Below are positions 1 to 64,000 of a DNA stretch of 64,000 nucleotides, in pieces. Source of the DNA: Isoetes taiwanensis (Eukaryota; Streptophyta; Lycopodiopsida; Isoetales; Isoetaceae). The position numbers and the translations under genes were made by a program. Location: contig JAJEKV010000003.1 in assembly GCA_021234155.1 (NCBI GenBank), forward strand, positions 28,999,166-29,063,165. The letters run 5' to 3'. Within the stretch, counting starts at the first letter, position 1. Every line of letters begins with the position of its first letter. Below the pieces are notes generated by a model that was not told the DNA's origin, searched no databases, and saw only the letters and a program-made list of their open reading frames with translations.

Positions 1-297
1 GGGGTTACGTAGGGCAACGAGAGCTGTCGGATGGGCATATTTGCCCTTTATTCCAAGATCTGGACCATACATAGCGATCCTCGTTTGTGGGGTATGCATG
101 TACAAGTTTTTGTATACTGTATATTAAGGTTTGCAAAATACTATAAAGTTTGAGAGAATGTACTTAATGGTGTTAATTTTGTACATATATTGTAAATATA
201 TTTTTGGTGCTAGATAAAAGCTCCAATTGGAATCAGACAACAAATCAGAAAATTAATGCAGGGCTTAAAGCTTTACATGCAATGCGGTGCAACCATC
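1..297 (+). mobile_element. LINE-derived composite repeat, copy 1
   Basis: This stretch is nearly identical to 15939-16225, and its first ~190 bases reappear inverted at about 48185-48375. The final ~110 bases encode a LINE reverse-transcriptase tail (NQKINAGLKALHAM), so the repeat joins a leader of unknown origin to LINE coding sequence. Similarity to copy 2 stops at about 295, where copy 2 continues into more LINE coding. This suggests that later DNA was inserted here. The window begins inside the repeat, so its left end is not seen. Confidence 0.7.
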
Positions 298-510
298 ATT
301 CAATTAAATTGGGATTATGTCTTGATTTTGGGACAAATTTCATATTGCAAGTTTTTTAGTAACTTGATAAAAGTCACAATATGTTAACATATAATCACAC
401 ACACCTTAATATAAATTCACACCTTAACTTCAAATTACAAAATCATATATCATGAAACTCAAGTAGTACACAACTTTTATTAACTGTGATTGATACATAG
501 TAACTGTTTT

Positions 511-3415
511 TCATTTTTCCACCAGCATCCCCAAGGATATGAGAACCTTATTCCTTACATCCTGAGGTATTGTAACTCTCGCTGTTTTACTAGGAATAGT
601 TTTTGGAGTCCACGAGTACAATACGGTTTCAATGTCTAGCCAAAGATCAGGATCACTAGGATTTCTCCTCCACCTCTTTGTCCAACAATCTGAATATCTT
701 TCTTTATCGGTGACATTACTCAACTGATGTACTGGACACCACCATTCCACGCGCACCTTATTGAAGTTAACATCACCTTCTTCTTTGCAAATATCCGAGA
801 TAGTGTATCCCAACCACACTGGATAGGTCTCTAGATCTGCTGGTTTTACTACTACAAATTGGTGGCAACATAGTGTTTATCAGATTGAGGAGGAGCATAT
901 GCCTTCACAATGCTACTAATGGTACCATCATCTTCGTCAGCACCAGCTAATGTTTTCCACTTACTTTTAGGGAACCACCCTTCTTTTAGCTCTTCTGAAG
1001 ATGTGTCTACCTCATCCAACAAGTTGATCACCTTCTTCCAATAATCTATCAATGCACGATTAGTCTCATCTGAATTAGTTTGCCAATGCTTGATGTAGTC
1101 ATTGATGCCATCCTTAGTCAATCCCAATTGCTTGACTTCTTCAGTTGGTTTTAGAGCTTTTGGTTGACCAGGAGGTATCATAGGCTTGCCATTTGCATCC
1201 CTGTGCCAAATTTCTGCCCCACCTCTCCACTTCTCCTCTGAAGGTCTCATTCTCCATTGCATGATTGGAATCCCTTCTCTCACCCAAAAAGTGAATTGAA
1301 GAGGTCTAGAATGACCTTCCATGTCGAGAGCATAACCATACATAAAACTCTTCTAATCAGGCACTTCTTCTATGATAGATCCTATAGGAGATGGATTTGT
1401 ACATCCATGAAATATTTCCAATAGCCTGGGAAAGTTGGTAACTGTCTGCTGTCTCAATACATGACTATATTTTCCAAACAATTCATCCACATCCTCATGA
1501 GTATGTCCGGGCATTAGGAACCCCAAATTGACTCTTTCAAAAATACCCATAGCTGTTAAGTAGGATAGGAAAGAAAACATCCACCTGTTCTTATTTTGAC
1601 CAGCACAATTATCTAGTTGCAAGAGGAGCTTTCTGGGCAGATCTCGAGGTTTAGCACGAGATGTTGAAGCTCCAACATGTTCATTAGGTCCATTCCTCCT
1701 AAACCTTGCCTTGCCAAACTTTTCAATACTATTAGGGGTTCCATCCAACAATGCACTATGTAGTGCCTGGCTAGCTGTAGGATCCTGTAGGTGACCATTG
1801 TAACCCTTCTCATAGTTTCTTAAACACCTCATGATACTCCCAATGTGAAAATCTGGACCATCACTCCACAACTCTAAACTGAAATGGCCATAATAGGTCT
1901 GAGACTGCCCATGCAATATTGCCCCAGTCATTGAAATCTGCAAAGGGTATGATCTTCCACATGACTTAGGAATGTACTTGAATTGTGGAAGACAAGTCTT
2001 CTGTTGGTCCATTTTATCATGTATAATACATAGATAGTTATTAGGTCCTATTGCAGATAAGGTCCTCCACATCCAATAAGTTGATCTACATGATAGTTGA
2101 TCTGTCATATGGTCCTTTCATATGTTCCCTTATCTTTGCCCTTAGACTTGGTTGCACAGTCTTATCTAGTGTCTCCTTCAGCTTAGCACATAAATTGCAC
2201 TTGGCAAAGTTGTTTGAAGTTGCTATGGTCACATGCTTGAAATGCTTATTCCATAGCCTACTAAAACTGGGCTGGGATATAGAGGCCACTCCAAGTTCCC
2301 GAAGCAATGCATTTATTTCCTCTAATATGCTCTTTCTCGGGTACAATGGGATGGCAATCTCTTTTCAACAATAACTCTACCCCTGCTCATCCTTCTTACT
2401 CTTATGTGGCATGTTTTCTACATTGAAATCCACATATCTTTCAAATATTTCCTTTGCGCTTATAGTTCTTGAGGTAGGCCTTATCGGGCCGTTTCCCATG
2501 CAATGCAATTTTACTACCATTTTCATGTCTCTTTTGCCGGTTGTTGCCAAGAAGAGGTTGGAATTCCATGTATAGCCATCCACGCTTTTTGAACATATAC
2601 ACTTTCCATTCAATGGGAATCTTTTCTTCTTTGATCTTTCGTCCTGAATTGCATAGCCAAATATGGTGTACATGAAATTCCTCCTGCTATCACACTTATG
2701 TTCCTGATATGTAACTCTTGCTACCACCATCTCCTCTATTGTGAACATTCTAATACAGAGGCCCAACAACATTCACTTCCTCTAACCTTCATCGTGGCTT
2801 CGGGAGAACAATCATAATCGACTTGCATCTTTTGGTGGGATAATGTTTGAAAGTTGGAAGTGGCCTCTTGCTACACTGTGTGAACATTATTGACAATGGT
2901 TCTACATCTATAGGAAACATGTAGTTCCCCTCCGTTTAATCATCGTCCCTAGGCCATGCAACAATAGTTGGAACCTCTAGTTGCTTCACACAAGCAAGAC
3001 ATTCTTGTTTGCCTGAACCCTTTTCCTTCCAATTGTCATATAATTTTGAGATTGCCACACCTAACCTGTCCTCCCCTAATCTTTCATCATTCACTGCATT
3101 GATAGGATCTGCTAGAACAATAATCCCTTCTCCTACTGCCTCTCTGTTACATGCATGCAGGATCTTGACCTTTTTGTTTTTCCAATCGACCCGAGTGTAA
3201 AGTACAATTTCCTTTCCTTTGGCATCATCCTTTTCATTTGAGGTCTTTTCCTTTCCTTTGCCATCATCAACATCATTTGGAGTCTTTTCCTTTCCTTTGC
3301 CATCATCAACATCATTTGAGGTATTTTCCTTTCCTTGGCCATCATGTTCATTAGTTGGGGATTTTTCCTTACCTTGATCAGCATCATTGGGGGCTTTTTT
3401 TTTAGCATTTTGCAT
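511..3415 (-). pseudogene. Broken DUF7869-type (transposon-associated) gene with acidic/basic repeat N-terminus
   Basis: Five minus-strand ORFs run in order from 3415 down to 511 and together resemble one protein of the family I know as DUF7869 (name from memory). The N-terminus (3415-3150) has tandem KGKEK-type repeats of 12-13 residues. It is followed by a segment ending VAWP that resembles the plant transposon domain DUF8039. A Cys pair block (NFAKCNLCAKLKE) lies near 2200, then IIHDKMDQ near 2020, LQLDNCAGQNKN near 1600 and GHTHEDVDELFG near 1490. In-frame stops occur near 2936, 2377, 2365 and 1353, and frameshifts near 2090 and 850, so it is a pseudogene unless some breaks are introns. 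The three conserved acidic blocks suggest a DDE-type nuclease, which is inference. A second family member lies at 26270-29487. No terminal repeats were found for this copy. Confidence 0.7.
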
Positions 3416-3439
3416 GCCATTGACCTAGAATGCATAAAA

Positions 3440-4408
3440 ACATATAGTAAGTTAGCATATCCAAATAACCTCTCACTAACATGTTCATAAATGAAAGCCT
3501 CATATGTCTTATTCTATTTGATCATTCTATTTATATAATGGGATTCCCCAAGTTATTTTACTCAACATTATATATAAATAAAACCCTCTACTTATAACCT
3601 TCTAACTTGTATCCTATAATAACCTTAGAAACAACTTTTAAGGTTATTATAGGTTAGCAGTTTTAAGGTTAAGAAGTTTATTATAGGTTAGAAATTTTAA
3701 GGTTGGAAAGTTATTATAGGTTAAAAGTTTTAAGGTTAGAAGTTCTAATTCATGAACTTTTAAACTTATAACTTAACTATTAACTTAAAACTAGAATATA
3801 AACTTATAACTCATAACTTTTAAACTTAATAACCCTTAAAACAAGCATATAAACTTATAACTCATAACTTTTAAACTTAATAACCCTTAAAACAATTAAC
3901 CCTTAAAACAATTGTCCTTAAAAAAATTAACCCTTAAAACAATTGTCCTTAAAACAATTAACCCTTGTAATAAATTTTCGCGGAAGTTATAATGGCGCGG
4001 TACGAATTTTTAAAAGCAGTTATTATTTCAAGTTAGCATTCCTTTTCAAACTTTTCTCTCACACTTTCGAACTTTTCTAATTCCAGGCGCTTTTGCTTCC
4101 AATTCCAGGCGCTTCTGCTTCCAATTCCAGGCTTCCAATTTCGGCTTCCAATTTCTCGGCTTTCTCGGCTTCTATGTGCTTCTCGGCTTCAATCTATCTT
4201 TCTCGGCATCTATCTTTCTATCTTCAATCTATCTGCTGCATGATCTAAGGAGGAGATAATATTATCTTATCTTCTATCTTTCTCGGCTTCAATCTGCTTC
4301 AATCTGTTTTTATCTGCGCTTTCGAGCTTTTCGAGCTTTCTGCTTTTGGGTTTTCGGCTCGAAGTTTTCTACAAAGCAGTCGGCTAAAGGTTTCGGCTCT
4401 CTAGAATC
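3440..4408. repeat. Gene-free AT-rich stretch with local tandem repeats
   Basis: No convincing coding sequence. From about 3620 to 3735 a unit like AAGGTTATTATAGGTTAG recurs. From 3785 to 3965 a 43-bp unit is duplicated (AACTTATAACTCATAACTTT...), followed by several copies of AACCCTTAAAACAATT. From 4080 to 4330 a CTTCGGC/CTTCCAATT-type degenerate repeat runs on; it includes two CCAGGCGC half-sites (4083-4090, 4105-4112) matching the palindrome cluster at 5856-6529. Confidence 0.6.
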
Positions 4409-4414
4409 TTCTGG

Positions 4415-5052
4415 TTTTTTTTTTTTTTTTGAAGAACTGTGTCAGCAATATATTAAAAGAATGGTAATGTTACAAAGCAAGTGAGGAGGAAGGAGAACTG
4501 CCCCAAAGAGACAGTGATACCTCGACACTCCACAACAACTGCAACTCTACTGCTGTACAAACTGACCATCACCATCTACCACACCCAAGAAGTCCCGCCA
4601 AATGGAAAACTTCCGCTCTACTAATCCCGTGAACACCAAAAAGCTTTGAAATAGCTTGTACCGAAGTCGAGGAATCGAGAGGCCGCAGTCGCCAATCCCC
4701 TCGAAAGATCCACAACCGCCGCCGCTTCCAAATCAACCACACCAACCAAGCCACGCCTGGATGCAAGGCTTGTTGTCGACGAGCCACCAAGCACCAGGAT
4801 ACACATGAAGCAGCAATTGTTGGCTATTCAATCTCACCTGAAACAGAGCCCTGACCCAATCCCAGGCAACCTGCAAATGAGGGCATAAAACCAGACAATG
4901 CTCCACAGTCTCACGATGAAGGCCACAACAAGGGCAAAGAGGGCTCACACCCGGCCTAAACTGACTCACAAGGACATTCACCCTAATACAGCGGTGCACC
5001 ACCTGCCACATAAGCACCTGAACCTTCGGTGGGGGCTTGGAATAACAAAGTT
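4415..5052 (-). mobile_element. 5'-truncated LINE with poly(A) tail and target-site duplication
   Basis: The minus-strand ORF at 4733-5017 encodes a reverse-transcriptase zinc-binding domain (zf-RVT): a WQVVHRCIRVN stretch, then LCPCCG, then ETVEHCLVLCPH, which is C-x2-C...H...C spacing. Read on the minus strand the copy ends in a poly(A) run (plus-strand T-run 4415-4430). The sequence TTCTGGTTTTTT flanks it at 4409-4420 and 5053-5064, although the T-run blurs the left copy. Truncation at the 5' end, the poly(A) tail and the duplication are standard signs of target-primed insertion. The downstream frame is broken (4569-4806), so it is not functional. Confidence 0.8.
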
Positions 5053-5259
5053 TTCTGGTTTTTTGGTTTTGTGTTAAAGGTTCTCGGCTTCTCGGTTTCC
5101 AAATTATTTGCTATTGCTTCTTCTCGTTTGCTTAAGGCTCAAATCATCTGCTATTGGCTTCTTCTCGGCTTCTTAAGGCTCAAATCATCTGCTATTGGCT
5201 TCTTCTCGGCTCAAATCAACTAGGTTAGTATTTCCTGTTCTTTACTTAAAGTCTGTTAT

Positions 5260-5780
5260 CTTATTCTTGTTTTTATTCTAGTATTTGAATGTTCTGTTCT
5301 ATTTGCTTTATCTGTTCTTTATCTATTATATGAGCTTCAGGCTTAATGAAGGGGAGTGCTTACTGGCTTAGACTTTTAGATGCATCAGTCCTATACTGCC
5401 CTAGCACATTCATATATAGATCTATTGCTAATAAACATGTTCTATTGCTTATATGATCTTGCTCTCTGCTCTTGCTCTATGATCTTGCCTATATGCTCTA
5501 TGATCTATGATCTATCTGCTCTATGATCTTGCATATATGATCTTGCTCTATGATCTATCTGCTCTATGATCTTATTTATATGATTTTGTTGTATCTGCTC
5601 TTATTCTATTTCACTAGCTCTTCTTCTATCTGCTCTAAATAATGAACTAAATAAGGAGTTCTAAACACTGAACTAAATAATGAACTAAACAAGGAGTTCT
5701 AAACAATGAACTAAAACAATGAAGTAAATAATGAACTAAATAATGAACTAAACTAAGTAACGCTCTATGAGTTCTTATTC
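5260..5780. repeat. Low-complexity tandem repeats
   Basis: From 5455 to 5640, CTCTATGATCTATCTG-type units recur. From 5640 to 5760, AATGAACTAAATAAGGAGTT-type units recur. No coding sequence is visible. Confidence 0.7.
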
Positions 5781-5855
5781 TGCTCTATTTGCTTTTAGAT
5801 TTGCTCTATCTATTCCCATGGCTCTATAGAATGATATGTTAGAATTGGCGAAATC

Positions 5856-6529
5856 GCGCTTGGCGCATTTCTAGTTCGGCTTTATATAAATCGCGCTTGG
5901 CGCGTGTGCAGTAGATCTGTAAAAAAATACTATAGTAAACGCGCCTGGCGCGTTTTGAATTTTGCATACGTAGAATCGTTTTCTGGGGATAGGAATATCA
6001 TTTGCTAATTAGTTAATTTCTCTCGTTCTAGTGCATTACACATGGCTGCTTCTAGTTCAAATATACTTCCTCTGGACGACCATCAACGCTGGACCCTGTA
6101 CAAGATACTACTTAATTGTGCTGTTCAAAACATTCACAGAGAGTTGGACAAGCCAGTTGACAGTCTGTATCAGGGGCCATGGGAATGCTACCATCGCATC
6201 ACTGGACATATTCGGCTCCTCATGCTCTTAGTAAGGCTCATGCCCACAAATAAATACGAGGATTTGATTAGGAGTATCAAGGATCGATACAACGTTCTGA
6301 TTTGGAGACTCGACATTCGCAGGGAAGAAGAGGATGATGTCATATCACAGTGGTCCAGGTGGCACTTTACTCGGTATTGGGCCGATGAAGTGGGCCTATG
6401 CGACATTTTGTAGAGATATGTAGAGCAAGCTATGTTAGTTCAGAAAGAACTCGCGCCTGGCGCATTTTTGCAAACGAAAAAATGTACACATATTTCTTAT
6501 GAATATAAATACAATCTCGCGCCTGGCGC
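5856..6529. repeat. Cluster of five GCGCYTGGCGC palindromes around an ORF
   Basis: Exact copies of GCGCYTGGCGC, an 11-bp palindrome with a single central base, lie at 5856-5866, 5893-5903, 5941-5951, 6453-6463 and 6519-6529. The first three are upstream and the last two downstream of the ORF at 6042-6413. All are embedded in AT-rich DNA, so chance or CpG-rich context does not explain them. Half-sites CCAGGCGC occur at 4083 and 4105. They could be protein-binding sites of a mobile element; function is unknown. Confidence 0.75.
6042..6413 (+). CDS. Hypothetical protein, 123 aa
   Basis: This open frame runs from an ATG at 6042 to a TAG. The protein is soluble-looking and rich in charged and aromatic residues (for example YNVLIWRLDIRREEEDD), with no signal peptide, membrane segment or motif I recognise. 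The start follows a TTCTAG that could be a splice acceptor, so the ORF may be an exon rather than a full gene. It lies divergently from the DUF7869-type pseudogene to its left and is flanked by the GCGCYTGGCGC palindromes. That arrangement recalls the two divergent genes of the 8.5-kb element at 21312-29834. It may belong to an old mobile element; this is inference. Confidence 0.4.
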   Translation: MAASSSNILPLDDHQRWTLYKILLNCAVQNIHRELDKPVDSLYQGPWECYHRITGHIRLLMLLVRLMPTNKYEDLIRSIKDRYNVLIWRLDIRREEEDDVISQWSRWHFTRYWADEVGLCDIL

Positions 6530-6606
6530 AATTTTGCAGCTTAAACTTTTATGTCACGCTTATTTTATTATGCTTTTTTTATATGCAATGTCGAAAACAT
6601 TGAATC

Positions 6607-6708
6607 CTTTGATGCCCTCCAGCCAGTATGACCAACCCCAAGAAACTACATATTTTCATTAATGTGTAGTTTCATGGGGTTGATAAGACTGGCTAAAGAC
6701 CATCAAAG
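6607..6708 (-). ncRNA. Candidate miRNA-like foldback
   Basis: Two 44-nt arms (6607-6650 and 6665-6708) are inverted copies with 36 of 44 positions identical and no gap, separated by a 14-nt loop. If transcribed from the minus strand, four of the eight mismatches become G:U pairs, leaving four unpaired positions. Arm length, gap-free pairing and a short loop fit a plant MIR precursor or a very small MITE. I do not recognise a known mature miRNA in either arm. Confidence 0.4.
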
Positions 6709-7119
6709 AATTCAAAATTCACGACATCACGCAGATGTTATGATATATTCTTTTTTTTTAATATCTAAATAAACATACCTTTTTCAGACGTTCTTTTGGC
6801 CATGCTACAAATGTGCCCACGCTTTCACCAACTGTATCGCCACCGGGGTGTCTTCGTGGAAGAGCCACCTAAAAGTTAAATTTTACAAGAAAATAAAACC
6901 CAAAATAAATTGGCGGTCGTGGATATGGCGGAAGATAGTGACGTCTGAGTTTCTTCTTCAAGAAACAGGTCGAAATCAACAGTTTTAACAAGGAAACAAG
7001 TCAAAATCATAAATTTACATGTCTAGAGGTCGAAATCATTTAGTTTCTCTGATTCTTTATTGAATTTTTGTGCAGAAGGCGGAGCTTGCAAACCAAGCCC
7101 TCCAGGTACCACATTTTTT

Positions 7120-7270
7120 TTCTTTCTGATACTTGTCTTTGTCTTTGAATAGATACTTGTTCTTCTGATTCTTGTCTGATACTTGTCTTTCTTCTAATAC
7201 TTGTCTTTGTCTTCTGAATAAAGAATGATACTTCTGATACTTGTCTTTGTCTGACTGAATAAAGAATGAA
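7120..7270. repeat. Degenerate tandem repeat (GATACTTGTCTTTGTCTT units)
   Basis: Units such as GATACTTGTCTTTGTCTTCTGAATAAAGAA recur with variation. The open frame on the minus strand here is a product of the repeat. Confidence 0.6.
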
Positions 7271-7343
7271 TATAATATAAAATAAACATTCTTGTGCATT
7301 CTATTTCTATTCTAATTATTTATTGTGCTACTCTCTCTCTTAG

Positions 7344-7434
7344 GATGGAATTTGAGACAGAGGAAGAGCAACCTTCTCAAACAGAACGTCCTCTTCCAAA
7401 AAGAGCACGAACTAAGCATGTGTTGCTATTTAAG
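7344..7434 (+). other. Possible small coding exon
   Basis: A pyrimidine-rich acceptor (CTCTCTCTTAG at 7333-7343) precedes an ATG at 7345. An open frame then runs to AAG at 7434, followed by GT. It would encode 30 residues with an acidic start and a nuclear-signal-like PKRAR. A further open stretch with C-x2-C and WKSHL (BED-finger-like) is readable at about 6790-6990 in the same strand. Neither is strong evidence of a gene. Confidence 0.2.
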
Positions 7435-8935
7435 GTTTATAATTTCCATGTAAAATAAATTTGATAAACAAAGTAAAGCAAGTAAAAAAGTACAAGTATA
7501 ATAGTTGGGAACTCCATTTTTAAGATGAAAAGGTTCAAATTCACGTTCCAGCAATTCCCGTTCCCGCCCGTTCCAGTTCCGGTTACGGGGAGAAGGTCCA
7601 CGTGATGAAAACGTTCCCGATCCGGGTATCTATGATTTTTATACTAGAAAATTGAAGAATGCAGTTCTAGAGTGCTGTAAAAACTGCTAAATTCTCCAAA
7701 GTTTGAACAATCATACTAATATAAAGACGAATCCAATGGTCATGAAATTCTTATAATTCGTTAAGAATCAAGTGAAGACTCAAATAGTGGTGGTATATTT
7801 TAAAATTAAAATTTCTCTTGTGAGATATATCGGTTTAAGTGGCAGGGGGTATAGTGGACCATTTTTGGTCCATGGAGCAGAAATGTCCCTGGGACAACTC
7901 TAGTGTTAATGGCTCTACCTGCTTCTAATATATGGCTAGGATTGTAAATGGGGGCTGGACGAGCTAACATCCCGTATTTCTGGCAGATCCTTATCTTTTG
8001 TACTTCTAGTAGTTAGGATGTGAACATAAAGACATGTATCTAGCAGATTTTGTGTACAACGTATATGGTTGAGGAACTAGAATGACACTTGCAGATGGTT
8101 GATGTAGTAGAGTTCTGATGCTTACAGAGACATATTCTGAAGGTGCTTCAGATTTGCTGGTAGATGAATATCTATGGTAGTTACTGATGCCTAGGGCCTT
8201 TCGCTATGGTATTCAGATGTCGAGGGTGTGCTTTCTACATAGCTGGTTGGTTTGCTTTCTATGGTTTTGCTGCCCCCATCTTGGCTGGGGGAGCTTAGAA
8301 TCCAAATCTGATATCATAACTAAAAGCTTAGCCATGAAGTTTGGGATTTTGACAGATTTCTTGGGGTGGAACACCTAGAATATCTGATTGCTGGAAGAGC
8401 TTAATAGAATCAAGCTTAGTAGCGGGCTAGAGGAGTAAGTTGACCACCTTTTGGGCAGACATGTCTGAGCGCCCACTTTGAGAGAAGATGGAGTGTTCAA
8501 ACCCTGTAGTACCTCAAATTTAGTGGATTTCAAGTTGAGTTAAAGCGTGACATGAAGCTTTTGCTTCTGGTCCTGCTGTGTGTTTTCATTTATGGGAATG
8601 GCCATTGGGTATGTCTTGATTCTAAATGAAGTGTTTAGATCTCTCTTGGTGCTAGCTTGAGAAAATGACATCATCTTTGGACTCTAAAGCTTGAGCTTAA
8701 ATGCTGAAATTATGCCTATCTGATCCAGTTGGGGCCTTTCAATAAGGTTTTGTACAATATTTATATTATTAATCAAATACCCACAAAAGGGAGGGGGGAG
8801 GGGGGAGGGGGGAGCCAATTTTGACCCCTTCTGAATAACATTTAGCTAGACTAATGCCCAAACCTCTAATTTTAGGACTCCTTATCAAACACAAATGTAC
8901 TTAAATGGGTAAAAAAAACACCCTCCTCGTGCATG
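7435..8935. other. Gene-free stretch
   Basis: I see no supported gene. There is a short C/G-rich repeat of TTCCCGTTCC type at 7550-7600 and a GGAGGGGG run at 8790-8815. Short open frames such as 8187-8378 have no recognisable domain. Confidence 0.5.
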
Positions 8936-11290
8936 TAGATAGAATAAGAATAAGAATAAGAATAAGAATGATTTTTTATCGTCCACTGAGACCAATCGGC
9001 CTATGGGACCCAGAAGGAGCGCAACAAACTTATTACTGCCCGGGTTAAAAAAACCCCGCCTCGAAGGGTTTTCGAGGGAAAAACCGTGGCAGTAATAAGA
9101 ACGCTGTCAAACTATACAAGTATACATCATCATGAAATAAATGTATATATACATGTCAATTGTGTGCCCGAGGACATAGCTGATCTTGCATGTCCATAAC
9201 CTCCTGAAGGTATGATCCTAGCACCCGTACGGATGCTGTGCTCAATGTCACATGTAACGGCTGGTCAGGCCTGACCAACTCTGCATACCGCGTCCGGATT
9301 TGATCATATGCTGGGCAACTTTGAAGGGTATGAGATTCATCCTCAATGACTCCCATTTGGTAGAGCATTGACAGAGCCTGTCCTGGCGTGGCTCACCAAT
9401 CCATCTGCCCGTCTCAATTCGAAGATGATGTGCCCCTGTGCGAATGGAGGCACTGAGTCTGCGCCTTTTCATGGGCAAGTGGGTACGCATGTAGCATTGC
9501 GGGCCTTGTTCCAATGTGAGATTTATGTGGCGCTGGTAGTATGTTATCTTGACATGCTCAAGGGCATTGGCATCCCAAAGCTTGCTGAGGAAGCAAGCGT
9601 CAAGATATTGCCTCAAGCTATGGCGATCTGCCTCTGTTTGCACATGTACGCACCTGTGCTCCTGCACATTCCATCTAGCCAACCATTGAGCTCTCTTTCC
9701 CCTCCAGCAGGCCTTGAGGCACTGCGGCCCCATTGCCATGCTATAGGCTAGTTTAGGGAGACGAGCATCGTCCATATTGACCACTTTTTGAAAATAGACA
9801 ATGTGGCGATCAAGGGTCACCCTCTAAAGAGGCAAGAATCCTGTCTCCTACAGTAGAATTTGATATGGGACTGTGAACTTCACCCTAGTGCTCGTACTAA
9901 GAAGGCTTTCTGCACCTGCTCCAAGTCATTCCAAGTAGCGAGGGATACTACTGAGCCCCATACTTCAACCCCGTATAAAAGGACAGGCTCTACTAAGACC
10001 TTGAACCAGGGTTGCCCTTAAGGCCAAATTTGTCTAAGCATAATTTAGAAGGTCGGGCGAATAATAGAGTTGCAAGATTAGTTATGCTGGCGAATGTTTT
10101 CTAGACATGAATGTTTTTTATAGAAATCTAGGCGAATCACGGCCAATATTATTTTGCCAAGATTTAAGTGTCTTAATTTTCCAAATGCAATTTCTGTGGT
10201 GAAATTTTATTCACTGGCATCCATATTTAACCAAGGACACAAACACATTATAACTATAGTTGCATGATGCAATACCACAACTTAACCTTTGCAAATGAGA
10301 ACGTGGCTTATCCTTGTAGATGTGACAAATCTATTTGAAGGGAGGTCTGTAAAAAAATGCTCTCCAGTGCATCCTTAGAAGTATTTGAAACACAATAGCT
10401 ACAAAAATTATCATATGTATCTGGATGGATATGGAGAATAGATTAGGTTATAAAAAGCCTAAAATATTAGGCGATTCCTTAAGAAATCTTTGAGAAGGAG
10501 GGTAGAGGATAAGGCGAATCCATAGTTATGATGCTTAGTGGATGTGGCGAATTTCCGAGTGGAGTGAGATCTATTTGTAGAAATGTTGGCTAATTTTATT
10601 TTTTTCATCTATAATGGGCCCTACTAAATCATAGCGTCAAAATTTATCGATACCCTTAAAAAATAGCCTTTTGGCGAACTTTCGTCCTTAAGGGCTACCC
10701 TGCCTTGAACAAGTGTGACTGATGGGCCCAATCATACAACTCCGCTCTATGACTATTGTTTTGCATTGCATATAGTGCCTTCCAGCCCGCCGTCACTCGT
10801 AGCCGTAGGGATGTGTCCCAGTGCATAGTAGAAGGAAACTTCACTGCCAAATATTTGTATGTGGATGCTACTTCCACATTCTGCCCTGGGTAACTGAAGG
10901 GGGGGATCCTCGGCTGACGTGAAGATGATATGAAAACCACCTTAGTCTTGGCCAGGTTGACGCGTATATCAGTCACTTGACAGAATGTGTCTAGGGCATC
11001 GAGATGTCGTTGCATATCTGCTGGTGTGCAAGCTAGGAGGTCCACATCATCAGCATATATTAACTGTCTGATGATCTGGTAGAGAAGGTGAGCTCCATCG
11101 CCCCCATTATCAGCAAGCCAACTCTCCAATTGATTAATGTAAAGCCCAAACAATGTTGGGGAGAGTTGTCGGCTGCAACCGACCCGAGCATCTTTCATAT
11201 AGCCTGTACACTGCATTCTGCAAATCTACAGGAACCCCCAGCTGTCGCAATGTTTCTACAAAAGAAACAAAAGATAGAGTATGTTTTGGA
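8936..11290 (-). mobile_element. LINE A, 5'-truncated, split by a hAT element
   Basis: Minus-strand pieces encode a LINE polymerase C-terminus. Near 11150 there is a scrambled region-B motif (SPTLFGLYI), near 11060 the catalytic YADD box (YADDVDLLA), then NLAKTKVVF near 10950. After the hAT insertion come VEPVLLYGVEVWG (about 9960) and RTGAHHLRIETGRW (about 9390). A C-x-C...H...C finger ends the coding part (about 9300). The 3' UTR contains a foldable GTTTTTCC...GGGGTTTTT segment (about 9035-9100) shared with 34440-34490, and the copy ends in an AATAAG microsatellite (8940-8968). Several frameshifts are present, so it is dead. Confidence 0.85.
10007..10702. mobile_element. Non-autonomous hAT-type element (696 bp) inside LINE A
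   Basis: The ends are inverted: CAGGGTTGCCCTTAAGG at the left and CAGGGTAGCCCTTAAGG at the right, read inward. The 8-bp sequence CCTTGAAC lies directly outside both ends (9999-10006 and 10703-10710). Removing the element and one copy of the duplication rejoins the LINE frame close to LFK...VLVEPVLLYG. An 8-bp duplication and CAGGG termini are hAT hallmarks. The interior is AT-rich and has no transposase. Confidence 0.88.
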
Positions 11291-11340
11291 TCCCCATCTT
11301 TGGCTTCTGAGAGATGATGAGCAGTTATCTCTCATGCACT

Positions 11341-12700
11341 AATTGGCCCAGCTTGGCCTGAATTTTTGTTGTTGCCTTTAGTAGTCCCATGTTCTTATTC
11401 TTAGCTACGACAACACATCTAAACAAGATGTCACTCGATCTGAAGAGTTCTACTCCTGGAATGTCGTCGTTCAAGCAAAAGCTGAGCAAATCAGCTTAGA
11501 GTTCGTCATATTTTACTCCAAGTGCATGAATCAGAGAAAAAATGGTAGAGAGAGAGAGATGTATTTTTAGAAAAGCCGCAATCTAACGTAAAAACAACAG
11601 ATCTGCAGAGTTTAGAGCGAGGAAGGGTGTTCCTCTTGCAAGTCTTCCTGGATTCATCCAGTGGAATAACCAATGGTTCAACTTCGATCTGAATTCCTCT
11701 TGCAATAGTCAGAAACAGGTCATCTTCTAAACGAATTCCTCTGCAACTTCAGTTGTTTGGCAAGGATGAATAGGAAGCAAAGAGGTTTTTTTCTTGCATA
11801 AACTGGCAAATAGGACAAAATGCCATGACCGAAACTCCATAATCATACCAACTTTCTTGCTGTTGCATTCTTATGCAATCTGTTGTTTTTAGAATAGGGC
11901 TACAATTTTTGTTCCACCATTTTGGGCCTTTGGATTTTTCCGCACATTTTTTAATTAGAGACTTGGATTAAACAATTGTTATATTCGTCAAAAACCCTGT
12001 TTTGCAAAAAGCCCTATTCTTATGTTCTACAGAAAGCCCTTTTGATATGTTCGCCAGATTCAGCAAATGCGGCTGAATTAACATAAGTTTTATACTATTC
12101 TCAATCCGTGATTTGGAAGATGGTGTTGAGACGAAGCCTATTGTCATGTTGTGTGCGAATCATCCATGCCAGAAGCTTTAGAAATGACTGGACGCCATAT
12201 TTGTTGGGGACCAAATGCCACAGTGACTAGCTAGAAAATACTTTAGGGGGGGAAGAAAACTTCCAGAGGATACTCTTTTTAACATCTAAAAATCAATGAG
12301 AATGCTCCTCTCTAGCTTTAGGGAGAAATTGTCTCTCCACGTGTGAGTCAAGAAGACCCACTCCCCTTATCCCATCTCTCGTATTGTCTCTCATAATCTC
12401 TAAGTCAGCATGCGGCCAAGACCCCCACCCCTTCTCCCACCTTTCCTCACTCTCTCTCAAGTAACAGGCAAAGGCCTTGATCTTTGGCGTATTTAGACGA
12501 CAGAAGTTGCATTCATAGAAGGGAGTTTTTATTTGTTTCTATTTATCTAAGTATCATTTTAATTTACTCTAAAGAGATATTTTGCGATCGGATTTGAACA
12601 CTACTCTACAATAGTTTAGTTAAGATGTGATTTCACTGGATTTAGCTTTTGCTAAGCTGTTTTACACTCTCTCTTCTCGCCCCTCCCCCCTCCACCGATG
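11341..12700. other. Gene-free stretch
   Basis: No coding sequence or repeat family that I can support. Confidence 0.5.
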
Positions 12701-12705
12701 CCAAA

Positions 12706-12815
12706 AGCATGCGTGTTAATCAGGCCAAAACAAAAATTCTAGTATTTGGGGCATCTAAAGCTGACCATGTTAAGTTATATTATAAGGGTGAGCTGGTGGA
12801 CATTACGGATCATTA
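12706..12815 (+). mobile_element. LINE reverse-transcriptase crumb
   Basis: A plus-strand frame reads NQAKTKILVFG followed by YYKGELVDITDH. This matches the segment just after the catalytic box of the LINE reverse transcriptases elsewhere in this window (NLDKTKLVCFG...). It is followed by stops. Confidence 0.5.
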
Positions 12816-12830
12816 ATATGTAGCATAATA

Positions 12831-12945
12831 ACAGGGGGGTTTTTTTTAATGTTTTTGTACGATTTTTACTAAGGTTTTTCTATGATTTCGGTGCTGTATT
12901 TGATGAGGTGTACTAAATAGTATTTCTAGAGTGCTTACCTTGTTT
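12831..12945. repeat. Dispersed repeat, also at 46514-46620
   Basis: GGGGGGTTTTTTTT...TGTTTTTGTAC, then a run ending AATAGTATTTCTAGAGTGC, is shared with 46514-46620 in the same orientation. It immediately follows LINE coding here, so it may be a LINE 3' end. Confidence 0.6.
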
Positions 12946-13051
12946 TTGAGTGGTTAAATTTCACATTCTAATGGTTTTAACCCTAGTTTTTTTTTTTCAT
13001 TTAATAGCTTAAACTTTATTCCATGTTTTTGTTTTCCTCTCGACATGCAGC

Positions 13052-13139
13052 GGTCGAGCAAACCCCAAATAGGGTTTCTGTTATAAACTGGGAGTGGTCG
13101 AGCAAACCCCAAATAGGATTTCTGTCATAAATCGGGAGG
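13052..13139. repeat. 44-bp tandem duplication
   Basis: Two adjacent copies of a 44-bp unit beginning GGTCGAGCAAACCCCAAATA, with four or five substitutions between them. Confidence 0.8.
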
Positions 13140-13742
13140 AGTCTTGGGCCTTTGGGCCGTTAGAGCATTAGATCAAATCAGGTATGCACCAACAAATCTT
13201 ACCTGCCGAACTAGTTGAAGTTGGTGATATCCAGTAAATCTAGCTGGAAGTTTGCAGATGGTCCCCATCTGAAGCTGAAATTGCAAGCAGGGAAAAAAGA
13301 ACAGGCTAAAAGCGCCGAAGTTGCAGAAAAGAGAGAGATGTGCAGATATTTGGTTTTGGCCGATTCTTGTGGCGTGCAGCGAACCCTATTATTTCTTATC
13401 CAGTGCAGCAGGTTTGTAGTTGGGCTCCAGCTTCCTTACTTTTGCATTGCACCTGCGGTGGAAAGTTCATTTTGCAACAAACATTTCCATTTTCTGGTTC
13501 CCTTACGTTTCGATGAATTTCCAGTTTCAAGTTACACAAATCATGGTTTCCGAAGTTCTGCTCTATGTTTCTCCTTCCCAAGCTTTCAAGGGCCATTTTT
13601 AACCATGTTTTTCTTCAACGATTCCTTGCTGGAGGCTCTTAAATGCAAGTAGGCAACGGGGATAGTGGGTTTTTTGGATTTGTAGAATGAGTTGACTTTC
13701 AGTTTCCTTTCAGGCATTTACAGGAATTTGTCTTGAAGAAAG

Positions 13743-14248
13743 ACTGCATTTGGTTTGGTTCTGATGTTAATCATCAGGCCAGGAAGTAGTGCACCATTTA
13801 AAGCTGAGAACGCCTTTGGCTCCACATGTCAAACACAAAATTCCACGGTATTAAATTTGTGAGCAAAAACACTATCTTATATGAAGTTAATTCCAGTTTG
13901 TTCCCTGATTTGTTTTGTTAGTTGTGTTTCACAGGCCCACAAGTTCTGAAGCAACATCAGTTGTGAAGTCTTTCCTGGATGTTGGGCGGAAGCTCATTCC
14001 AACAAACATAGTTGCTGCAGCCTCAGAGCCTAATTATCTTGGAGTCAATTCATTCTCTATCCTATTTGCTTTCGCTGTTAATACGCTTGGTATATAGTGT
14101 GTTTTGTTTCTCTTTTTAAACAATTACATTGTAACTTTGAGGTCTGTGTTCATAATTTCTTACATGTTTCCTTTTTATCAATGTAGGAGAGCAAGCACAT
14201 CCATTTGTTCATTTGATAGAACTGTGCAATGCAGCTTTGCTTAAAATT
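13743..14248 (+). CDS. Sodium:dicarboxylate symporter (SDF/DAACS) family, three internal exons
   Basis: Three candidate exons (13743-13858, 13935-14089, 14187-14248) have GT-AG borders (donors GTGAGC, GTATAT, GTAAGA) and join in one phase with no stop. The first encodes AFGLVLMLIIRPGS, the gly/pro-rich segment of SDF transporters. The second encodes GRKLIPTNIVAAA then YLGVNSFSILFAFAVNTLG, the family's R-N-x-x-P-x-N-x-V-x-A and x-S-I-L-F blocks. The third encodes GEQAHPFVHLIELCNAALLKI. The family moves dicarboxylates or acidic amino acids with Na+ or H+ across membranes. I found neither the N-terminal exons nor the transport-core exons (the GIPGG region), so this is a fragment or a gene with very long introns. 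A hAT element begins 308 bp downstream. Confidence 0.62.
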
Positions 14249-14555
14249 GTAAGAAATTAATTTTTTTGTTGCTTTCATCACTTTGTAAATGCTGGATTTT
14301 GTCTTCTTAGCTTTGCTTCATGTTGCTGGGTGCCACTGAAACACGAATCTGGCATAATATATCACAAGAAGTGCATTGTTTTCTGTGGTGCATTGTTTTG
14401 CTGTTGTTTTTGGATATCTTAAAGGTCTTTCTGTTTTGGATGATGATCATAAATCAATTGCTGAAATGCCACTTCAACCGCTGCAGATTTTTTGTGGACG
14501 GGCACCGATTTAGTATTTTGTAGTAGCAACCTGTAAAACTGGTGGTTGTATATCT

Positions 14556-14823
14556 CAGGGATAGGTTCTGTACGTAAAAAATTCAAAACCCGACATATAA
14601 AGTAAAAAAATACGTATTTTTTAATAAAATACGTATTTAACGTATTAAAACCTCGCCGGCCAGAAAAAAAAAATTTCGCATATGCGAAACAGTGAAAACC
14701 GCAGACGCTGAACGCAAAAAAATACAGACGCTGAAAACCTTCAGATCACTTACGTCGCGAAAGTATTTTCGCCAGACGCTTATATCTGAAAGGTTTCACA
14801 GACGCCGAAAATCAAAAATAAAA

Positions 14824-14915
<92 letters not shown>

Positions 14916-15009
14916 ATATATATATATATATATATTTTTCACAGACGCTTTTTTTTCGATCGCTGACGCCGAAATACTTCGCACGCTAAGATGTAAGGTT
15001 TCACGACGC

Positions 15010-15044
<35 letters not shown>

Positions 15045-15215
15045 CTGGATTTTGCATATTCACAGACGCTTTTGTTTTCACAAGACGCCGAAAATCTTCC
15101 GATGCCGGAATTTTTTTTTGCCGTATTTTTTACGTTTTATACGGCAAATATGTGCCGTATCATACAATTCATATGTATTCCGTATAAAACGTACAGCGTA
15201 TTGAACCTATCCCTG
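14556..15215. mobile_element. Non-autonomous hAT-type element (660 bp) with internal repeats
   Basis: The ends read inward as CAGGGATAGGTTC on both sides, and GTATATCT (8 bp) is duplicated outside them (14548-14555 and 15216-15223). Inside are an (AT)n tract (about 14833-14935), a T-run (about 15007-15044) and about seven copies of AGACGC, mostly CAGACGC. A related terminus lies at 34956-35047. No transposase is encoded. Confidence 0.88.
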
Positions 15216-15223
15216 GTATATCT

Positions 15224-15790
15224 CTAGCCTTAAAACACATGTCCAGTTGGTTGTCCTTCTTTTGCTGGTTCATGCCTAAGTTCGATTTCCTATGAAAATG
15301 AGTAGATAATGATAGGGACCTGTTTTTCACATATATATTTGTTAACAAAATATAATGCTGCAATCACCATGTGGCTCTTTTGTGAAATATTTCAAGTCTA
15401 AGTATATAGTATTTCCTTTTAGTGGGCACTAATATCTTACTGACATTACCATAGCAAGATTGCATAACACCAATTGGAGAAAGCCTCATATGTCTGTAAT
15501 AATAAGCATAATGCTTTTAGCACATAGGACAATCAAGACATTCTTCTTGTGGACACTAGCATCATATTGGTAGCTGACTAGTTTGTTGCCAAGAGAAGTT
15601 TGCATCATACCAATTTCAAACGTTCTTGTATGTACGTCATGTAAGAGTATCACCATATTCTTACAGTTGGTTATTTTTTGGCACTTATGTACTTACATAA
15701 ACAACCTCTATAGTGTATATTTCTTGGCATTTACATACTTATATAAACAGGCTAACTGGCCCATAAAGTTTACCTATGTTTGCTTTAATT
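15224..15790. other. Gene-free stretch
   Basis: I see no supported feature. It could be intron of the SDF gene upstream, but no further SDF exon was found. Confidence 0.4.
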
Positions 15791-15791
15791 A

Positions 15792-17310
15792 GGGCCCGAA
15801 GGGCCCAAATTTTTTTTTTAATATAACAATCAACACACAACTACCATTAACATTATTAACACAACCATTGCATTTAACACATTTAAATTAAAAACCCCCT
15901 TAAACCCCCTTTGGTTTGGGTGCATATTCACACGGGGGGTTACGTAGGGCAACGAGAGCTGCCGGATGGGCATATTTGCCCTTTATTCCAAGATCTGGAC
16001 CATACATAGCGATCCTCGTTTGTGGGGTATGCATGTACAAGTATTTGTATACTGTATATTAAGGTTTGCAAAATACTATAAAGTTTGAGGTAATGTACTT
16101 AATGGTGTTAATTTTGTACATATATTGTAAATATATTTTTGGTGCTAGATAAAAGCTCCAATTGGAATCAGGCAACAAATCAGAAAATTAATGCAGGGCT
16201 TAAAGCTTTACATGCAATCCGGTGCCATTGTGTGAGGGCCAGAATTAAAAGTTTCAGCATGAAAAAGATGCTATACATTACATTAGTAAGATCTATCATA
16301 TTACATGGTTGTGAGTTTTGAGGACCCACCTTAGCTTTTAATACATGGAAAAAGTAGAAAAAGTGCAAAAAAGATTTCTTAGAATAGAGCTAGAAGTCAA
16401 GGTACATATGCCATATGATATGATGCTAGTTGAGTCTGGAATGTTAACACTTGAAGCGGAAGCCTTATGTAAAACACTTAAATATGTCTATAAAATTTTG
16501 TATACCACGCCAAGCAACAGTTTGCCCTTCAATGGGCTTTGGAGGAAACTTGTGCTAAAGGGCAGATGTCAAATTATGGATGGCAAAATGGGAATGCACA
16601 TAAAAATCTTATCAATTCCACTTTTCAGACAGGTAAGTATCACAAGGAACACATAAACACTAGACATAAACATGCTATTTGTAGAATCAAGTTGAGCTCA
16701 CACAGACTTGAGATCGAGGTTGGCAGGTGGAATAAGATCCTACTTGAGTTACGCCTTTGTCAGCTCTATGGAAGTTCTGAGCTTGAAGATGAATGACATG
16801 TTTTGTTGCATTGCCCTGCGTCAATAAGTATCCGAAAGAAGCATCAGATTTGTGCGCACATAGTTACAGAACTTTTTTTGCTTTTCATGCACAACTATGG
16901 ACCGATATATAATTGATATAATGGATTGTAGAGAGAATAAAATTAAGGTATTGAATATAGTTGAGTTGAATGAGTTAGATGAGGGAGGGACTAATGCATT
17001 CCCATTTGAGGAGATGAATGGTTGTATAGTTGATGTACTTACATGGTGTTTTATAGACTTAGCAATCTCATAGGCATAATAAGTATAATCTCTCTCTCTC
17101 TCTCCCCCTCCGTCCCTCCCTCCTTATTAATCCAACATTTCAACATACTTTGTTACTTTAACAACTCATTTGTGGAGTTGTTTTTATCTATATATTTGTA
17201 ATAATCTATTTAGTTATTGGATAGCTGACGATGTGCGGCTACCCACTCTCAACCAATGTAAAACACCCGCTGAGATGAACGAATGAAAGGGCCTGTCTGT
17301 CGGGAGTTTT
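15792..17310 (+). mobile_element. LINE composite repeat, copy 2, with degenerate LINE tail
   Basis: It begins with the palindrome-like GGGCCCGAAGGGCCC (15792-15806), as does the copy at 47908. It then passes through the leader shared with 1-297 into LINE coding sequence: NQKINAGLKALHAI, MLYITLVRSIILHGCEF, a stop, VQKRFLRIELEVKVHMPYDMMLVESG, then SSHRLEIEVGRW and a degraded finger (about 16680-16840). The tail at 17222-17300 (CTACCCACTCTCAACCA...GCTGAGATGAA) is shared with 34589-34690 and looks like a LINE 3' UTR. Stops and frameshifts make it inactive. Confidence 0.7.
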
Positions 17311-17574
17311 GATGCATGCTGCAAGTCCAATCATGAGAATAATTTGGTGTTACTGACCCAAGGCATACTAGTTATTACTTGATATATTAATTGCACCATG
17401 AGTTATACATAACGCACATTTTATCTTTTTAATCAATGGCATGTTCCAGTAGTCAAACTCACTTCTAGAGCCTTTACAAGCATCTATAATAAGATATTTA
17501 TGTAGTATTTATTTATATAGATCTTTATTAGAATTAGCTGTAGACAAATAGCTATTTATGTACAGCCCATTTTC

Positions 17575-18681
17575 TCATTTGAGCTTTACTTGTCGCTTCA
17601 TGGCTAAGGTTGCTAGAGCAGCGGCAGTTGCAAACATCGTGACACCTCCATATGCTTTGCCAATCTTGGCAATATCAAGCTTTGAATCAACACACGTATA
17701 GGCAGTAGCATAAGCATCCCTTCCTATAATCCTATATAACAGTCTTGCAGGAAAAAGAATTGCCTCATAAGCTGTTGGGAGCCAGGCAGTCATACCCATT
17801 GCATCAAACACTTGATCTAAAAACCATTCACTATGAACTGATGCCAAAACATTATTCACAATTATTTTTCCAGAAAACGTATATGGATTGAATAGGCCTT
17901 GCTTCCAAGTCTTTGATATTTCTGCAATCCAATGCAGATTAATCAACGTTTTGAAGTTAAATAAAATGCAATAGAAAATTACCTATGACAGTAAACTGAG
18001 ATAATGCAGTTGTGTTGGAGTCTGATAGTGACAACAAGACATCGCCAACTTTAATATCCTTTGCTCGTCGATGAACTTGACCTTCTTCTACACTAGAATA
18101 AGTTAGCATTCATAATTGTCTTTTGGACGTAATTTCAGTTTCAATTCAAAGGTAAGTTAATCTAGCACCACCTGACATGATTGGGGCAAAATGAGAATAA
18201 GTCATATGCAGAGTCCTTGTTTCTCCGGCAGGACTTTGGATTATGAGTTGTATATATTCAGAAAGAACGTTAGCATCCTTGTGGCCAAGAGCATAGACAT
18301 CCCCATAAATGATCTCCCCGTATGATGAGATAGAAGTAGCAACCTACGTCAGGCAAAAAATAATGTTATCAACTTATCATTTTAATGTGAAAATCTCATT
18401 ATTCAAAGCAAAAACTAAATTTTGAAGAAGCACCTTGTCACCAATGGCAATATCCTTCATACTTTTGGTGAATCCAAATGGGGTCAACACAAGAGCATCG
18501 CCTACCATTGGCAAAAGCAAAATGTTTAGCTCCAAACCATCACAAGTTAGAGATGGTTATTATTACCTGGGAAACAGCCACTAGTACTTCCATGATCACT
18601 ATCATTTTTGTTACCATTTGATTCCACATAAAAAGGAAGAGCCAATAAAAAAACAAGTAGTGTTGCCCCCACCATTGCCAT
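17575..18681 (-). CDS. Secreted Hedgehog-type Hint (Hog) domain protein, five exons, 268 aa
   Basis: Five exons (18567-18681, 18434-18501, 18172-18343, 17983-18087, 17575-17921) all have GT-AG borders and join in phase without a stop. Residues 1 to about 21 form a signal peptide (MVGATLLVFLLALPFYV). About 14 residues later comes SGCFPGDALV, the Hint start with the nucleophilic Cys at residue 36. Further Hint blocks follow: DIAIGDKVAT, a T-x-x-H box (MTYSHF), DIKVGDVLLSL and GLFNPYTFSGKIIVN then NNVLAS, the last typical of the Hedgehog C-terminal domain. Hint domains cleave the peptide bond before the Cys through a thioester; in animal Hedgehog the product is linked to cholesterol. No Hedge signalling domain is present. 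The late ASCYA cysteine of animal Hedgehogs is Val here (ASVHS). A hydrophobic stretch (GGVTMFATAAALATLAM) lies near the C-terminus and may be a membrane anchor. Hog proteins are known outside animals, including bryophytes. Intact as far as seen. Confidence 0.82.
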
Positions 18682-18713
18682 TTCTCGTGCTTCTAGTACT
18701 TCCTTTAGTTCTT

Positions 18714-18723
18714 CTTATATAGG
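18714..18723 (-). promoter_or_regulatory. TATA box of the Hog gene
   Basis: The minus strand reads CCTATATAAG here, 33-42 bases upstream of the first ATG of the Hog gene. If it is used, the 5' UTR is very short, or the second ATG (two codons on) is the start. Confidence 0.45.
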
Positions 18724-19125
18724 CTAAGATGATCAATTTGCATGAAAAATGGATCACTTGCATTGAATTGGAAGCACAAGTGATGTGACTCGAGTTGAAG
18801 ATATTTATAACATTTTTTGAAATGTTGCCACTTTCTTGCTGGTGTCAACAATTCTTTAGGAATCGGCCATAGGTTTGTACTCCCAAAGTCTTTTATCAGC
18901 ATCTCACCAAATAAAGGAGGAAAAGGAATCCTAGAGTTTTACTTTCAATCAAGATGTGGATGTGTAACTAGAATCAAATTATAGGCACCTACTAAGTGTA
19001 GCAGAATGGGAGAAGGAAGATGTCATTTTTTTGTATCAATGGTGAGTAAAAATGGTTATTCTGTGCAAACAATAATCAAACTACTAAATAGGAAATAAGC
19101 AATGAAGTTCCTTGGCACCAGCATA
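18724..19125. other. Upstream region of the Hog gene
   Basis: No coding sequence I can support. The 65-aa open frame here on the minus strand lies upstream of the Hog gene and has no recognisable feature. Confidence 0.4.
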
Positions 19126-19200
19126 TATAATAATAATAAGAATTATTAACGTCCAACAAAGACCCGTAGGCCATGGGACTACTCTTACAATTTTTTACAT

Positions 19201-19452
19201 CTACTCTCTACTGAGAAGAGTATCTTTTTCACTATTGTCAATGTTCTCAAGGAGCTCTCTAATGAATTTTGCCACTTGGCACATTGTAGAGTATTTTTGG
19301 AAAAGAGTTGCCAAGTTCTCATGGTCCCAATCCACTTGGGAGTACTTTTCCCGAAGTGAATGGAACCGAGGGCAATGAAATATTACATGTGCTTCTGTTT
19401 CAATATCCTGCTTGCATCTGCATGTCCTTTCTTCCCTATCTCCCTGTTTCAA
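19201..19452 (-). CDS. LINE B C-terminal zinc finger, frameshifted from the polymerase
   Basis: The frame encodes RTCRCKQDIETEAHVIFHCP, a C-x-C...H...C finger typical of LINE polymerase C-termini, then a short charged tail. It overlaps the end of the 620-aa frame by 17 bases in another phase. The polymerase frame stops right after HHLMIETGR, so a single frameshift near 19440 separates the two. Confidence 0.75.
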   Translation of the reverse strand: MKQGDREERTCRCKQDIETEAHVIFHCPRFHSLREKYSQVDWDHENLATLFQKYSTMCQVAKFIRELLENIDNSEKDTLLSRE

Positions 19453-21298
19453 TCATAAGATGATGTGAACCCATGCGTATTCGGGCTATTGCTTGTACAA
19501 TTCCCGGGTACATGTTCTTATGACTAAGATATAACTGAATGTCATGTTTTGCTTCTGGATTAAAGTCTTCCAAATAGTATCTGACCTTTTTCTTATCACA
19601 GAATCCAATGTACCGCTCAAATGCTTTTTGTTTAAAATTTTCCCCAAAATCTGCCATCGTAAGATGTAATCGGTTCAACCATCGTGTTACATCTTTATGC
19701 CAGCTTGCTTTTCCCCTCCCTCCCAAGGCCGTGGAGGCCTGGATTTCCACACATGCCAAAGATGTTCCCTCTACTCTTTTATTCAAGTATCGGGCAGTTT
19801 GCCAAGCTGCTTGGATCTCCAATGGGTATGATCCACTTTCCATTAACAGAATCTCATACGGCACTGATCTTTTCACTTTAAAAACCATATGTAATAATGT
19901 TTTTTGTATTTGCTCCAACGCATTCCACTTCCCTTTTGGCAAGGACGGACCCCATAATTCACAAGCATACAAAGCAACTGGCATGACTAATGTGTCAAAT
20001 AAGCGTTTCCATATTGGCCAAGACCACACATTTGCTTGCCTGCCCTGATTAAGCATCGCATAGAATGCTTTCAATGCAGCTGAAATCCTGCTATCAACTC
20101 CTTGGGTCCAGCTTCTCCTGCCTGCATACACTTCATGCCCAAGGTATTTGTAAAAATTAACCTGTTCTACTCTCTCTCTTTGATATATAACATTAGCCTC
20201 AATTTTACCAAAGCATACAAGCTTAGTCTTATCCAAATTTACAGTAAGGTCAAACCTGTTGCAAAAATCAGCAAGCGCATCCAACTGTCCTTGCATATCC
20301 TCCTGAGAATATGCTGAGAGCAGCAGATCATCGGCAAAAAGCAGTAGCACCACTAGCTCCTTCTGTATCCGTGGGAATTTGCAACCTTTTGTTTGGAGAA
20401 AGCTTTCAAGCTGATCCACATATAGACCAAATAGAGTAGGTGACATTGGGCAGCCTTGCTTCACCCCTATATCACTAGGTATTGCCCCTGTCATACCCAT
20501 TGGAGTGGCCACTTTTCCTTGCACATTTTGGTAGAGTCTTCCCACTACAATGATCCATTCTTTGGGCACCCCCAACTGTGTTAATCTGTCTATTAATTTT
20601 TGCCGCGGAACCGTATCGAAGGCCTTTGCAAAATCAATAAAGCAACAAATCAAAACTTTGTTCCTAGACTTAGCTTCCTCCACTATCGTACGAAGTGTGA
20701 TCAAATGATCAAGAGTTCCATACCCGGCCCGGAAACCTGCTTGCCCCTTTGCTCTAATACCATTTTCATTTGCCCATTTTGTCAGCTTAAGATCAAAAAC
20801 TTTACCAAATAGTTTAACCAGAATTAGACTTATCATGATTGTGCGATAATTTCCAGGATCCGCTACGTCTGGCTGGATAATGCTCATGCTCCACTCTGTT
20901 GGGAACCCTTCCCAAATTACTTGGTTAAAAAGTAATGCTATTACTTCTGTCAAAATTGGCCCCCCTGCCTTCAGGTGTTCTGCTCTCAAGCCTGTAATAT
21001 CGCATGCTTTGCCACATGCTAACAATCGAATTCCTTCCTCAACATCACTAGCATCTACACAAAAGTGTGCGGATGTGCATTCTGGTATCTGCAGTTTATC
21101 AATGCCTTTAAAATAGAGATGAAGCGCATATGCATACCATGTATCTAAATCTGTGAGAGAGATCTCTTGTACAATGGGTGACAGCTTCTTCCAAAATCTC
21201 TTTGTATCCAATTCCATTAGCATCTTATCTTGCTGTGCATGTTCCCAGCTTTTTTTCTTGTCTCGGACCATTTTGCGATACTTTTTCAAACCTAACAC
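19436..21298 (-). CDS. LINE B reverse transcriptase, about 620 aa, uninterrupted
   Basis: This is a long open frame of an L1-type LINE polymerase, which makes cDNA at a nicked genomic target. Visible reverse-transcriptase blocks are FIDFAKAFDTVPRQKL (box A), GVKQGCPMSPTLFGLY (box B), LLFADDLLLSA (catalytic box), VNLDKTKLVCFG and FYKYLGHEVYAG. They are followed by the C-terminal RMGSHHLMIETGR. The listed start is a GTG only because an in-frame TAA lies just upstream, at the junction with the TTAA element. The frame is in phase with the endonuclease half at 29835-30296 once the element is removed. The absence of internal stops suggests the LINE was fairly young when interrupted. Confidence 0.88.
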   Translation of the reverse strand: MLGLKKYRKMVRDKKKSWEHAQQDKMLMELDTKRFWKKLSPIVQEISLTDLDTWYAYALHLYFKGIDKLQIPECTSAHFCVDASDVEEGIRLLACGKACDITGLRAEHLKAGGPILTEVIALLFNQVIWEGFPTEWSMSIIQPDVADPGNYRTIMISLILVKLFGKVFDLKLTKWANENGIRAKGQAGFRAGYGTLDHLITLRTIVEEAKSRNKVLICCFIDFAKAFDTVPRQKLIDRLTQLGVPKEWIIVVGRLYQNVQGKVATPMGMTGAIPSDIGVKQGCPMSPTLFGLYVDQLESFLQTKGCKFPRIQKELVVLLLFADDLLLSAYSQEDMQGQLDALADFCNRFDLTVNLDKTKLVCFGKIEANVIYQRERVEQVNFYKYLGHEVYAGRRSWTQGVDSRISAALKAFYAMLNQGRQANVWSWPIWKRLFDTLVMPVALYACELWGPSLPKGKWNALEQIQKTLLHMVFKVKRSVPYEILLMESGSYPLEIQAAWQTARYLNKRVEGTSLACVEIQASTALGGRGKASWHKDVTRWLNRLHLTMADFGENFKQKAFERYIGFCDKKKVRYYLEDFNPEAKHDIQLYLSHKNMYPGIVQAIARIRMGSHHLMIETGR

Positions 21299-21307
21299 GA
21301 TTGCAAA

Positions 21308-21311
21308 TTAA
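21308..21311. repeat. TTAA target-site duplication, left copy
   Basis: TTAA directly precedes the element end ACGGGAG. The matching copy is at 29835-29838. Confidence 0.8.
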
Positions 21312-21351
21312 ACGGGAGTGTTGCATCACTCCCGTTTCAAAGATTCCCTTT
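21312..21351. repeat. Left terminal inverted repeat of the 8.5-kb element
   Basis: ACGGGAG at the tip forms a local hairpin with CACTCCCGT (21328-21336). CAAAGATTCCCTTT follows at 21338-21351. Confidence 0.75.
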
Positions 21352-21645
21352 AAAAAAACACCAAGTTTCTAAAATAAGCCTTTTTTGATAGTTGTTAAGA
21401 ATTTCTAGAGGTTTGCATTTTTTTTCATGCCATTTTGGCCCATTATTAGACGAAAACTTTGTACTTATGAAACACAAATCATAAAAATAGCAAAATTTAG
21501 GCATATACTTGAAGAGACTGAAAGCATTACAAAAAACAAGCACCAGAATAGAAAGGAAAAAAAAGTACTATGTTTTTAATAAATTGTTGTACATCAATAT
21601 TGAAGATTCATTGTAATAAATAATGATAATTTTAATATGCAGTAG

Positions 21646-22770
21646 TCAAAGATCTACATCATAGTCCTCCTCATTCTTTTTGCTGCTCTCTGCCATCTCG
21701 TCCTTCTGTTCTATCTGCTCCTTTGCTGGAGACTTGAGTTTTGTATCCTCCTTGTTCTCTGGAATGGTAGCTAAAGCTACTTCTTTAAGCTCTGCAAAGG
21801 TTGCCTCATCGTCTAGTGAGCTGGAGAATGGAGGCTGTATCTCTGAGGACGTTAGTTTAGCATAATCAGATGAAGACTTGGCCCCTAACTCCTGATTTTC
21901 ATCTGGTAAAGTAGGTAAGGCAGCCAGTCTCATCTTCACAAAATGCACAGCCTCCTTATCAATATCCACGGCTACACAGTTGCGGCCCTTCTTAAGTGCA
22001 CATGCGATAGTAGTACCAGAACCAGAGAAAGCATCAAGTACCCAATCTCCTGGACGCGAGAACATGTCCAGGAGATGGTTGATGAGCTTTTGTGGTTTCT
22101 GGTAGTGATTCACAATCCTGCCTTGTGCACTTGGGTCCCGCAATTTCGAAGACCGCTGGAAACTCTAGGACGTTTGAAAAGTTTTGACAAAGCAAGCAAA
22201 GTGTTAAAGTGATCCATGGTCCTCTTCCCATCAAAACTCCAATAAGCTACATGAAGGTACTCTACCTTGCTGAGCAACCTTGGTCCTCCACCATGGTAGT
22301 TGATGTTCGTTTTGTACCTAGTGAAGCATTTAAAGTGATGTTAGCAAAAACAAGAAAACACTTCAAAACCGTAAACAGAAATACTATTCCTAATACACAC
22401 TCACGTAATTAAAGAGAAAAGTAATTGTATTCGGAATAAGACTTACCGCATAAAGGTTTTCATATCCCCGCCTGAACCGAGAACCAAAGTGATTTTGAAA
22501 GCTGATTCCACCAAGCCGCATCGCATGCTCGAAAGTGGAACGTAACTAAACGCCAATGTTTGGCCGTTGAGATCTGCTTGATTCCTTCAATGAAAGCATT
22601 AAACTCTGAAAATTTGAAGGGCTGGTCGTCAGATTCTGCCGCCTTTAAGCTTAAACCCATAGGGAAGATCAGCAATAACCAAAGTAAAGTCCTCGTGGGC
22701 TTAACCGTTCGAAAGGTTCGTGCAATCACCATGAATGATTGAATATAAATTGTTTTGATCAAACATGCAA
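21646..22770 (-). pseudogene. Beta-class DNA amino-methyltransferase domain (C-terminal half of the ParB-methyltransferase gene)
   Basis: Read on the minus strand, the pieces follow the order of beta-class N6-adenine/N4-cytosine methyltransferases. A GDC-like block is followed by VIADLPYGFKLK (motif IV, DLPY form of DPPY, 22656-22670). A middle region follows (FSEFNAFIEGIKQI, then LLSKVEYLHVAYWSFDGKR), then NHYQKPQKLINHLL, then WVLDAFSGSGTTI (motif I, 22006-22029) and VAVDIDKEAV. Such enzymes transfer methyl from S-adenosylmethionine to an exocyclic amino group of A or C. One intron is supported (donor GTAAGT near 22442, acceptor CACTAG near 22322). Frameshifts are needed near 22645, 22510 and 22145, and probably upstream near 22740. 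A Lys/Glu-rich tail ends the protein. It continues the ParB-like gene at 22940-25489. Confidence 0.75.
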
Positions 22771-22939
22771 TCTCTCAGAGTCGGATGGTTCGCTCAACAG
22801 CTTCTTCTTTCAAATTAACGACCTCTCTTCCCGTGCTGTTCTAACCAAATTCATAAAGCCCTCGGGTAGGTCTTTATTTTTCTTTTTGCTCTAAAGAAAA
22901 ACAAAACAACAACTGTCAAGAGATCATTTGTGCAGAGAG

Positions 22940-25489
22940 AAGGAATTCTAAGTGTAATTACCCAGCCCCTCAAAATTTGGTGAATATTGGACAATGCGCC
23001 GTCCGGATGTGGCAATTGGGTAGAGTTCCTTGCACCTTTCCCATGTGTCGACGCTTAGTCGCTCCATCAAACATGTTTGACATGTTATGACGTTTTTTTG
23101 GCTGCAAGACGTTAAGGAAACAATGAGTTTAAACGAAAGAATGAAGGCAACGTAAAAGAAAAACAAATACAAGTCAAGCTATTTGTATTCTGGAATACAA
23201 ACCGGTTAACTTGTGATGCTACCTCGAAACAATATGCAGAAAATAGTTCTACTACAGAATGTTAGCTTCTCTAAAGGAACGCATGCGTATTCCATAATAC
23301 ACAGCCAACATTCGGGAGGAGCAATGTGTATTCGAATACACATGCCTTCCTTCACGGGCAATGTGTATTCCGAATACACAATGCCTTTCTAGAGACAAAG
23401 CAATGTGTATTCCTAATACACATTGCCCGTAAAGGAAGGCATGTGTATTCGAATACACTAGCTACCGATGTTTTTGGGAATCTAACATGCAATAACTAAT
23501 GTTTGTGTCGAGAACTTACTTGTGTAATTCCTTTGACATTTCTTCTAGGCTAAACTCCTTATCAACAACTTTTTGGAGAAGTCGCCGAGAAGCTCCGCGT
23601 CGAGAAGCCCCGCATTTCCGGCCGACGGTAATGGTCATTTCTTTTTGGTACGCCCGAGCTTTTTTCTTAGCTGTCTCCTTTCCCTTGCTCTTTAACTCCC
23701 CTCGCCAACATTGTAAATATCCGGTCCCGAGTTCCCAAATCTGTTCAAGAAGATTCACGTTAAATAGTTGATTTGCTATTCTGGAATACATTTTGTGCTT
23801 ACCTTGCCATCTCTAAAAGCTAACTGGAACCAGTTGTCGTGGCCAATGAGAGACTGCCTTTTGTTGGCCTCGCATATATTTCAGCAAAGATTCAATGGCA
23901 CACGCCTCCTTAAGCTCCAAGGAAAATGCTGGCTTCTTCAGGTCCTCACCGTACTTTTCCTTGAATATTACGTACTCCCTGTGCATGAACCGGATCTTGT
24001 CGACGAAGCTCATCTTTAGTTTATATTCGTTGTCAGCATTGTGGGTGTTGGCAACGATTTTCGCTTCTTCATCGGTAAGACCACAGTAGACAGCGCAGAG
24101 GACGGAGAGGTACCTCGGGTTCTTCTTCTCTTTATAAAGTTGCCTTCTTGCCTTAAAGCTGTGATTGCCTCCCAAGACGTAGTGAGTGTAGGTCTCTGCG
24201 TTTTCTCTGTCATAGTCTTGGGGGGTTTTGCACTCTTCCCTGTCAACAAGGACAACTATTGGGGCCACATGAGCATTTGGATTGCTCCTTATTCTGTCTT
24301 TCAGGTTCCTTAAGTGATCGGCATAAATTTTGCGAACCTGAAGTGGCCTTTCACCAGCTTCATTTTTCGGTGGAAGCTTCATTGAAGTGACTGGCAAGTA
24401 AATTACACCTTGCACAAACTTGTGCAGGTTAATCTCTTCCATCTTTTCAGCTGTCTTGTCAACTTTTTTTTCCTTAATTGCAACACCAGGTGCTTTACCC
24501 TTCCCCTTCTTCTTCTTAGGTTCCTCGGAAATATCCTCTGCTGCAATTAAGGCTGTCTGCTTTTTTTTAGGCTCTTTAGCAGCAACTGTTTGCCTTGGCC
24601 GCTTCTTTGGTGGTGGTGACGGTGGCCTTTCGCCGGACTGTGATGGACTCCCAGATTGTGATGAGGAACTGCTCGGGCTCGGTTGCTCATCCTCTTCCCC
24701 TTGTGATGACTCGCTGTAGGGGAAGTCTTCGCTCGTTGTGCTTCGAACATAGTTGGGTAAAAGCATGTTAGGGTGTCCCTTAAAAAGTATTATTTAGTGA
24801 CTAAAAAGGTACCTAAAAAGGTAGCCAGGACTGGGTACTGGGTACCTGTATAATATCTCAATATAAGGTATGTTTTAGAACTTTTTATATATATATTGGT
24901 CTCCGATCGCATTATCTTTATCTTAACTTTGAATATTACCACGTCCTTGACTTTTATTTTGGATTTTTGTATTAGTTTTAATGAAAAGAAAAATGAGAAA
25001 GTACCCAGTTCTGAAGTACCTAGTGTATGTACTTTTGCAGGTTCCAAAAGTGGTACACCCTAACATGCTTTTACCCAGTTGATGATGGCACAGAGCGACC
25101 TCTTGCTGAGGTAGTGAGAAACATACTTGTATAGAGGATGAGGATTTACTTTCACCACTCTAAAATAGGATTCATCAACATGTATAAAGCCTTGGGATGT
25201 CTGAAAAGACAGTCTCCCTCGCTGGCCGGACTCCCCAGCTACTTCACTCACGGACTGGATGGTGCCCATGCAAACAAATTCCCTCTCATCGTACCTTTTT
25301 GCTCCAGCACTCCGACAGACATGTAGGAAAGTAAGTGTGCTGTACATTCCAGAAGTACCCCTTGTAAAAAACCATTGCGTTTGAAAGTTTTCGTAGATGG
25401 CAGGCGCAGATGTCTCCTCAACCCTTCTCTGTGGGTGCGGTTTCGTTGGGATTTTAACGGTCCTCTTCTGTTGTTTCTTGCTGCCTTCT
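22940..25489 (-). pseudogene. ParB-like domain protein (N-terminal half of the ParB-methyltransferase gene), disrupted by a MITE
   Basis: The first visible exon starts after an acceptor TTTGCACAG (about 25490) and encodes SKKQQKRTVKIPTKPH and then a folded-looking region I do not recognise. After the nested MITE is removed it runs in frame into a low-complexity Ser/Pro and Lys-rich linker with KKRPRQ-type nuclear signals (about 24720-24440). The ParB/Srx-like domain follows: VIYLPVTSMKL, IYADHLRNLKDRI, HVAPIVVLVDRE and the signature THYVLGGNHSFKARRQL (24141-24180), then DEEAKIVANTHNADNE. Later exons are 23522-23742 (WELGTGYLQCW..., donor GTAAGT) and about 22980-23095 (TCQTCLMERLSVDTWE). A frameshift near 23860 breaks the frame before GHDNWFQLAFRDGK. 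ParB-type domains bind or cleave nucleotides or DNA, and fusions to amino-methyltransferases are known in bacteria and phages. The 5' exons upstream of 25490 are not identified. Confidence 0.72.
24755..25076. mobile_element. MITE (322 bp) with 4-bp duplication, nested in the ParB-like exon
   Basis: The ends are GGGTAAAAGCATGTTAGGGTG and its inverted copy. AGTT flanks both ends (24751-24754 and 25077-25080). Excising the element with one AGTT joins the host frame precisely (CAIIN to YVRSTTSEDF). A relative with GTCA duplication is at 43474-43734. A 4-bp duplication of variable sequence is unusual for plant MITEs. Confidence 0.88.
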
Positions 25490-25519
25490 TGTCTGTGCAA
25501 ATTGTGTGTAAACACGATC

Positions 25520-26265
25520 TTGTTAGAGAAAGCAGTGGCAAAAAACTATTCCAGAATACAAAATGTCTTGCGAAAAGGAAAAAACAAGGGCAAAAAGAGG
25601 ACAAAAATGCCAAAACAACACTGCAATCTTGACAAAAAAATAGGTCTAAACAAGTTTTAAAAGCAGAAAAAACACCTAAAGTCACTACAAAAATCACGGA
25701 AAAACAACCTTACAAAACATAAGAACACGAATGTGTATTCCGGAATACACTTTCGCCTTTGAGGGAAGGCGAAAGTGTATTCCGGAATACACTTTCGCTC
25801 CGGCTCCAAGGCATTAAAGTGTATTCCGAATACACTTAACCCTTTTCTCGAAGGCTAAAAGTGTATTCCTAATAAGAAAACGTATTACACAAAAATGATT
25901 GTACCTTTGTACTTTCTTACTCACCTCTCCATGTTTTCTATGAGTATCGAATACAAACTCTGAATATTATATTCGGTATACCGGGCGTCATGGCGACTTC
26001 AAAATCGAGACCGAAATACGAACCGGCGCCAAAATTTCCTTTTAAAGGTGTCCATTCCGCCTTGCTCGCTTTCTATGTGAAGTGGAATACGCTTTGGCCT
26101 TACTGCTCTACTCTCTAGTGTATTCGGGAATAGCTTTTAGTTTGCCTTTTCGCTTAATTGTTGCGGGAAGTTCTACTTGTAGTAGGCGGGCTTGTATTCG
26201 AATAAGAAAAGCTCTGCAAAGAGAGAAACATTATCTAAACTCTACAATCGCTTTTGCGCTCGTAA
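25520..26265. promoter_or_regulatory. Central divergent intergenic region of the 8.5-kb element
   Basis: It lies between the 5' ends of the two divergent genes and holds about seven of the palindromes. One is a 30-bp perfect palindrome at 25769-25798, joined to its neighbour by a second hairpin (CACTTTCGCCTT...AAGGCGAAAGTG). 5' exons and promoters of both genes should lie here. No clear TATA box was assigned. Confidence 0.5.
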
Positions 26266-26269
26266 GATG

Positions 26270-29200
26270 ACAAACCGCCAACAAACTTCCACCACCTTTC
26301 GTTGTCTCAAGCTCGCCTGTTCTGGAGGACACGCTTTGGGACCAACGCCGCTTTTCTTCAAGACCGGCATTTCTCCAACTCCTACCTCGCTTCATCGTTC
26401 TTGCTTCTCGAAGACACACCGAAGTCCAAAGACGCAATGTACTTCCACCACCCTTCCAACCGCCACCAAGTCCTCGTGAGACAAAGACACCGCATCTCCT
26501 TCCAAAGAATCACCACTTGTTCGAGCGGGCTGCCACCACCCCTTGTTCCATCCCCCCGGACCTCGCAAGCTCCACAACAAAGGGTGCTCAAGAACAAGCT
26601 ACCCCCCCTTTTGTAGTTTCGCCTCCCTTCGGCAAACATACAAGGAACACGTAAAACACGTAAGACCGTGAGATTCACTACAATTTCTCTCACCAGGACT
26701 TCACTACAAATGAGGACGAAGCTCCAAAGATGCACTCCTCTTCACACAACAACGGTTGACACATGGATTTGCGAATCCCACCGCTCTAAAGGAGATGTTT
26801 GCAAGAACTCCTTTTCAAGATGGTACAAGAACAGCTGATGCCACAACCTCTTATGGGCCATCACCACCCTTTAACATTGTACCCCCGCCTATTCCGGGAA
26901 CAACTTCACGTGGTCTGTTTTCCTCTACAAGCACACCACTCGGACAGGAAAGTCACCCCAGAGTAGAAGTTTCATCGGAAGATGAAGACACCAACGAGGA
27001 ACAAAGAGATTACATGTTCTCAAGCCAATCTTCAAAGAAATTCAAGGTGGATTTTGGTTTGAGGGCTTGCTCCTCTGCAAGAAGAAGAAATCTTATGGAT
27101 GAACAGAAAATGAGGAGACTTTTGAGAACTAAATGCTGCTCATTGGGTTGCATCAACAGATTTAACATGGCTAAATTACGAAAGCGCTAGAGACAACTAC
27201 AATTCCATGATATTGGCAGCACCGAATGCCTACTTAGCTTATCATGTAAGACCAGACCGCAACACCTTCTTGCACTACATTAACCGGCCAAGAAGTTTGC
27301 CGAAATGTTTTATGGTTGTCCACCGCTTTAGGGTCCACAAGAATGTCTAGAATACACAAAAGATCGGACAAAAATCCAAAGAATCGATGATCATTGTGGA
27401 CCAAGAAGAGTTGTAACCATGCATGCCCTTGCTTCCGTGTCATGGATGGATGAAATATTTTAGAGAAACATGTGAGAAGCTACCTAACAAAGAACATGTA
27501 TCATTTAACCGATAACATCACCAAAAAGATGTTTTAATGAGTACAAAGAGACTTGCACTCAGCTTCAAAGACATCTCTTACTCACACTTCACCGTGACCG
27601 TGGAAAAGTGAATTCGGTCTTGTGAAAATTCCTAGAAAACATAGAATGTCCTGCTTGCTCGAGGTGTGCGTAATTAAAGAGTCAACGAAAACCGCAAAAG
27701 ACAGAGGTCGAAAAGAAGTAAGTTCATGTTCTCCAATCTCTCACTTGTTTCGAGAAAATGCTTTGACCTGATTTCTTCTACGATATTGTGCAACGTAACC
27801 TTGCCGACATCGCGTGAACAACAAGCAAAGCAGAGAGAAGAAAAGCTTGCCAAGCATAGAAAAAAGCTCTTGAACGCCCACCGCAATACATGTCTCATTG
27901 TGATTGATGGAATGGACAAAAACAACTCTACCACATTTCTTGAACATTCCTAAAGATGTGCCGTGAGGAATGTTTTGTTAAGGTCCACCTTGTAGGAGCT
28001 ATGGTCTTCAAAGGAAGTCTAAGGTGCAAAGTTTTTTGACGATCCAAACTTGCATGGTGACCCGAACCTCACAATTACAATTCTTAACAAGGTCCCGTGG
28101 CGAGCAAGAGCAATTACCACCCGTTGCTTTATCCGAACTTGACAATACTACAAGGGAGAACAAGAATCAAACACTCTTTATGCGTCGTCGTGCCATGTTA
28201 GTGGAGCTAGGGATCTTTAGAAAAGTGAAGCTCTGTTTTCTTACTTGTAGGCCACACTCATGATCGATTGACCAAATGTTCAAAGAGATTTTCTCAGGCG
28301 CTTTAGAAGGAAGAAGGCTTTTCTGCCTTCCTTCTTTAGTTCAATTATTGAAGATTCTTACACTCCTACTCCAAAGGGTCGATCTTCTTAAAGAGACCGC
28401 TGATTTCGTGAGAGTTTGTTTTCTCTCAACGCTCAAACAGAGAACAAGCCGCGGAACAAGTTGAATGATCTCACCTTTCAACATCATATCAAGTTCTACT
28501 TGAAGGATGGCCAAAGCTTCTTCTGTGGGAAGAAGTATACCACAACTAAGGACTGGAGTCCGCCAGAGGGATTACGCTTCCTTAAATATATTCCGACACT
28601 TCCTTCATAGAACGTCTTGAGCAACTTCCTCTCAAAAATCCTAAGGAGTCCAAGCGTAAGAAAAGTACCCCAGAAATCATCCTTAAAAGCCATTGAAAAT
28701 GGAATTTCCTCAGGCTTTAAGTACTTCTTAGAAGAAGATCGGATGTGGTGGAGTAATTTCTTTCTAACGTAAAATTGTTGTACAAAATATAGCTCTAAGA
28801 CAGGTTGCAAGAACCATTTCAATGGCCTAACACCTTCCATCAACCCCAAAGACTAAGCAGTCCAAGCAAAGGCTACATTTGCACCTGCAGAAGAAGACGA
28901 GGAGGAGGACCGAGTCATGTACCTCGGACCAAGACGCAGAATGAGCCCCAAGGTAATATCACGTAAATTACCAAAGGTATGCTAATTGCTCTTCCGACCG
29001 AGGAGGATGACAAAGGTCGACCGCTCTGATAGCAAAAGTGCTTGACACACCAAAGGAGGAAGGCTTAGTCACTAAACTCAAGATTCATTGGCTTGCAACA
29101 CGCCGTAAAAATGCTTTTGAAGGTAGATATGAGTTAGAAATGAGAAGCCAAGGAAAAGGGAGAAAGTCCAAGAAGGTGGGTTGTAGGGACGAAGCTGAAC

Positions 29201-29487
29201 CTTAATGACGGACTATATTGTGCTATGATTTTAAATTGAAATCGACAATCGCCTCACGCCGAAGACTATCAATTTGCTTAAAAAAAGCTTGTAATTATGA
29301 AGAAGATGATGAAGAAGGTGGTGACAATGCTTCACCGTCTGTTGATAGTGATGAGGAAGATAACTCAAGCACTTCCTCGAAAGACAATGAAAGAAGTGAA
29401 GGTGATGACGATGGCATAAATGAACATGAGGACGCCCCGATCCCTCTCTCATCACTCCTCACACTTTTGCACATAACCGAGTCTTAG
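26270..29487 (+). pseudogene. DUF7869-type protein gene, candidate transposase of the 8.5-kb element, degraded
   Basis: Plus-strand pieces follow the family order. A Pro/Ser-rich start (26270-26640) and an acidic region lead into a Cys block (LRTKCCSLGC, about 27137). Then come QREEKLAKHRKKLL and LIVIDGMDKNNSTTF (27891-27930), LDNTTRENKNQ (28138-28170) with LVELGIFRKVKLCFL, and GHTHD (28249-28264). FSQALRRKKAFL, YTPTPKGR, a block LKDGQSFFCGKKYTTTKDW with GLRFLKYIP (28500-28600) and an acidic C-terminus (29290-29430) complete it. Stops and frameshifts are frequent between blocks. The Asp-containing blocks and GHTHD could form an RNase H-like catalytic triad (inference). The gene ends about 350 bp from the right element end. 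Confidence 0.7.
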
Positions 29488-29778
29488 AAAAAGATCAGAA
29501 TTTTGATGTGAATATGAAGATTCTATCTTCAAATTTTGAGAATACTACAGCTTCAATTACGGACTTACTTCAATTTTTGTTAAATATTTTATCCTCTGAA
29601 ATTAGAGTTTCTCTCTTAAAACATACTTTAAGAACATTCTTTTTGCTAAGAAAAGTGACACTTTAAAAAAGTCAATTCCTTCGTTGCAAAAAAAATTTAG
29701 TCATTTCGGGGGGCAAAATAGAATTTCATGCATCTTTTTTTTTTTTAACCTCATTTTACCCCCTTTTTTGTAAAAAAA

Positions 29779-29834
29779 AAAGGGAATCTTTGCGGAATAT
29801 TCCTTTTGCTCTCGTTTCAATGATTTGCTCCCGT
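29779..29834. repeat. Right terminal inverted repeat of the 8.5-kb element
   Basis: CTCCCGT at the tip, preceded by AAAGGGAATCTTTG at 29779-29792, is the inverted counterpart of the left end. The spacing between the two shared blocks differs (45 versus 26 bases from the tip), because each end has a different insert. Confidence 0.72.
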
Positions 29835-29838
29835 TTAA
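29835..29838. repeat. TTAA target-site duplication, right copy
   Basis: TTAA directly follows the element end CTCCCGT. It matches 21308-21311. Confidence 0.8.
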
Positions 29839-30870
29839 TACGCAACTTTGTTACCTGCTACAGTGTCTGCTTGCTTTCTTGCTTCCTTTAGTTCCTGATC
29901 AAACCAGGCATTCCTAGATTGCTTGCCATGGCCACCTACCGATTTCCCATATACTCTGCTTACACTTGTTACTAACAGATTATTTAGCGCTGCCGCCTTC
30001 GTGTGTACATTAGCAAAGAAAATAACAGAATGGATACCAGCTTCAATCTCACTTTGAAATTGTTCCCTTTTATCAGCCTTATACTGAAGTCTCGGAAGGT
30101 GTTTCCTTATAACCATTTTGGGCTTAGTACCCAATTCAAAATGAATGCAAGCATGATCAGTCTCAGGATGAAAAACATCTATATCAAAGTTCTGGAGCTG
30201 TCCAAAGCATGCCGTACTTCCAATCAAGTAATCTACTACAGAATATGTAAACTGACCTGCATTTTCACCCGATAGGTAAAGCCTGAGGAGTTCCAAGGGC
30301 GAATTCCATTGAAAATGATAAAGTCCAATGATTCGCAGAGATGTAATAAGTGGCGTCCTGCTTCATTAACTTCCCCATGTTCGCTTCTCCTAAGAAAATG
30401 TTCTATTGGCTGTACTACTTCCAGATTATCAGGTGAGCCGTCAACATATTCTGATTTGCCTGCAATCCACCTGTCCAGCAGTTAAAATCTCCAACAAGCA
30501 AAACATTTGAATTGTTCTTCCATCTGGATACAAAAGAACCAAGTCTAAATATTGCTGCCAATTGTTGTTCTTGGTCTACTGGAGGGATGTAACATCCTAC
30601 TACTATCAGATCTTTATCACTTGTTATAGTGGAAGAGGCTATACGGATTGCCACAAAGTTCTTATCTTCTACATCCGCCCACTCCAAGCTAGCAAACTTG
30701 AGAAAACTGTCATGCACATAACAAGCTATGCCCCCGTACGGTCTCCCCCGTGACGGTTTCTTGTTCCAGACTGAAAAAGATTGATAACCCTTGACACTTG
30801 GTATCCTGTGTGTTTCATGTTCCCATGTTTCTACTGCAAAGAAAATGTCCATCTGGCGACTATCTAGCAT
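29835..30870 (-). pseudogene. LINE B endonuclease (APE-type, EEP fold) region
   Basis: The minus-strand frame 30870-30415 encodes MLDSRQMDIFFAVETWE, GIACYVHDSF and NVLLVGDFNCW. The frame 30296-29835 encodes YSVVDYLIGS, HACIHFELG and RNAWFDQELKEARKQ. These are the blocks of an apurinic-type endonuclease (GDFN and the SxxDY(I/L) motif near the end), which nicks target DNA for LINE insertion. The last block is the linker that leads into the reverse transcriptase at 21298. A frameshift separates the two frames near 30300-30415. Confidence 0.85.
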
Positions 30871-30960
30871 GTTAATGTAATGGTTTAATCCTTTTGGACC
30901 TCTAACATTTAGGCATCCAAAGCTAATTGCGGCAGGCCCTAATTGCCTGCCTGGGAATTC

Positions 30961-31230
30961 CTATTCCTTTCGATCTCTTATGATAACCTGACCGTTCCTG
31001 TAAACAGCCCACTTTCCTTCTTCTCTTGCTTCTTTAACCTGTCTCAATGCTGCAGGACGGTTTGCAAGTTGCAGCCAAGTTAAATCTTCCCACACCCGGA
31101 AATATGATCCCTTTAAATTTGGCCCTGCTTTGAGCATTTCTACTCGTGCTGATTCATCTCTACATTTTACTAAGATATGTCTATGCTTGCCTTCTATGTG
31201 ACGAGCCTGCCGAGTTGACCCTCCTGGCAA
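30961..31230 (-). CDS. LINE B ORF1-like C-terminal domain
   Basis: The frame encodes HILVKCRDESARVEMLK, YFRVWEDLTWLQLANR and AREEGKWAVYRNGQVIIRDR. This resembles the nucleic-acid-binding C-terminal part of L1 ORF1 proteins (R-x-x-x-L-x-x-x-R...A-R-x-x-G-K). It ends 90 bp before the endonuclease frame. Upstream coding is lost into 31240 and beyond; a possible continuation is the zinc-knuckle relic at 34775-34925. Confidence 0.6.
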   Translation of the reverse strand: MPGGSTRQARHIEGKHRHILVKCRDESARVEMLKAGPNLKGSYFRVWEDLTWLQLANRPAALRQVKEAREEGKWAVYRNGQVIIRDRKE

Positions 31231-31239
31231 CTCGGGATC

Positions 31240-34200
31240 TTGTCAAAACTTGCGAAAACTCTTACTAGGTTTGTGTGGCAAACAGTTGAGTATGGTGAAG
31301 AATTGAATCTTCCTTGACAATTGAACTTTCATTCTTCATATTCAATGGACAAATTCTATAAACTCAATATCCATCAAGTACAATGTGAATTCACTACACA
31401 ATACAATAAAATGCAGCAGTTTTGCTCAGAATCTTCTAGCGCGACCATGCTCCCAAGCTCCATATCTATGCTTGCTTGCTACTTCACTGCACATGCATTC
31501 ACTGGGGTTAGTCCTCGTGACTAAGTGGGGATCCCTGGCTGCCACTGCATGCATGGGAATACTCTGGAAATCTTGGATAAGCACAAACACAGACGGAAAA
31601 TCCTACGTGAGTACAACGCTATCACAATGACAACATAATCCAAGGAAATACCAAACAGGAACATTAGAAGCAAACAACATAGTCAAAATACCAAACCATC
31701 ATGACACATAGCTCCGGGACAATGGGAAGCTCAGCCAGCCTACATGCAGGCCCTGTTAGCAGAGAAATGCCCGGCCAGCTCACATTCCGAGCCCCGTTGG
31801 CAGAGTTGGTGGGGTGAACCTCGTATGCGCATACCCTTCCCAGCCCACGTCTGGCGCTGGAGGACCTCTTACCATGGAGTTCACAAGAGTTGACGTGCAT
31901 CCCCTTCCACTGGACGCCACGCCCGGTGTCACAAAGCACAAGAACATATCACAGAGAATCACAGATGACATGAGTAATGCCGGAACAACCTAGGCCACCG
32001 AACCTAGAAGCCCGACCCCGGAGGATCCAACAGACATAATCAAATACCAAGACAACAGTGGAACAATGCAAGACCATAACATGTGCGTTCATTAGAGAAT
32101 TTACTATAAATGTGCCTAGATTATACTCTTGCCGATGTTGCCGTACAACTTGCCATATTGAAGCAGCGAACTTACTGATCCAAATATGTTGAGGAAGTCA
32201 CAAGCCTAACCATCATTGGTGTAGCTCCCATACCTATGTTCTTCACTGAACAAGGAAAGACAACATTCCAAACAATGCAAACTCACCCCAGAACCATTCT
32301 CCCATACGGATAATCCATTAGCTACGATGCTTTTGTTAAAATATTGCAACAACTTAGAAACTTACAGATATAAGATATACACTTAGACTAATAGTGCTCC
32401 ATGCCATAGCCTCATCTGGACACTCCATATACCTCATATTACTCTCTCGGCCCAACTTCTCCGGGTCTCCAAAGTTCCAACATGCTTTCTTTCTTTAAAA
32501 TTATTAGCTAAGGTTTTAATATTCCATATTAAAACCCCCAAGTTCCTTAGCTTTCAATTTAATAGCACATCTAATGTATATTCTCGAAATCACGCACTGC
32601 CAGCTTAAAAACCCACTCCGTCTCATGACCGCAACTGTCGGTAAGCCTTGTCCACTGTTCCCAGGCTATGCCCCATCTCTAGGAGCAAGCCGGTACAACT
32701 TTTATTCATTCTTAACATGTTCTTCTTATGATTATTAAATTACGCATTATTTCCCTACAACGATTATCCCAAGCAATTAAGTTTTACATGCCTCTGTTTA
32801 TTATATTTTCCTTTCCAAATAGCTTGCAGCTCAAACAAGTTTACTCACTGAATAATCTAGACTTCATGCGAGCTCCTTATGCTCCTTTTTCCCCTTGAAC
32901 CACCAATTTATTAAGTACACATAAGACAAAATACAACAAAAGTGACAACAAGGAACAAACAAGACAATAAAATTACCCACAGAACCAGCAAACGCAGACC
33001 CACTTTTGGGTCTGGCCTTCCGACCTGCACAGAAGCATTTTAGGGGAGCAATCGACCTGATTAGGCATGGCTAGAGACTTCTGAGGCCAGATCGGCCCCT
33101 CCAGAAGCCAAATCGGCATTCAAGATTCCCTGCTTGGCTCCCTAGGAGCAGTTTCGGCCCCTTCCAGGCCCAATTTCGGCAGCTCCAAGATGCCTCTCTT
33201 GCCTCTGATTCACTGTGTCTGGGCTAGATCGGCCCTTCTGAGGCCCAAATCGGCCTCTATTATGCAATTTCGGCCTCTGTCCCATGGATTTGGGTCTGAT
33301 CTGAGGCAGTTGGGTCTTCTTCCTGTGCCATGAAATGATCATGCCGACCTCTAAGTCACCAGTTCAGCCCATGATTCCTTCAGTCCAACCTCTTATTCAA
33401 CCGAATCCATCTGTTCTGGGTCCCTTTAAGAAGCTTCCATAAGCTTAGCATCCAACTGTGGCAATTCTGCTGCAGGTTAAGCCGTTGATGTAGCCCATAA
33501 TTTCTCAATTAATTCTACAATTCATGCAGCAAAACTTGCTCTACCAAAGCATCAACAGCTCTTACCATAGCTATTACACAGGGAATCATTACCCAAAGCA
33601 TGCATCTAATGATTCATAGCAGCTTATAACTCACTTGAATTCGTGAAAACCCCACCTGATAAGAGAAGATCTGATGCAGTCTTCAAGCTCCAATGTCCTT
33701 TCTTCAACAATCCTCCCGGTGCAATCCTTCCAAGCTCCTGCCTTCCCATAGCTTCACGTTTGCAAAAAGCCCTCTTTCCCAAAATTGTCTTATTTTGTAA
33801 ACCCTTTGTTTACATGAGACCATGCTGCATGCATGCCACAAGTACATATACAACTCATATACGTACCATACACAAATGCATATACTGAACCATTAGGTAG
33901 CCAGGTCCGTTACATTCTATCTTTTTTCCTGTTCTCCATGCATCTAGCACGCATGATTTTTCCTGTTCTCCATGCATCCATGCATATATTATCGCACAAA
34001 TAATTAGAATTTGAAGCATGTGCATGAAGATCTATGATTTTTGGGTTTCCCCTAGGGGGCAAACCAAGCCTTAAATTTGAAATGTTCGGTACCATTCTTG
34101 GGAGTCCTAGCCATGCAGAGAACTGCAGAGAACGGCTAAATTTTTTTTAGACATTCTTAAGAATGACAACAGAAAATTTTTACCATTCAATAGAAAAACC

Positions 34201-34429
34201 TAGGAAAAAGTGCCCCTTCAATAGAATGGCCATGATTATGGAAAAAAAATTATTGCTTACATTATATATTTTTCTCTTTATACTTTACAGTTTAATTAGC
34301 AAGCTTACTTAACCTCCCTTACAATAGTTCCTGCAATTCTAGCTTGTCCATGTGGCATAATTCTAGCCTATTCACATGACATAACACATCAGCTAAACTT
34401 AACACCAAGCCGAAAATTTCCAAGCCCCT
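31240..34429. other. Gene-free repeat-like stretch
   Basis: I see no supported gene in this 3.2 kb. From 33040 to 33310 an AATCGGCC/TTTCGGCC phrase recurs about eight times. The whole stretch may be an insertion that separates LINE B ORF1 from its zinc-knuckle region at 34775-34925. No matching terminal repeats were found to prove this. Confidence 0.35.
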
Positions 34430-34690
34430 TGCCGAGGGCTTATCACTAGGGTTTTTCCTCAAAAATCCGGAACGGTGGGGTTTTTAATCCCGGCATAAGC
34501 TCTCGGCAGGTACACTTAATCAACATCTGTAGAATTTTTTTGGGGTCCAGATGACATAATTGGATATTCCCTGTGTTTTTTCATTGTGGGTAGCTTGTAA
34601 ATGTGCAGCTACCCATTCTCAACCATTGTAGAATTCTGCTGAGATGAATGAAAAGCCTAACAGCTTTTGTCTGTTTTCATGCGAGCCCTT
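34430..34690 (+). mobile_element. LINE 3' end relic
   Basis: GGTTTTTCC...GGTGGGGTTTTTAATCCCGGCA (about 34449-34496) matches the inverted 3' UTR of LINE A (9035-9100). The segment 34589-34690 matches 17222-17310. It is therefore a 5'-truncated LINE tail on the plus strand. Confidence 0.55.
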
Positions 34691-34774
34691 ATTCGAGAAT
34701 TGCTTCTGAGTATTCCCCTGCCTCTATTTGACGAGTCTGCACGAGCATTTGCAAACTTCTCTTTATCTCTTCTT

Positions 34775-34925
34775 CTTCCAGAAGTCCCTCTAAGACATGG
34801 GCAACTTGCAGCTAAATGAACTTTTCCATCAGAATTATAACACTAAATTACCTTCTCTGAATTTGGTACATTTAGATAGTTCCTCTTCAAGTGTGCAAAT
34901 GCATTACAAGCATAACATGGACCAC
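34775..34925 (-). mobile_element. LINE ORF1 zinc-knuckle relic
   Basis: The minus strand reads GPCYACNAFAHLKRNYL and then DGKVHLAASCP. These are two CCHC knuckles (C-x2-C-x4-H-x4-C), each with one Cys lost (Tyr and Ser in place). Such knuckles occur in ORF1 proteins of plant LINEs. Confidence 0.45.
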
Positions 34926-34955
34926 GTTGCTACCTCTTTTTGATTTATTTTCTCC

Positions 34956-35047
34956 AGGGATAGGTTCAATACTATGTACATTTTATATACAATACGTATT
35001 ATTTGTATGATACGACACAAATTTGCCGTATAAAACGTAAAAAATAC
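34956..35047. mobile_element. hAT-type terminus related to 14556-15215
   Basis: It starts CAGGGATAGGTTCAATAC and continues through GTATGATACG and TTTGCCGTATAAAACG. This matches the right end of the element at 14556-15215 read inward. No partner terminus was found, so it is a broken copy. Confidence 0.65.
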
Positions 35048-35374
35048 ATACATAACTTATAACAATCAATATCTGATTTTCCATGACACATCACAAAGAA
35101 CATGGATATGAAGTACACAAATAAAACTCTTAGTCCAAGATTTGAAAATGTTACTTCATATGCATATTACTTAGTTGGAGATCTTAAAATAAAGTGTATG
35201 TTAGAAAAAATACATATATAACTTATAACAATCAATATCTGATTTTCCGTGACACATCACAAAGAACATGGGTATGAAGTACACAAATAAAACTCTTAGT
35301 CCAAGATTTGAAAATGTTACTTCATATGCATCCTATTACTTAGTCGGAGATCTTAAAATAAAGTGTGTGTTAGA
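35040..35374. repeat. 166-bp tandem duplication
   Basis: Two adjacent ~166-bp copies beginning AAAAAATACATA differ by a few substitutions and a 3-bp insertion in the second. A 75-aa open frame (35268-35495) spans the second copy but has no recognisable domain. Confidence 0.8.
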
Positions 35375-35499
35375 TTCCTTGACCTTTCTTGGACAAATGT
35401 ATAAGAAGAATTGTGTTTTTAATATGCTAGCTCATGTTTGGACGTATCTCTACAAAGGATCATCATATGCCACATGTTGCAAAAACAATTTATAGTGAG

Positions 35500-36398
35500 C
35501 AACATGGTTTATATTTTTTAGGAAAAATTTTAAAAATGCCCTTGTATTTTTGCATATTTATCAAAATGCCCCGATATTTTTGTTATTTGTCAAAATGCCC
35601 TTAATTTAAGACAATGGAAATTTTCTGTAATACAATGAAAATCCAAGCTTCTTCAAGAACTCTTTTGATTGAAGCAGAAATTGGCGAAGAGCCGAGGGCA
35701 TCAAATCCCCTCCTCCATGTCAAATACCCTATTCTCGTTTCAAATCCCCTGTTTTCGATAGGCAACAAAGACTATTTTTGGCGACAGTAAAGGGATGGCC
35801 GGATTTGTTTGTGATGTTGCAGACGTCTGAACATGAGAGTTGAAAATGCGAATATCTTTCGCAAGGATGTATTTCGATTTGAAGCTCTGAAGATTTTTGA
35901 AGGACGAAGCAAATTAGGCACAAACTTGGAGCGACTGAGAAGAAAAAGATTTTCTGGTTTCTAAGTTTCCAATTGCTCCAGTCGTGAAACAGCTGGAAAC
36001 ACCGGTTTATGAGGTCAGGCAAATAATTGGAACCAGGTGTATTTCCATCTGCAATTAAAACAAGATTTGGAGATAGCTGGAGGGAATTTGGAGTTGTAGC
36101 AGCAGGAGCAAACTTGAGAAAGGAGAGGATCGGTTTCATCCATTGGGATAGAATCTTAGGCTCTATTTTTATCATGTCAAGAATTGAAAACAAATAAGAA
36201 CAGATTTATACAAAGAAGATCAAATGTAGAGGTCAAGCGAAGGACCGGAGGAACAGAGAGATCGGTGCAGCTACGCTACATGCAGAAGGGCATAAAAATA
36301 AGGGCAATTTGATAAATACACAAAATACAAGGGCATTTTAACAAATATGAAAAAATATAGGGGCATTTTAAAAATTTCCCTATTTTTTAACCATGTTG
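35500..36398. mobile_element. Long-TIR element (about 0.9 kb) enclosing a minus-strand ORF
   Basis: The left end CAACATGGTT, then AAATGCCCTTG, AAAATGCCCCGATATTTT and AAAATGCCCTTA, is inverted at 36290-36398. The terminal repeats are about 90 bp. The enclosed ORF (35729-36193, 154 aa) has no domain I know; it could be captured host sequence. Long TIRs suggest a Mutator-like or foldback element. No clear target-site duplication was found. Confidence 0.6.
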
Positions 36399-36716
36399 TG
36401 CCTGATGACTTACATTTTTATTTCTTTATCTTAAAATCTTCTTCTTGTTAGTGTTGGATTCGCCAGGCAAAAATGATTTGGGTGTGATTTGAGGGAACCA
36501 TCCCTTCCTCCAAGCTTTAGCATCATTGTAAAACTACACCTATAGACTTTCTAGTATATTGTATATGGAACATCATAACTTTATCTTAGATATTGCTTGA
36601 CATAGATTCTTCAAAACACATATAGCTTGACATTGACCATTGAAGTCTTCTTGGTATTGACCATTGAGAGTTACATGTGCAGTGTGCATTACGTCAATTC
36701 TTCTACAAATTAGAGC

Positions 36717-37498
36717 TCATGAATTAGAAGGATTTTGATTACAAATTTTAGAATAATTAACATTCAATGAACCAACCTGTTCTTTTGGTTGGGATGCCAT
36801 GCCGTTCTTGATAAGTTCGAAATCAACAAGAAGCTTAATCAGGAGGACTTTATTAAGAGCTTCATCACAGGCAAGTTGAGCAAGTTCATGGCGCTTAGAC
36901 TGAATTTCTCTGCTCAATTTGTATCTAATAAACAAGGCCAAAGATAGATAGATCCTAAGCAATCTTAGTACTAGGGTAAAATATGATGGGGTTAGTAATG
37001 CAAGGGTAAGAGAATCCAACGGTACCTGGCAAAGCCATGGAGAGCTCCGGGACGATAGGAGGCAATCAGGGCGGTAGATTCCTGCAAGCAAATATGGAGT
37101 CTATGAAGCCAAGGGGAGACAAGGGAGTGAGAATCGCCAAGGCTGGGCTTCAGAAGGAGGAGAATGGAGTTGTGAAGCTGCAAAAAAACGTCGACCTCGT
37201 GTTCGAAAGAGTCGCATTCGTTTTTACAGTAGAAAACATGCTGCAGCCTGGCACACAGAATTCCGAGCACCCAGCTGAGTAAATCGAAGAGGATTTCCAG
37301 ACCCTTTTCGGCCCCCCAGTCCTTTGCGCCCCAGAACGCATCTACCGCACGGCCTGCTGCCAGCCATCTTGCAACCCACCATCCCCACAGACCTACCACC
37401 AGCTCCACAACCGCCCCTCCTGCCCACCCTCCTACCCCCCACATCAGCTCTAACGCTCCCCCTATTAGATCCAGCTCCTTCACTTCTTCCATAGCCAT
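36717..37498 (-). CDS. Unrecognised two-exon protein, about 239 aa, hydrophobic segments
   Basis: Exon 1 (37026-37498) begins with an ATG in a good context (GCTATGG). Exon 2 (36717-36963) follows a 62-bp intron with GT-AG borders, a TACTAAC-like branch site and matching phase (HGFA-R-LLRIY). The N-terminal part has hydrophobic stretches (AGGAVVELVVGLWGWWVARWL near residues 27-47, and LEILFDLLSWVLGILCARL). The C-terminal part is helical and charged (YKLSREIQSKRHELAQLA, then LLIKLLVDFELIKNGM). It may be membrane-associated. I do not recognise the family. The 3' end could be spliced further, since GTTGGT follows AAAGAACAG. It lies between transposon remnants, but its coding quality looks better than theirs. 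Confidence 0.5.
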
Positions 37499-37599
37499 AG
37501 CTCCCAGCCTCCGTCCATATGACTTGGCCTTCCTTCCTTTTCATCTCCACTCTCCAGAATATTCTTAACCTGTTCCCCATTTTGTCTTCTTGTTTATGT

Positions 37600-39238
37600 A
37601 ATTTCTTCTAGCTTCTGTTGTTAAGTATCTAGTCTTAAATTTGATTTGAAAATGCCCATTCCCTGTTTGGTGGGGATTTCTCCTATGTGGGATCCATGGC
37701 GAGTCCCATGTTCTTGAGCACCTTAATAGATCCTCCCTTGGTCAAGACGAGAATACTAATCATCCGTAGTTTCCTCGAATTCATAGCCCTAGGTAACAAC
37801 TAATGGTTTAGTTACACCCTACAAGAAATTTATCGCGGCAGCCAAGGCCTCCGCGAGCATTTCTCTTACCAGCACATTTATGATGCTGAAAATTGTGCAA
37901 AGCTAGAACGGTGTGTGATATACCCTCTCAAACTTAAGGGAGTTGAACGCATTGAGGATTTCTTTTTCAAGCTGGACCTCTGGGTGCTTTGCAATGCTAG
38001 ACAATGCAACCATCTATTCCCATCAATAATGGTGGCAGCCTTTTGCATTTCTAAGTTTCTTAGAAGAATTGTTATTTTATGTCTATCACCTCTTGTCTAT
38101 TTCAAAATAAAGAAGAATGAATCCTTAGGTTGTCTATTACATGTGGTTAGATAAATTTATTTATAGAAAAGATCAAAGACATGGTTTCATGAACTGCAGA
38201 TTGGATGCACGACTTTTAAAAGCCCACGTGAATATGATCTTTATGAATAGAATACAATGTCATTGAAAACTTCTATTTCATGGCAATAGCCTCATGGCAT
38301 GATATTGATAACTCTTTGCTTGAAACTGTTAATTGGGGTCACGTAAATGCAGTGGTTGATATGGCCTTGCATGCTGCAACACATCAACATTTCCCACTGT
38401 CAAGATCCAAAATAGCATAGGTCAAGATCAACATGCTCAATCAATCACATTTTGAATGTAAACTCAATGGTTAAATAATCATTGGTAAATCTAGCAACAA
38501 GAAGCCAAAATATCACCATGCAAGGTAGTGCATCAAAATTGCAACTAGAGACTCAAACATGGAACCTTGTACCACAAATAAAGGAGAATTTTAAAAGGTT
38601 AATTAAGACTTGAACTTGACAATCCTACTTCAAATCAATTAATATGATAAGTTCTAGAGTTATAAGAAAGGCATTATTGACGTTCAATACCGTTGACATG
38701 ATAGAAGGTCAATCCCAACAGCTACTAACCATCTAGCTACCCAAAATCCAATATTTATGTTTCTCCATCTAGCTACCCAAAACCCAATATTCATGTTTCT
38801 CCATTACCTGTCACGTTTACAGGGATCTATTTTACATTTTGGTTCGATAATTTAAACCACTTACCATTTTGGCACCGCCTTGTCAGACAAAGCCTTTACT
38901 AGCAGAATGACCCTCCTCAAGCCAATTATCTAGTACATAGGCCTAATCTATTACGCCCCCAAAATATCTATTTCCTAAGATTTGGGCGTAGGTGGGGCGG
39001 AAAAAGGAGGACTTCAATTTTTTTTTTTCCTATAGTCTGAGGGGCGTTCCTTTTTCTTTTCTCTGCTCTGCATGGTCAGAAATACCAGTTCTTGGCTTCA
39101 CGGGGGCTGCTAAGAACAACCCGCTGCAGGAGGCCGGACAGCTGGAGCTGCGTAGAAATGGTGGTTCTGTGCAAATCGGCCTGCGATGGTATCTTGGGCT
39201 TCTTCTTGCTTCTGATTTTGTTTCTTGTGATTCTGATC
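37600..39238. other. Gene-free stretch with one CACTA-like crumb
   Basis: At 37822-37870, TACAAGAAATTTATCGCGGC...CGCGAGCATTTCTCT matches 43397-43442. The rest holds no gene I can support; short frames such as 37915-38154 have no recognisable content. Confidence 0.45.
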
Positions 39239-39450
39239 GTGGCCTTTTCTTCCCTATTGCTTCCCCTTTTGCTGCCTTTTCTTCCCTATTGCTTCCCTTT
39301 TTGCTGCTTCTGCCGGAATTGACTTCTGCCATGAACATTTTTGTTCTCTCGGAACTTTCTCAATAAAAATTTTTGAATGATTTCTCGGAGTTGCTCTGCC
39401 AGAGTTGATTTCTGCCATGAACATTTTTGTTTTGGTAAGTAGAGAATGAG
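39239..39450. repeat. Local duplications
   Basis: CTTTTCTTCCCTATTGCTTC occurs twice about 32 bp apart (39244-39308). A segment ending TTCTGCCATGAACATTTTTG occurs twice about 87 bp apart (39325-39430). Confidence 0.65.
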
Positions 39451-39726
39451 GATTGCTGTTAGGTAGCCGAGCGGTTTCATTGCTTCCATTTCGGTTGTAG
39501 CAAGCAGAGAATGAGCAATGGTTTGGGCCTCTTATATCGTCTTCGGTGCTTCCTTCCATTGGCCTTTGGATTTGCGAGAACATTTTTCATCCCTGGTGAT
39601 TGTTACCAGGTCTGGTAGATTGTGCACCTTCAGATAGATTGTGCTCTGAGAGATTGTGCAGCTTCTGTCAGCTTCTGGACTGATTGCAAAAACATTTTCT
39701 TGCCTTGCCAATGGTTGATGGCACTG

Positions 39727-39835
39727 TATTTCAGATTTGCAAACGTATTTTTATACCTGTATATGACGCGTTGTGCTATACGGGTGTGTGAGGTGTAAAA
39801 TCCCTTGCCCTTGACTTAGCATATTCTCACGATTA
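39727..39835. repeat. Inverted terminus of a dispersed TIR family
   Basis: Read on the minus strand it gives ATTGGATGAAGG...GAATATGCTAAGTCAAGGG, then a GTAC-rich part. It matches the ends of the copies at 50085-50295 and 53626-54775. No partner end was found nearby. Confidence 0.5.
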
Positions 39836-41950
39836 TACCTTCATCCAATGCACAAGAAAAAACATTTACACATGGAGACATTAAGACATGGACGACTCAA
39901 ATAAGAAACATAAAAGCAATCATATATTTTTCCTTTCTATGTCCATCTGTTTTGGCGACTAGAGGCAATAACTTAAAATTTATTATTTTTAGAAGCGGAG
40001 AAGCGGATTATTATATGGTTTGGTTTAAGAGTCATCGTTCTGCTTAACTATGGATAGATCTGGCTTTTCCAGCTATGCAAATTGAAGCAAAGATATTCAA
40101 AGCGAAATTCCCATCAGGGCAGATATTGGTGAAGATGTCTTTTGGCAGAGGCTTCCCTGCTATATGCATATGTAAGACAGTAAATGACATTACAAAAATT
40201 AAACCTCACCGTATTCATTTAGCTGCACCTTACAAACAGGTCTAAGTTGTTTGTTGATGGCACTAGAGAAGCAGGCAACTAGAATCCCCAATTGGTGTGA
40301 TTAAAAATCCTTTGGACATTAACTTCCTCAGAAATATGGGGTAAATGCCTACTCTATACCCTCTGGATATATTCTCCATACGAATCTTGCAGCACTGTTT
40401 TTGGAGAGAGAAACCAATATAAGATTTCCTTGATTCGCTTCCACAAATATATAACCTTTTGACTGTGCTGGTATATTAAGCACACGCTCACCCTAGACAA
40501 GGAATAAGATGTGGAGAATTGCGCAACTAAAAAAAAGCTTGGAAGAGCGGGCAGGTAGTGTGGTTATGGCAAGCCATCCGTCAATGCACTCCTTATAAAA
40601 CCCATATTTGCAGAAAGGCATTCTCCTGCCAATTTTCCCTTTCTGCACCCGCATCTTTCATCCCCAAAATGTGATAACCGGAATCGATCTCTTTACCTCT
40701 TCAATTGCCGCCTCAAAACTTGTGTCTTGGAGGTCGCAATTGGAGCACACCATCTCTGGTTCTGGTATTTTTCTCAGGCCCCAAAATCTGGCAATGCGAT
40801 CCATTAAATCCATGAATGCGGCTAGAATTGTGACGGTTTCTATCAGAATGTTTTGCAAAGTAGATCGAGCAATGAGAATTGGATCCAGATCTGCTTGATC
40901 TGATCCATCTTTTGTGTGAGGATTTATGTGGGTATTTATTTGGCCTTTAACCATAGCCGCTTTCATTTTCCTTCCAGGTGCCTTTTTTTTTGGCAAATAA
41001 AAAAACCCAAGCTATATATATATCCTCAGATCTGCTCCGCCTGATCCAGATGCCTTTTTCAATTGTGTATTGGTCGAGCGGACAGATGTTGCTGCATCCA
41101 AAGGCATCTTTACTTGTGCATTTGAACAATGTCTTAGCTTAAACTGCACAGTGTTTGGGCTTCCTCGATATTGACAAACAGAGCACCAAATGGCACAACC
41201 ATGGCCAGAGCCTTGCATTATTCTGCCAAAAACTCTCTATTATAGCACAGAATTTTCGTTCTCTCTCTAAATTTTCTTTGGTTAGCACAGAATCAAAATG
41301 GGCTGCTCTGTCTATGATGTTGATGGAACAGAACAATAAAAGACTCTCCGTCAGTAGCTCAAGGTAAACAATCATTCGGCTGGGCTTATTGCTAGCTTGG
41401 AGTAAATTGTTGCCAAAGCTGGCTCTGAAAGCGTTGAGGTATTTATCTCCTTTGGTACAGCCCATTCCATAACCCATAGAGGTTCACAGTATAAAACAAA
41501 GGAAAAGTTTAGCAAAAAAAAAAATAGCAGAGTGGAAAAGTCTTGGTAATTCACCGGATTGAAACTAGCTTCGGAGGCCATACAAATCCTCATAGTGCAT
41601 ACACCTTGGCTGCCTCGCTTTTTTGCGCTAGCATTTACCTGCTCCTAAAACCAAGTAAATGAAAGCCAAAGTAAATGTAAGTTCCGAAGTGAACCAAGCT
41701 TTGTCTTTACTTGTCGCTGTTGCTGACTGGCTTGCTGTCAAAGATTCTGTTCTCCAGTTATGCAGGTTAGAACTCAAACCTGGCGCCAGCAAAATTTGCT
41801 TGCCGAGGAAGAAATCTGAAGGATTATTGCAGAGGAAGGATTCCTTGGAGAGGAAGAATGCCGGATCCTTTTCCTGGGCTTTGTGGAAACAGAAGGATGA
41901 GCCATGAATGAGTCCATGCCGCTGGAGCAAATACTTTATTTATTGGCTCT
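39836..41950. other. Gene-free stretch
   Basis: Several medium frames are open here (40658-40996 minus, 41139-41477 minus, 41659-41907 plus). None shows a domain, a clear exon context or biased composition, so no gene is called. Confidence 0.4.
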
Positions 41951-41959
41951 CAAACCGAC

Positions 41960-43215
41960 TTGTCGGACTAAGCGGCGAACCCCAAAAAATTCTCCCAGCG
42001 AATACGCCGGATTCGCTTAGGCTTAACCCGCAAAATGACGTGGCGGGGCGCCAGCGGGGATGCCTGCGCGGTGCTAGTTACCGGGTTCGCTTCAACTAAC
42101 CCCAAACCGGGTTAGTGACGCTATCGGGCAGATGGCGAGGGCATAGCAGTATTGATTGCCGCGGGGCATCGCTGGGCGGGATGCCAAGGTGGCGCGTTAC
42201 CGGGTTCGCCAGCGCGAACCCCAAACCGGTTAGTGACGCTGGCTGGCAGATGGCGAGGGCATGGCGTGCATTGATTGTTTACGCCGCCGGGTTCGCCCAG
42301 CGAACCATTTTGACCGGTTTGGGTTTCAAAAGCTTCAAGGCAATTGCGGGATGAGCGGGGACAGAGGAATCGAAGATTGGATCTGTTCAAAGTTGGGCTT
42401 TGCGGATCGTCCAGGATGGGTTGAATACATGGAGCTTGCCGCAGCGGGCGTTCTTCATAAATGCTTCGCTTGTGCTCTAGAATGATGGGTGTAGAAGGTG
42501 GAGCATGATGGCGCAAAAAGATCTGAGCACTATGGACATGGGATAGCGACTTCGATCGGAGGTATAGGCCCAAAAGTTCGTGAAAAACGCCCACAAAAAC
42601 CCCTCGCTGGAAGAAGAAGCTCAAATCGGAAGAGCAAGGAAGAAAAAATGGAGGGCTTAAAGCGGCGGTGAAAACGACACGACAATATCCTCAAGACCAC
42701 GCACAGTGCAGAGGCTTCTAGACCTCCGGCTATGGCGATCCCCCAGCCCGCCAGAGCTTGGAGCTTCCCTTTCGAGCAGTTCACCGAATTCGGCTCCTTG
42801 TTTTCTGAATTGGGCCATCCCCACCAGATTGCCCAGACCCCAGCAAACGAGTTTCCTTGGCATATCCCTGATTTGCTCCCCCAAAATCTCGATTACCCTT
42901 CCAAGCTCCAATTCGATCTCCATGCTGCAGCGGCAGCTCCCAAAAATCCCGATTTGGGCTTCCTCGTTCCCAAATCTGAAGTTCCCGATCCGCCGGTGGG
43001 TTCACCTGGGCGAACCCGGCAGGGCAACAATCAATGCCTGCCATGCTCTCTGCCATCTGCCCGCTAACGTCACTAACCCCGAGGCGAACCCGGTCGCAAC
43101 GCCACGCAGGCATCCCGCCCCCGCGACGCCCCCGCCACGTCATTTGCGGGTTTGCCTGGGCGAATTTTTGGGGTTCGCTTGGGCGAACCCGGTTGGCGAC
43201 TCGAGTTAGTTTCGG
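41960..43215. mobile_element. GC-rich inverted-repeat element enclosing a plus-strand ORF
   Basis: Arms of about 250 bp face each other. The left arm (41970-42310) carries GCGAACCCCAAAAA, CGCAAAATGACGTGGCGGGG and two ~115-bp units with GTTAGTGACGCT...GGCAGATGGCGAGGGCAT. The same phrases are inverted at 43000-43205. The middle (42350-42995) is of different character and includes the ORF at 42732-43067. The arrangement resembles a Pack-type or foldback element. A target-site duplication was not resolved. Confidence 0.6.
42732..43067 (+). CDS. ORF inside the inverted-repeat element, possible captured gene fragment
   Basis: The first ~85 residues (for example FPFEQFTEFGSLFSELGHP and PDLLPQNLDYPSKLQFDL) look like real plant coding sequence with an acidic/Pro-rich, transcription-factor-like composition. 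The frame then runs into the right inverted arm, where it ends. This suggests a host exon taken up by the element. Family unknown. Confidence 0.35.
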   Translation: MAIPQPARAWSFPFEQFTEFGSLFSELGHPHQIAQTPANEFPWHIPDLLPQNLDYPSKLQFDLHAAAAAPKNPDLGFLVPKSEVPDPPVGSPGRTRQGNNQCLPCSLPSAR

Positions 43216-43396
43216 GAGCCGATCGAAGCACCGGTTGAGCAGGGCTGGATTGCTTGCAGACTAAGAAAGGGATGCCGTTTTTTTTCTTTTTCTTTTTTTT
43301 TTATTTATTCTATTTTAAGGACACGTGTCTCTCTCAGGATTCTTCCTAGGGAAAAAATATTAGCATCAAACATATATGGCAACCACCTTATATATA

Positions 43397-43442
43397 CAAG
43401 AAATTTATCGCGGCGGCCAAGGCCGCCGCGAACATTTCTCTT
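43397..43442. repeat. CACTA-like subterminal crumb with a GC palindrome
   Basis: TACAAGAAATTTATCGCGGC followed by the near-palindrome CGCGGCGGCCAAGGCCGCCG matches 37822-37870. TACAAGAAA is typical of plant CACTA ends, but no full CACTA terminus is present. Confidence 0.45.
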
Positions 43443-43473
43443 CTTCCAAATCCATTAGAGGGGATTTATGTCA

Positions 43474-43734
43474 GGGTGAAAGCATGTTAGGGCCTACATA
43501 AAAAATTACCAAAAAGGTACTTTTCTGTGTACTTCTGTGCAAGTACATAATTGTATTTTAAAGTACCTAGACTACAAGATTGACTAAAAGAAATTGTGTT
43601 ATATTCAAGAGTAGTAGTACATACATGTTATGTCAAGAAGATGGTTAAATACTCAAATATATCATCATCTTTGACTACCCAGAGTATTTTCCAGGTAGTT
43701 TCCAAAACATGTAGACCCTAACATGCTCTTACCC
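43474..43734. mobile_element. MITE (261 bp) with 4-bp duplication, same family as 24755-25076
   Basis: The ends are GGGTGAAAGCATGTTAGGG and its inverted copy (one substitution). GTCA flanks both ends (43470-43473 and 43735-43738). GTAC/AAGTACC phrases occur inside, as in the other copy. Confidence 0.88.
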
Positions 43735-44051
43735 GTCAACTTGGAACCAACGTGAAAACACATCTTCAAGCATATCTCAAGCCATGATGCTTTGCCCTTA
43801 TATTGAAGATAATAATGTTATTTCAAGGCTCTCAAAATGAGGTTCAAATTTTGTGATTCACTTTGCTCGCATTAGTGTTTAAAAGCAAACATTTAAATAA
43901 AACCTAATTAACCAAGGGAAAATGCCATTTTAACATTAAGTATTGAACCTAGTAATGCTAACCATACATTAACTTATAGCCTAGTATCTTCGCAAAATAT
44001 TATATTGTTTTGATATGTGGATCGCCCCTACATTCTTGTTTCCTTACAGAG

Positions 44052-44658
44052 CAATCCAACTTCAGGGTTCCAGCCCAAGGAATGGGATATTGGCTCGTGC
44101 AGGGTCGATCTAGAGCGGATGGTCCTTGTCTTCAGAAGGATTTGCCTTTAAATTCCAAAAAAAGGCATAGCGAAGATCTGGTAGCAGTGGAACCTCTTCA
44201 AAACAAAGGTGAGTCTACAAAGATTGTGAAGAGGATGTTAGATCCTCCTGGGGATATCTCTGTTAAAATGAAAAGGGAGGACCCCAGCCCACTTGTAGTT
44301 CATACAATTGATAGTGAAAATGAGGTTAGCAACAAAGAGAATAGGGTATGCAAAGTTGACGGCAAGAAAGGCAATGTGGTAGTTGCAACTGCAAAATGTC
44401 GAGAAAACGAAGCCGGAAACAATGAGAATGTAAGACCTAGAGAGGATGTTCATATGGCAGATAAGACGCATACATCCGAACAAAATGTGAGAATGTAAGA
44501 CCTAGAGAGGATGTTCATATGGCAGATAAGGCGCATACATCCGAACAAAATGTCAGTTCCGCTGGTGCAGCAAATGGCAGACCAAAACCATGGTTAACAA
44601 ATCGTAGACCACGCCCTAAACAGGCAACTTTAGTCGATGCATGTCCTTCAGGACCATC
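44052..44658 (+). pseudogene. Unrecognised gene fragment broken by a 65-bp tandem duplication
   Basis: A strong acceptor (CTTGTTTCCTTACAG) precedes an open frame that begins QSNFRVPAQGMGYWLVQG. The frame continues through charged, low-complexity sequence (KKRHSEDLVAVEPL, ENEVSNKENRVCKVDGKK) and ends with NRRPRPKQATLVD, an AT-hook-like basic stretch. A 65-bp unit (44426-44490) is repeated at 44491-44555. Because 65 is not a multiple of three, the frame is shifted and stops (NVRM, stop). Removing one unit restores continuity. A nuclear role is suggested by composition only. Confidence 0.4.
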
Positions 44659-44862
44659 GTATGTTCATTTTTCATGGTTGTGCAGAAGGGTGCAACTGAA
44701 TGTACAGCTTTTACCAAATGGTTTTTGAGCAGTCAGAAAAACTTCAAAGGAAAATAGAATCCTTAAATCTGTGCTTGCCTCCCTTAACCAACTCGAAGAA
44801 GATGCTCCTCTATGGAACATTCGCCACACAATTCGTAGGGCTTATCTATCAAGCATTTGGCT

Positions 44863-45306
44863 ATGGCGTCAACCTGTTTTGTTCCTTCTTCTCCGACCTC
44901 TGCACCATTTCCATCGCTACCATTTGGACAATGCGCTTACGTAGCGCGATCCATGTTTATTTTTCAAAAACCGAGCCACCCAAATTCAATCCACGCTGCC
45001 GGAATAGGATTGAAGATTCAGCATTTGCCAGCCATTAGGGCAAACAAACAGAGCAGCGCAGAGATTCGTCCACCAGAAAGCAAAGAAGAGGCCATAGCAC
45101 AGGCAAGGCAGGCTCTGGCTGCGGTACTAGAGAAGCCAGTAAAGCGCCAAGGTCCGGCCTTGGTAAAACAGAGGATTCAGAAAAAGCAGCCTAGGTTTAC
45201 AGTTGAGATTCCAGTTTTGGAAGAAACAGGGCAAAATATAGCGAATCTAGCATCCTTTTTTCTTCAGATCGGCCACAAATCACCTCAGGCCCTTACCCAT
45301 CACTAA
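44863..45306 (+). CDS. DUF1995/LPA3-like plastid protein, first exon or truncated copy
   Basis: The frame starts at an ATG with a Ser/Pro-rich, low-acidic N-terminus (MASTCFVPSSPTSAPFPSL) typical of a chloroplast transit peptide. Then come RPPESKEEAIAQARQALAAV and PRFTVEIPVLEETGQNIANL. These resemble the start of DUF1995 proteins such as LOW PSII ACCUMULATION 3, which act in photosystem II assembly. After about residue 135 the match stops (HKSPQALTHH, stop) and unrelated sequence follows. Either an intron follows that I cannot place, or the gene is truncated. The family call is from memory and moderate. Confidence 0.42.
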   Translation: MASTCFVPSSPTSAPFPSLPFGQCAYVARSMFIFQKPSHPNSIHAAGIGLKIQHLPAIRANKQSSAEIRPPESKEEAIAQARQALAAVLEKPVKRQGPALVKQRIQKKQPRFTVEIPVLEETGQNIANLASFFLQIGHKSPQALTHH

Positions 45307-46513
45307 TACCATGCGTACCTGGTTTTTGGGCAGAAACCTCTGGATGGGGGATTTATAGTCGGACTTGTTGGATGATTTGGCCACTGTGTTATAACAGAAA
45401 GGCCCCCGCGCTAGTCTTATCGGCTTCCCGCCAAGGGATTACTCCCACAAGCCCGGATTCTTTAGAGAATCCCCCCATAGTTCAACACCTTTCAGATGCT
45501 TTACCCTGATCGGCCTTTGCATTATCAAACTGCTATAAGATCTTCTGCACAGCCTTTGGCTGCAACCCGACCCTATGGGTCTGGCTTAATTCGGCTATTG
45601 ACAGTATCAGACTGCCCTCAAAGCCCCACTATCAGATTCGGAATCCAATTCTGACCCTATAGCCTGGTCTATGAATCCTACAGCAAATGGTTTTGGCAGA
45701 ATCAGCTTCCAATCTCAAGAACTCGATTCATCGGTGTTGCTCGAATTCCATCTCTGGGCTTTATAGAACTCTTCTTTGAGTTCACAAATAGTTCTGCATA
45801 CTTAACACCGGCCAGATCAGGCCCTTGTTCGACCCAAATCCAAGCTCTGGAGCTCCACTTGAAGATCTGGCAGCCCGGGTTTGTTCCACGATTCTATTTC
45901 GGAGGTATTGTTCTCTAAACTCCTGACCTTCTGCATTTTAATGGTTGAGTCATTTGCATATACTCTTCTTTTTCCTGTAGAAAGCCTTTGCATCTTAATC
46001 CTGTAAAAAAGTATGGTTTTTGCAACCATATAATGCTTTCTACAGATAGTGCAATCGATGGAGGGGAATGGGAGAATTTAACGTCCAGCTGATTTAGATT
46101 GCAATTCTGACCACTGCAATTGCCCTGTACCCCATTAGGATTACCAGAGGAGCACTTGGAAGGATTACGAGTTGCTTTTGCCATCTCCACTAAAAGGAGC
46201 TGAGATTTCAGAGCTGAACAACCCCCCACAAAAGAGTAACTTCTGATAAATTTAAGCACATTGTAGCCAAACCCTAACACCGCCAATAAAAGGCCGGAGC
46301 TATTTCATGCGATTTTTCACTGTCAAAATAGTCTAATCATCATATAACTACATATCAACAGAAAGAGCAAGCGACAAGCTTTCTAATGAGTCCAACATCT
46401 CTCAAATCTGACATGGGAATCAAAAGTTATGTGCAAAAAAACGGGGCTGAAACCCTAGGCGCCATCACCAGCGTCCTTCAGCCAAGGCTCTTTATCCCAA
46501 TCGCCATGGTCAC
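45307..46513. other. Gene-free stretch
   Basis: No supported gene. The minus-strand frames at 45817-46286 show no domain. Confidence 0.45.
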
Positions 46514-46620
46514 ATGGGGGTTTTTGTATGTTTTGTACTATTTTCTCTAAGGTTTTCATATGATTTGATGGCCGTATTCATCGGGGTGTATTAAATAATA
46601 TTTCTAGAGTGCACCCTTTT
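46514..46620. repeat. Dispersed repeat, second copy of 12831-12945
   Basis: GGGGGTTTTTGTATGTTTTG...GTATTAAATAATATTTCTAGAGTGC is shared, same orientation. Confidence 0.6.
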
Positions 46621-47029
46621 GTTAGCCATTCATTTTAGAAAAGAGGGCAAATCCTGTGGAGGCTTCTTTTGTGTGGAAGTTGGATCTAGACAAAGCATGC
46701 AAATATCCTCCCATTATTTTTAGAGTATCAAAGAATCCGGCAGCACTTCTGTCTTGGGAAAGCCCTACACGATTCTTCTGATATACAACATTTTGGCGGT
46801 TATAGTTGTTGCCATGGGCTTGTCTTCTTGCCATAGCTGGGTTTTCTTCCCGCCATAGTTGGGTGTAAGCAGGCTGGCTTCATTCATCTCCAGAGAAAAT
46901 CAGGTACAACTATTGTTTTGGAATGAGCCATTTTTTATTTAAATGCATCTGTCTATACTTTTATGCAGGATGATGCAATATAAGGGTGTTATCAGACTGG
47001 ATTTTTAAAATGAAGAATTGAAATCCTGA

Positions 47030-47540
47030 GAGGCGAAGTCTTTCCAGGTTGCCAGGATGAGATGCCTTACAGAAGCTTGTCCTGCTAGATTTATCATATA
47101 CATCTGTGATAAATCTGCTACCATTGAAGGCAGGATCTAGAAGTTGAATCCATTTTTTTGTAAAGACAGGATCTTTACCTAGTCTGGAGAGATTAAACCT
47201 GTCATGGTGTCGCATGTTTTGTGATTTTTCAGTTATTGAAGAAGGGACTTTGGTGAAGCTTCAGGAGCTCAATTTAGAGCACTGCCAAATTGAAAGGCTG
47301 CCTGCATCGTTCAGAAGTGCTGGATTCTTATCTGCTTTGAAGAGATTGATCCTGCTGGTTGCCCACTGAAAGAGCTACCAATATCCATGCAATCATAGGA
47401 GCTGGATCTGGTTCGTTGGAGTTGGATCGGAGCTTCAATTGTTGTCCCAAAGTTACTGTAGTTGTTCGTCTGTCTCGATTCCTTAAAATATCTTCAAAGG
47501 CTTTGCCTTTTAGCACGAACCTCTTCCAAAGGCCACAATT
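47030..47540 (+). pseudogene. Leucine-rich repeat relic, NLR-like
   Basis: Plus-strand pieces read LQKLVLLDLSYTSVINLLPL, LPSLERLNLSWCRMF, LVKLQELNLEHCQIERLPAS, LSALKRLIL and CPLKELPISM. These are successive LxxLxxLxL units with the spacing of plant NLR repeats. Several stops and a frameshift near 47350 interrupt them. No NB-ARC or TIR region lies nearby, so it is a degraded fragment. Confidence 0.6.
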
Positions 47541-47907
47541 ATAACTAAACTTTCCTATCACTTGGCTTAGAAATACAAAGGCTATTATCGCTCAAATTTT
47601 TGGCAAACAGACTATCATGACATATAGGTGGCTTGCTCTGTCATCTCCAAATCTATTTGTTCTCTTCTGCATGTCGAGTAGTTGTAAATCACCCCCCTTG
47701 TTTCTTTGTGTGGACACGTTGCAATGCACTTGGAATGGAGGCAAAGTCCATCACGTGGACATGAGAAGAGTTCTTAGTATTTGGATCAAACCATTATCGT
47801 TTGTGTTATCCTAGACAATATTGTTCCCTAAACACTTGTGCTTGTATGGAGTTTTTCATATATTTTCAAGAAGTTGTGTTTCTTTTGAAGTGCCTAGGTA
47901 TTTACTA

Positions 47908-48395
47908 GGGCCCGAAGGGCCCAATTTTATTTTCAATATAACAACCAACACGTCGCATGCGACGTGTCTCCAGCGACATCTGCGTCATGTCTGTGTCACG
48001 TGGTCAGACGTCGCATGGACGTGATCCAGAATCCAGATGCCGCTACAGACGTCGCTAAATGGCCTTTCTCCTGTTGTGACAAACCAACACATTTAAATTA
48101 AAATCCCCCTGAAACCCCCTTGGTTTGAGTGCATATTCACACGGGAGGTTAAGTAGGGCAGCGAGAGCCCCTAAAAACTTGCAATACATGTACAAAATTA
48201 GCACCATTAAGTATATTCCCTCAAACCTTATAGTATTTTGCAAACCTCAATATATAATATACAAAAACTTGTATATGCATACCCCACAAAGGAGGACCGC
48301 TATTTATGGTCCACATCAAGGAATAAAGGGCAAATATGCCCATCCGACAGCTCTCGGTGTTCGGAATAACCCCCCATGTGAATATGCATCCAAAA
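47908..48395. mobile_element. LINE composite repeat, copy 3, with an inverted segment
   Basis: It begins GGGCCCGAAGGGCCCAA like 15792. A CGTCGCATGCGACG-rich insert (about 47950-48060) follows. The leader resumes up to AGGGCAGCGAGAGCCC (48172), after which sequence equivalent to 1-190 runs in the opposite direction to about 48375. Inversion within a retrocopy is typical of twin priming. Confidence 0.6.
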
Positions 48396-50084
48396 AGCAA
48401 AACTATTAAGGGATTGGTTCAATTATGAACCCCCTTGCGTGATCTAAATTGCGGAAGTGGGCTTTTCATCTTTCTTCTAGTTGGATTTTGTGGTCTATCT
48501 GGAGAGGCGACGCTTGTGTATTTTTCAAGGAGCAGATATTTCTGATCAATGACTTCTTCATTGTATACTCAAGCAAATCCACATCGTCGTGAAACAACTC
48601 ACAAGCACATCATCATGAAATCCAACACGAGCATGTTTAACTACCCAACAACGGTAAGACAAGAACAAGATGCAAACATGCATTAGTTCTTGTTTTGAAG
48701 CAACAATGTCCTTGGGAACTTCCTTGGTTGCACATGTATATTGGGTTTAGGTAGTAATCCACTTCGCAATCCTATATAGTTCATCATAGTGAGGGGTGGT
48801 AAATAACCCTTATCACGACTTGATAATCATGCACATGTTATGCTAGCTACATGAATGTTTGCACCATCACCCCACAACTTTGTGTGTAATGAACATAATT
48901 AGGGGCACCATGTCCCTGAGATGTTCCTCATCACTTGTGCTAGATATATTTTTTGTTAATCTATTTTTTCATGAAAGAAGCATAGATACTTGCCTCAATG
49001 GTTGACATACATCTTCACATCCAATACGAGGCCTTGCATAAAGCTCCTTCACCTGTGCCCATTTTATCTCTTAGCTAGACGCATATGTTACGATTGGAGA
49101 AGCTGCTATGACTGTGTCGCAATTTCCTACATACAAGGTTGCCAAATTATCTCCGGAGTAAGATTTCGATAATTTTGGCGAGATAAGGGGGATGTCTTCT
49201 GTGTGTGTGCGTGCGCGAGTGCGTGTGTGTGTGTGTGAGAAAAAACTAATGGTTAGAAGTGTGTGTGAGTGAGAGAAAACTAATGGTTAGAAATAGAGCT
49301 TTTTGCTTCTGGGCAAGGACATCCTAGCATGGCGGGGCAGCCAGATCTAGTTCCATGTGTATTGGAGCTTGCTTTTTTGGTATGTTGCGGCTATGTGGAG
49401 TTTCCAAGAAGGCCGCTGGAGATGCTGGTTGCTAACCGGGCAAACATCGGCGAATTTCAATGGAACGGTTTGGCTATGGAGGGCGGATTTGGATGAGAAG
49501 CTCTGGAAGGGTTCGGTTGTGCAGGGCATGATCTATTTCCATACCATACAGGCTTAGACATGGCTATGGCATCCTTTTTGCTTTGTTTATGTACAGAGCT
49601 TGTATATACACACTCCTTTCTGAGGCTTCTTATTGAGGCTTGTTTGTAGAGCTACTTTATGAATCCAGAAGTTTGAAGTTAGCCCATTTTTGTTTCTTTG
49701 ATGCACTTCAGTTTATCGGCCCTCTGTTATAAATCGCCCACTTTAGTGAGTACTTAAGGGGTTAGGACTATGTTGCAATAGATCCTCTTGTGTATTACGG
49801 GATTGTTTATATGGGCTCTTTGTAGGGCCAAATTTTAGTGGCCAATTCCTTATATGGTTTGCCATAGCCATGCCCGCTTCCAGGAATTCAAGCTCTTACT
49901 CACAGGCACAGAGTGTGATACAAATTAGGAGATGATGTGATTTTGTTCTTGCTTTGGAAGCCCACTTTGGTCTGTGCGATGCGGCAAACTTATTATGCGG
50001 CAAACTTATTTCTGAAACTTGTATTTTTCAAGCATGCATCGTCCACTTTTGTTGTGCAATATGAAGTGTTCACTTCTCTCTTGG
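48396..50084. other. Gene-free stretch with microsatellite
   Basis: A (GT)n tract (49198-49240) is followed by a duplicated GAGAAAA(AA)CTAATGGTTAGAA. A frame near 48450-48530 resembles the end of a plant LINE (ILWSIWRGDACVFF). Nothing else is supported. Confidence 0.45.
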
Positions 50085-50295
50085 TTTCCTTATTGTTTTT
50101 TTCGGATCATTGGATCCAAGCATAGTTTCATGAATATGCCAAATGAAGGGCCGTGGAATTTATACATCAGCCCCACGTATGAGTTTGCGCACCCCATATG
50201 CCTAAATATGTATATACATACATGGTATACTTGAATCTATACACATAAGAAATGAATGTACTACCATTGTGCATTTACAAAACATAGATAAGAAC
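50085..50295. repeat. Dispersed repeat, direct copy of 53626-53837
   Basis: TTTTTTCGGATCATTGGATC...GAATATGCCAAAT...AGATAAGAACAA is shared over about 210 bp in the same orientation. The plus-strand LINE begins right after it. Confidence 0.75.
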
Positions 50296-50319
50296 AACTG
50301 AGAGTGAAGAACAGTTTTT

Positions 50320-52062
50320 GCAATAAAAAGAGGGGTCAAACAAGGTTGTCCTCTTGCACCCTTTCTCTTTTTAAATGTTATGGAAGCTTTGCACAGCAGA
50401 TTGGAAGATACCAAAAATAACAAATCTATCAAAGGCCTTCGGCTTCCAGATGATTCCCGGGTGGACCAAATTCTCAACGGGCATTTTGCTGATGACACCT
50501 TCATTTTGACCTCTATGGATCAGAACTCTATCATCAACACTCAGCAAATCCTTCATGACTTTGGTCAGGCATCCGGGTGCAGAATTAATCCTCTTAAATC
50601 TGCTATTCAGTCCAGGGAGATTGACAAAGGTACCCAAGCAGCTAGCCTTTTTGGCTGTAAGTATTACTCTCCATGTACTAAATCTAAGATTTTGGGGATC
50701 CCCTTTGCCATTAAAAGTAATGCTTCTGATTTGTGGAATGATATTACTGATAAATTCTATAAAAAGGTTGATTCCCTGAACTCTAAATACCTTTCTAAAA
50801 ATGGTAGAGCTATAATTGCCAACTTCGTGATCTCATCCTCGCAGGTTTACCAATCCTCGGTTATTTTGGCTCCCAAAAAAGTTACTAACAAGCTTCAAAG
50901 CATTATTGGCAGGTTTATCTCTTGTTGCCAAAACAGAAGATGCTGGCACCCAGTTTCTATGGAAGAATGCTGCAAACCCAAAATTGAAGGTGGATTAGGC
51001 ACAATGAACATCAGGAAGCAAGGCTTGGCATTGGCAGCGAAATACTTCCATAAAGCTTCCTATGATAAAATTAAGCATCCCATCTCAGTTTTGATCAGGC
51101 ATTATATCAACAAGTGCCACCCTTATGGCTGGAGAAACCTCAAAATGGAATTGCCTCATTTCATCTTTTTCCCCTTCTCGGTCCCTGCTACTACTCCAGG
51201 CCTTATCAAGAAATGGATCAAGGCCTGGCTTGAAGTCAGACAAATGTATACTTGGGAAAATGGTTTATCCATGGAGCAATCCATTTTCTGGAATCCTGCA
51301 TTAATTCTTGATAATCCTAATATGTGCCTTGCTTGCCACTTCCCTGAGCAAGCAAAATTATGGAAGCAAAAAGGGATTACCCTGATCAGTGATCTTTATG
51401 ATGATAATGGGATTATTCTATTCCAGAATTCTGTCCTTGCAGGAGAAGGTCATCAAATGCAATTGCTTTACGAAGCCATTATCAATACTGTGCTGCAAGG
51501 CAGTTAGTCTCACTCCCCTGACTCATGGAATCACAATGGTACAACTGGCTACAAAGTCAAATTTGCTTACAGATTTCTCATGAGACAACAAAAGGTTACC
51601 ATTCACCTAAAATGGGGAGTTTCCTCGGATATGGCCAGAAAGAACCTCAATTTCATGTGGAGCAGTCCAATCAATCCGAAAATTAAAACTTTTATGTGGC
51701 AACTCTGGCATAAGGGCCTGGCAACTAACTGTAAGAGGTTTAAGTTATCTATGTCAAATTCAGATATATGTGACATGTGCCTTGCCAATAAGGAAGATGA
51801 AGACCATCTTTTCAGATCTTGCCAATGGTCAGAATGGGTATTGGAACTTGCCTCCGATATCCTTGGTCAGAACTTGGTTATCCTGAACCAAAAGGACTTC
51901 TTCATGCCCAATAACCCGACGGACTGGAGAATCTATGTCCTTCTTTGGAGGATTTGGAAAGGAAGGAATTCCTTTATTTTTAACTATGAAATTATCCCCC
52001 CGGAAAGAATCATTAAACAGGTATTATATGATATTAATTGGATCTTAAGTATTAATGAGTGA
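50320..52062 (+). pseudogene. LINE reverse transcriptase C-terminal half and zf-RVT, one in-frame stop
   Basis: The frame reads GVKQGCPLAPFLFLNVMEAL (box B), HFADDTFILTSM (catalytic FADD box), SGCRINPLKS and then thumb and connection sequence (GGLGTMNIRKQGLALAAKYF). A TAG at 51505-51507 interrupts it. The same frame then continues NGTTGYKVKFAYRFLMRQ, PKIKTFMWQLWHKGLATN and ICDMCLANKEDEDHLFRSC, the zf-RVT finger, and ILSINE before a TGA. Apart from the single stop it is well preserved, so the insertion is fairly recent. Confidence 0.85.
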
Positions 52063-52387
52063 TTTGGATATTGTTGCAGATACTCTATTCCTGATGACTA
52101 GGAGGCTCAAATGGAAGAAGAACAGAGCTGAGACAGATAAGGAGTGGATCAAATTCTTCGGTCCTGTTGATAGTTCTGCACATGAAGATACTATCTGTTC
52201 CTGCGGTTGCTGTTGCGACCAGAATCTTAATATCCGAAGGGAGCTGCTTTGCGAAGCCAAAGATGTCAAAGGGAGACTTAATATGGCTAAAGCAGACACT
52301 TGCAGATGCATCTATTGCACATTCCATACCATCATGAAAGGGAGGGCAAGGAAACGCACGAACCTGCATCTTAAAGGAATTCACTAG
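52055..52387 (+). CDS. Short Cys-rich ORF overlapping the LINE polymerase stop
   Basis: This 110-aa frame starts inside ATGAGTGA, where the polymerase TGA and this ATG overlap (8-base overlap in another phase). It encodes a basic start, then EDTICSCGCCCDQN and DTCRCIYCTFHTIMKGRARK, a C-x-C...C-x2-C...H pattern that could bind zinc. It could be a separate small ORF translated by reinitiation, or a frameshifted former polymerase C-terminus. Function unknown. Confidence 0.4.
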   Translation: MSDLDIVADTLFLMTRRLKWKKNRAETDKEWIKFFGPVDSSAHEDTICSCGCCCDQNLNIRRELLCEAKDVKGRLNMAKADTCRCIYCTFHTIMKGRARKRTNLHLKGIH

Positions 52388-52560
52388 TTCATGTCCTGCT
52401 ACTTATTAAAAAAACTCTTTGATCTCTGTTAGTTGAAATTTAAAGCAGACTCTAATTTTCTCCAGGGTTACACTTCCCTTGAAAAAAGTTTTTTGTATAT
52501 TTAACTTATACCTAATATAAATAGATGCCTTCAATAAAAAAAAAAAAAAAAAAAAAAAGA

Positions 52561-53394
52561 ATGAAGAGGTATCATTCATTGAAAAACTGACATAGCTCAG
52601 ACAGAACTGCATTTTCGCCAAAAGTTGGAGTCTTCTTCTGAACCTCTGTGGAACCTCTGCAGCACTCCTCCGAACCTCCCAAGTCCCAGCCACCCAATGC
52701 ACAATCCGAATTAGAGCTTCTAAAGCTTTGACATTGCAAACCTCAAGAAACATTATCCTCAAAATGCAGATTCACGAGTTTTTTTTTATCATTTGAAGCT
52801 TTAAGTAAGATCAAGGCCTCTGACAGTATCTGCTGGTGAGGCAACTTGAATGGGATCCGACTTCATAATTTCGATTTGGAGAATGAATAGACGATATGAG
52901 TTGAAGGATCAAGCTGTCCAATGATTATCTGCTAAAATTATGACAATCGAAAGCGCTTACAGTAAAAGTACATCTCCGATAGCCTAGCGATTACACTGTA
53001 TCTTCTCTCACTGGCTCCAAATTATTGATGGAGGCAATCGCCGCCCGTAAAACTCGATCCGCTCTTCACCGAAGCCGAAAAAAACCTCCCGCGGCACTAC
53101 ATCGCCTTTTGACTCCCTCGTCGAGAGCTATATCTTGAAGGTCGCATCAAGATAAAGTAAAAGCAAATTTGTTTCTATTGCAGTGTCAGTGCAGTTCATA
53201 TGGAGGCCTCAAGAAACAAAGCAGAAAGCAAACAGGAAACAACAGGTGCTTCAAGTATATTTGCATGTTTGCATCTGGCCCTTGGCAGCCCATGGTGGAA
53301 GCCCTTGGCGTACCGGCAAAGATCTCAAATTTTCAAAGTGTGAGCTTCTCCTTTCTCAAAGTTTTCAGCCTTCTCAAAAAAATGAACTTTTGCT
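52561..53394. other. Gene-free stretch
   Basis: No supported gene. The minus-strand frame at 52406-52762 runs through the LINE A-run and is a by-product. Confidence 0.45.
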
Positions 53395-54775
53395 TCCCCA
53401 CCATGCTCGGACGGCGGCAGCCACGATTTTGCAACTGCCACAATTAGCCAGGGTCCAATTTTTTTTTTTACCAAAACCCTAACCCTTATTTTTCACCAAA
53501 CCATTAACAAAATCATAGCAAGAGATAAAAACCCTCACCCCTGTTTTTCGCCAAACCATTAACAAAATCATAGTAAGAGATATTTTGCCAACCTTATGAC
53601 ATATTTTGCTCTATCCTTATTGCTCTATCCTTATTGCTTTTTTTCGATCATTGGATTGAAGCATTATTTTGTGAATATGCCAAATCAAGGGCCGAGGAAT
53701 TTACACATCAGACCCACGTATGCGCTTGCGCACCCCATACGGCTATTATACGTATATACATACACCATATACTTGAATGTATACACATAAGAAATGAATA
53801 TATTACCATTGCGCATTCACAAAACACAGATAAGAACAAATCAGAACAAAGAAGACTGAAGCACAAATAAGAACTTGAATTGAAGAAATAAGAACAAATA
53901 ACAAGAATCCCTGGAGACCATAGCCATAGCTAGAAACCTAGCCATAGCTGGAGTAACCATTGCTATCCAAACTTCAGGAAGCCAAGCTTTGTGCAGGCCT
54001 CCTGTTTTACACCGCCAAGCCTCCTGTTTTACGCCAGCCAAGCTGACTTCGCTGATCTTCCCTCACCTCATGTGCCCACCACCCACCATGCTCGGACTGT
54101 GGCCACTAACAAAAGCAAAGCCCAATTCAAAGATAACTACCAATCTTCTGTTCCTGAAGCCCCCGAGGTTGATTTCTTTGCAAGCGAGACTAGAAGATAA
54201 TTCAAGTTACCCAAAGGCCAGAAGTGCGAAAATCCATGCAATAAGACCGGAAGCTAGGCAGCAGCAACAGCTAGGCTTTCAGTTCTCCATAAGCCAACAT
54301 GCTTAGAACCCGCGGAGATTGAAGCCACTCCAAGCACACCGGCAGCAACAGCTTCCCCCCTGCTTCTTCCGCTTCTCCCCTGCTTCTTCCCGCTTTTCTG
54401 CTTCTCACCAGAAGCTTCTCACAGGCGCCACAAGCTTCTCACCTGACGTTTTCAGGTGCAGAGCTCCTCAGGTCCGGCCATGCTCCGCTTCCGGCCTTCT
54501 CCGCTTCCCGCCATGCTCGGATGGCAGGCGCCACGACAGCTCCCAATTTTCTTCCTACCAAAACCCTAACATTTTTCGCCAAACCACTAACAAAATCATA
54601 CTTAAAAAATAAGACCCTCACCCCCTTTTCCCGCTAAACCACTGCCAAAATCATAGGAAAAGACAATTTGGGAACCTTATTGGTTATGTGTGCATATAAA
54701 AATACGTACTTGTATTTGGAAATTCCACATCCCTTGATTTGGCATATTCGTAGGATTGTCTTGGGATCCAAAAAG
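53395..54775. mobile_element. TIR element of the GAATATGCCAAATCAAGGG family with duplicated flanking module
   Basis: GATCATTGGATTGAAG...GAATATGCCAAATCAAGGG (53646-53692) is inverted at about 54728-54775 (CCCTTGATTTGGCATATTC...GGGATCCAA). This gives a ~1.1-kb TIR element. In addition, a module CCATGCTCGGA...CCAAAACCCTAAC...CCAAACCATTAACAAAATCATA occurs at 53400-53595 and 54509-54685. The ORF at 53989-54306 inside has no known domain. Confidence 0.55.
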
Positions 54776-54879
54776 ACTACTTGTTGGTGTGATTTACTCG
54801 AGTCAATATACAAGCAACACTAGATATATTATGTTTGAAGGAAAGAATGAGAACTTGCAAGTAGAGTTCAGGCCTCAGC

Positions 54880-56919
54880 ATGTGCAAGAGGAAGAAAGCA
54901 TTGTCCCTGTGTTGTTTCCCCCCATTCAATTCCAAGCATTTCGGTTCTGCAGCCTGCGTGATTGCAGAAGAACAAGAAGAATATTGCAGCCAAATTGAAC
55001 GTATCAAGCTTAGTGTCCGACAACGAGCACGCATTGAGACCCGTGACAAGGCCAGACGCTTGGCTTCTAGAAGGAAAATAAAAGAAGACTTGGACATAAC
55101 GAAGCAACAAAATCCTGAAGGGAGTATTAATGCATATGGTTCCTTGTTGCGTCACTGTGGCACAGCAACTGCTTTATTAGAAGGCAGAGTTATCCATGCC
55201 CACATCATCAGAGATGGGCATCATCACGACAGATTCTTAGGAAATCTTCTTATTCAGATGTATGGAAGATGTCTAAACCTAGATGATGCAAAGAATGTTT
55301 TTTATAATATGCACAACTGGAATCAATTTTCATGGAACATTATGCTCACAACATATGGTCATCATCGGCATGTTGATGATGCTCTTAGATTGTATGGTAT
55401 CATGCGGAAATCGAACTTGATGTCAAACGCTGTATCATGGAACGTGATAATCTGGGTTCTCTTGGAAAATGGGCAGGGACAGAAGGCGATACAAGTATTC
55501 AGAGAAATGCAGGCAGAACATATCACCCCAGACAAGGTAACCTTTCTCAATATTCTCAATGCATGTTCAGATCCAACATTTTTTGATGAGGGGAAGCTTA
55601 TCCATGCTCAAATTATTGGCAGTGACTTGCACTCAATAGTTTGTGTTGCAAATTGCCTTATCACCATGTATGGAAAATGTGGAAGAGTTGAAGAATCAGC
55701 AAGGATATTTGATTTGATAGTTGAGAAGGATATAGTGTCTTTCAGTGCCATGATTGCAGCATGTGCAAGCAATGGAAGATGCAAGGATGCATTACAATTA
55801 TTCAAGCAAATAAGGGAAGGAGGATTAAATCCAAATCCAGTTACCTTTGTTAGTGCTCTTGATGCATGTGGCAGCCTAACTGACTTAAAGGAAGGCAAGG
55901 CATTGCATAACCTCATCTCTGAAAGTGGGCTTGAGCTAGACACCATTTTAGGGACGGCTCTTGTAAATATGTATGGAAATAGTGGAAGTGTTGAAGATGC
56001 TCGGCTGGCATTTGAAGCAACACCTAGCAAAGATGTGGTAGCCTGGACTTCTATGATTGCAGCATATACCCAGAATGGGTATGGTGAGGAGGCTCTGCTG
56101 TTGTTTCAACAAATGATGAAGAATGGCGTTGTGCCAAACAAGGTTACTTTTATCAGTTGTTTAGAAGCTTGTACTAATCTGGGAGATGTCGAGGAAGGCA
56201 AAGAGATACATCGATACATTGTCGACATGGGTGTTGAATCTGATATTGCAGTTGCAAATGCACTTCTAAACATGTACGGGAGTTGTGGTAGTTTGAATGA
56301 AGCATGGGGCATTTTTGACAAAATACACATGGAAGATTTGATCCCATGGAATACACTTATTTCCGGATATGCTCAACATGGCCAGGGTAGGGATGGCCTT
56401 CTCTTATTTCAAAAAATGCTGGAAAAAGGATTGATGCCTGATCAGTTCACTTTTGTTAGTTTTCTCTCTGCGTGTAGCCATGCTGGTCTATTAGATGAGG
56501 GTAACCATTATTTTATTTCATTATGTCACATGAATTCTCTTACTCCAACTGTGGAACAATATGGTTGCATGGTCGATCTCCTTGGACGTGCGGCATTGCT
56601 TGGTCCAGCAGAAGACATGATTGATAGCATGCCATTTGACTGTTCTGTCATGCCATGGACATCCTTGCTCAGTGCATGCGGAAGGTACTCAAACGTGGAA
56701 CAGGCAAAACGAGCTGCACAGCATCTTATAAATGTGGATCCTGGGAATCCCACACCTTATGTGTTGCTGAAGAATATCTTTGCAGCAGCTGGCAGGTGGA
56801 GTGATGCAGCGAAGCTGAGGAAAGAAATGGAAGAACACTGCCGTGTAAAACAGCCAAGCAAGAAAAGAGAGAAATTCATTGCAGATATGGAAGTGGAAGA
56901 AAGATATGCAGGACTATAG
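54880..56919 (+). CDS. PLS-class pentatricopeptide repeat (PPR) protein, 679 aa, intronless
   Basis: This is a long uninterrupted frame typical of plant organelle RNA-binding PPR proteins, which act in RNA editing, splicing or stabilisation in plastids or mitochondria. Residues 1 to about 85 are basic and coil-like (IERIKLSVRQRARIETRDKA). About 14 PPR units follow, with hallmarks such as CVANCLITMYGKCGRVEESA, DIVSFSAMIAACASNGR, AWTSMIAAYTQNGYGEEAL and LIPWNTLISGYAQHGQG. The end reads YGCMVDLLGRAALLGPAEDM, WTSLLSACGRYSNVEQAKRA and YVLLKNIFAAAGRWSDAAKL, the E1-type tail. The usual E2 and DYW deaminase regions are missing: after the tail there is only a short Lys-rich end (KQPSKKREKF). It therefore probably lacks its own deaminase. 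The ATG at 54880 is the first in frame, but the N-terminus does not look like a clear transit peptide and an upstream exon is possible. Confidence 0.9.
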   Translation: MCKRKKALSLCCFPPFNSKHFGSAACVIAEEQEEYCSQIERIKLSVRQRARIETRDKARRLASRRKIKEDLDITKQQNPEGSINAYGSLLRHCGTATALLEGRVIHAHIIRDGHHHDRFLGNLLIQMYGRCLNLDDAKNVFYNMHNWNQFSWNIMLTTYGHHRHVDDALRLYGIMRKSNLMSNAVSWNVIIWVLLENGQGQKAIQVFREMQAEHITPDKVTFLNILNACSDPTFFDEGKLIHAQIIGSDLHSIVCVANCLITMYGKCGRVEESARIFDLIVEKDIVSFSAMIAACASNGRCKDALQLFKQIREGGLNPNPVTFVSALDACGSLTDLKEGKALHNLISESGLELDTILGTALVNMYGNSGSVEDARLAFEATPSKDVVAWTSMIAAYTQNGYGEEALLLFQQMMKNGVVPNKVTFISCLEACTNLGDVEEGKEIHRYIVDMGVESDIAVANALLNMYGSCGSLNEAWGIFDKIHMEDLIPWNTLISGYAQHGQGRDGLLLFQKMLEKGLMPDQFTFVSFLSACSHAGLLDEGNHYFISLCHMNSLTPTVEQYGCMVDLLGRAALLGPAEDMIDSMPFDCSVMPWTSLLSACGRYSNVEQAKRAAQHLINVDPGNPTPYVLLKNIFAAAGRWSDAAKLRKEMEEHCRVKQPSKKREKFIADMEVEERYAGL

Positions 56920-59460
56920 TTTGAAAGAGATAAATGAATTTCTTATTTGACCAAGTATTATATGGATGCAGTGGGATTAGTAAGTGAAAGAGAAAAGATT
57001 TTGGTCTTTCTATTCCATGTCTTTTCTCTGTCAAAAAAGCAGCTGATATTGCAGGTTGATTCTAGCGTCATTGTGTGGAGATTCTGCAAACAAACGTGCA
57101 CAGGTAACTTTGCTCTTTTTTCAAAATTTCACATCCTTCATTTTTAGTATTTTGTTGCTTTACAGGAATAGCTATGGATTCGTTTGGACAAGTATGTAAG
57201 ATACATCCTGCCTTTCCTGCTATCTCCCTGCTATAAGCACCTTAAACTCAACTGGTTCATCAGAAGTAAATTGTGCAGAGTTCCAACTGTTAAGTGGTTT
57301 CTCAATCTTGTATCTAAGAATTGCAACTTTCTACTTTTTCTATTTCGACTATGTGCCTGGTGTGTTTTGGTGCGCCCTTACAAAACTTTCCGTAAGCATG
57401 CCAAGGTCAAAACAATTGTGTTTGTACATATCTTAGTAAAAGCAGACGAGCATGGAGTTGAACATGCATATGCATAAGGTCAAATAGTCATTAAATAATC
57501 AGATCTGCCATATCAGATGTAGCTCAAATGCGGGTGGTTATATGAATAAATTAGAGTTCCTGGACCTGAAGAGCCCAAGACAAGTAAATACTACCATTGT
57601 TGTGAATTTCAGGGATATAACAGAACCAGCATACTGCTGGGATTTGCAGGTCTAACAAAGGATTTGACATTGGGGAAATATATGTTACGGTTTTCCCATT
57701 TCCAGAGGTAGAATGTTTAGAGCATTTGTGGTTTCCATCAAAAATGTTATTTAGTGGCATTAATGATATTAAAGTGTGAAAATGCTTGTTGAATTTATGT
57801 ATATGATATGAAAATTTGCTAGGGAATATTTATTTGCTGTTTTGTGGCTGTGGCAAAGTCTTAGGCGCTTCTCAGAATTTCCGGTTCAAAAAATAATTTT
57901 TTCGATTTGCTTAAAATATAGTAGGATATACGGCCGATTGAAAAAGAGGCGAATAAATATTTATCCCATTCATTTTGATATAGGTAGGAATCAAAATTTT
58001 GATAGTAATAAAATTTTCCGAACCAAATTTTATTACTAGGATAAGTCTCATCCAAATCTGTAGGTGCCTGTTCATCCTAAAGCTAGAAGGAAAATGTCCT
58101 ATTCATCTCAAATACTTTGCCATATTCATGCCAGGAATAGGAACAAAAGGGATAAACTGAGGAGTATTTCTTCATAAGCATGCTAGTGTGGATGTGGGAA
58201 TTGGCCGGCTTCCCTTCTTTTTTTTTTTCTTTTACTTTAAAATTTCTCCTGGTAAAAGATTGACCTCAAATTTATCATCTGTTAATTTAATATTGCCTTG
58301 GTGAACCTCAACGTGATCTAAATATCTTGCCAATGAGTCCCACAATGTTTTCCTTGTACTTATTTATCACAACATTAGTACATACTTGGTTTCTTTCTCT
58401 ACAAGGTTTTTGAACACTCTAAAATGCCTCTCCTTTCCCTTTGAGACTTCTATGAAATCATATATGACCAATAGGAACTAGTTCCTAGTGGTCAGGTGTC
58501 TCAAGAACTTGACGACAAGTTGGCATGGAATGAAGCAATTACTTGCGATTTGTAGATGGAATTGAATTAAATTGCAGTCATCATATGGTTTCTTATTTCC
58601 GATGCGTATTTGATGTATTTTTTCTACTTCGAATATTAAATTGTGTTCCTAGACGTATTTTTCTTTGGATGGTATGTTGTTAAGTTATCTGCAAAATTAA
58701 CTTACTTTCCCTTAGAGGGATATGACCTATTTTTGCATTGGTGCTCTTGCTATTTAAGTTACTTCACCTTAGAACGATATGACCTATTTTGCATTAATGG
58801 ACTTGTAATTTGGTTCATGTCTTTTTCCTTTTTTAGACCTATTGTTCCAACGTTGTTCCTAGATAGCAACATGTTCTAACATGCACACCAAACATTGAGG
58901 ATATTATACTAATTTGCACAATGGTTATTTTCTTCAAACTCCATGCCATTGTTTATGTTGATCATATGATATCATAGACAAATTTATTAGAGGGCCCATA
59001 TTTGATAGTTGACATATGCCTATGTGATCATCCACCCAAAATTTTGGATTTTAATTCTGCGTTTGATACTTTTGCATTTTATATTTAGTTTTATTTGGAT
59101 ATGAAGTATATATCGTTCGTCACTGCATTGAGTTTTTGTTACATGGGTTTATATTGAAAACATTCTCGTTTGGCCTTGCTAGCAGGATACCACAACATTA
59201 GCTTGTTTGTGACGGTTGCATTTCAAGCATTGGTGGAGTTGCTTTACTAATAATATGTTACTGGGTTTTCATGGTTCAATTTGGATTCAGTTGAAGGGGT
59301 ATTTGGCAATTGCTTACTATACCTTATTACTATGACTGAATCCATCATGGCCCTGCAAACAACCAAATGATCAGTAGCAGATCTTATTGGTATGATGTTC
59401 CCCGTATATCCTAGGTCCACATCACTATACAAATCTACATTAGTAGACTTGTATGCACCA
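56920..59460. other. Gene-free stretch 3' of the PPR gene
   Basis: The first part is probably the PPR 3' UTR. A perfect 14-bp inverted repeat with an 8-base loop lies at 58003-58038 (TAGTAATAAAATTT and its complement). TATGACCTATTTTTGCATT recurs at 58720-58800. No coding sequence is supported. Confidence 0.45.
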
Positions 59461-59462
59461 AG

Positions 59463-60936
59463 TGTGGGGGCATGGCCAAGTTATTTACATTTAGGAGGTG
59501 ACCCATTTCCACATGGCTTCACTCTATAGGTGACCCGCCACATGGGCTCGCCCTATTGGGGCCAAGTGCCCCTGTGAACCCTAACACATAAAAGGCCAAA
59601 CCCCAAACGTAGACCACTTTGGCTCCACCAACTTCTGATCCACCAGCATGTGCCCACAACACCGATTTGAGGATCGTCTTCGATAGCCAAGGTTGCAGTA
59701 GCAGTCCGAAAGCGCAAGCATGCTAGAGATGGAGAAACAGGGAGTCAGAGGCAGCTCGTTAGGAGAAGGTACTTCGAGTAGACTCCAGTTGAGTTGCACA
59801 TTGTGTCCTAGTAGAGCCATTCTAGAACCTATAGTTCTGAGCATGAACCCTAATCAATGAAGCCTAACTATAAGTTAGATGTATGTGATTAGGATCAGTT
59901 GTTATTCTTGTTATTTAACATGTTATGTTGATATATGATGATGGTTGATCTTATGTTTGCACCTCTTGTGTATTGGGAAGGGGGGTAGAGACCTAGTAGC
60001 TATTATTTAGATGATGGTCCTAGTTTAGACCCATTAGTTCCCATTATTATGCGACATGTGCATAGAGCCCACCTGGCTACGGAGGTACTGAGCACCACAC
60101 AACGGGGTCAGTGGCAAAGTGGAGGGAGGACCTTGCTGAGCGCGGCTACTGGGGTCCCATAGCGGACTAGGCTCATAGTTGGTCACTTCGTGTGGGCCGG
60201 GTATGGATCCGACACTTCCTGGGTCAATGGTGTCGCCCTGACTCTCAAGAGTTGCAAGTGTCGGCTTGGCTCTTGTTTTGGGGAGTTCAGTCGGGTATGG
60301 ACGTGTGTCGCCACAATCCTCTAGCCGCCCATGGAGCCACTGCACTCCGGGAGGGGGAGATGCAACCCTTCCTACCTCATCGGACCGGGGAGATGCAAAC
60401 CGGAGTAGTCTCGTTGGGTGATACCATGGGATTACGTCTCCGGTAGGTTACAGTCATGTCAGAGCCTGATTTAGCCTATCTACAAAGTATGCACAGGAGG
60501 GGCGGATGGAGCGGTCAACCCTGCCATTGTCTATTGCCATCCCAAGTCATTGCCATAACTCGGTCTGTTCTATATGGAGCCCCCCAGCCATCAGTCGACT
60601 CCCCTTTGAGTCAGAACCCTGGGTAGGAGCCCCTATTTGATGTATTTGATGCATTTGTTGTATTATTGCATTCGATAACATGGATGGATGGATTATCACT
60701 ACCCTTCGAGGTAGTTTCTTGTTATTATTGCTAGTGCTTATGTTGTATATTTTGCTTCTGCTGATATAGGAACCCATAGAGGACAGGACGGAATGACACC
60801 TCTGTGTCTCTACTCGATAGTCTGGCCACCCTAGATGCGAGTTAGACAGAGGGCCCATACGACGGGTAGCCGTTGGATGGGGAAGGTCCTTCGTTGTATA
60901 CCGCGGGCTGCCGTATATAGCGCAAGGAGCATCACA
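59463..60936 (+). mobile_element. Probable LTR of a retrotransposon
   Basis: A ~1.47-kb segment starts TGTGGGGGCATGG and ends ATCACA just before a tRNA-Met primer-binding site. It contains a TATA-like ACATAAAAGG near 59586. No second copy of this LTR and no gag or pol was found, so the element is truncated or a non-coding derivative. The boundaries are inferred. Confidence 0.45.
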
Positions 60937-60937
60937 A

Positions 60938-60949
60938 TGGTATCAGAGC
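60938..60949 (+). other. Primer-binding site for initiator tRNA-Met
   Basis: TGGTATCAGAGC is the standard 12-base complement of the plant initiator tRNA-Met 3' end, used for minus-strand priming by many LTR retrotransposons. Confidence 0.7.
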
Positions 60950-62321
60950 AATGATCTTGGTTGACCAAGATCAAGCACTGGTCATTCTCCTAAGTAGCTA
61001 ACTGGCCTAGTAGAAAATTTGGGGGTAAAACCCCAATATGAACCTCGAAATTTGGGAGAATGTTTTTCTTCCATCGTTAGAATGTCATTAGCAAGTCAAA
61101 TCTAGTTGTTAGGGTAAGCTAATTTTGAATAGAGAGTCAAAACAAACCTGGTGGTGGTGGAACGCATCTAGATTCAGTATCTTCGGATTGATTCTTATCA
61201 TTAGTCTCCTATTCTGGAGTAAGTACATTGTGCTCCAGGCTCGTGCTCCTGTGGCATCTCTGTGTGCTTACACAGTTAGATGAGACATGTAAATTTTGTA
61301 CTTTTTCTCTGATTAATAAACTTCTTGGCTTTCGTCCTTCAAAAAAAAAAAAAAAACACCTTCTAGTAAATTTGAGCTCAAAGTTATTCATGAGCCCCAT
61401 TTGACAAGTGGAAATTGAACGAAGAATCGCTCAATAGGGTGCGATGATTAATATTTGGCCCAAAACAAATGGGAAAATTTTGAAAGATAGTTAAGTAATT
61501 AGAAAAAGTACTTTAATTAATAACCCTTATTTATAATATTCACACTTACAAAAAGGTGACCGATAAAAATCTCTTGAAAAGTACCCCCAATCCTTAGATC
61601 TTTCAAGATTCTATCCTTGAGCCCTTTCCTATTGTAGAATTCTAGGGAAAATTTTCTAGTCATCATGGAGTAGACCGAATATGCAAGTTTCACTCAAAAG
61701 GTGACCCAGATGGAACGCAGACTCTAGTAGCTCAAATTTACCCAACAACCCCCCTGACACCATGGTGGACCAAACCCTCAATGCTTCTAGAAGTTCCTTA
61801 GGGGAATGGGAGTCGGCATCTTCACAAGAAGAAGTGGCCCAATAGGAGCTAACAGGGAGAGCAAACCAAGGAGGTAGATGAACAAGCACACCAAAGGATA
61901 GAAGGTAAGAAAAGGGGAGGAGGACCTGGCGAGGGCGATAATAGTACGAGAGCGAGAGTAAAAAGTATCCCAACATGAGGAGGAGGCCGAAAAACAAGTG
62001 GCAAGGCTACCAATTCTAGTATGGTCAAAGATGTAGGAATCGACAAAGATTTATGTGATAGGGAAGAACCCCTTCAAGTTGAAGCATGATATCGAGCAGG
62101 AGAAGAAGGAAGCAAGGAGCGTCACAATTGGTCTAAAACCTGCTTGGCCCTTAGCTCTGTATTTTTCTCCTCTGCCCAGTACTGATTTTAGAATTTAGTA
62201 CAGTTGCAAAAAGGTTAGAATACAAACTGCTAACCACTATCATTCGATAATTATCTAGATCTGCCTCATCTCCTGATTTGTGCAGGAATAACTCTATTTA
62301 TGCTCTAAGACGAGGGGAACT
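60950..62321. other. Non-coding stretch after the primer-binding site
   Basis: No gag or pol coding is visible. A retroposed 3' end with AATAAA and an A-run lies at about 61200-61355. At 62100-62125, AAGGAGCGTCACAATTGG resembles the LTR end at 60924-60939. At 62308-62322 a purine tract (AGACGAGGGGAAC) precedes TGTGACG, which could be the polypurine tract and 3' LTR start of a different element. Confidence 0.35.
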
Positions 62322-62575
62322 GTGACGTCTCCTACTCGTATACAATGCTTCCATCATATCCTATATTATAATGTTGTGTAATGGACCACGCCCTAGATCC
62401 GACGGCTGAGGTTTAATCCCTTTATTCTATGGTTACGATTTGCCAATCTTTCGAACTTAGGGTTGAGAGTTAACGCAACACAGTTTTAGCGCTATTCCTA
62501 CTCCGGCAGGATCAAAGACCAAGGCATGATAGAAACCGACAGCATTATGCTATAGGTTTACCAAGAACGGCCAGC

Positions 62576-62950
62576 ATGATTTCCAAGTTCCGGTCTTGCG
62601 TTTATCCTCTGAGCTCCTGCCGTGGAGGTTCTAGCCGTGGAGGTGGTTATGGCTATGGATCGTCAGCTGCTACTTATGGCTCTGAGCGTAGCTATGGCGA
62701 AAGCTTTAGCTTTGGCAGCGGGCATGTAAGAACCGATGATTGGTATTGTTTGACCGATAGCTCCAACGCTCAAATCTACGCAAGCAGATTAGCGCATACA
62801 AAGATGAGCCTTTGGAGGGTTTGTCAGGGAGTTTATGATAGAAGTCCAGAGTCTGGAGGCACGGGTTTTCGAGGTTATGGGTTTGGATAGTAGTGGAGGC
62901 AGTGCAAGATCGGGATGGACCGCATTTGCACTAGGTAACTTATTCTATAA
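62576..62950 (+). pseudogene. RanBP2-type zinc-finger protein relic
   Basis: The frame reads SRGGGYGYGSSAATYGSERS, then HVRTDDWYC, then NAQIYASR. This resembles the G-D-W-x-C...N-x-A-S-R core of plant RanBP2-type (ZRANB2-like) RNA-binding fingers preceded by a Gly/Tyr-rich region. The remaining Cys residues are lost. The Gly-rich end continues in another phase after a stop (GYGFG, then SSGGSARSGW). No introns are seen, so it may be a processed copy. Confidence 0.45.
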
Positions 62951-64000
62951 AGTATATGAACGAGTCATTTTTGCTGCTTATTCATGAAATCTGTTTACTT
63001 CATTTTCTACAACTAAAGCAATTGGTGATTGTTGCAACATGTAGAGGTTATCCTCTTTATGACAATGAGATAGCTGGATGCAGGAACACCATCAAAAGCC
63101 CTGGCTGATCAAGGTAACCCTGCTGGCTTTCAGAAATAGCTAAATGGCTTAGCATCATGGGATTTCGTAGGATTTGAGTAAGAGCAACAAATTTGCAGCA
63201 GATCAATCAAAGTTGCGCTATTACTTGGAGCACCTTTTTCAAATACATAGATAATCTTGCCACATAATTCTCCATCTTAATAATAGTCATGCCTCTACAT
63301 TGGTATGTATGTTACCTTTTTGAATATTGAAAGGGCTATTGCTGCTAAATCATGCTTTCCATTCCAACTAGCATAACTAAAGGCCACAATGATGGACTTT
63401 CCATATTGTTGCGACTGCGAGCTATGCTGCACCAGAATATCTTCAAACTGGACATCTACTGTAGGCTTACCTTAGGCATCACATGTCTTAGATCTTGGCT
63501 GTAGCTATAACAGATGGTGTCCAGGTCTTTTGCTAAGTATAATGTTGAAGTTTTATGCTAGAAGCATACAGGTTTAGCTGCAGTATATAGATTTAGAGGG
63601 GAACTTCGTGGGGCAACGTGCTGGTTTGTCAATAAAGACCCTGTATTTAGTGGCAGATGCTAGGGCTTTTGGATGCAGCTTAATATTGCAATGATAGTCT
63701 AGAAGAGGATGCCTCAAACTTGGAGATAAGGACTTTAAAAGAATAGGTGAACAAAAGATCTCTGGATCCCAAGCTTCGGCAACCACAGACTGTGCAAGCG
63801 CATCATAATGCTGAGGTAAAGATCCTTATGCCTAATGCTAAAAACCAATAGAGATGTGAACTTTGTCTAATTGTCATTTAGCGGTGATTGCCTTAAGGAC
63901 AAAAGTAAATCAAGATGGGTGATAGCAAACGCACAAGTTACTCGAACATTTTAGTAACAGTCTTATCTTAAGTTACAAGTGCTGAAAATGTTGTTTCTAC
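62951..64000. other. Gene-free stretch at the window end
   Basis: No supported feature. Confidence 0.4.

Follow-up and report, generated by a model that had tools for sequence, protein, structure and literature searches.

Related Transposons and ParB Systems

Prokaryotic ParB/parS systems carry arrays of palindromic sites in cis, an arrangement also seen in the element of the lycophyte Isoetes taiwanensis described here. Its ParB-like domain shares a GGN[TH] motif region with prokaryotic ParB of the ICE_PFGI_1 type (TIGR03764), and its methyltransferase part resembles the beta-class methyltransferases (CcrM, MboIIA, RsrI) in having D-x-P-Y before FxGxG. Unlike these prokaryotic proteins, the element is eukaryotic and holds both domains in one gene with predicted spliceosomal introns, within a transposon; no ParA was seen among its parts.

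Cut-and-paste DDE/D transposons (mariner/Mos1 and other Repbase superfamilies) resemble the element in their terminal inverted repeats (TIRs), short target duplication and RNase H-fold DDD core, the last being predicted here, whereas the element differs in its PF25273 (DUF7869) putative transposase, a BAH-like domain, AACA...TGTT ends and a 4-bp duplication of varied sequence. Of the traits by which cut-and-paste elements are recognized, TIRs and duplications of fixed length are present, and an RNase H fold with three acidic residues is predicted. Ginger elements are defined by TGT...ACA ends, which differ from the AACA...TGTT ends found here.

Kolobok termini have the form 5'-RR...YY-3', and the KolobokP lineage, whose solo repeats are bordered by duplications of 3–5 bp, deviates from the TTAA duplication of Kolobok (PMC9587614). 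The element is similar to these in its RR..YY termini and duplications of about 4 bp, and to KolobokP in having a second gene that would act on DNA, but it shows no TTAA preference, its TIRs are short where KolobokP has long terminal direct repeats, and it encodes a putative methyltransferase where KolobokP encodes a His-Me endonuclease (PMC9587614). The Kolobok C/DxxH motif, located between the second D and the last acidic residue, is not in the DUF7869 consensus; the only histidines in that interval (155 and 157) have L and G154 (G in 53/53) three positions back. Fungal transposons with TET/JBP genes (KDZ and others) are likewise DNA transposons with a base-altering enzyme, possibly for self-protection, although the present element would add rather than remove marks, carries a ParB-methyltransferase and has another transposase (PMC12730594).

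The element was compared with earlier descriptions (PMC12730594, PMC9587614, PMC4455052), the word ParB being absent from the first two. A search of one literature collection yielded no paper on DUF7869 and, among the papers listed and judged by titles and abstract openings, no description of a ParB-methyltransferase transposon. We consider it likely that the element is a cut-and-paste transposon new at the superfamily level, combining a DUF7869 transposase with a self-marking ParB-methyltransferase for which the palindromes of the element would be the likely target.

Organization and Copies of the Element

A TIR DNA transposon that is numerous in the genome is represented in the window (the whole stretch of 64,000 nucleotides analysed) by one dead, decayed copy. 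This copy extends from 21294 to 29852 (about 8.5–8.6 kb), and its parts and surroundings are as follows:

19436-21289 and 29857-30960, minus strand: two halves of a LINE with reverse transcriptase, separated by the element
21290..21293, no strand: left target-site duplication ACCT (duplication exact in 21/23 two-ended elements)
21294..21318, plus strand: left TIR AACACGATTGCAAATTAAACGGGAG, including TTAA/ACGGGAG, with a start common to the copies
21319..21348, no strand: subterminal block with AAAGATTCCC and, in inverted orientation, a copy of GAAACGGGAG that makes a hairpin with the TIR; retained, altered, in the relatives shown
21646..22164, minus strand: methyltransferase C-terminal exon with FSGSGTT (SAM motif); N6_N4_Mtase, PF01555 E 1.1e-16
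22580..22780 (approximate), minus strand: methyltransferase catalytic part, IADLPYG, from three-frame translation; frame broken here
22962..23101, minus strand: predicted exon with a C-x2-C motif (VITCQTC...NFEGLG)
23102..23519, minus strand: predicted intron 3 (GTAAGT...CAG), palindromes at 23184, 23327, 23364 and 23444
23520..23740, minus strand: predicted exon, IWELGTG...KELHK
23802-23741, minus strand: predicted intron 2, from splice signals
23803..24754, minus strand: exon of the ParB-like domain (YVLGGNHSFKARRQL...NTHNADN) and a charged linker; ORF 23813-24793
24755..25076, no strand: nested 322-bp MITE (TIR GGGTAAAAGCATG, GGGTAAAAGCATGTTAGGGTG) with the duplication AGTT; L016 and L017 show the empty site
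25077..25492, minus strand: N-terminal domain exon of the ParB-methyltransferase (TQWF.TRG..G.Y..TFL...), with the predicted start
25493..25924, minus strand: predicted intron 1 (GTGAGT...CAG), palindromes GTGTATTCC(G)GAATACAC at 25734, 25776 and 25820
26714..29477 (approximate), plus strand: DUF7869 transposase-like gene, a pseudogene here, with DDD core and BAH-like C-terminus; PF25273 and the fold of relative P0002
29828..29852, minus strand: right TIR, reverse complement AACAAAGTTGCGTATTAAACGGGAG
29853..29856, no strand: right target-site duplication ACCT

The genome (1,658,258,908 bases, 1.66 Gb) was searched with the left 113 bp, giving 1203 first-look candidates, 40 of which were scored. 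There are at least 40 left ends, the window's own included, all 100% identical over the 113 bp. Twenty of these 40 loci were fetched and, with four more loci (L029–L032) and the window, make up a set of 25 elements chosen by perfect left ends or open DUF7869 frames. A matching right end was found in 19 of the 20 fetched loci; L028 showed none within its 10 kb, no left end was found in L032, and L009 is only 4448 bp long.

Fifteen copies, the window's included, are 89–96% identical to one another (subfamily A), and four others (L010, L011, L020, L023; subfamily B) are 79–83% identical to these. Subfamily B has the ends and outer parts of the window element and a strongly different middle (the N-terminal part of the ParB-methyltransferase and the intergenic region), a pattern that suggests mosaic exchange or a functional split. 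Mean pairwise identity is lowest in mid-element (0.74–0.80 at window positions 24594-26693) and reaches its maximum (0.991) over the left 300 bp, the latter in part because perfect left ends were picked. The left 113 bp are identical in copies that overall are 79–96% alike (19 compared), suggesting that the ends are strongly constrained or undergo exchange, best-match picking accounting for part of the identity. C-to-T changes occur at CG at twice the rate seen elsewhere (0.041 against 0.019), as would be expected of old methylated repeats.

The Two Divergent Genes

The two divergent genes proposed from the sequence-only reading are both present: DUF7869 on the plus strand (PF25273, E 1.7e-19, on a read-through composite) and the N6_N4_Mtase gene on the opposite strand. 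The DUF7869 gene of the window copy is broken by stops and frame changes. The predicted fold of its relative P0002 shows an RNase H fold, with D, D and D placed as in DDE transposases, and a BAH-like domain; the conserved acidic residues are D39, D119 and D161. This predicted core resembles Mos1 and integrases in fold matches, among which, as listed, most named transposase superfamilies are absent, an absence that excludes none of them. DUF7869 domains occur in fern, liverwort, charophyte and mussel proteins, and the protein is probably the transposase of the element. Among the protein matches, two bear a gene-name prefix that points to a sponge.

The C-terminal exon of the methyltransferase matches CcrM, MboIIA and RsrI in the PDB. 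Sixteen of the 25 elements keep D[LI]PYG in frame, and L030 has both this motif and FxGxG. The order of motifs, D[LI]PYG followed by FSGSGTT, is that of the beta class, with a variant at the PP position of the (D/N/S)PPY-type motif; by its sequence, this part is a beta-class DNA amino-methyltransferase, putatively acting on adenine N6 or cytosine N4. The gene of the window copy is broken by frame changes and stops, including a frame change near the 3' end of the ParB-like exon. Five splice signals, scanned with up to four mismatches and some of them so short that they may match by chance, are present in 23, 12, 21, 16 and 22 of 23 elements, counts from which it follows that some were lost or are unrecognizable in copies. 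Should the predicted introns be right, this would be a gene of bacterial type that has turned into a spliced gene of a eukaryote.

The claim that a ParB-like domain is joined to the methyltransferase holds for the latter through its Pfam match, and the ParB part is supported indirectly, by weak but repeated matches. All three relatives tested match the TIGR03764 ParB model, far below its cut-off (E 0.0021, 0.041 and 0.0073); a plasmid collection gave just two weak matches to the ParB query, both annotated ParB (E 0.2 and 0.9); and phrog_723, ParB-like, was matched by one of three ParB-part proteins (E 0.4). With hhalign, five ParB-like sequences aligned to six from plasmids (five annotated ParB, one hypothetical) with a P of 5e-4 and a probability of 31%, against 0.45 for the reversed control. 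The structure model of the domain has a pLDDT of 42. Since the Pfam ParB families were not matched, ParB identity is supported and not proven.

Phage collections gave generic methyltransferases only, among the matches listed (20 of 592 records), and no match to the ParB part alone. A search of viral contigs confirmed no relative for the ParB ORF, for the methyltransferase exon, for DUF7869 or for the mussel protein P0083 (see below), and no match in a viral fold library reached E 0.001. Of two protein-database searches with the methyltransferase composite, one gave no match and the other a single generic match (P0001).

Palindromic Arrays

Palindromes of the form GTGTATTC..GAATACAC recur in all 23 elements analysed (the complete ones and L032; up to three mismatches allowed), with 5–17 per element and 264 in total. 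Among 110 spacings of up to 60 bp, 76 measure 41–43 bp; about 42 bp corresponds to four helical turns, so that the sites would face one side of the DNA. The window element holds 10 palindromes, compared with a mean of 2.1 and a maximum of 6 in 60 runs of a Markov control and with 11 in the 55,441 bases of the rest of the window. Its seven-base half-sites number 23, where the rest of the window would lead one to expect 0.77. Seven of the 10 palindromes lie in predicted introns 1 and 3 and two are intergenic; the match at 27530 looks like chance.

The arrangement resembles that of parS or iteron arrays and underlies the self-marking proposal; the full palindrome GTGTATTCCGGAATACAC might be a candidate site of the ParB-like protein. 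That the ParB-methyltransferase marks DNA, either its own or its target, had been suggested from the sequence and is plausible, and the arrays inside the element favour its own DNA as the marked substrate. A more specific version, in which the ParB-methyltransferase would load on the arrays in a eukaryotic ParB–parS-like self-recognition and write adenine or N4-cytosine methylation for use by the BAH-like domain or by host chromatin factors, is tentative, at about one chance in three. A rival view, at less than even chances, holds that the arrays are no ParB sites and arose as a by-product resembling a satellite, through intron hairpins or a regulatory RNA structure. They form long inverted repeats, lie mostly in predicted introns in the window copy and vary in number from 5 to 17. 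Against this view, L029 has the half-site and the 41–43 bp spacing too, although the stretches that align with the window element are 23–33% different in DNA.

Ends, Target-Site Duplications and Named Superfamilies

The TIRs measure 25 bp, 20 of which are identical between the two ends of the window copy. The inverted ends reported earlier are confirmed, as is a second shared block, AAAGATTCCC being found inside both. The borders had been placed at 21308 and 29838, with ACGGGAG tips; other copies show that the true ends lie outside these by 14 bp at either border. Eight loci were cut out; those on the plus strand, five in number (L001, L002, L003, L007, L008), have a common AACACGATTGCAAA upstream of TTAA, and TTAA/ACGGGAG is therefore internal to the TIR. 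The exact 11-mer TTAAACGGGAG occurs in the window at the two element ends only; with two mismatches it has 14 matches there, not above chance. A second copy of GAAACGGGAG is inverted at the left end (21308-21338; hairpin) and direct at the right end (GAAACGAGAG, 29800-29838); both persist, altered, in the relatives shown, except that L029 has no second copy at its right end.

Exact 4-bp duplications surround 21 of the 23 two-ended elements, the window's ACCT included: 17 of 19 in the first-fetched set (18 of 20 with the window copy) and all of L029, L030 and L031 (AATT, AATG and TTAT, respectively). The two mismatches are in L009 (CCCG/ACCC) and L024 (TTCA/TTCG). TTAA is indeed present at the inner position on both sides, as first noted, but none of the 21 exact duplications is TTAA, unlike those of piggyBac. 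Searching the genome with an end, as had been proposed, did yield many further copies, but their shared sequence runs past the borders first given and their duplications are not TTAA.

An unlikely alternative, given perhaps one chance in five, is that the element is a divergent lineage of a named superfamily (Kolobok/KolobokP, Ginger, Academ or Sola1) that gained a methyltransferase gene. The AA...TT termini and 4-bp duplications would suit a Kolobok-type lineage, with its RR...YY termini and the 3–5 bp duplications of KolobokP solo repeats (PMC9587614), and the uptake of epigenetic enzymes by other transposons offers a precedent for the capture (PMC12730594). Against it, the duplications are not TTAA, and PF25273 is the sole Pfam family above cut-off for the 857-aa frame of L029, in a comparison made with Pfam.

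Co-occurrence and Selection

The pairing of DUF7869 with the ParB-methyltransferase in a mobile DNA element is borne out, and the two genes occur together nearly throughout: they lie on opposite strands in 22 of the 24 fetched elements, and, counting the window copy, 23 of 25 hold the whole set (ParB, the two methyltransferase parts, DUF7869 and the BAH-like part). L009 is without ParB and the middle part, and L028 without DUF7869 and BAH within its stretch.

A Mytilus protein, P0083 (401 aa), contains a ParB-like domain and DUF7869 together. An alignment of 81 residues between its N-terminus and the ParB-like exon of the window copy shows 36% identity (in a set of 98, E 2.6e-9) and scores 122, while the best of 2000 shuffles scored 61. 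P0083 could be a fused gene model; no methyltransferase was seen in the protein.

Both genes appear from codon comparisons to have been kept under purifying selection until recently. Between the window copy and L029, which stand for related families, the ParB domain has a pS of 0.886 and a pN of 0.089 (170 codons), for which no dN/dS ratio is given because pS is saturated, and the methyltransferase C-terminus a dN/dS of 0.165 (115 codons). Two DUF7869 pieces compared between L024 and L029 gave 0.18 and 0.09, and in a shifted-frame control pN exceeded pS.

These data bear on the view that the ParB-methyltransferase is carried along as a passenger and contributes nothing to the life of the element. 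Accessory genes are thought to travel passively among transposons, as for fungal TET/JBP (PMC12730594), and the complete first-fetched copies are decayed, DUF7869 being interrupted in all 18 of them as in the window copy, with L024 having one frame change and no stop. The purifying selection, the co-occurrence, the link in Mytilus and the conserved palindromic arrays speak against a passenger, which we regard as improbable, at roughly one chance in seven.

The Interrupted LINE and the Nested MITE

The insertion of about 8.5 kb splits a LINE (RVT_1, E 9.2e-31), whose frame had been reported to rejoin in phase on removal of the element. This is so at TTAA, but with one in-frame TAA, whereas rejoining with one ACCT reads QADTVAGLKKYRKMVRD (...TVAGLKKYRK...) with no stop, and the stop-free frame thus lends independent support to the corrected borders. 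An element that duplicates TTAA at 21308-29838, for which TTAA at both inner positions and the in-phase LINE frame might speak, is ruled out by the 14 bp that the copies share beyond both sides, the 4-bp duplications outside these and the in-frame stop. The LINE has an additional frame break between 30362 and 30415.

The MITE sits within the ParB exon of the window copy and is separate from the element proper; a short probe for its empty site had no match in L013, L015 and L021.

Proposed Mode of Action and Significance

In the preferred reading, a new cut-and-paste transposon that marks itself, the DUF7869 protein would be a DDD enzyme with an RNase H fold and, at its C-terminus, a BAH-like domain. 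It would cut at the AACA...TGTT ends and insert these into target DNA across a 4-bp stagger, leaving 4-bp duplications that vary in sequence. The other gene, divergent and with predicted introns, would make a protein with a ParB-like domain and a beta-class amino-methyltransferase (D-L/I-P-Y). We infer that this protein would most likely bind the palindromes of the element, about 42 bp apart, and methylate its DNA, whether to counter silencing or to control the timing of end use.

This numerous TIR family has what looks like an unrecognized DDD transposase, along with a co-selected ParB-methyltransferase. DUF7869 would gain a proposed function, that of a DDD transposase with a BAH-like reader, and the element adds a plant transposon that encodes a bacterial-type amino-methyltransferase and holds candidate target sites for it. 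If the proposal is true, a new transposon superfamily chemically labels itself as self, and the pairing of ParB-like and DUF7869 domains, also found in the mollusc protein, would be an old arrangement. With such a transposon, the disputed role of amino-methylation in eukaryotes would become testable on a defined substrate.
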